Of a DNA stretch of 32,500 bases, positions 1 to 32,500 are shown piece by piece. The translations under genes were made by a program, and so were the position numbers. The DNA comes from Acidobacteriota bacterium. GTDB lineage: Bacteria > Acidobacteriota > UBA4820 > DSQY01. The DNA lies in the NCBI GenBank assembly GCA_021787565.1, contig JAJYLT010000020.1, forward strand, positions 1 to 32,500, read 5' to 3'. Positions within the stretch are counted from its first letter, which is position 1. Each line of letters starts with the position of its first letter. The notes under the pieces were generated by a model. The model ran no database searches and was not told the DNA's origin. It saw only the letters and a program-made list of their open reading frames with translations.

Positions 1-117
1 CATCCCCCCTCACCGAAGCCGGAGAATTTCATCCCCTGCCTGTCCTCCACCCTCTTCTATGCCCAGCCCCATTGACAGGCCTTGTCTTGCACAGGGAATT
101 CGTCGATTGAAAAGGCC

Positions 118-158
118 AAACACGAGGAACGGGGCCCCGAGGGGCCCCGTTCGTGTTT
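118..158 (-). terminator. Rho-independent-type terminator of the beta-propeller gene
   Basis: A strong inverted repeat lies 17 bases past the stop codon of the minus-strand gene. The inner stem pairs AACGGGGCCCC with GGGGCCCCGTT around a GA loop. The outer stem pairs AAACACG with CGTGTTT, with a three-base bulge between the two stems. On the minus strand the stem ends in GTGTTT and a TTTT run follows four bases later. Position and shape fit an intrinsic terminator, although the U tract is interrupted. Confidence 0.72.
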
Positions 159-175
159 CGAGATGGAGGGAAGGT

Positions 176-1888
176 CTACAGGGATTTGTCGACGACGAAG
201 CTCCGGGTCACCACGAGGCCGCCCGTCTTGCCCACGACGCGCCAGTAGAAGGTCACCTGGGTGGTCGGGGTGGCGGCCGCGGCCAGCGTGACTTTCGTCC
301 AGAGTCTCGATTTGGGCTGCCAGGAGGTGCCCTTGTGGAATTTCTGGGTGGGCTTAGCGCTGCTGATCAGGATGGAGGCGAAATTCGGATCCTCGGAGAC
401 CGCCACCTGGTACTTGTTGTCCACCCCGTTCGAGAGCCAGCTGAAGACCGGCGGACCCGACCCCAGTGGATAAACGGGCGGAGGATTCTGGAAGGTGACG
501 TTGGCCGTGGCCACGGCCTCGTTTCCGCCGGAATCCATGGCCACCACCTTGAACTCGTACGTGCCGTCCTGGAACATGGCCGAATTGGCACCCCAGCTCA
601 GGTAGCCCGAGGAGCTGTCCTGGACGTCCGTACCGTTCAGGTAGAGGCTCATCCCCGTCACCTTGTAATCGTCCTGGGCGTCGGCCTGGGCCACCACGTT
701 CCCCACGATGACCGAATTGTCCACGGGGGAGGTGAGCTCGAGGAAGGGGGCGTCGTCCCGCCGCTGGAGGTGGTACGGCGTTCCCGCCCACTGCCCCCAT
801 GGACCTGGGGCGGACCCTTCGGGCACCGCGTAGGCCATGAGGATGGTGGCCGAGGGTCCCGTACGGATGACCAGATAGCCCTTCCCCCTCCAGCCGATCA
901 GGTTGACGTTGAGGCCCGTTCCGAAGCTCGGCAGGTAGCCGCCGAGAATGCCCGTGGAGCCGTCAAACCAGGTGAGGGTCTTGTTGGAGCTGTCACAATA
1001 GTAGACGCGGCCATCGGCGCTGGCCGCCATGGTGGAGAGGGAGGCCGGCGTGAAGGCGGGGCTCGTGTTGGCCGCCGCCACGTCCCAGGAGGCCAGCCCC
1101 GTCCAGACGCTGACGGCGTAAATGTTGCCACCCGTGGACACGAGGATCGTGTCCCCGACGATGATGGGGCTGGTCTTGGCGCAGGTGAGCAGAGCCCCCG
1201 TCTCGTCCTTGGCCTGCCACAGCCAGTGGCCCGTGTTGTCGAAGCAGTTCAGGGTGCCCGTCTCTTCGACGAAGAAGATGTGATCGTAGCTGTCCAAGAA
1301 GAGGGGCTGCGAGGTGAAGCTGAAGGCGTTGGAGCGCCACTTCACCCTGCCGTACTGGGGATCCAGGGCCATGAGGAAGTTGTCCACGAAAAAGTAGACG
1401 GTGCCGTCATGGCCCACCACGGGGGCGGAGGCCACCCGATAACCGGCGTGGTAGCTCCAGAGCACGTGGCCCGAACTGACCTGGACGCAGTAAAGGCTCC
1501 CGTCGGTGGTCCCGAAGAAGATGTACCCGCTCGCGGCCATGGCCAGGGGGGTGGAGATGTTGACCCCGAGTCCGAGCCTCCAGAGGAGGTTCCCGTCAAG
1601 CCCGTAGCCCCTGAGCTCCTGGTTGGAGGTCCCGAAGTAGAGGTAGTTCCCCTGGAGCACCGGCGGGGTGATCACCTGGCCCCCCGGGCTGATGCTCCAC
1701 TTCAGGACGCCGGAGGGGGTCAGGGCGCTGAACTTGCCGTCATCGGTTGCGTAGTAGACCGATCCGTCGGAGGCGAGGACGGGCTCGAAGACGATGGGAT
1801 GGGCCGAGTTGAATTGCCATATGTTGGTCTGCGCTTGCGCGGCGAGGCCGACCAACAAAAAGAAAGCCATCCATAGGGCACGGCGCAT
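176..1888 (-). CDS. Secreted PQQ-like beta-propeller protein with Ig-like C-terminal domains
   Basis: A 570-residue exported protein. The start at 1888 is chosen because GGAGGAGG stands just upstream and because it opens a clear signal peptide (MRRALWMAFFLLVGLAAQAQ) with an AQA cleavage site; an in-frame start 14 codons earlier lacks both. Residues of about 25-385 are repeats of the PQQ/WD-like type, with 'YY.TDDG', 'YFGTSNQ', 'FFGTTDG' and 'VYFFVD' strands followed by GxLLW or GxVLW turns, as in BamB-like or PQQ_2 propellers. Residues of about 390-480 look like a bacterial Ig-like domain (SPVDNSVIVGNVV, then DGTYEFKVVAMDSGGN). The last 90 residues resemble a fibronectin-III-like fold. No catalytic residues are recognised, so it may be a cell-surface or periplasmic binding protein. 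It appears to be monocistronic, with its own promoter and terminator. Confidence 0.85.
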   Translation of the reverse strand: MRRALWMAFFLLVGLAAQAQTNIWQFNSAHPIVFEPVLASDGSVYYATDDGKFSALTPSGVLKWSISPGGQVITPPVLQGNYLYFGTSNQELRGYGLDGNLLWRLGLGVNISTPLAMAASGYIFFGTTDGSLYCVQVSSGHVLWSYHAGYRVASAPVVGHDGTVYFFVDNFLMALDPQYGRVKWRSNAFSFTSQPLFLDSYDHIFFVEETGTLNCFDNTGHWLWQAKDETGALLTCAKTSPIIVGDTILVSTGGNIYAVSVWTGLASWDVAAANTSPAFTPASLSTMAASADGRVYYCDSSNKTLTWFDGSTGILGGYLPSFGTGLNVNLIGWRGKGYLVIRTGPSATILMAYAVPEGSAPGPWGQWAGTPYHLQRRDDAPFLELTSPVDNSVIVGNVVAQADAQDDYKVTGMSLYLNGTDVQDSSSGYLSWGANSAMFQDGTYEFKVVAMDSGGNEAVATANVTFQNPPPVYPLGSGPPVFSWLSNGVDNKYQVAVSEDPNFASILISSAKPTQKFHKGTSWQPKSRLWTKVTLAAAATPTTQVTFYWRVVGKTGGLVVTRSFVVDKSL

Positions 1889-1912
1889 GTTATCCTCCTC
1901 CATCTCAGGGTG

Positions 1913-1941
1913 AATATAACATGCGAACAATAGGGATGCAA
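1913..1941 (-). promoter_or_regulatory. Candidate extended -10 promoter for the beta-propeller gene
   Basis: On the minus strand TATATT (1913-1918) is preceded by TGT, giving an extended -10. A weak -35 TTGCAT (1936-1941) sits 17 bases upstream. The distance to the start codon at 1888 leaves a short leader containing GGAGGAGG. The -35 matches consensus poorly, so the call rests on the -10 and the position. Confidence 0.42.
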
Positions 1942-2033
1942 CAAGCTGGAATTGTTGGAAACCGGCTTACGTCCCTCCACGGGAGGCGAGGGGGCCGGCA
2001 CAGGGAAGGGAGAACCGGGGGTAGAATGCCCGG

Positions 2034-2624
2034 TCACCCCCCGCCCGAACCATCCCCCACCGCCACCCTTGGCACCCTCAGAAAGCGCCCGCCACGGCGG
2101 TACCCGGCCTGAAGGACGGACACCACCGTTCCGCTCGGCCCCGGTTGTACGGTCACGGCCTCCATGGTGGCGGGATCGAAGGGTGCGCCGTCGGGCACGA
2201 CCTTCTCGCATTCGTGGTTCTTGAGAAACTGCTCCCCCCTGGCGATGATCACCCGGAGTCCCTCCGCCACAGAGGGGTCTTGCCGCGCCATGGCGGCGGC
2301 CCGGTCCACGTCGTCGAGCAGCTCCAGGACCTCCTGAAGGAGCGCCCTCTCCCTCTCTTCAAACCTCAGCGCCAGGTCCCGTTCCACGCGCCCCCGCGAG
2401 CGCCTGGCCTCCTCTTCCAGGGCCTCCACCTTGGCCTTGAGCGTCGCCTCCGCCTTTCGCACGCGCTCCTCGAGCTGCTCGACGTAGGAGGGCTTCAGGT
2501 TGGGCTCGGCCGAAGGCGTCTCGTCGTCCCGCCCCACCCGGCGGCGATCCACGATGGAGACGGGGTCCTTGTGGTCATGACTCTCCGCCCCCGACGGGTG
2601 GGCCACCTGCTTGGGCGTGCTCAT
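2034..2624 (-). CDS. grpE: Nucleotide exchange factor GrpE
   Basis: A 196-residue GrpE family protein, the ADP/ATP exchange factor of the DnaK chaperone in the cytoplasm. Residues of about 45-105 form the expected long charged coiled coil (YVEQLEERVRKAEATLKAKV onwards). The C-terminal beta domain carries the family pattern: GAPFDPATMEAV, then GTVVSVLQAGYRRGGRFLR. The start at 2624 is preceded by GAGGGAG at good spacing, while an in-frame TTG six codons earlier has no ribosome site. The gene follows htrA by 23 bases, so the two are probably co-transcribed. dnaK and dnaJ are not in the window. A small hairpin (ACCGGG/CCCGGT, 2014-2034) overlaps the stop codon and could end the transcript, but it has no clean U tract. 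Confidence 0.9.
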   Translation of the reverse strand: MSTPKQVAHPSGAESHDHKDPVSIVDRRRVGRDDETPSAEPNLKPSYVEQLEERVRKAEATLKAKVEALEEEARRSRGRVERDLALRFEERERALLQEVLELLDDVDRAAAMARQDPSVAEGLRVIIARGEQFLKNHECEKVVPDGAPFDPATMEAVTVQPGPSGTVVSVLQAGYRRGGRFLRVPRVAVGDGSGGG

Positions 2625-2647
2625 GGTGTTCTCCCTCTTCAACTGTC

Positions 2648-3979
<1,332 letters not shown>

Positions 3980-4036
3980 AGAGTCGCTCCAGGTCAAAGG
4001 GGGGCGCCCGTATCGGTCGGCACCCTCGAAATGGGT

Positions 4037-4882
4037 TCAGCCACGGCGCTCCATGAGGCGGGCTATGCGCTTCTCGATGGGCGGGTGGGTCGAGAACAGG
4101 TTCATCAGGCTGCGGCCGGTGAAGGGCTTGACGATGAACATGTGAGCCGTGGCCGGCGTAGCCTGGAGGGGCACGCGCATGGAGACGGTCTGGAGCTTCT
4201 TCAGGGCATTGGCCAACCCGTAAGGATTTCCCGCCAGGTGGGCCCCCTCCTCGTCGGCCCCGTACTCCCGGGAGCGGGAGATGGCCATCTGGATGAGGAG
4301 GGCGGCGAGCGGCGCCACGATGGCCGCCACCAGCAGGGCCAGCGGGTTGCCGTCATTGCGGTTGCGGCCGCCATACCCGCCGAAGATCAGCCCCCAGCGG
4401 GCGATGGAGGCGATGAACATGATGGCGGAGGCGATGGCCGCGGCCACGGTTCCGATGAGGATGTCCCTGTGGATCACGTGACCCAGTTCGTGTCCGAGGA
4501 CCCCCTTCAGCTCCTCCTCGTCCAGGAGCTGCATGATGCCGTCCGTGACCGCCACGACGGCGTGCTGAGGGTTGCGCCCCGTGGCGAAGGCGTTGGGCGA
4601 GTCATCGGGAATCCTGTAGATCTTCGGTTTGGGGATGTGGGCCGTCTGGCTGAGCTGCGCCACGATGGCGTGCACCCTCGGGGCTTCGGCCTCGCTCAGC
4701 TCCTTGGCGTGATAAGCGGCGAGCACCATTCGGTCGGAAAACCAGTAGGAGAAGAAATTGATGGCGAGCGAGATGAGGAGCGCCACGGCGATGCCGGTCC
4801 GGCCGGCCACGGCGCCGCCAATGAGCATGAGTACCGCCGCCAGAGCGACGAAGAGAACCATGGTCTTCAACCAGTTGCCCAT
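4037..4882 (-). CDS. htpX: HtpX-like M48 membrane zinc metalloprotease
   Basis: A 281-residue inner-membrane protease of family M48B that cleaves misfolded membrane proteins. The HELGH zinc site is at residues 131-135, and the third ligand is probably Glu206 in REYGADEEGA. Two N-terminal membrane segments (about residues 5-25 and 30-50) and two more (about 140-162 and 180-202) match HtpX topology with a cytoplasmic active site. The length fits the family (about 280-300). The start at 4882 has GGAGG seven bases upstream; the reading frame continues further upstream without a ribosome site. It sits between clpB and htrA on the same strand. The 189-base gap from clpB contains a likely clpB terminator, but no convincing promoter for htpX was seen. 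Confidence 0.93.
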   Translation of the reverse strand: MGNWLKTMVLFVALAAVLMLIGGAVAGRTGIAVALLISLAINFFSYWFSDRMVLAAYHAKELSEAEAPRVHAIVAQLSQTAHIPKPKIYRIPDDSPNAFATGRNPQHAVVAVTDGIMQLLDEEELKGVLGHELGHVIHRDILIGTVAAAIASAIMFIASIARWGLIFGGYGGRNRNDGNPLALLVAAIVAPLAALLIQMAISRSREYGADEEGAHLAGNPYGLANALKKLQTVSMRVPLQATPATAHMFIVKPFTGRSLMNLFSTHPPIEKRIARLMERRG

Positions 4883-5036
4883 CGTAGACCTCCAAAGGGG
4901 AAGACGGGGATGCCGGACCGGAAGATCTCTAACTCGTCGAACCGGTGCCTCGGGGGACGATGTTCCGCACGATGCCAAAACCTCCTGATCACCCCGTACG
5001 CCGGCGATCCATCCGGATCAAGCCCGCCGCATCAAC

Positions 5037-5064
5037 CCCGCCTCGGCCATCGGAGCCGGGCGGG
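5037..5064 (-). terminator. Terminator-like hairpin after clpB
   Basis: On the minus strand, eight bases past the clpB stop, CCCGCC-CGGC pairs with GCCG-(A)-GGCGGG around a seven-base loop, a ten-base-pair stem with one bulged A. It is followed by GTTGATG rather than a true U run, so termination may be partial and some read-through into htpX is possible. Confidence 0.42.
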
Positions 5065-5071
5065 ACACCTC

Positions 5072-7669
5072 TTACTGTACCACCTCCCCGGCGGTTTCGA
5101 AGGCCAGGTCGTCCCCCGCGCGAGTGACCCGAATCCGGGCGCCGGGGGCGAACCGCCCAGCCAGGACGGCCTTGGACAGAGGGTTCTCCACATGCCGCTG
5201 GATGGCCCTCCGAAGCGGCCTCGCTCCGTACACGGGGTCGTACCCCACCTCGGCCAGGAACCGTTTGGCCTCCTCGGTGACCTCCAGGTGATAGTCCCGC
5301 TCGGCCAGCCGTTTGGCCAGCAGGGCCAGTTGGATCTCCACGATGCCCAGGATGTCCTCCCGGCTCAGGGACCGGAAGAGTACGACCTCGTCCAGTCGGT
5401 TCAGAAACTCGGGCCGGAAGGTGGCCTTCAGCTCCGCGAAAACCTTGTCGCGCATGCCCTCCGGATCGCTCTGGGCCAGCTCCTGGATCCAGCGCGAGCC
5501 GATGTTGCTGGTCATCACCAGGATGGTCTGCGAAAAGTCCACGGTTCGGCCCTTGGCGTCCGTCAGCCGCCCGTCGTCCAGCACCTGGAGCAGGACGTTG
5601 AAGACGTCGGGGTGGGCCTTCTCGACCTCGTCCAGGAGCACCACGCTGTAGGGTCTCCGGTGGACGGCCTCCGTGAGTTGTCCGCCCTCCTCGTGCCCCA
5701 CGTAGCCGGGCGGCGCGCCGATGAGCCGGGCCACGGCGTGCTTCTCCATGTACTCGCTCATGTCCAGGCGGACGACGGCCTTCTCGTCGTCGAAGAGGAA
5801 TTCGGCCAGGGCCTTGCAGAGCTCGGTTTTCCCCACGCCCGTGGGGCCCATGAAGAGGAAGGAGCCGATGGGCCGACGCGGGTCGGACAGCCCCGACCGG
5901 GATCGCCTCACGGCGTCCGAAACCACGGCGAGGGCCTCGTCCTGGCCCACCACCCTGAGCCGGAGCCTCTCCTCCATCTTGAGCAGCTTGCTGCGCTCTC
6001 CCTCGAGCATCTTGGCCACGGGTATGCCCGTCCAGGCCGAGACCACCTCGGCGATGTCCTCCTCCTCCACCTCCTCCTTCAGGAGGGGCCGGTCTTTCTG
6101 GAGCCCCTTGAGTCGCTCCTGGGCTTCCTGGAGGGAGGCCTCGATCTGGGGCAGGCGCCCGTACTTCAGGCGGGCCGCCTCGTCGTAATTCCCCAGCCGC
6201 TCGGCGCGCTCCGCCTCGCCGCGGAGGGCCTCGCCATCCCGCTTGAGCTCCTGGATCCGCTTGATGGCCTCGCGCTCGGCCTGCCACCGGGTGCGCATGG
6301 CCTTGGCCTCCTCTTCGAGGGAGGCGAGCTCGCCCTCCAGCTCGGAAAGCCTGGCCTTGGAGGCCGAGTCTCGCTCTCGGAGCAGGGCCTGCTTCTCGAT
6401 CTGCAGGGAGGCGATGCGCCGCTGGAGGCCGTCGAGTTCGTAAGGCAGGGAGTCCACCTGGATGCGCAGGCGCGCCGCGGCCTCGTCCACCAGATCGATG
6501 GCCTTGTCCGGCAGGTGTCGGTCGTGGAGATACCGGTGGGAGAGCGTCACGGCTGCCACGATGGCCGCGTCGCGGATCCGGACCCCGTGGTGCACCTCGA
6601 AGCGCTCCCGCAGGCCCCGGAGGATGGCGATGGAGTCCTCCACCGTGGGCTCGCCCACGTAGACGGGCTGGAAGCGCCGCTCCAGGGCGGGGTCCTTCTC
6701 GATGTGCTTGCGGTATTCGCTGATGGTGGTGGCCCCGATGGCGTGCAACTCTCCCCTGGCGAGGGCCGGCTTGAGGATGTTGGCGGCGTCCATGGCCCCC
6801 TCGGCCGCGCCCGCCCCCACGAGGGTGTGGAGCTCGTCGATGAAGAGGATGATGTCGCCTTCGCTGGCCGTGATCTCCTTCACGACGGCCTTGAGGCGGT
6901 CCTCGAACTCCCCGCGGAACTTGGTGCCCGCGATGAGGGCCGCCAGGTCGAGCTGGACGAGCCGCTTGTCCATGAGGGATTCGGGCACGTCGCCGTCGGC
7001 CATCCGTCCGGCGAGGCCCTCCACGATGGCCGTCTTTCCGACCCCTGGATCGCCCACCAGGACGGGATTGTTCTTGGTGCGGCGCGCCAGGATCTGGGTC
7101 AATCTCCGGATCTCGGCGTCACGCCCGATGACGGGGTCCAGCTTGCCCAGGCGGGCCATCTCCGTCAGGTCGCGGCCGTACTGTTTGAGGGCCTGATACT
7201 TGCCCTCCGGGTTCGGGTCGGTGATCCGCTGCGAGCCTCGCACGTCCTGAAGCGCCTTCAGGAGGCCGTCCCTCCGGAGCCCGAGGGAAAGGAGGATCTT
7301 CGAGGCCCCGGTTCCGGTGGCCTCCAGGGCGGCCAGAAGGACGTGTTCGGTGGAGACGAAGTCGTCCTTGAAGAACTTGGCCTGCCCCATGGCGGCCTCC
7401 AGGATCTGGATGGCCGGCCGGGAAAGGGCGGGTTCCTGACCCTGGTGGGTCTTGGGGAGCCTGTCGATGGTCTCTTGCAGCCGGTTCTTGAGGGCGAGGG
7501 GGTCAACCTGGAGCCGTTCCAGCAGGGCAGGCACGACGCCCCCCTCCTGGGAGACCAGGGCGAGGACGAGGTGTTCGGGAGCGACTTCGGGATTCCGCTC
7601 GCTGGCGGCCTTCTGGGACGCGGCCTCCAGGGCCTCCCTCGCCTTTTCCGTGAACTGTTCCCAACGCAT
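5072..7669 (-). CDS. clpB: ATP-dependent disaggregase ClpB
   Basis: An 865-residue Hsp100 disaggregase that, with DnaK, pulls apart protein aggregates. It has the full domain order: Clp N-domain repeats (1-145), AAA+ D1 with Walker A GDPGVGKT (206-213) and Walker B IDEL (Asp278-Glu279), a long coiled-coil middle domain (about 405-525), and AAA+ D2 with Walker A GPTGVGKT (608-615), the GYVG pore loop (655-658) and Walker B LLDE (Asp680-Glu681). The middle domain separates ClpB from ClpA and ClpX. The start at 7669 matches the usual [10 protein letters not shown] opening and has GAGAGG upstream. The C-terminus ends in VVQ without a recognisable extra domain. It heads the protein quality-control block and has a near-consensus promoter. 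Confidence 0.97.
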
Positions 7670-7706
7670 AGGATGACCTCTCCGCTCAAGATCTAAGTAG
7701 AACGCC

Positions 7707-7735
7707 AATATAATTCTTTAGTATTGTGTTGTCAA
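7707..7735 (-). promoter_or_regulatory. Housekeeping-type promoter of clpB
   Basis: On the minus strand TTGACA (7730-7735) and TATATT (7707-7712) are separated by exactly 17 bases, very close to the sigma70 consensus. The stretch is AT-rich in a GC-rich region and lies 38 bases upstream of the clpB start codon. No CIRCE or HAIR inverted repeat was seen here, so heat control, if any, is not explained by this site. Confidence 0.72.
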
Positions 7736-7748
7736 GTATAGGAGGGGC

Positions 7749-7899
7749 CCCAAATTCCGCGATGGAATTGCACTCGTAGGAGCGCCGCCCCCGGCGCGAC
7801 GGACCGTACGCGGGCACCGCATTCTGGTCGCAGGGTCACCCGGTTCGCGGCGAGGCGCCGCTCCTACGCAGGCGTTGAGCCGCTATCGCGGAATTGGGG
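7749..7899. repeat. 151-bp palindromic repeat, copy A
   Basis: This non-coding element recurs in inverted orientation at 19259-19409; by hand alignment the two differ at 4 of 151 positions with no gap. Its ends form a terminal inverted repeat (AATTCCGCGAT against ATCGCGGAATT). Inside are two further arms built on GTAGGAGCG and CGCTCCTAC, so the strand can fold into a long cruciform. It encodes no protein. It resembles REP/BIME-type or miniature inverted-repeat elements. It lies between the clpB promoter and the kinase gene. Confidence 0.95.
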
Positions 7900-7990
7900 T
7901 GGACCGCGCCGAGACACAGGGGGAATGGTGACGGGTGGAACAGGAAAGCCAGGGGTGGCGCATCTCTTCACTTCTTAATTCTCACTTCTT

Positions 7991-8039
7991 ACTTTTCACT
8001 TTTCACTCCCCACTCCTCACTCCCCACTCCTCACTCCTC
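7991..8039 (+). repeat. Seven tandem heptamers ACTYYYC
   Basis: Seven head-to-tail 7-base units follow the pattern ACTTTTC, ACTTTTC, ACTCCCC, ACTCCTC, ACTCCCC, ACTCCTC, ACTCCTC. More degenerate TCACTTCTTA-type units continue upstream to about 7964. The strand is almost purely pyrimidine. The tract sits about 90 bases before the kinase start and could vary in length by slippage; it is not a CRISPR array. Confidence 0.9.
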
Positions 8040-8131
8040 CCTGCCTCCACCCTCCATCGCAGGACAAGGGGCGGACCCTCGGGTGCACCCAGCGGGCCTG
8101 TTGTGCGATGATGGAAAAGGCGTGAGGTGGC

Positions 8132-10051
8132 ATGGCAGAGCAGGGTCAGGTGGGACGGTACCAAATTCGCGAAATCATCGGGCGGGGGGCGATGGGCGTG
8201 GTCTATCTCGCCTACGACCCCCAGATCGGCCGCCGCGTCGCCCTCAAGACCGTGCGGCCCCTGGAGGGGGCCCGTCCCGAGGAGATCGCGGAGAGCAAGG
8301 CGCGGTTCCTGCGCGAGGCCCAGGCCGCCGGCAAGCTCCTCCACCCCAACATCGTGACGATCTTCGACGTCTTCGAGGACCGGGGCGTGCTCTATATCGC
8401 CATGGAGTATGTGGAGGGAGTCCTCCTGGACCGCTTCTGTTCCGCCAAGACTCTTCTGCCCGTAGAGAAGACTCTCATGCTGGTGGGGCAAGGGCTGGCC
8501 GCCCTCCACTACGCCCACCGGAACGGCATCGTGCACCGCGACATCAAGCCCTCCAACCTCATGGTCGTGGACGGGGAGACGCTGAAGGTCATGGATTTCG
8601 GCGTGGCCAGGCAGCAGGGCGCCTCTCTGACCCAGACCGGCATGGTCGTGGGGACTCCCCACTACATGTCGCCGGAGCAGATCGAGGGGAAACTGCTGGA
8701 TGGCCGGTCGGACGTTTTCTCCATGGGAGTCGTGCTGTATGAGCTCCTGACGGGTGAGAGGCCCTTTCAGGGCGAAGAGATCTCCACCGTCATCTACCGC
8801 ATCCTCCACAGCGACCCCGTGCCGGCGAGGGAGATCAACCCCGCCCTGCCGGAATACCTCAGTGCCGTCCTCCATCGCGCCCTGGCCAAGAATGTGGAGG
8901 ACCGCTTCCCCACCGCGAAGTCCTTTGGGGAGGCCCTCCAGCGGTACGTCGAACCACAGGCCGCACCGAGCCCGCGCGAGGAATTGCCGTCCTCCGGTTT
9001 GCGGCACGACGACTACCTCCCCCCTCCGCCCTCGAGCGGCATCAGAAGGCGGCGCAAGCACTTCAGTGCCCCCTGGAAGGCCATCGGGCTGATCGCCCTC
9101 ATCGTGGCGCTCGTCGGAGCGGCCTGGGTCGCGCGGGGCTTCCTCCAGCAGCGCGACTCGGGGAAGGGGATCGGGATAGCGGGGGGTCCTTCACACCAGA
9201 TGCTTCCGAGGGCCCTGACGGTGGTGACCGATCCGCCCGGCGCCAAGCTCTTCGTGGATGGTCAGCCGACCAGGGCCGTGCTGGCGCCGGGGGCGGGCCA
9301 GCGTCCGCGGATTCTCGAAGCCCGCCTAGGGTGTCTGAGCGCCCGCACGGAGCTGACCGCCGGTACTCCCTCCCCCATCCGGCTGAAGCTTGCCCCGGGC
9401 CCTTATCAGGTCCCCGTCACCTCCACGCCCGCGGGGGCCCAGGTGATCGTGGACGGGAAGGAGACGGGGCTCACCACGCCGGCCCAGCTGCCCCGCCAAG
9501 ACTGCGCGCCGTTCACCCTGGCCCTCGTGCTCAAGGGGTGGCAGCGGAAGGAGGTGCGCGTGGACCCCTCCCGAGAGGCCTCCGTGGAACTTGCCCTGAA
9601 GGAGGTGCCGCCCACGGGCACGTTGCGGGTGGAGTCGGCCTCTGGTAAAATCCAGGTTTATGAAGGTGATCGCCTTCTGGGCTCGTCCGGACAGAATCTT
9701 GATCTGGCGGCGGGCGAGCACGACCTGACCTTCGTGGATCCGGTCTTGCGTGGAAGCCGCGGGCAGAAGGTGGATGTGCCCGGAGGCGGCAAGGTCCGAA
9801 TCCGAGTGGGGCCATTCGAAACCGGTCGCGTCTTCCTGTACGGGAAGCCCATTAACGACGGAAAGGTCTATGTAGATGGGCGCTTCCTGGAGGAGCTTCC
9901 TCTCAACGGCACGACGCCCCTGGCGGTCGGGCGCCATCACTTTCGGGTGGTCAGCCCGTCGGGCAAGCGGGTCAGCTTCTCCTGGACCCTTGTGCCGGGT
10001 GACCAAAGCCGGGTGGTGGATTTCGACAAGGGCGGCGTGGAAAGCCCTTAG
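8132..10051 (+). CDS. Transmembrane Ser/Thr protein kinase with extracytoplasmic PEGA domains
   Basis: A 639-residue Hanks-type kinase. The N-terminal kinase domain (residues 9-272) has the glycine loop GRGAMG (17-22), the ATP lysine Lys39 in VALKTV, the catalytic loop HRDIKPSN (135-142), DFG (155-157), and SPEQ in place of APE in the activation segment. A basic linker (RRRRKH) precedes one membrane helix (about 317-337). Outside the membrane are PEGA-type repeats: TDPPGAKLFVDGQ (about 366-378) and TSTPAGAQVIVDGKETG (about 430-446), with further beta-rich sequence to the end. No PASTA repeats are present. The start at 8132 follows GAGGTGG. The two downstream genes are overlapping or nearly so and encode exported proteins, one also with PEGA domains, suggesting a signalling unit that senses an envelope or surface ligand. 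The substrate is unknown. Confidence 0.93.
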   Translation: MAEQGQVGRYQIREIIGRGAMGVVYLAYDPQIGRRVALKTVRPLEGARPEEIAESKARFLREAQAAGKLLHPNIVTIFDVFEDRGVLYIAMEYVEGVLLDRFCSAKTLLPVEKTLMLVGQGLAALHYAHRNGIVHRDIKPSNLMVVDGETLKVMDFGVARQQGASLTQTGMVVGTPHYMSPEQIEGKLLDGRSDVFSMGVVLYELLTGERPFQGEEISTVIYRILHSDPVPAREINPALPEYLSAVLHRALAKNVEDRFPTAKSFGEALQRYVEPQAAPSPREELPSSGLRHDDYLPPPPSSGIRRRRKHFSAPWKAIGLIALIVALVGAAWVARGFLQQRDSGKGIGIAGGPSHQMLPRALTVVTDPPGAKLFVDGQPTRAVLAPGAGQRPRILEARLGCLSARTELTAGTPSPIRLKLAPGPYQVPVTSTPAGAQVIVDGKETGLTTPAQLPRQDCAPFTLALVLKGWQRKEVRVDPSREASVELALKEVPPTGTLRVESASGKIQVYEGDRLLGSSGQNLDLAAGEHDLTFVDPVLRGSRGQKVDVPGGGKVRIRVGPFETGRVFLYGKPINDGKVYVDGRFLEELPLNGTTPLAVGRHHFRVVSPSGKRVSFSWTLVPGDQSRVVDFDKGGVESP

Positions 10052-11129
10052 CCTGTCAGCCGCGCTCCTCTTGGGAGTGGCGGCCACCGGGCAGATCTCC
10101 ACCTACCCGCCCTCGCCGGAGAACCGTCCGTCCACGGAGGACCTCCTGCCGGCGGCGCGTTTGGCCCTTTACTCCGGACGGGCCGAACGGGCCTACCGGC
10201 TGGTGCTCCTGGCGCAGCCCGAGGAAGGAAATTCCGCTTCGTGGCTGGATCTTTGCGCCCGCGTGTACCTCGCCCTCGACCGCCCCATGCGCATGGCGGA
10301 CTGCCTCGCCTCCCTGGGTGCATCGGACCCCCGGGCGCTGAAGATGGCGCAGGCGGTGATGCAACGCCTGGGTCCCTCGCCGCCGCCTGCCGTCCTGACC
10401 GTCGAACCCACTTCCATACCCCCTCTCGACCGCTCCGTTGCCCGTAGGGTGGTGGGAATTGAGCCCGCTCCGGATGGCTCCGTGTACATCCTCACGGAAA
10501 ACGCGCTGATCCGCACCGATCGGACGGGGCGGCAACTGAGTTCGACACCCCTGGCCAGGGGCAAGGATGTGACCCTGGACGAGGCGGGAAAGGTGGTGGC
10601 GTTGGGAGAGAGCCAGATTCTCTGGGGGGACGCGGTTGTCCCGATTCCGGCCGGGCTGGACAAGCCGGTGTCGGTGGCCGCCTCGCCCGAGGGGAGCCTC
10701 ATACTCCTGGACCGTGGAGCCAGAAGGCTGTATCGCCTCGACCGCCACGGAAACACCCAGGGCAGCGTGGCCCTGAGCCTCCGCAATCCCGCCTGGGTGC
10801 GCGTGGACATGGCCGGGCGCATCTACATCGCCGATAAGAGCACACAGGCCGTGCACGTCTACCGGGCCGACATGAGCCCCCTCAGGGACATCGACCCGGC
10901 CGCGGTGGGCCACCCCGTCCGGCGGATGGAGGGGATGGAGGTGGATTTCGCCGGCGACGTGATGCTGCTGGACGGAAGAGGCCGCCGTGCCGTGCTGTTC
11001 TCCGGCGATGGACGCTACCTGTCGGCCACCGGGGAGGCCACGCGCGTGAGCGCCCTGGGCTGGGACGGCCTTGATTCCGTGGTCGTGCTGGACGAGAAGA
11101 GTGGAACGGTGGGGAGGATCGCGCTGTGA
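9999..11129 (+). CDS. Exported NHL/beta-propeller-like protein, partner of the PEGA kinase
   Basis: About 376 residues, function unknown. The start is uncertain. A GTG at 9999 gives a basic stretch followed by a hydrophobic core (ALSLSAALLLGVAATG), a good signal peptide, and overlaps the 3' end of the kinase gene by 53 bases; no strong ribosome site is seen. A GTG at 10077 is an alternative that would lose the signal. Residues of about 40-130 look helical and TPR-like. From about residue 145 there are NHL/SMP-30-like repeats (EPAPDGSVYILTENALIRTD, AASPEGSLILLDRGARRLYRLD, VDMAGRIYIADKSTQAVHVYR, EVDFAGDVMLLDGRGRRAVLF), which suggest a five- or six-bladed propeller. The stop overlaps the GTG start of the next gene, so the three genes are translationally coupled. 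Confidence 0.7.
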   Translation: MTKAGWWISTRAAWKALSLSAALLLGVAATGQISTYPPSPENRPSTEDLLPAARLALYSGRAERAYRLVLLAQPEEGNSASWLDLCARVYLALDRPMRMADCLASLGASDPRALKMAQAVMQRLGPSPPPAVLTVEPTSIPPLDRSVARRVVGIEPAPDGSVYILTENALIRTDRTGRQLSSTPLARGKDVTLDEAGKVVALGESQILWGDAVVPIPAGLDKPVSVAASPEGSLILLDRGARRLYRLDRHGNTQGSVALSLRNPAWVRVDMAGRIYIADKSTQAVHVYRADMSPLRDIDPAAVGHPVRRMEGMEVDFAGDVMLLDGRGRRAVLFSGDGRYLSATGEATRVSALGWDGLDSVVVLDEKSGTVGRIAL

Positions 11130-13297
11130 GGAGACTGCTCTTCGCTCTTCTCGCGGTCGCAGGGCTCCTGCCTCTGGCCCTGGGGGGCCAGGTGGTGGTC
11201 CAGGAGATCGGCGCCCTCCAGGAGACATTCTCAAAGGCGCAGGATTCTTATCACGCCTTCAAATTTCCTCAGGCGCTCCAGCTTCTGAATCCCCTGGACG
11301 ACACCCTGACCAAATGGGAACAGACGGGGCGGCTTCAGCCGAGCGACGAAACGCTGCTCGAACGGGTGCTGGAGCTGAAAGGTGTCTGCGCCTACAACCT
11401 CGGCCAATTGGACGACGCCAAGCAGGATTTCACGCGGCTGATCCAGCTGCGCCCCGAATATCCCTTTACGGTGACGCGCTCCCCCAAGATCCAGAAGTTC
11501 TTTGAGGACGTCAGGACCTCCCTGACCGGGACGCTGGCCCTGTCGGTGGATCCGGAGGACAGCGTGGTCACCGTGGACGGAAGACAGCTCGGCACGGACT
11601 ATCCCCGGAGCTTTCCGGTGCTCAAGGGTCTGCATGTCCTTCGAGTTACGCATCCGGGCTACACGCCCCAGGAGCAGGAGGTCAACGTCGAAATCGGCAC
11701 GACCGTCCCCGTGAATATCCGGCTGGTGCCCAACGCCCGCTCCATCTACTTCTTCGTGCAGCCGCAGGGCACCGAGCTCCTCATCGATGGAAAGCCGGCC
11801 GGCAGGGCCGATAAGGCCGCTTCGGCTCAGCGGGACTGGGCCCAGTTCGCCAGCGAAAACAAGGTGGATCCGGGGTCGGTCTACGTTATCCCAGCCCTCT
11901 ATCTCCCTCCTGGCGAACACAAGGTGACCTTGTCCCACCAGTGCTACCTCACCCGGGACTTCGTCATGACCGTGACCCTGGACAAGGTCAGAAACTCCGT
12001 CGGCTTCATCCGGCCCATTTCCCTCGAGCAGCGGAGCGTGAACCTGGAGATTGCCTCCCATCCCACGGGGGCCCAGGTCACGCTGGACGGCCAGCAGGTG
12101 GGGATCACGCCTCTGAGCCTACAGAACTTCTGCATCGGAGAGCACGATCTCCTCGTGCAAAAGGCGGGTGTGGGGGAGTACCGGGCGAAGCTGGACATCC
12201 CCGACCAGAGTCCGTTTAAGGTCACGGCCGTCCTGAGACCCACCCTCCTGTGGATCGGGCTGACCCGCGTGCAGGACGTAACTCCTGACCAGATCCAGGG
12301 CCTGCAGGGGAAGATGAACGAGGCGGTGGGCACCATGAAGCTCTTCAACGCCGTCCTTTCCAAGGAAAAGAACCCTATGCTCCCGGACACCTTCTTCGTC
12401 CCCGGGGTTGATCCGCAGGAGGTCTCGGCGACCGTTCGGGAGCTCTGCGAAAAGTACAAGTGCCAGGGGCTGCTCGTCGGCAAGCTCGCACCGGCGGGTT
12501 CCTCTCAAGGAGCGGCTGTCCGAGTCACCCTGAGGCTCTTCGTCCCCGGTATTCCTGGGTACGATGAGTTCAGCAGGGTGCTGGGTTCCCACGAGGAGGC
12601 CGCCGCGGCCCTCGAACCCGTGGACCGGCCGCTCATCCACCCGTCGGCCGAGGAGGTGGTGAGCGTGGCCGACCTTCCGGGGGCTGCAGGCCCCACGTTC
12701 GTTCGTGGCGTGGGCGACCCGTCGGGTCCCTCCCCCGGCGATGTCTTGCTGGGCGTCGATACAACCCTCACTCCCACTGCCGCTGCAGCCAGCAAGGCCC
12801 TGGCAGGGGGTCAGAATCCGACCATTCGTTATCTCCACAAGGGCCAGGAGAGGACCTGGCACTTCCGGGCCGATCAGGCCTTCGTGGTGCAGGTCTACGG
12901 GGGTTCTTCGTTCCCCTACAGGCGGCTCTGGCTGCTCTCCAGGCAGGCCGTCCTGGGGGCCGAGTCCACCTTCGAAAAGCGCCCGGCGGTCCTGAATCTG
13001 GCGTGCGCGGACCTGAACCTGGGACGCCCCGACCAAGCCCTCAAGGACCTGGACATACTCGGCGCACAGAGCTCGGGGGAGCCCGCTTGGGCCGCCTGGT
13101 CGTATCTTCGGGCCGTGGCGCTCATTCAACTGAACAGGGTGGAAGAGGCCCGCCCCCTGCTGCTCTCGGTGGCGGGTGACCCATCGGCCAGCTTGGACGG
13201 GTTGGGCGACATTCTCATCCAGCCCCTCGCGACGGATCTGCTGCAGCAGCTTCCACCACCACCGCCACCCCTTCCGGTGCCCAAGCCGGAGCACTGA
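11126..13297 (+). CDS. Exported TPR-PEGA-PDZ-like protein
   Basis: A 723-residue exported protein of unknown function. The GTG start at 11126 overlaps the preceding TGA and has GGGAGG at a suitable distance. A signal peptide (MRRLLFALLAVAGLLPLALG) leads into a helical TPR-like region (about 25-130, GVCAYNLGQLDDAKQDFTRL). Three PEGA-like domains follow (about 136-200, 205-300 and 304-372), each with a VDG, IDG or LDG turn. The middle part (about 375-515) is unassigned. Residues of about 530-600 look like a degenerate PDZ domain (GDVLLGVDTTL), and a second TPR-like stretch (about 620-700) precedes a proline-rich tail. PEGA domains are shared with the kinase two genes upstream, so this may be its periplasmic partner or scaffold. 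That link is inferred from context only. Confidence 0.82.
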   Translation: MRRLLFALLAVAGLLPLALGGQVVVQEIGALQETFSKAQDSYHAFKFPQALQLLNPLDDTLTKWEQTGRLQPSDETLLERVLELKGVCAYNLGQLDDAKQDFTRLIQLRPEYPFTVTRSPKIQKFFEDVRTSLTGTLALSVDPEDSVVTVDGRQLGTDYPRSFPVLKGLHVLRVTHPGYTPQEQEVNVEIGTTVPVNIRLVPNARSIYFFVQPQGTELLIDGKPAGRADKAASAQRDWAQFASENKVDPGSVYVIPALYLPPGEHKVTLSHQCYLTRDFVMTVTLDKVRNSVGFIRPISLEQRSVNLEIASHPTGAQVTLDGQQVGITPLSLQNFCIGEHDLLVQKAGVGEYRAKLDIPDQSPFKVTAVLRPTLLWIGLTRVQDVTPDQIQGLQGKMNEAVGTMKLFNAVLSKEKNPMLPDTFFVPGVDPQEVSATVRELCEKYKCQGLLVGKLAPAGSSQGAAVRVTLRLFVPGIPGYDEFSRVLGSHEEAAAALEPVDRPLIHPSAEEVVSVADLPGAAGPTFVRGVGDPSGPSPGDVLLGVDTTLTPTAAAASKALAGGQNPTIRYLHKGQERTWHFRADQAFVVQVYGGSSFPYRRLWLLSRQAVLGAESTFEKRPAVLNLACADLNLGRPDQALKDLDILGAQSSGEPAWAAWSYLRAVALIQLNRVEEARPLLLSVAGDPSASLDGLGDILIQPLATDLLQQLPPPPPPLPVPKPEH

Positions 13298-13355
13298 CGG
13301 ACGATGGAATCGGTGGACGAGCGAGTGATTTGGGAACCGTAGGGGAGGAACTCGG

Positions 13356-14408
13356 ATGAGCGACACCAGGCCGCCCGTTGGACGCCTGACGCAGCTCAGC
13401 CACGGCGCCGGCTGAGCCTGCAAGACCAGTCCACTGGACCTGGCGGAGGTCCTCCGCCAGCTACCCCCCATGACGGACCCCAACCTCCTGACCCCTTCGG
13501 GGCACGTGGAGGACGCCGCGGCCTATCTATTGGACGCGGAGAGGGTCCTGCTGTTCACCGCGGATTACTTCACGCCGGTGGTGGACGATCCCTACGTGTT
13601 CGGGCAGATCGCGGCCGCCAATGCCTTTTCGGACGTCTACGCCATGGGGGGGCGCCCCAAGCTGGCCCTCAACCTCATGAGCTTTCCAAGCCGGAAACAC
13701 CGCATCGACGAGATGCTCCAGATCATGAAGGGCGGTTCCGACAAGGCGGTGGAGGCGGGCTGCCTCATCGTGGGAGGGCACACCGTCGACGACGCGGAGC
13801 CCAAGTACGGCCTGGCCGTCATCGGCGAGGCCCGGGTCGAAAGCCTCCTGCGAAAGGGAGGGGCGAAGCCGGGAGATCGCATCGCCCTGACCAAGCCTCT
13901 TGGAACCGGCATTCTGGCCACGGCTTACAAGGCGGGGGACCTTTCCGAATCCGAGTACGCGCCCGCGGTAGAGTCCATGCGCTCCCTGAGCGCTGTCGCC
14001 GCCGAGTGCGCGCTCGAATCGGGCCTTCACGGCGCGACCGACGTCACGGGGTTCGGGCTCCTGGGCCACCTGCTGGAAATGTGCAGGGAGGCGGAGGTCG
14101 GGGCGGAAATCCGGTTTTCCTCGCTGCCGTTCTTCGACGGGGTGGAACGGCAGGCCTTGGAGCAGAACGTGCCCGGCGGTACTTACGCCAACAGGGACCT
14201 CGTGATTCCCCACGTGGGCTCTCCGCCGGGTTTCCAGGACCACCACCTTCTCATGGCCGCCGACGCCCAGACTTCGGGGGGGCTCCTGCTGGCCGTGCCG
14301 CCGAGAGCTTCCGAGCGCTTCGAGGAGGCCTGCCGAAGCCGAAGCCAGAGGTTCTGGTGGATCGGAACGTTTCGCTCCGCCCCCTGCCGGATCCAGATTG
14401 TCCCCTGA
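13356..14408 (+). CDS. selD: Selenophosphate synthetase SelD, selenocysteine-containing (in-frame TGA)
   Basis: SelD makes selenophosphate from selenide and ATP, the selenium donor for Sec-tRNA and 2-selenouridine. Read from ATG 13356 (GGAGG seven bases upstream), the protein has 350 residues including Sec. Residues 11-19 (LTQLSHGAG) run into a TGA at 13413-13415 and then ACKTSP, exactly the family motif in which the catalytic Cys or Sec sits (SHGAGCGCK in E. coli). TGA therefore decodes Sec20 rather than stopping. After it the frame is open, with DPNLL, a glycine-rich AIRS ATP-binding fold (MGGRPKLALNL) and TDVTGFGLLGH. The adjacent Lys23 is present. A start at the later ATG (13470) would delete the active site. 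A hairpin just downstream of the TGA fits a bacterial SECIS. The gene implies that selA, selB and selC occur elsewhere in the genome. Confidence 0.92.
13440..13460 (+). promoter_or_regulatory. Candidate bacterial SECIS hairpin in selD
   Basis: CTGGCGGAG and CTCCGCCAG form a perfect nine-base-pair stem around a GTC loop, beginning 25 bases after the in-frame TGA (13413-13415). The apex reads G-GUC, the same GGUC found at the tip of the E. coli fdhF SECIS that SelB binds. The loop lies about 34 bases after the UGA, near the far end of the usual spacing. The bulged U expected lower in the stem is not obvious. Confidence 0.6.
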
Positions 14409-14512
14409 GGGAGGGACCTTGCGACGGACGAATGGGTTCCCTCCCGCGATGCCGACAAGCCGCCGCCCCATCCACGTCCCGCTCTCACCCCTCGCCCGAC
14501 AAGGAGCCGTTC

Positions 14513-15838
14513 ATGCCTAAGCCGCGCCATCCCAAGGGGTTGTACGTCCTCTTCTTCACGGAGATGTGGGAGCGATTCAGCTTCTACACCATGTTCGCCG
14601 TCTTCGTGCTCTACATGACCGAGCCGGCGCACTACGCGAAGCTGAAGGTCCTGCCCTTCTTCGATCCCCACGTGATGTACGCGTGGTACTCCGGCCTTAT
14701 CTACATCACGCCCCTGCTGGGAGGGTGGATCGCGGACCGGTATCTGGGCTGCCGGAAGACGGTGTACATCGGAGCCCTCCTCATGGCCATCGGCCAGTTC
14801 CTCCTGGCCACGACGAGTGTCTCCCTCTTCTATCCGGGCCTCGTGTTCCTGATCATGGGCGGCGGCTTCTTCAAGCCCAACATCTCCACGATGGTGGGGA
14901 ACCTGTACGAGCACGACAGCCCCCTGCGCGATTCCGCCTTTAACATCTTCTACATGGGGATCAACGTGGGGGCCTTCATCGCGCCCCTCGTGGCGGGCTG
15001 GCTCCAGGTGGCCTACGGCTTCCGCTGGGCCTTCTTCGCGGCGGGTCTGGGCATGATACTCTCGACCGTGATCCTGATCTCCTTCAACAAGTACGTGGCC
15101 CACGCGGACACCACCGCGACGGGGACGAGCGGCTTCGTGAGCGCCCGGGAGCCCAAGGACCGGCACGCCTTCTGGATGCGGATGTGGGCCCTCTACGCCG
15201 TCTTCGGGATCATCATCCTCTGGTGGGCCGTCTACATGCAGTACGGGGACGTGATGAACCTCTGGGCCCGGGACTACACCCAGCCCGTAAGGATGGGCGC
15301 GTACACCATGCCCATCGAGTGGTACCAGTCCATAAACCCCATCTTCATCATCGCGTTCACGCCGGTGCTGGTCTGGCTGTGGGGCTTCCTCAACCGCCGG
15401 AAGATGGAGCCCTCCACCTCGGGCAAGATGCAGTGGGGATTCTTCCTGAGCGTGGTCTCCTTCTTGATCATGGTGGCCGCCGCCGCGGGATTCTCGCACG
15501 GCCATTCGCCCGTCAGCCCCTACTGGCTCGTAGCCTTCTACGGCGCGATGACCCTCTCCGAGCTCTGCCTGAGTCCCATGGGGCTCTCCTACGTCACCAA
15601 GGTGGCCCCGCCCCGGTACCAATCCCTCATGATGGGCATGTGGTTCGCGGCCAGCGGCGTGGGAAGCTTTCTCGCCGGGTACCTGGGGCGCATGTGGATC
15701 ACGCCGGGCATTCAGAATGCCTTCCCCTTGCAGCTCCAGCCTGGGCCCTATTTCTGGCTGATGAGCGGTCTCTCCGTGGTCTGCCTGGCTATGATGGCCT
15801 TCGCCTTCAAGGTCGTGAACCGAGCGCCGGAACTCTAG
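14513..15838 (+). CDS. POT/PTR-family proton-dependent oligopeptide transporter
   Basis: A 441-residue inner-membrane symporter of the POT family (major facilitator superfamily), which imports di- and tripeptides with protons. The ExxERF proton-coupling motif appears as EMWERFSFY in helix 1. The PTR2 signature LGGWIADRYLGCRKTVYIG follows helix 2. FNIFYMGINVGAF matches the FYxxINxG signature. Many hydrophobic segments run to the C-terminus, consistent with 12 or more helices. The ATG at 14513 has AAGGAG seven bases upstream; the open frame further upstream lies inside selD and is not used. It follows selD by about 100 bases. It is a little shorter than E. coli DtpA (500). Substrate range cannot be read from the sequence. 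Confidence 0.92.
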   Translation: MPKPRHPKGLYVLFFTEMWERFSFYTMFAVFVLYMTEPAHYAKLKVLPFFDPHVMYAWYSGLIYITPLLGGWIADRYLGCRKTVYIGALLMAIGQFLLATTSVSLFYPGLVFLIMGGGFFKPNISTMVGNLYEHDSPLRDSAFNIFYMGINVGAFIAPLVAGWLQVAYGFRWAFFAAGLGMILSTVILISFNKYVAHADTTATGTSGFVSAREPKDRHAFWMRMWALYAVFGIIILWWAVYMQYGDVMNLWARDYTQPVRMGAYTMPIEWYQSINPIFIIAFTPVLVWLWGFLNRRKMEPSTSGKMQWGFFLSVVSFLIMVAAAAGFSHGHSPVSPYWLVAFYGAMTLSELCLSPMGLSYVTKVAPPRYQSLMMGMWFAASGVGSFLAGYLGRMWITPGIQNAFPLQLQPGPYFWLMSGLSVVCLAMMAFAFKVVNRAPEL

Positions 15839-15986
15839 CGCGCCGATGGGGGGTTCCTTACCACCGTTCACGCGGTGACGAGCGCGCGATCTCTGGATGC
15901 TCCGAGAGGGTGTAGTGACTCGCATCGCCTGGACGAGAAGAGAGCGCCAGGGCGCCGCCCAAGTGGGAGCGTCCAGAGGAGTCCGG

Positions 15987-17609
15987 ATGGACGGGAGGTG
16001 GCGGTTCCCGGGGCTGACTTTCAAGCTCGCTGTCGCCCTCATCGGGACGGTGGTGGTGATCTCGGGAAGCCTGTGCCTTCTGAGCGCTTACTTCCATCGC
16101 CGTGCCTTGGAGCGGCTCATGGTCCAGGAGGCGGACCGGGTGACGGATGTGGTCCACCGCTCCACGCGCTTCGCCATGCTCAACAACAGCCGCGACGAGA
16201 TCTACAAGATCATGGATAGCATCGGAACCCAGCCGGGCATCGTGAGGCTCCGGATCTATGACGAGCAGGGGCTCGTGGTCTATTCGACCGACAAGGCGGA
16301 GATCGGCCATTCGGTAGACAAGAAGGCCGAGGCTTGTTTCGCCTGCCATCAGGAGGGCCAACCGCTCACCCGGCTGAACCGGCCCGACCGCGTCCGCGTC
16401 TTCAGGGAACCGACGGGGGGCCGCGTCGTTGGGGTGATCAACGCCATCGACAACGAGCCCGCCTGCTACAATGCTCCCTGCCACTATCATCCCTCCAACC
16501 AGCAGATACTGGGCGTGCTGGACGTGGACGTTTCTCTCAAGGATGTGGACTCCACCATCGCGGGTCTGAGAAACCGAGCCCTCATTGGCGTGGCCTTCAA
16601 CGTGCTGATCGTCGCCCTGGTCGCCTTCCTCTTCGTGTTCATCCTCGTGGACAGGCCGCTCAAGGCGGTCATGGCCGGCACCAGGCGGGTGGCCGACGGC
16701 GACATGGATCATCCCATTCTGGTGCGATCCCGAGACGAGTTGGGAGCACTGGCCCAATCTTTCAACGATATGACGCGCCGGTTGAAGGAGGCCATGGAGG
16801 TGGTCAGGCACTACAACCGGACCCTCCAGTCCAAGGTGGAGGAGAAGACCGCCGAATTGCGCCAGGCCCAGGAGCACATGCTCCGGATCGACCGAATGGC
16901 CACGGTGGGGCGGCTGACGGCGGTGATCGCCCACGAGATCAACAACCCGCTCTCGGGGATCCGGACCTACGCCAAACTTCTCCAGAAACGCGCCATCAAG
17001 GAACCGGGCGTCGGGGAAGAGGAGCACCGGTACCTGGAACTCATCGAGAGCGAGGCCACCCGCTGCGGGGAGATCGTGAATTCCCTGCTCCAGTTCTCCC
17101 GCAAGTCGCCCATCAAGCTCGAACCCCAGGACATCAGCGGGCTCACTGCGGAAGCTCTTCGGCTCGTCCGCCACCGTCTCGACCTTCAATCGGTGACCGT
17201 GAACACCCATTTGCAGGAGCGGTTGCCCCGCATCCACTGCAGCGGCCAACAGGTGATTCAGGCGCTGCTGGCCGTCTTCATCAACGCCTGCGAGGCCATG
17301 CCTTCGGAAGGAACCCTGATCGTCTCCACGGGATCGGAGGAGGGGGAGAAGGGTGTCTGGGTCCGGGTCGAGGATACGGGTGTCGGGATAGACAGCGAGA
17401 CCTTGGAGCACATCTTCGAGCCCTTCTTCTCCACCAAGGAGGAGGTCCATGGCGTGGGCCTCGGGCTCGCGGTGGTCTACAGCATCGTCCAGCGCCACGG
17501 GGGCCGCATCGACGTGGAGTCCACGGTGGGCAAGGGCTCCGAGTTCACCCTCCATTTCCCCGTTCTGCCGCCGCAGGCAGGGGCTTCGCCGAAGGAGGTG
17601 CCGGAATGA
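15987..17609 (+). CDS. Sensor histidine kinase with a periplasmic two-site c-heme-like domain
   Basis: A 540-residue membrane histidine kinase. ATG 15987 is chosen because GAGGAG lies five bases upstream; an earlier in-frame ATG lacks one. Helix 1 (about 12-33) and helix 2 (about 197-220) enclose a periplasmic domain of about 160 residues. It contains CFACH (117-121), a classic CxxCH heme c site, and CYNAPCH (160-166), a CxxxxCH variant. It may therefore sense redox state, oxygen or a ligand through covalently bound heme, though a metal site is possible. HAMP (about 221-270), a coiled coil, a HisKA domain with HEINNP (His316) and an HATPase domain (DTGVGID, GVGLGLAVV) follow. The stop overlaps the start of the NtrC-type regulator gene by four bases, so the two form a two-component pair. 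Confidence 0.92.
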   Translation: MDGRWRFPGLTFKLAVALIGTVVVISGSLCLLSAYFHRRALERLMVQEADRVTDVVHRSTRFAMLNNSRDEIYKIMDSIGTQPGIVRLRIYDEQGLVVYSTDKAEIGHSVDKKAEACFACHQEGQPLTRLNRPDRVRVFREPTGGRVVGVINAIDNEPACYNAPCHYHPSNQQILGVLDVDVSLKDVDSTIAGLRNRALIGVAFNVLIVALVAFLFVFILVDRPLKAVMAGTRRVADGDMDHPILVRSRDELGALAQSFNDMTRRLKEAMEVVRHYNRTLQSKVEEKTAELRQAQEHMLRIDRMATVGRLTAVIAHEINNPLSGIRTYAKLLQKRAIKEPGVGEEEHRYLELIESEATRCGEIVNSLLQFSRKSPIKLEPQDISGLTAEALRLVRHRLDLQSVTVNTHLQERLPRIHCSGQQVIQALLAVFINACEAMPSEGTLIVSTGSEEGEKGVWVRVEDTGVGIDSETLEHIFEPFFSTKEEVHGVGLGLAVVYSIVQRHGGRIDVESTVGKGSEFTLHFPVLPPQAGASPKEVPE

Positions 17610-18952
17610 CCACTCCCATCCGCATCCTGGTCGTGGACGACGAGTTCAGCGTGAGGGACTCGCTCCAGGCCTGGTTTCGGGATTCCGGATACGAGACCGA
17701 GGTGGCCGCCAGCGGCAAGGAGGCGCTCGCCAAGATGGGCCGGCAGCGTTTCGACATCTTCCTTCTGGACATCAAGATGGCCGGGATGGATGGCCTGGAA
17801 CTGCAAGAGACGATCAAGGAGCACCAGGAGAACCCCATCATCATCTTCATGACCGCCTACGCGTCCGTGGACACGGCGGTCCGCGCGCTGAAGCTGGGCG
17901 CCTTTGACTACGTCACCAAGCCCATCGACCCGGAGGAGCTGGAACGCCTGGTGCGCAACGCGGCCGAGAGGCGGCTCCTCCAGAAAGAAAACCTCTCCCT
18001 GAAAGTGCAGATCGAAGAGCTGACCCCCTTCAAGGACATCATCGGCGAAAGCCAGCCCATCCAGGACGTGGTCGAGCTGATCAAGAACGTGGCGCCCACG
18101 GACACGACGGTGCTCATCCGCGGCGAGAGCGGAACCGGGAAGGAGCTCGTGGCCAGGGCCATCCACGCCGCCAGCCCGCGACGGTTCATGCCCTTCGTCA
18201 CCGTGAACTGCGGCGCCCTGCCCGAAGGTCTCCTGGAGAGCGAGCTCTTTGGACACGAGCAGGGGGCCTTCACCGGCGCGCAGTTCCGGCACAAGGGGAA
18301 GTTCGAGCTAGCGGATGGCGGCACGCTCTTCCTGGACGAGATCGGGGACGTCAGCCTCAAGACCCAGACCGACCTCCTCCGGGTGCTCCAGGAGACGGAG
18401 ATCACCCGACTCGGCGGCACCAAGCCCATCAAGGTGGACTTCCGGCTCATCGCCGCGACGAACGGCGACATCGAGGCGCGCGTGGCCGAGAAGAGCTTCC
18501 GCGAGGACGTCTATTACCGCCTGAACGTTTTTCCCATCGTGTTGCCGAGCTTGAAGGCGCGGTCTGGGGACATCCCGATGCTGGCCGGTTATTTCCTCCA
18601 GAAGTACGCCCGGAAGATGAACCGGCCGATCCGGGGCATCTCGGCTTCCGCCATGGCCCTGCTTTCCCAGCACTCCTGGCTTGGAAACGTGCGGGAGTTG
18701 GAGAACTCCATCGAGCGGGCGGTCATTTTCTGCAAGGGCGACGAACTGTTGCCCGAGCACCTGCCGCTTCATAGGTCCGCCGCCTCCGAGGGCTCCTCGG
18801 GCCTCCCCCTGTCCGAAGTGGAGAAGATCCACATCCAGAGGGTCCTGGCGGAGACCGGCGGGAACATCTCCAAGTCGGCCCGCGTCCTGGGCATCGACCG
18901 GGCGACCCTCTACAACAAGATCAAACGCTACGGGCTCCTCGTACGAGAATGA
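17606..18952 (+). CDS. NtrC-family sigma54-dependent response regulator
   Basis: A 448-residue transcription activator that remodels sigma54 RNA polymerase. The receiver domain (1-120) has Asp11/Asp12, phospho-acceptor Asp55 (FLLDIKM) and Lys105 (VTKP). The AAA+ domain (about 145-380) has Walker A GESGTGKE (173-180), the sigma54-contacting loop GAFTGA (220-225) and Walker B LFLDE (Asp244-Glu245). A Fis-type helix-turn-helix ends the protein (GGNISKSARVLGIDRATLYNKI). ATG 17606 overlaps the kinase stop (ATGA) and follows GGAGG. It is the partner of the heme-motif kinase upstream. Its target promoters are unknown. Two sigma54-type promoters occur at 25348-25361 and 25499-25515 in this window, but that connection is a guess. 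Confidence 0.95.
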   Translation: MTTPIRILVVDDEFSVRDSLQAWFRDSGYETEVAASGKEALAKMGRQRFDIFLLDIKMAGMDGLELQETIKEHQENPIIIFMTAYASVDTAVRALKLGAFDYVTKPIDPEELERLVRNAAERRLLQKENLSLKVQIEELTPFKDIIGESQPIQDVVELIKNVAPTDTTVLIRGESGTGKELVARAIHAASPRRFMPFVTVNCGALPEGLLESELFGHEQGAFTGAQFRHKGKFELADGGTLFLDEIGDVSLKTQTDLLRVLQETEITRLGGTKPIKVDFRLIAATNGDIEARVAEKSFREDVYYRLNVFPIVLPSLKARSGDIPMLAGYFLQKYARKMNRPIRGISASAMALLSQHSWLGNVRELENSIERAVIFCKGDELLPEHLPLHRSAASEGSSGLPLSEVEKIHIQRVLAETGGNISKSARVLGIDRATLYNKIKRYGLLVRE

Positions 18953-19275
18953 CTCCGCTCAGGCTGATCCCCATCGGGAGCATGAACCCGGGGGTCATGG
19001 AATACCTGGCCCTGGTATTGCCCGAGTCCACCGGCCTGCCGTGCGTCCGGGCACCTTGGGTCATCAACTACACGGAGGCCTACCTGAACGAGCGGGGCCA
19101 GTACCATTCCACCCGGTCTTCGAGGCCTGGGTTCAAGGCTGCCAGGACCGCCCTTGAGCCAGCGATGAAGGGTGGTCCGGTGGGGCTGTCCTGGCCATTC
19201 CCATTCGTGGAGAGCCGCGGTGAACCCTCTGGGGTCGAAGGTCACTCGATCTCTTCCCCCCCAATTCCGCGATAG
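18949..19275 (+). pseudogene. Truncated archaemetzincin-like gene
   Basis: The frame opens with an ATGA overlap at the regulator's stop. Residues 4-56 look like the N-terminus of archaemetzincin zinc proteases: LRLIPIGSMNPGVMEYL, then a Pro/Val stretch, then AYLNERGQYHST. The family has a comparable Tyr...Arg-x-Gln-Tyr-x-Ser-Thr segment at this point. After HST (about 19115) the similarity stops. The remaining residues are Arg/Pro/Ser-rich, and the frame runs into repeat copy B at 19259. The zinc motif (HExxHxxGxxHC) and the C-terminal two thirds are missing in all three forward frames. It therefore looks like a broken gene, once co-transcribed with the two-component genes. A small intact gene of other function cannot be excluded. 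Confidence 0.55.
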
Positions 19276-19409
19276 CGGCTCAACTGCTGCGTAGGAGCGG
19301 CGCCTCGCCGCGAACCGGGTGACCCCGCGACCAGGATGCGGTGCCCGCGTACGGTCCGTCGCGCCGGGGGCGGCGCTCCTACGAGTGCAATTCCATCGCG
19401 GAATTTGGG
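19259..19409. repeat. 151-bp palindromic repeat, copy B (inverted relative to copy A)
   Basis: The reverse complement matches 7749-7899 over all 151 bases with four substitutions. The same terminal inverted repeats and the inner GTAGGAGCG/CGCTCCTAC arms are present. The flanks share a loosely similar CGATCT(C)TTC stretch, left at about 19247 and right at about 19415, which could be a decayed target duplication but may be chance. It abuts the end of the truncated archaemetzincin frame. The rest of the gap to 19547 holds no recognisable gene, only a short hairpin (GCTCCT/AGGAGC, 19526-19545) just past the next minus-strand stop. Confidence 0.95.
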
Positions 19410-19547
19410 TTCCCCGATCTTCTTGCCCCGCGATGGCGGCTTTCGGGCTCCCCTGACATGGTGTGCCGCAACGGACCGAACGGCTGTAGGGTCAACGAGC
19501 CTGGGATGGGAGACAGGGCCCCACAGCTCCTTCGGGCGGAGGAGCGT

Positions 19548-19925
19548 TCAGTCGGTGCTGGGGACCGCGCAGCCCGTGGGATCCGTGGGCCTTTCCGACG
19601 GGATCAGGCCTCCAGCTTCCAGGCGGTCCAGCACCTCCCGGCAGGTGCCGTTGGCGCAGGTGACCACGTGAATTCCGCTGTTCTGAAGGATCTGAAAGGA
19701 CTCGCGGCCGATCTCGCCGGTGGCCACCCAGGAGACTTCGAGGCGGGCCAGCATTTCGGCCGTCTTGGCCCCTGCCCCCAGGCCCATGCCGGCGAAGGCG
19801 CCGTTGTCGATGATGCGGACCACGCGCGTTTCGGTTTCGGCCACAAAGATGTAGAGGGAGCGGCCGAACCGGCGTGAAACGGGTGCATCCAGGGACTTCT
19901 CCATGCTCGTGACGGCTATGCGCAT
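19548..19925 (-). CDS. NifX/NafY-type dinitrogenase cofactor-biosynthesis family protein
   Basis: A 125-residue cytoplasmic protein of the dinitrogenase iron-molybdenum cofactor family, RNase-H-like fold. The opening MRIAVTSMEKSLDAPVSRRFGRS is characteristic, with the later GAGAKTAEML and CANGTCREVL segments. Many members in bacteria without nitrogenase are stand-alone proteins thought to bind metal clusters, and no nif gene is near here, so a nitrogenase role is not supported. Cysteines in CANGTC and near the C-terminus (GCAVP) could bind metal. The start at 19925 has AAGGAG eight bases upstream. It is transcribed separately from rmuC, with its own candidate promoter. Confidence 0.85.
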   Translation of the reverse strand: MRIAVTSMEKSLDAPVSRRFGRSLYIFVAETETRVVRIIDNGAFAGMGLGAGAKTAEMLARLEVSWVATGEIGRESFQILQNSGIHVVTCANGTCREVLDRLEAGGLIPSERPTDPTGCAVPSTD

Positions 19926-19979
19926 CTCGTCGTCTCCTTCGACGCGGAGGCGGCTCCTATGATCGGATCCCCACTATTC

Positions 19980-20007
19980 ATTGTACATCGCACCGCACGC
20001 AGTGCAA
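19980..20007 (-). promoter_or_regulatory. Candidate promoter of the NifX-like gene
   Basis: On the minus strand TTGCAC (20002-20007) and TACAAT (19980-19985) are 16 bases apart. They lie between the rmuC stop codon and the NifX-like start codon, about 55 bases upstream of the latter. Confidence 0.45.
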
Positions 20008-20028
20008 AGCGCTGATCCAGGCAGGGTC

Positions 20029-21174
20029 TCATTCGCCCGAATCACCGGGCCTTTCGGACCCCAGATCCCGCGCCCGCTCCAGGTGGCCCGACAGGCGCTG
20101 CAGGGCCCGCTGGCCCTCGTCGTATTTCTGGTGGGCATTGGCCAGGTGACGGCCGAGGGTTTCGAATCCCCCTTCGAAGCCTCGAAGGTCCCTCTCCAGG
20201 GTGGCCAGGAGATCGAGGACCTGCCGGGCGTTCTGTTCGACGGCGGCGGCCTTGAGACCCAGGGCGACGGTTTTCAGGTAGGCCGTCAGGGTCCCCGGCG
20301 ACAGGGGCAACACGGATCGGTCGTAGGCGTAGCGCCAGAGATCCTCCTCCTCCGGGACATGGACGACGAAAGCCTCGTAGTAGAGGGACTCGGCGGGAAG
20401 GTACATGAGGGCCAGGGGAAGGGTGCCCTCGCCGGGGCGGACGTAGAGCTTGGCGATGTCGTCGATCTTCTTCTTGAGGTTGGCCAGGAACGCCCTTCGT
20501 GCCTTCGGTCGGTCGTCCTCTTCTGACTCCAGGTACCGCTGAAAGTCCTCCATGGGGAACTTGGCGTCGATGGGCAGGAGGCCCCTGTCCAGAAGCACCA
20601 TGGCGTCCACCTTCCTGCCGTCGGCGAAGGCGTACTGGTAGACCACGCGGTCCTTGGGCAGGATGTCCCTCAGGATCGTCTCTAGCCCCAGCTCTCCCAG
20701 CTCCCCGCGTGCCTTGGGGGCCCGGAGCAGGCGCTGGAGGCCTTCGATGTCCTTCCCCAGTTCGGCCATCCGGAGCGAGGTCTGCTGGACCATCCCCATT
20801 TTCTCGGTGACCTGGGCGAGGGTGGCCTGGGTGCCCTCCATGTGCCGCTGAAGGATGCCCGTCTGGCTTTGGAGCGAGGCGGCCTGTGTGGTGAGCTGCT
20901 CGCGCAGGCTCTGCTCCTGACCTGAAAGCCTCTGCTCCAAGAGGTGCTGGGTGGTGCCGAGCTGCTGGGTCAGGATGGTCTGCAGTTCCGCATTGCGACG
21001 TTCCAGACCGTCGACGCGGCCCACCAGGTCGCCCCGCAGGCCTTCCAGGAGGACGGCCCTGCCCTTTTCTTCGCCGGTGATGCGGGAGAGCCGTCGGAGC
21101 ACGACTCCCAGCAGGGCCAGCAATCCGAGCAGAAAGGCGGCCAGCACCAGCCCGAGGAACATGGGGCCGCTCAT
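20029..21174 (-). CDS. rmuC: RmuC family protein
   Basis: A 381-residue RmuC homologue. The family is linked to limiting DNA inversion or rearrangement at short inverted repeats and is predicted to have a restriction-endonuclease-like fold; its biochemistry is poorly known. One N-terminal membrane helix (about 5-27) is followed by a coiled coil (about 40-150). The conserved domain (about 160-330) has RGELGELGLETILRD, the DAMV core, LPIDAKFPMEDFQRYL, and LALMYLPAESLYYEA. GGAGGAGG precedes the start at 21174. The start overlaps the cvpA stop by four bases, so the two are translationally coupled. A protein tied to inverted-repeat stability a few hundred bases from a large inverted-repeat pair is noted but probably coincidental. 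Confidence 0.93.
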   Translation of the reverse strand: MSGPMFLGLVLAAFLLGLLALLGVVLRRLSRITGEEKGRAVLLEGLRGDLVGRVDGLERRNAELQTILTQQLGTTQHLLEQRLSGQEQSLREQLTTQAASLQSQTGILQRHMEGTQATLAQVTEKMGMVQQTSLRMAELGKDIEGLQRLLRAPKARGELGELGLETILRDILPKDRVVYQYAFADGRKVDAMVLLDRGLLPIDAKFPMEDFQRYLESEEDDRPKARRAFLANLKKKIDDIAKLYVRPGEGTLPLALMYLPAESLYYEAFVVHVPEEEDLWRYAYDRSVLPLSPGTLTAYLKTVALGLKAAAVEQNARQVLDLLATLERDLRGFEGGFETLGRHLANAHQKYDEGQRALQRLSGHLERARDLGSERPGDSGE

Positions 21175-21692
21175 AGCCTCCTCCCTCCGGTCTCCGAAGG
21201 ACGAGACTTGGGAACCGGGACCGGCGCCAATGGGGGATCGGGCACGAGCGCGCGGATGCCCATGGCCCAGCCGGCCATGGTTCTCACGACGGGGCCCGCC
21301 TCCACCTTGGCGCGAAGCGCGGGGGAGACGCGGCCGGCCGCCTGCACGAGGCCGCCCGTGAGGTAGACGGCCAGCAGGAATCCCAAGATGGCTCCCAACA
21401 GCCGGTTCAGGGGCCCAAGACCCGCCTCCTGGGCGAGTTTGCTGGCGAGGATTCCGGTCAGGACGAAGCCCACGAGAATGAGCAGGAAAGCCGCGATGCG
21501 TGCCGGAGATCCAGCCAGGAGGGGCATCCTGCCGGCCAAATTCCGCTCCAGGAGGTCGGCCACGCGCCCTGAAAACAGGAAAGCGGCGAGCAGCCCCACC
21601 AGCGAGAGCGCCAGACGAAGGGCGCCCTTCCAGAGGCCCCCGAGCACCAAGGCCACGGCCACCAGCAGGATGACACCGTCCCAGACCGTCAT
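21171..21692 (-). CDS. CvpA family membrane protein
   Basis: A 173-residue inner-membrane protein of the CvpA (colicin V production) family. The opening WDGVILLVAVALVLGGLWKG and the later GPLNRLLGAILGFLLAVYLTG are family hallmarks. Four hydrophobic segments are visible (about 5-20, 27-45, 67-87 and 97-115). A Pro-rich cytoplasmic tail closes it. The role is unclear; in E. coli CvpA is tied to the purine locus and envelope tolerance. It overlaps rmuC by four bases and follows the crotonase gene by 40 bases. No strong ribosome site was found at 21692, so the start is the likely but not certain one. Confidence 0.85.
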   Translation of the reverse strand: MTVWDGVILLVAVALVLGGLWKGALRLALSLVGLLAAFLFSGRVADLLERNLAGRMPLLAGSPARIAAFLLILVGFVLTGILASKLAQEAGLGPLNRLLGAILGFLLAVYLTGGLVQAAGRVSPALRAKVEAGPVVRTMAGWAMGIRALVPDPPLAPVPVPKSRPSETGGRRL

Positions 21693-21732
21693 GGCGCCAC
21701 ACCCATCCCCTGAATCGCGGATCCTCCCGAGC

Positions 21733-22440
21733 CTAGCACGGCTGGACCGCGGGGTCCACGGCCATCCACCGCTCGTAGCGCAGGGCGGGGAAGAGGGGGA
21801 GGTCCGCCGCGCGGCACAGCCTCTTGAGCCGGGGCAGGTCGGTCCCCTTCGACTGTCGCGCCCGGAGCTCGGCCCTGACGAGGGGGCGTGGGGCCACCTC
21901 TTCGATCCATCCCTCGCGCATCGCCTCCGCGGCCGTGAGCCGCCTCGCCCTCAGCAGGGCCTCCGATCCGGGCGTGCCCCGGCGCGGCAGGAAGGCCGTT
22001 CCTCCCCATCCGGTGATGAGGCCGAGGCTTGGTCCCGGATGGGCGAAGCGGGCCGAAGGGTCGGCCACCCGGTAATCGCAGGCCAGGGCGAAGTCCACCC
22101 CGCCGCCCATGCAGGCCCCTCGGACGCAGGCCACGAGCCAGAGCCGGCTCGCCCGCATTCTCCGGAAGAGCCGCTGTCCCATGCGCGAGATGTCCGCGGC
22201 CCCTTCCGCACCGAGCTGTCCCAGCTCCCGGAAATTCGCGCCCGCGAGGAATGTAGTCGGGGAGGCCGAGGTGAAGGCCACCCACCGCAGCGTCTCCCTC
22301 GCCTCCCAGCGCTCGATAGCCCTCTCCAACTCGGCCAGGGCCAGGCGGCTGAGAGTGAAAGGGCGGCCCGCATCGCCGAAGACGACGTGCAGACCTCCCT
22401 CGGGAAGACCGGATGCTTCGAGGATCAGCCGGGTGGACAT
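21733..22440 (-). CDS. Crotonase-fold (enoyl-CoA hydratase/isomerase family) protein with altered active-site residues
   Basis: A 235-residue crotonase-superfamily protein. The oxyanion-hole segments are visible as TFLAGANFREL and GACMGGGVDFALACDYRVA, and the GLITGWGGTAFLPR segment follows. In enoyl-CoA hydratase two glutamates add water, in GGGCE and QPE. Here they are GGGVD (Asp) and HPG (Gly). Ordinary hydratase chemistry is therefore doubtful, and an isomerase, hydrolase, decarboxylase or divergent role is possible. It is also shorter than the usual 255-260 residues. It lies 73 bases after the cobalamin-binding mutase subunit, so a role in acyl-CoA metabolism with the mutase is plausible. 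No clear ribosome site precedes 22440. Confidence 0.82.
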   Translation of the reverse strand: MSTRLILEASGLPEGGLHVVFGDAGRPFTLSRLALAELERAIERWEARETLRWVAFTSASPTTFLAGANFRELGQLGAEGAADISRMGQRLFRRMRASRLWLVACVRGACMGGGVDFALACDYRVADPSARFAHPGPSLGLITGWGGTAFLPRRGTPGSEALLRARRLTAAEAMREGWIEEVAPRPLVRAELRARQSKGTDLPRLKRLCRAADLPLFPALRYERWMAVDPAVQPC

Positions 22441-22513
22441 GGCCGGCGGTGGAAGAAGCGGGGTGGCTGCTCGGGTGGCCGGCTTGTGGCGAGGGCGACG
22501 GCGCTCGTCGGTG

Positions 22514-22933
22514 TCAAGTGGAAACCCGCGCGCGCCTGGGCTCTACCTCCTCCTTGAGGAACCGCACCACGTCGGCGGTGGAGGTCCCGGGGGTGAAGAT
22601 CCTGGCGACGCCCGCCTTCAGCAGCTCCGGGATGTCCTCGTCGGGGATGATCCCTCCGCCGAAGACCACCACGTCCTCGGCGCCCTTCTCCTTCAGCAGC
22701 CGGGTGATCTTGGGAAAGAGCGTTCCGTGGGCGCCGGAGAGGATGGAGAGGCCGATGGCGTCCACGTCCTCTTGCAGCGCGGTGGCGACCACCTGCTCCG
22801 GGGTCTGGTGGAGTCCCGTGTAGATGACCTCGTAGCCCGCGTCCCTCAGGGCCCTGGCGATGATCTTGGCCCCCCGGTCGTGGCCGTCCAGCCCCACCTT
22901 GCCGACCAGGAGCCTCAACGTCTGCTTGGCCAT
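22514..22933 (-). CDS. Methylmalonyl-CoA mutase, cobalamin-binding subunit
   Basis: A 139-residue B12-binding protein. The base-off cobalamin motif DxHxxG is at Asp16-Gly21 (DGHDRG), SxL at Ser63 (LSILS), and GGG at 92-94, all in a Rossmann-like fold. This is the C-terminal domain of methylmalonyl-CoA mutase as a separate chain; its partner is the large subunit at 23597-25267. Together they interconvert methylmalonyl-CoA and succinyl-CoA in propionate and branched-chain catabolism or synthesis. GGAGGAGG lies seven bases before the start at 22933. Some related acyl-CoA mutases (ethylmalonyl-, isobutyryl-) use similar small subunits, so the exact substrate is inferred. Confidence 0.92.
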
Positions 22934-22962
22934 GGTGCCTCCTCCAACTGGTCCAGTATACC

Positions 22963-23511
22963 TCACCTGCGATGGCTCAGGAGCAGCCAGACGCCGAGGC
23001 CGAATGCCAGCAGCAGCGCCGCCGCCAGGATGGGGAAGAGGAGAACGAGCAGGGAGGTCAGCGTGGCCCCGCCCGCTTCCGCCGTGGACACGCCCGGGTT
23101 GGCGGCGCCCAGGGTGAACAGGGAGCTGAGCGCCCGTGCCTTGACCGTGAGAAGCTGCACCGTCCCGGCGGCGGCCCCCCCGGCGATGACGGCTAGGCTC
23201 CAGCGGAGCCAAGGGCTCATCTCCTGCACTACGGAGGCTGTGACTAGAATGCCCGCCACTATTGCGGCGGGAGTGGCGACGGCGTCCAGCAGGTTGTCCA
23301 GCCAGGGGACGTAGTAGGCGATCACCTCGAGCAGGGTGGCCGTGCCGAAGGCGAGGAGTGCGGGCCAAGTACCGATCCACTCAAAACCGGGGGCGAGCTT
23401 CAGGTGGCCGGCCATGGCGGCGATGCTCATCACCAGCGGCGGGATGAACACTCGGAAGCCGCAGGCGGCCGCCAGGCCGATCCCCACCAGGACGCTCAGG
23501 GCCGCTTCCAT
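22963..23511 (-). CDS. DUF4126 family membrane protein
   Basis: A 182-residue integral membrane protein of the DUF4126 family. The opening has the family look ([24 protein letters not shown]), as does the middle [21 protein letters not shown]. About five hydrophobic helices are visible. Function is unknown. It sits between the two methylmalonyl-CoA mutase subunit genes, 85 bases after the large one and 29 before the small one, so it is probably co-transcribed with them. GAGG lies about seven bases before the start at 23511. Confidence 0.87.
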
Positions 23512-23557
23512 CGATTCGCCTCATGGACAAGAAGGAGGATGGCGCGGGCCGCGGTAT

Positions 23558-23583
23558 GCCGGCCCTACCTTGCCATGGCCGGC
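23558..23583 (-). other. Intercistronic hairpin after the mutase large-subunit gene
   Basis: GCCGGCC and GGCCGGC pair around a 12-base loop in the gap after the mutase stop codon. There is no U run, so it is more likely an mRNA-stability or partial attenuation element than a full terminator. Confidence 0.35.
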
Positions 23584-23596
23584 CTCCCCCCGCGGA

Positions 23597-25267
<1,671 letters not shown>

Positions 25268-25347
25268 GGCGCTACCTCGCTCCGAAAGGGGCCCGATGAC
25301 GGGCCATTCCGCTCAATCCTTATTTATCGTACCACACGGCACTTTCG

Positions 25348-25361
25348 GCAAGGTTCGTGCC
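25348..25361 (-). promoter_or_regulatory. Sigma54-type (-24/-12) promoter facing methylmalonyl-CoA mutase
   Basis: The minus strand reads GGCACGAACCTTGC, matching the sigma54 core GGCACG-N4-TTGC with the required ten bases between GG and GC. Transcription would start near 25337 and leave a leader of about 70 bases before the start codon. A weaker sigma70-like pair (TTGCCG 25346-25351, GATAAA 25323-25328, 17-base spacer) overlaps it and is the alternative reading. Confidence 0.6.
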
Positions 25362-25389
25362 TCGGAGGACCCCCGTGCCCGCTTGGCGC

Positions 25390-25420
25390 TGCCAAAGTGG
25401 CCTATAGCGCCAAATTGGCA
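25390..25420. promoter_or_regulatory. Dyad of TTGGC/GCCAA half-sites, candidate activator-binding site
   Basis: Outer TGCCAA and TTGGCA and inner TGGC and GCCA form a 31-base imperfect dyad centred at about 25405, with three mismatches in 13-base arms. An extra TTGGC half-site lies at 25383-25387. It stands between two divergent sigma54-type promoters, about 50 bases from one and 100 from the other, the usual distance for an enhancer of an NtrC-type activator. The protein that binds is not known. Confidence 0.42.
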
Positions 25421-25498
25421 CTGACCCGGCCGCCGGGAATCCCCGGGAAGCCGTGGGATTATCTCTATTTTGCAATGAAATCCATGGCACGCCGTCCC

Positions 25499-25515
25499 TT
25501 GGCACGCCCGTTGCT
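25499..25515 (+). promoter_or_regulatory. Consensus sigma54 promoter of the lysine-rich exported protein
   Basis: TTGGCACGCCCGTTGCT matches the sigma54 consensus YTGGCACG-N4-TTGCW at every defined base. The predicted start near 25526 leaves a leader of about 20 bases that contains AGGAGGT and ends at ATG 25547, an ideal layout. A partial copy (TGGCACGCCGT) sits 14 bases upstream at about 25485. Confidence 0.75.
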
Positions 25516-25546
25516 GACGAGGAGGGCGGTGCTAGGAGGTATGCAG

Positions 25547-25813
25547 ATGAAGCGAATTTTGGTCGCAACTTTGGCTGGTCTCATGACGATGGGCGCGCTG
25601 GCCCTGCAGGCTCCCGCTCCGGGGAGTGCTGCAAAGACCCAGAAGCCCGCCGCCGTGGCCTCGAAGGCCCCGGCGAAGAAGGCGCAGGTCCACAAGAAGG
25701 CCAAAAAGAAGGCCATGAAGAAGGCCGAGCACAAGGCCATGGCCCACAAGAAGGCTGCGCCGAAGAAGAGCTCTTCCAAACCCCATCCTGCCCCTTCCAA
25801 ACCCACCAAGTAA
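25547..25813 (+). CDS. Small exported lysine/alanine-rich protein
   Basis: An 88-residue protein of unknown function. ATG 25547 is preferred over the in-frame ATG at 25541 because AGGAGGT ends right at 25540, giving the normal six-base spacing only for the later start. The signal peptide (MKRILVATLAGLMTMGALALQA) is followed by a mature part made almost wholly of Lys, Ala, Pro, His and Ser (KKAKKKAMKKAEHKAMAHKKAA), strongly basic and probably disordered. Such composition resembles histone-H1-like tails, but the export signal points to the periplasm or surface, where it might bind anionic polymers, nucleic acid or metal through its histidines. It has its own sigma54-type promoter and a hairpin after the stop. 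Confidence 0.8.
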   Translation: MKRILVATLAGLMTMGALALQAPAPGSAAKTQKPAAVASKAPAKKAQVHKKAKKKAMKKAEHKAMAHKKAAPKKSSSKPHPAPSKPTK

Positions 25814-25840
25814 CTTCCACTCAACGGTTTCCCTCCCAAC

Positions 25841-25868
25841 GGCCCGTCCCCTCCCCCGGGGGCGGGCC
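25841..25868 (+). terminator. Hairpin terminator after the lysine-rich gene
   Basis: GGCCCGTCCCC pairs with GGGGGCGGGCC (one U-G pair) around a TCCCCC loop, 28 bases past the stop codon. It is followed by AACCTTATTA, which is AU-rich without a pure U run. The rest of the gap to 26018 contains only a small CCCCC-TGC-GGGGG hairpin (25899-25911); no gene was seen. Confidence 0.5.
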
Positions 25869-26018
25869 AACCTTATTATGGGGACCGCGCTCGGTCATCC
25901 CCCTGCGGGGGTCTGCCGCAGCTCTCCGGTGGACCAGGCCCCTGCGGTTTCTCCGAGCCCAGGTGCCGCTTCCCTTTTGCCTCCTCCGCGGCTATGCTGA
26001 TCCTCCAAGAGGTGCGCC

Positions 26019-26453
26019 ATGAAGATCGTAATCGCCGCGGACCACGCCGGTTTCGAGCTCAAGGAATACGTAATGGATCTCCTTCTGCGCCTCGGGCACG
26101 AGGTAACCGACGAGGGAACCCATTCAACCGAACCCGTTGACTATCCCGATTATGCCGACAGGGCCTGCAGGACCCTGCTGTCGGGCGCGGCGGAGAGGGC
26201 CGTGCTGGTGTGCGGGTCGGGTGCAGGAATGAGCATGGCGGCCAATCGGCACCGGGGAATTCGGGCCGTGCTGTGCACGGATCTCTATCTCGCGCGGTTC
26301 TCGCGCCTCCACAACGACTCCAACGTCCTCTGTCTGCCCGGCAGGCTCATGGGAAAGGGGCTGGCGGAGGAGGTGGTCAAGACCTGGCTGGAGGCGCCCT
26401 TCGAAGGCGGTCGCCACCTGAGGCGGATTGAAAAGCTGGACAACAAAGTATGA
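26019..26453 (+). CDS. rpiB: Ribose-5-phosphate isomerase B
   Basis: A 144-residue RpiB, which interconverts ribose-5-phosphate and ribulose-5-phosphate in the pentose phosphate pathway. The N-terminal MKIVIAADHAGFELKE is typical. The catalytic base Cys65 sits in VCGSGAGMSMAANR, where most members have CGTGIGMSIAANK. His98 in LHNDSN and the LPGRLMG segment complete the active site. AGAGGTG precedes the start. glyA follows on the same strand after 114 bases, an order common in bacteria (rpiB-glyA). In a few species the same fold is used on allose-6-phosphate, but the motif here fits ribose-5-phosphate. Confidence 0.95.
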   Translation: MKIVIAADHAGFELKEYVMDLLLRLGHEVTDEGTHSTEPVDYPDYADRACRTLLSGAAERAVLVCGSGAGMSMAANRHRGIRAVLCTDLYLARFSRLHNDSNVLCLPGRLMGKGLAEEVVKTWLEAPFEGGRHLRRIEKLDNKV

Positions 26454-26567
26454 CCCGGGGGCCGATGGATCGATGAGCGAGGAGTGCTCTTGAAAGTGAA
26501 CGGCGCCGGCCGGGACCTTCAGGTTCTCCTTTCGCTGGCTCGCCGAGGGTCGGATAGGGGGTAAGTC

Positions 26568-27839
26568 ATGAGAATGGAAGCCATCTGGGAGGCGGATCCG
26601 GAAGTGGCCGAGGCCATGGCCGCCGAGATCCGCCGGCAGAACGACCACCTGGAGATGATCGCCAGCGAAAACTTCGTCTCGGAGGCCGTTCTGGAGGCCG
26701 CGGGATCGGTCTTTACGAACAAGTACGCCGAAGGGTATCCCGGCAGACGCTACTACGGAGGCTGCGTCCACGCCGACACGGTGGAGGCGCTGGCCATCGA
26801 GCGGGCGAAGTCCCTCTTTGGGGGCGAGCACGCCAACGTCCAGCCGCACTCGGGCTCCCAGGCGAACATGGGCGTCTACATGACGGTCCTCAAGCCCGGG
26901 GATAAGGTCCTGGGTATGGACCTGAGCCACGGCGGCCATTTGACCCACGGCCATCCCCTGTCCTTTTCGGGCAAACTCTACCAGTTCATCCCGTACGGGG
27001 TTCGACGGGAGACGGAGACCATCGACTACGAGACCCTCGAAGGGCTCATGGCCGAGCACAAGCCCAAGCTGGTGGTCGTCGGGGCCAGTGCCTATCCCCG
27101 GGTGATCGATTTTCCGCGCATCTGGAAGGTGGCCGAACGCCACGACGTGCTGGTCATGGTGGACATGGCCCACATCGCGGGTCTCGTGGCGGCGGGAGTT
27201 CACCCGTCGCCGGTCCCGTACGCGCACTTCGTCACGACCACCACCCACAAGACCCTGCGCGGCCCGCGAGCAGGCCTGATCCTCTGCAAGGAAGCCTTCG
27301 CCAAGGAGCTGGACAAGACCGTCTTTCCGGGCATCCAAGGCGGGCCGCTCGTGCACATCATGGCGGCCAAGGCCGTGGCGCTGAGGGAGGCCTCCACGCC
27401 GGCCTTCAGGACCTACGCCGCCCGGGTCGTGGCCAACGCCAGGACCCTTTCGGATGACCTGCGGCAGAGGGGCTGGAGGATCGTTTCGGGCGGCACCGAC
27501 AACCACCTCCTGCTGGTGGACGTCTTCGCGAAGGGTATCACCGGCAAAGAGGCCGAGGCGGCCCTGGACGAGGCCGGCATGACGGTGAACAAGAACACCA
27601 TCCCCTTCGACACGCAGAAGCCCTTCGTGGCTTCGGGCATACGGGTCGGCACCCCCGCCATCACCACGCGGGGCATGGGGGAGGCCGAGATGCGTCGGAT
27701 CGCGGGCTGGATGGGCCGGGCTCTCCTGGAGCGCGCGACCCCGGGCGCCCTGGCATCGATCCGCCGGGAGGTGGAGGGACTGTGCCGCGACTTCCCCCTT
27801 TACCCCGGACTGCTGAAGGGCATTCCGGAGGGCCACTGA
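26568..27839 (+). CDS. glyA: Serine hydroxymethyltransferase
   Basis: A 423-residue PLP enzyme that converts serine and tetrahydrofolate to glycine and methylene-tetrahydrofolate, the main one-carbon source. The PLP lysine is Lys228 in [12 protein letters not shown]. Other hallmarks are [30 protein letters not shown], and [16 protein letters not shown] 26568 has GGGGG six bases upstream; a second ATG two codons later would be too far. The 114-base leader after rpiB showed no riboswitch fold to the eye. The downstream siroheme-synthase-like gene starts one base after the glyA stop. Confidence 0.97.
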
Positions 27840-27840
27840 G

Positions 27841-28482
27841 GTGATCCCCGTGCTGCTCGCGCCGCCGTCCGGCCGTCCCGCCCGAGTCCTGGGTGATGGA
27901 TCCGAGGCCCTCCCCGCCTTGCGGGATCTGCTCCGGATCGGATGGCCGGTGGTCCTGCACGCGCCGCCGGGACGGGGGACGCTCGCCGCTCTCGCGGGTG
28001 TGCAGACGGCCGCTCACGCACCCAGCCAACCCAGCCTCCGGCAAGCTTCCCTGGTCCTGATCACGTCGGCCTGCCCGCCCGAGTGGCGCGAGACGGCCCG
28101 GCGCGATCTGGAGGGCACCGGAGTGCCCTTCTGGGACGAGCGGGACCCCGCTGGATCCACGCTCCGGCTCCCGGTCTGGTTTCCGGGGGCGTCCCTCTCG
28201 ATGGCCGCGTGGGGGCCAACCCAGGCTCCGCAGGCCTGGGAGCGTGGCCTCGCCGAGGAGCTCGCGAGGCATGTCGAGGCCCTCTACACGGGGTTCCTGC
28301 GCCTCTCTTCGGAGCTCAGGGAACTCGTATTCGCCACCGATTCGGAGGATGCCTTCCGCCGCCGGATCATCGATCAGCTGGCCCAACCCGAGATTCTCGC
28401 GCTTCTGCTCAAGGGAGAGTACGAGAAGGCCAAGATGACGGCCCTCAAGATCGTGGGGAGCACGACCCGCGAACTGGAATGA
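27841..28482 (+). CDS. Divergent siroheme-synthase-like (precorrin-2 dehydrogenase/ferrochelatase-type) protein
   Basis: A 213-residue protein starting at GTG 27841, one base after the glyA stop, with GGAGGG ten bases upstream. The N-terminus looks like a worn Rossmann motif (VLGDGSEALPALRDLLRIGWPVVL against GGGxVAxRKVxxLLxAGA). SLVLITSACPPEW, VPFWDERDPAGSTLRLPVWFPGASLSMAAW and the following arginine/helical stretch align by pattern with the NAD-dependent dehydrogenase/ferrochelatase of Met8p and the CysG N-domain. These enzymes turn precorrin-2 into siroheme. Several glycine and asparagine positions differ, so activity is uncertain. Other heme or cobalamin genes are not in the window. The family call is by motif pattern only. 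Confidence 0.55.
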   Translation: MIPVLLAPPSGRPARVLGDGSEALPALRDLLRIGWPVVLHAPPGRGTLAALAGVQTAAHAPSQPSLRQASLVLITSACPPEWRETARRDLEGTGVPFWDERDPAGSTLRLPVWFPGASLSMAAWGPTQAPQAWERGLAEELARHVEALYTGFLRLSSELRELVFATDSEDAFRRRIIDQLAQPEILALLLKGEYEKAKMTALKIVGSTTRELE

Positions 28483-28552
28483 CGGACATACCGGGCCCCG
28501 GGGCCCCCAACGGGCCGTCCGATCGGCCCTCCGCCCTATGGAGATGCACACC

Positions 28553-29638
28553 ATGGCCATTACCGAAGCTCAGGTCCTCGATGCCCTGAGGACCGTCATC
28601 GACCCGGACTTTCATCGAGACATCGTCGACCTGGGATTCGTAAAGGATCTTCGGGTGGAGGGAGACGCCGTCTCCTTCCGGATCGTGCTGACGACCCCCG
28701 CGTGCCCCGTGAAGGAGAGGTTCCAGCGGCAGGCGGAGGAGGCTGTCCGCGCTGCTCTCCCGGCGGTGAAGTCCGTCACCGTCCAGATGGACGCACAGGT
28801 GGCGGCGGCCTCCAGGGCCCCGCTCTTCGAGAACCTGATTCCGCAGGTGAAGATCAGCATCGCGGTCGCCTCCGGCAAGGGGGGGGTCGGGAAATCCACC
28901 GTGGCAGCCAACCTGGCCGCGGCCCTGGCGCAGACGGGTGCCAAGGTGGGTCTGCTGGACGCCGACATTTACGGACCGTCCATGGGCCTCATGCTCGGCG
29001 TGACGGAGAAGCCGAAGATCGACGATGAACAGAAAAAGATGATCCCCATCAAGGTCCACGGCCTGGAGGTCATCTCCCTGGGATTCCTCCTGGATCCGGA
29101 CATGCCCGTGATCTGGCGGGGGCCCATGGTCATGAAGGCCCTGGAGCAGCTCCTGAAGGACGTGGCCTGGCCCGAATTGGACTATATGGTCGTGGACCTT
29201 CCCCCGGGCACCGGAGACGCGCAGCTCACGCTCACTCAGAAGGTGCCCCTCTCGGGCGCCGTCATCGTGACCACGCCCAACGAGGTGGCCCTCATCGATG
29301 CTCGCAAGGGGCTGGCCATGTTCCAGAAGGTGAACGTGCCGATTCTGGGGATCGTGGAAAACATGAGCTGGTTCGTGTGCCCGCACTGCGGAGGAGTCTC
29401 CGACATTTTCTCCCGCGGGGGGGGAGCCCGCACGGCCCAGCAGATAGGGGTGCCCTTCCTCGGTGAAATCCCCCTGGATCCGTCGGTCCGCATGGCTGGT
29501 GACGGAGGTCGCCCCGTCGTGCTGGCGGCCCCAGAGTCATCGGTGGCGCAGGCCTTTCGCGAGTTGGCGGGCCATGTGGCACAGCAGGCCAGCATCGCGG
29601 CGGCGGCTTCGCACGGGGCGGAGCCCGAGCAGGCCTGA
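28553..29638 (+). CDS. Mrp/ApbC family iron-sulfur cluster carrier ATPase
   Basis: A 361-residue P-loop ATPase that carries and delivers Fe-S clusters. The N-terminal MIP18-like domain (1-80) has DPDFHRDIVDLGFV and TTPACPVK. The deviant Walker A GKGGVGKST is at 108-116, followed by DADIYGPSMG and VVDLPPGTGDAQLTL. The CxxC cluster motif is present as VCPHCGG. ATG 28553 has GGAG nine bases upstream; an ATG five codons earlier has none. Between the preceding gene and this one are two GC-rich hairpins (GGGCCCCGGGGCCC at 28493-28506, and GGGCC/GGCCC at 28512-28529) that may modulate read-through. Confidence 0.95.
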   Translation: MAITEAQVLDALRTVIDPDFHRDIVDLGFVKDLRVEGDAVSFRIVLTTPACPVKERFQRQAEEAVRAALPAVKSVTVQMDAQVAAASRAPLFENLIPQVKISIAVASGKGGVGKSTVAANLAAALAQTGAKVGLLDADIYGPSMGLMLGVTEKPKIDDEQKKMIPIKVHGLEVISLGFLLDPDMPVIWRGPMVMKALEQLLKDVAWPELDYMVVDLPPGTGDAQLTLTQKVPLSGAVIVTTPNEVALIDARKGLAMFQKVNVPILGIVENMSWFVCPHCGGVSDIFSRGGGARTAQQIGVPFLGEIPLDPSVRMAGDGGRPVVLAAPESSVAQAFRELAGHVAQQASIAAAASHGAEPEQA

Positions 29639-29667
29639 GCCCGGAGCGTGCCTCAGTCGGAGCGGCC

Positions 29668-30705
29668 ATGGCCAGGAAGCGATCCAGCCCGGAACCCACC
29701 CCTCCCGCCGAAGCGGATTACCCCATCCGGTTCGACGAGCTCCAGGGTCACGCCGCGCAGGTCCGGTTTCTGGTCAAGGCGCTGGGGCGGGGTGTCCTTC
29801 CCCAGGCCCTGCTCTTTACGGGGCCGAAGGGGGTTGGCAAGGCCACCTTGGCCCGCATGGTCGCGGCGGCTCTCCAATGCGACGCTCCAGTTCGGGGCGC
29901 ATGCGGGAACTGCGGTCCCTGCCGAAAGGTGCGTCGGGGCCTTCACCCGGATGTCCGGTGGGTGGGGCTGGAAACCCGCGATGGCGGGGCCAAGAGAACC
30001 CAGATCGTGGTGGACCAAATTCGGGAGCAGGTGTTGGCGCCCCTGTCCCTACCCCCCTACGAGGGACACCGGCTGGTGGTCCTCATCGACCCGGCCGACG
30101 CCCTCAATCCCAACGCTCAAAACGCCCTCTTGAAGTCCCTGGAAGAACCCCCCGCTTTCGGGCAATTTATCCTGGTGACCTCCAACCCGGCGGCCCTGCT
30201 GCCGACCGTTCGGTCGCGCAGCCACGCGCTCACTCTCGGGCCCCTCCCGCCCGCGGACATGATTCCGCTCCTCGATCGGCTATCCGTCCCGCCCGCGGAC
30301 AGACCATCGGCGCTAGCCTTCGCCTGCGGCGCACCCGGGCGACTGCTGTCGGCCGGGCCGGGCCGGAAGGACGACCGCCGAGATCTCTTGCTGCGTTTGC
30401 TGGAAGAGGGGCTGGATGCCGCTGCCTACCCGGATCTAGCTGCCCCCCTGGAACGCCTGGCCAAGGAGGATGCCGGAGAGGTCTGCGCCATGGCCGCGGG
30501 CCTGCTCAGGGACGCCTTGCGCGTTGTCCACGGCCGGTCTGCCTTGGTGAACGCCGATGCCGGTCAACCACTGGCGAGAGCCGCTAGGCTCCGGGGCGTG
30601 AACGGTCTTCAGCGGGTGGCCGAAAGGCTCGCCGAAGCCCCGCAACACTTGGCTAGGAATGTGAACCCGCGGCTCTTGCTGGAGCGCCTCTTCCTGGTCC
30701 CGTGA
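29668..30705 (+). CDS. holB: DNA polymerase III delta-prime subunit
   Basis: A 345-residue clamp-loader subunit of the replisome. The AAA+ fold shows Walker A GPKGVGKAT (52-60), and a zinc knuckle has Cys71, Cys79, Cys82 and Cys85. LIDPADALNPNAQNALLKSLEEPP is the family Walker B to sensor region. The arginine-finger motif SRC reads SRS here (VRSRSHALTLG). Delta-prime subunits often have degenerate ATPase sites, but this one keeps Walker A lysine. GGAG lies five bases before ATG 29668. It follows mrp by 29 bases. It ends convergent with the small minus-strand gene at 30778. Confidence 0.9.
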   Translation: MARKRSSPEPTPPAEADYPIRFDELQGHAAQVRFLVKALGRGVLPQALLFTGPKGVGKATLARMVAAALQCDAPVRGACGNCGPCRKVRRGLHPDVRWVGLETRDGGAKRTQIVVDQIREQVLAPLSLPPYEGHRLVVLIDPADALNPNAQNALLKSLEEPPAFGQFILVTSNPAALLPTVRSRSHALTLGPLPPADMIPLLDRLSVPPADRPSALAFACGAPGRLLSAGPGRKDDRRDLLLRLLEEGLDAAAYPDLAAPLERLAKEDAGEVCAMAAGLLRDALRVVHGRSALVNADAGQPLARAARLRGVNGLQRVAERLAEAPQHLARNVNPRLLLERLFLVP

Positions 30706-30777
30706 TGGTGGGATGCGCGGGTTCCGGCCGCTAGGCGTCTCGGGATCAGCGGGGTGCCAAGGCCCCTTCTGCCGCCA

Positions 30778-31053
30778 TCATGCCCGCCCCCTGGCTCTGA
30801 GTTGGGTGAAGTTGGCGATCACGCTCTGGGCCTGGGAGAGCTTCATGATGCGCATGTTGCGCTTCTGCAGGGCAAGGGTATCGCTTTGATCCGGAACGAT
30901 GCCCCGCTGATCCCTCAGGAGCTTTTCCACCTCGAAGTGAAGCTCGCGGAGTTCCTCTATGGTCAACCGCTTGAGGTTGACGGGTGAGGGGAGGAGGTAT
31001 CCCTCCATCAGAGAGCTGGCCATGCTGTACGCCGAACCGCCCATGAACGCCAT
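30778..31053 (-). CDS. Small helical protein of unknown function
   Basis: A 91-residue protein that is not recognised. After a short N-terminal stretch rich in Met, Ser and Gly comes a mainly helical, charged part (LTIEELRELHFEVEKLLRDQR), a pattern seen in small coiled-coil adaptors or cytoplasmic regulators. There is no signal peptide or cysteine. GGGAG lies seven bases before the start at 31053, overlapping the end of the DUF4416 gene. The start codon is one base past that gene's stop, so it is almost certainly translated with it. Confidence 0.65.
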   Translation of the reverse strand: MAFMGGSAYSMASSLMEGYLLPSPVNLKRLTIEELRELHFEVEKLLRDQRGIVPDQSDTLALQKRNMRIMKLSQAQSVIANFTQLRARGRA

Positions 31054-31054
31054 C

Positions 31055-31597
31055 TCAGACTCCCACTTTGAGGAGGGTACCCAGGCGCTGAAGGTACCAG
31101 GCCCGGACTCTGGTCAGGAAATCCATGGCGGTCGCCTCGCGGTAGTCGGGGTAGGTCCAAGACAGGGGAGCGAACGCGCCTTCTTGATAGATCAGGGCCA
31201 GTTCGCCGTAGACGCCTTGCCCCAAGAAGAGCCTGTGGGGGCTGTCCTTGGTGGAAGCCAGGACGAAGCGAGAGGCGCATAAGTACCCTGGATCCAGGTT
31301 GACCGTCCGTGATTCACCCCTGGAGAGGGCCGATTCGGTCGCGTTGGTCATGAGCTTGAGGTCGGGCAGAAAGCCGGGGGGGATGAGGTCCTCGAAGGCC
31401 ACCAGCAATTTGTAGAGAGGAGAGCCCATCTCTGAGGAGTAGTAATCGGCATGCGTGAATGGAAATCGGTCCGATCGGTCGGCGAAGCGGCCAAACTGCT
31501 CCTCGATAGCCTTCAGGGCCGCATCTCGGTCCCGCTCCTCCCGATAGCAGCAGGCGCATACGAGAACACACGGCATTTCGGGCTTAACGATCCCCAT
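31055..31597 (-). CDS. DUF4416 family protein
   Basis: A 180-residue protein of the DUF4416 family, function unknown. Matching segments are FTHADYYSSEMGSPLYKLLVAFE, LKLMTNATESAL, VNLDPGYLCASRFVLASTKD, HRLFLGQGVYGELALIY, and WTYPDYREATAMDFL, all in family order. The opening MGIVKP also fits. ATG 31597 is used; an in-frame TTG seven codons earlier is possible but lacks support. A cysteine cluster near the N-terminus (CVLVCACC) is unusual. It lies 67 bases after the DUF151 gene and one base before the small gene, so the three probably form an operon. Confidence 0.85.
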   Translation of the reverse strand: MGIVKPEMPCVLVCACCYREERDRDAALKAIEEQFGRFADRSDRFPFTHADYYSSEMGSPLYKLLVAFEDLIPPGFLPDLKLMTNATESALSRGESRTVNLDPGYLCASRFVLASTKDSPHRLFLGQGVYGELALIYQEGAFAPLSWTYPDYREATAMDFLTRVRAWYLQRLGTLLKVGV

Positions 31598-31664
31598 CCC
31601 CACGCCTTCGAATGGCAAAGCTTGCTCGGCCCGCCGCTCCGCAAGATCCGGAGAGCGCCGTCCC

Positions 31665-32141
31665 CTACATTTCGTAGCGGCCCATCTCCTCGGGGGAGAG
31701 TTGTTCGAGCCACCTCGCCAACTGCTCGCCGCTGGTGTTCTCGTCCACGCTAAAGGTCTTGTCGAAGACGCTTTCCTCGACGAATATCGGGGCCCCAGCC
31801 CTCACGGCAAGGGCCACCGCGTCCGACGGGCGGGAGTCCACGTGAACCTCTCCCTCGCGACGGGCCAGAACGATGTCGGCGAAATAGGTGTTGTCCCGAA
31901 GGTCGGTGATCCGGACCTCTTTCAACGAAGTCTGGGTCCGATCGAGGATGCCGCAGAGGAGGTCATGGGTCATGGGCCTGGGCACCTCAATGTTCTCTAG
32001 GCGCAACGCGATGGCGTTGGCTTCCGAGCTGCCGATCCAGATGGGCAGTACCCGGCTGTCCTCGTCGTTCTTTAGAAGAAGAATAGGGCGCTCCGTGATG
32101 GGGTCCAGAATCAATCCCTGGATGCGAACCCGATGCAGCAT
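31665..32141 (-). CDS. Bifunctional nuclease family (DUF151) protein
   Basis: A 158-residue DUF151/BFN-domain protein. The family has been linked to nuclease activity in a plant member, but bacterial roles are largely unproven. Signatures include GLILDPITERPILLLKN, VLPIWIGSSEANAIAL, RPMTHDLLCGIL, and VDSRPSDAVALAVRAGAPIFV. Starting at ATG 32141 (AGGGGAG upstream) gives the normal MLHRVRI opening; upstream in-frame sequence lies in the promoter and is not coding. It has a strong promoter at 32164-32192 and is the first gene of the small operon with DUF4416. Confidence 0.93.
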   Translation of the reverse strand: MLHRVRIQGLILDPITERPILLLKNDEDSRVLPIWIGSSEANAIALRLENIEVPRPMTHDLLCGILDRTQTSLKEVRITDLRDNTYFADIVLARREGEVHVDSRPSDAVALAVRAGAPIFVEESVFDKTFSVDENTSGEQLARWLEQLSPEEMGRYEM

Positions 32142-32163
32142 CAAATGCTCCCCTTTCGCCTTG

Positions 32164-32192
32164 AATATAGGGATGCGTTCCGGCGGCGTCAA
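32164..32192 (-). promoter_or_regulatory. Promoter of the DUF151 gene
   Basis: On the minus strand TTGACG (32187-32192) and TATATT (32164-32169) are 17 bases apart, close to the sigma70 consensus. The -10 is 22 bases upstream of the chosen start codon, so the leader is very short but still holds the ribosome site. Confidence 0.68.
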
Positions 32193-32267
32193 GGCGGGAA
32201 AGGCCGTAGAGCCTCGCATTCTGGTGGGGCGGGCCTCGGAGCCACCTCTCCGAACACTTTCCCGTTC

Positions 32268-32302
32268 CTATCTAGGGGGCTATCTAGGGGCTATCTAGGG
32301 GG
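32268..32302 (+). repeat. Three tandem 11-12 bp repeats upstream of rRNA promoter P1
   Basis: CTATCTAGGGGG, CTATCTAGGGG and CTATCTAGGGGG follow head to tail with 12- then 11-base periods, near the DNA helix turn. The last copy ends one base before the -35 of the first rRNA promoter. Such phased sites suggest binding of an activator or curvature rather than coding. Confidence 0.85.
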
Positions 32303-32303
32303 C

Positions 32304-32332
32304 TTGACAGGGGAGAGCGGAAGGAGTAATAT
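32304..32332 (+). promoter_or_regulatory. Promoter P1 of a probable rRNA operon
   Basis: TTGACA (32304-32309) and TAATAT (32327-32332) are 17 bases apart, a near-perfect sigma70-type promoter with a GC- and purine-rich spacer. It points right, towards the boxA-like element at the window edge. Confidence 0.7.
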
Positions 32333-32405
32333 CTCCAATTGTCGGCCGAAAGGATCCGCTCCTCGGAACGACAGGTGGTCGCCCCCCACCGGAAAGGTTG
32401 AGGGG

Positions 32406-32434
32406 TTGACGACCGACCCAAACTGATATATACT
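32406..32434 (+). promoter_or_regulatory. Promoter P2 of a probable rRNA operon
   Basis: TTGACG (32406-32411) and TATACT (32429-32434) are 17 bases apart. It follows P1 by 102 bases; tandem strong promoters at this spacing are usual for rRNA operons. Confidence 0.7.
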
Positions 32435-32481
32435 TTGAAATTGCCCCCCCTCCAGGCAGTGGATGAGGGATCAGGGCGGCG

Positions 32482-32494
32482 GCTCTTTGAAAAC
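32482..32494 (+). promoter_or_regulatory. boxA-like antitermination element of an rRNA leader
   Basis: GCTCTTTGAAAAC resembles the boxA stretch (GCTCTTTAACA or TTCTTTGAAAAC) found shortly before 16S rRNA in many bacteria. The 16S sequence itself does not begin before the window ends at 32500. Confidence 0.62.
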
Positions 32495-32500
32495 TAGGTG

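Follow-up and report, generated by a model that had tools for sequence, protein, structure and literature searches.

A conserved sigma54-type promoter with paired palindromes before a small exported protein gene in an acidobacterium, and its candidate HtrA-linked activator

A small exported basic protein of this Acidobacteriota genome is probably expressed from a sigma54 promoter by an NtrC-type response regulator, which would act from a pair of palindromes upstream of that promoter and would also drive expression of the protease HtrA and of a short C-rich RNA, probably as an envelope-stress response. As judged from sequence, the comparison of genomes gives a conserved promoter and palindrome, a palindrome on the start codon of the regulator gene, a linkage between regulator and HtrA, and a target architecture shared across the phylum. 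The starting point was an earlier note on the window, that is, the whole stretch of 32,500 nucleotides that was analysed, in which the promoter region was read as a shared control of the exported protein and of a split methylmalonyl-CoA mutase.

The gap and its two sigma54-type sites

The features are collected in Table 1. The starts of the mutase (25267, minus strand) and of the exported basic protein (25547, plus strand) bound a gap of 279 bases, 25268–25546. Direct matching confirms that two GGCACG-N4-TTGC sites face away from each other in this gap. They are the only exact matches in the window, where 0.13 are expected, and none of 100 shuffles contained two. Genome-wide there are 16 exact matches compared to 6 for the reversed control, and a single match is thus no proof of function.

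At the site facing the small gene, the −24 GG and −12 GC cores are ten bases apart in the form TGGCACG-N4-TTGC. The site facing the mutase, read from 25362 to 25348 on the minus strand, has one mismatch, at the T before the GG. The predicted starts, ca 25526 on the plus strand and ca 25337 on the minus strand, come from motif geometry only. The genome contains one rpoN gene and ca 24 sigma54-activator domains, so both partners of a sigma54 promoter are present.

Table 1. Features of the gap and its surroundings, and loci with the same architecture elsewhere in the phylum.
Feature	Position or locus	Strand	Basis and remarks
Separate B12-binding-domain protein, other half of split mutase	22514–23380	−	B12-binding, 92.6 bits
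Methylmalonyl-CoA mutase large-subunit-type gene	23597–25267	−	MM_CoA_mutase, 754 bits
Sigma54-like site AGGCACGAACCTTGC	25348–25362	−	10/11 here; faces mutase; function uncertain
Palindrome copy 1 GTGCCCGCTTGGCGC	25375–25389		11/12; predicted activator site
31-base dyad of the earlier note	25383–25413		Direct reading; facing halves of copies 1 and 2
Weak third palindrome-like copy CTGCCAAAGTGGCCT	25389–25403		9/12
Palindrome copy 2 GCGCCAAATTGGCAC	25407–25421		12/12; predicted activator site (UAS)
Sigma54 −24/−12 promoter TGGCACGCCCGTTGC	25500–25514	+	Perfect match; faces small exported protein
Ribosome-binding site AGGAGG of small gene	25534–25539	+	Direct reading; counterpart in relatives
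88-aa lysine/alanine-rich protein, apparent signal peptide	25547–25813	+	ORF and family alignment of locus
GC-rich hairpin after small gene, preceded by C-rich stretch	25841–25868	+	Direct reading
Short C-rich RNA-like stretch with strong terminator hairpin	L174, L183, L184, L180		Behind palindrome and sigma54 promoter
Other structured RNA-like transcripts	L241–L243 (f14); L252, L253, L255 (f26/f64)		C-rich loops CUCCCC, CCUCCUCC, CCCCCC
HtrA	L257, L258		Behind palindrome and sigma54 promoter; two more families
TonB-receptor-type (outer-membrane receptor) targets	L260, L261		
Small sigma70-region-4 protein targets	L247–L250 (f4)		Conserved, 119 aa; sole domain sigma70 region 4
Cytidylate kinase-like protein with BON domain	L169		Target

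The 31-base dyad that was described between the two sites (TTGGCGCT...AGCGCCAA) is present. It is formed, more precisely, by two 15-bp palindromes that lie 32 bp apart and have the consensus GYGCCA-N3-TGGCRC, of which it comprises the inner halves that face each other. It is important to point out that this consensus was derived from these same gap sequences, compared in six family members, and that the independent check on it is the regulator gene discussed below. The arrangement is the one expected for an NtrC-type activator, with repeated palindromic upstream sites ca 80–150 bp before the start. The third, weaker copy may be due to chance.

Conservation in the family

The locus is kept in six family members (G001, G002, G003, G004, G005 and G007), with mutases that are 86–98% identical. 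Acidobacterial MAGs are among the nearest named relatives of the mutase. In all six, the small-gene promoter is found at the same place with 9–11 of its 11 positions matching and is followed by a ribosome-binding site, and every relative having the locus carries a palindrome copy of at least 10/12 at 92–117 bp upstream of the −24 GG. The gap DNA around the promoter and the palindrome aligns poorly outside the genus. An alignment of the gap with that of the congener, 281 columns long, shows 36 substitutions. The small-gene promoter is free of them, the mutase-facing site has one (in the spacer), and palindrome copies 1 and 2 have one and two, respectively. The small-gene side of the original interpretation, that is, a conserved sigma54 promoter with an activator-type dyad before an exported basic protein, is thus supported at the sequence level across the six members. 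In G006 the mutase is present, and no such promoter or small gene was seen there.

The 88-aa protein itself, for which a Pfam search found no family and which may resemble the acid-shock protein Asr, is poorly conserved among the relatives, five of the six encoding a short signal-peptide-like basic or proline-rich protein. In G007 (L086) the frame is reduced to 24 codons, and the promoter, the palindrome, the ribosome-binding site and the C-rich 3′ end are nevertheless kept. Since several relatives have a C-rich 3′ UTR and since these elements outlast the collapse of the frame in G007, one can speculate that the small-gene transcript also acts as an RNA. The terminator scan gave no terminator call for the hairpin after the gene.

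The mutase-facing site behaves differently. It scores 10/11 only in the present genome and in the congener, which are two species of one genus, while in the five other family members with the locus the best site is no better than in shuffled DNA (P 0.18–0.88). The earlier note had proposed that both sites are working sigma54 promoters on one enhancer, such that the split mutase and the exported protein would be induced together, and had named loss of the cores in close relatives as evidence against this. Both sites are indeed strong here and kept in the congener, and the palindromes lie between them, with copy 2 ca 46–60 bp behind the mutase-facing GG, which is a workable distance. However, for the mutase-facing core this is what the family shows, as five relatives with the locus lack it, and a possible extended −10 element (TGGTACGAT) was seen by eye upstream of the mutase, on the minus strand near 25330; a strict scan did not recover it. 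We therefore regard the proposal as unlikely. By this comparison, shared control of the mutase fails at the family level and is not a conserved feature, although the small-gene half of the idea, conserved in the family, stands. One enhancer may serve both genes within this genus, and that the mutase-facing site is a genus-level addition that works is conceivable but doubtful. The mutase would then be at most a genus-level recruit of the regulon.

The candidate activator

A palindrome scan of the activator loci in this genome found a 472-aa response regulator, encoded at G000:C7:18076–19491 and called the C7 regulator below. It has the receiver-AAA+-HTH_8 architecture with a GSFTGA loop, and its scores (Sigma54_activat 250 bits, HTH_8 59 bits) place it among the NtrC-type activators. 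It falls below the curated cut-offs of the AtoC, NtrC, LuxO, ZraR and PspF models, the best being AtoC with 472.5 compared to 714. The gene has a sigma54 promoter of its own, and in all 11 orthologues found in the order, which come from two families and are 58–98% identical to the C7 regulator, a palindrome of 10–12/12 lies exactly over the start codon, downstream of that promoter. Conservation extends to the activator loop, which reads GAFTGA or GSFTGA, and to the recognition helix. The exact combined pattern of the regulator gene occurs in 9 of 13 order genomes and in 1 of 383 other phylum genomes, compared to 2 control matches.

In the order, the gene directly after the regulator encodes a Do/HtrA protease (460.2 bits, above the degP_htrA_DO cut-off of 416.2). 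Three other families have an orthologous regulator, 54–55% identical, followed by a palindrome, a sigma54 promoter and a gene that by eye is receiver-domain-like; in two of these three, an HtrA-like frame was seen by eye further on. An HtrA-like gene directly follows the regulator in f4, while in f82, f16 and f46 the best regulator match does not adjoin HtrA within the flanks that were fetched.

The palindrome on the start codon of this gene, beside HtrA, makes the C7 regulator the likely activator, and it is from this link of genomic position that we infer its binding to the palindrome. Against this choice stands the number of activators in the genome, ca 24. One that has to be considered is a second receiver-AAA+-HTH_8 sigma54 activator with a GAFTGA loop, located in the window itself (ca 17612–18952, plus strand). 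It is only ca 6.6 kb away, and activators are often encoded near their targets. However, it is on the C7 regulator gene that the palindrome is found, in 11 of 11 genomes, and apart from those in the gap the window has one strong palindrome match, at 4657, which is away from the 17612–18952 gene. That this or some other sigma54 activator is responsible is accordingly rather improbable. Still more improbable is that an unrelated repressor uses the palindrome as its operator, with the sigma54-like sites being coincidental or run by another activator. The palindrome is indeed compact, and its place downstream of the promoter on the regulator gene would suit a repressor, but across the family it is paired with sigma54 promoters at 92–117 bp in DNA that cannot be aligned, and across the phylum the combination gives 67 matches against 7 for the control.

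With the C7 regulator as the activator, the dyad would be a pair of binding sites for this one protein. Once phosphorylated, the regulator would bind both palindromes, ca 105–150 bp upstream of the predicted start at ca 25526, and would by DNA looping activate the sigma54 polymerase at 25500–25514. The small basic protein would thereby be made together with HtrA and the short C-rich RNA. The presumed signal is envelope stress, and the basic protein would presumably protect the envelope. On the regulator's own gene, the position of the palindrome could mean repression.

Predicted targets across the phylum and C-rich transcripts

When 396 phylum genomes were searched for a palindrome with a sigma54 promoter at the appropriate distance behind it, 53 of them contained 67 matches in total, compared to 7 with the reversed control. 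A part of these matches will have arisen by chance, and outside the order it may be a related regulator to which the targets respond. Apart from the protein genes in Table 1, the targets include short noncoding-looking stretches that end in GC hairpins.

In the present genome, one such locus (L167, G000:C7:35602–35672 and downstream) has the palindrome and the sigma54 promoter before a short RNA-like stretch that is C-rich and carries a strong terminator hairpin. The predicted RNA, from C7:35659, is ca 58 nt long, begins with UAUCCCCUCCUCCCUUCC and ends in a strong hairpin with a U-rich tail. It has counterparts in G001, G003, G008 and G009, and different RNA-like transcripts are found in G002/G005, f14, f26 and f64. 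Four lineages show clear C-rich, G-poor tracts, and elsewhere such tracts are weak or missing. When they were tested for, single loci reached only modest P values of 0.02–0.09, and the test failed in the case of G002/G005, of f64 and of one locus in f26; C-richness is thus frequent but not universal. An Rfam scan of the window, L163, L170, L171, L172 and L174 gave only tRNAs above the gathering score. Hfq is encoded in 13 of 13 order genomes.

That C-rich RNA-like transcripts appear repeatedly after this type of promoter would connect sigma54 with the post-transcriptional control of the envelope in an unusual way. It is quite possible, if somewhat short of probable, that much of the phylum runs its envelope-stress response through sigma54, with one HtrA-linked NtrC-type regulator controlling HtrA, small exported basic proteins, outer-membrane receptors and several unrelated C-rich small RNAs, and thus doing the job of sigmaE and Cpx in E. 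coli.

Relation to known systems

In the sigmaE and Cpx responses of E. coli, a single regulator governs HtrA/DegP together with small periplasmic proteins and small RNAs. The regulon proposed here would resemble them if our reading is right, but they use an ECF sigma factor or an OmpR-type regulator, whereas sigma54 and an NtrC-type activator would be used here. C-rich anti-Shine-Dalgarno small RNAs carry unpaired C-rich tracts. The transcripts here are likewise short and terminated, with unpaired C-rich tracts that could in principle pair with G-rich ribosome-binding sites; they differ in having sigma54 promoters, in giving no Rfam match in the scanned loci, and in that their C-richness is clear in four lineages only.

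ZraSR and PspF are examples of sigma54 control of envelope-related genes, and in this they are similar to the proposed system. The C7 regulator, however, is far below the cut-offs of the ZraR and PspF models (399 compared to 760 bits and 286 compared to 443.6 bits, respectively). PspF is a membrane-stress activator, and there is a general proposal that connects sigma54 with the cell exterior (PMC3162934); that paper mentions neither Acidobacteria nor HtrA in its text.

A close parallel is DVU1419 of Desulfovibrio vulgaris, a sigma54 activator of the two-component type. It binds upstream of the operon to which it belongs, controls a noncoding RNA and is assigned to envelope stress response and posttranscriptional regulation (PMC3333781, PMC4641369). 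In the text consulted, no HtrA is named among the DVU1419 targets. The DVU1419 site is given there as upstream of its own operon, whereas the palindrome here is on the regulator start codon.

No paper combining Acidobacteria, RpoN, enhancer binding and regulon was found in the literature searched. Since systems of the DVU1419 type and the general proposal for sigma54 and the cell exterior are known, while no acidobacterial case was found, the present one would be a new regulon of a known kind. No earlier description was found of the operator, the candidate activator and the HtrA link, which suggests that they are undescribed. The Acidobacteriota are abundant in soil, and their gene regulation has received little attention. 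With an operator defined, and with a candidate activator and a list of targets (HtrA, the exported basic peptide, RNA-like transcripts and receptors) at hand, the whole stress circuit becomes testable.

Other motif matches

Several further matches were set aside. A palindrome at C7:21025, beside HtrA, was rejected as an operator, as it resembles the stem of a terminator with a T-rich tail behind it, and many genome matches to YGCCANNNTGGCR were left out as targets because of their GC-rich centres. L166, and also L176, L181, L185 and others that apparently lie in open frames, were by eye put down as probable chance matches. In the window, an 11/12 palindrome (GCGCCACGATGGCGT, 4657–4671) is found between an HtrA-like protease gene (2648–3997) and a ClpB-type gene (5072–7708); it is probably coding and due to chance. 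Two other exact sigma54 sites of this genome, L153 and L148, precede a prepilin-like protein and a 297-aa protein with an apparent signal peptide; a strong palindrome match was not seen near them, and they are likely served by other activators.
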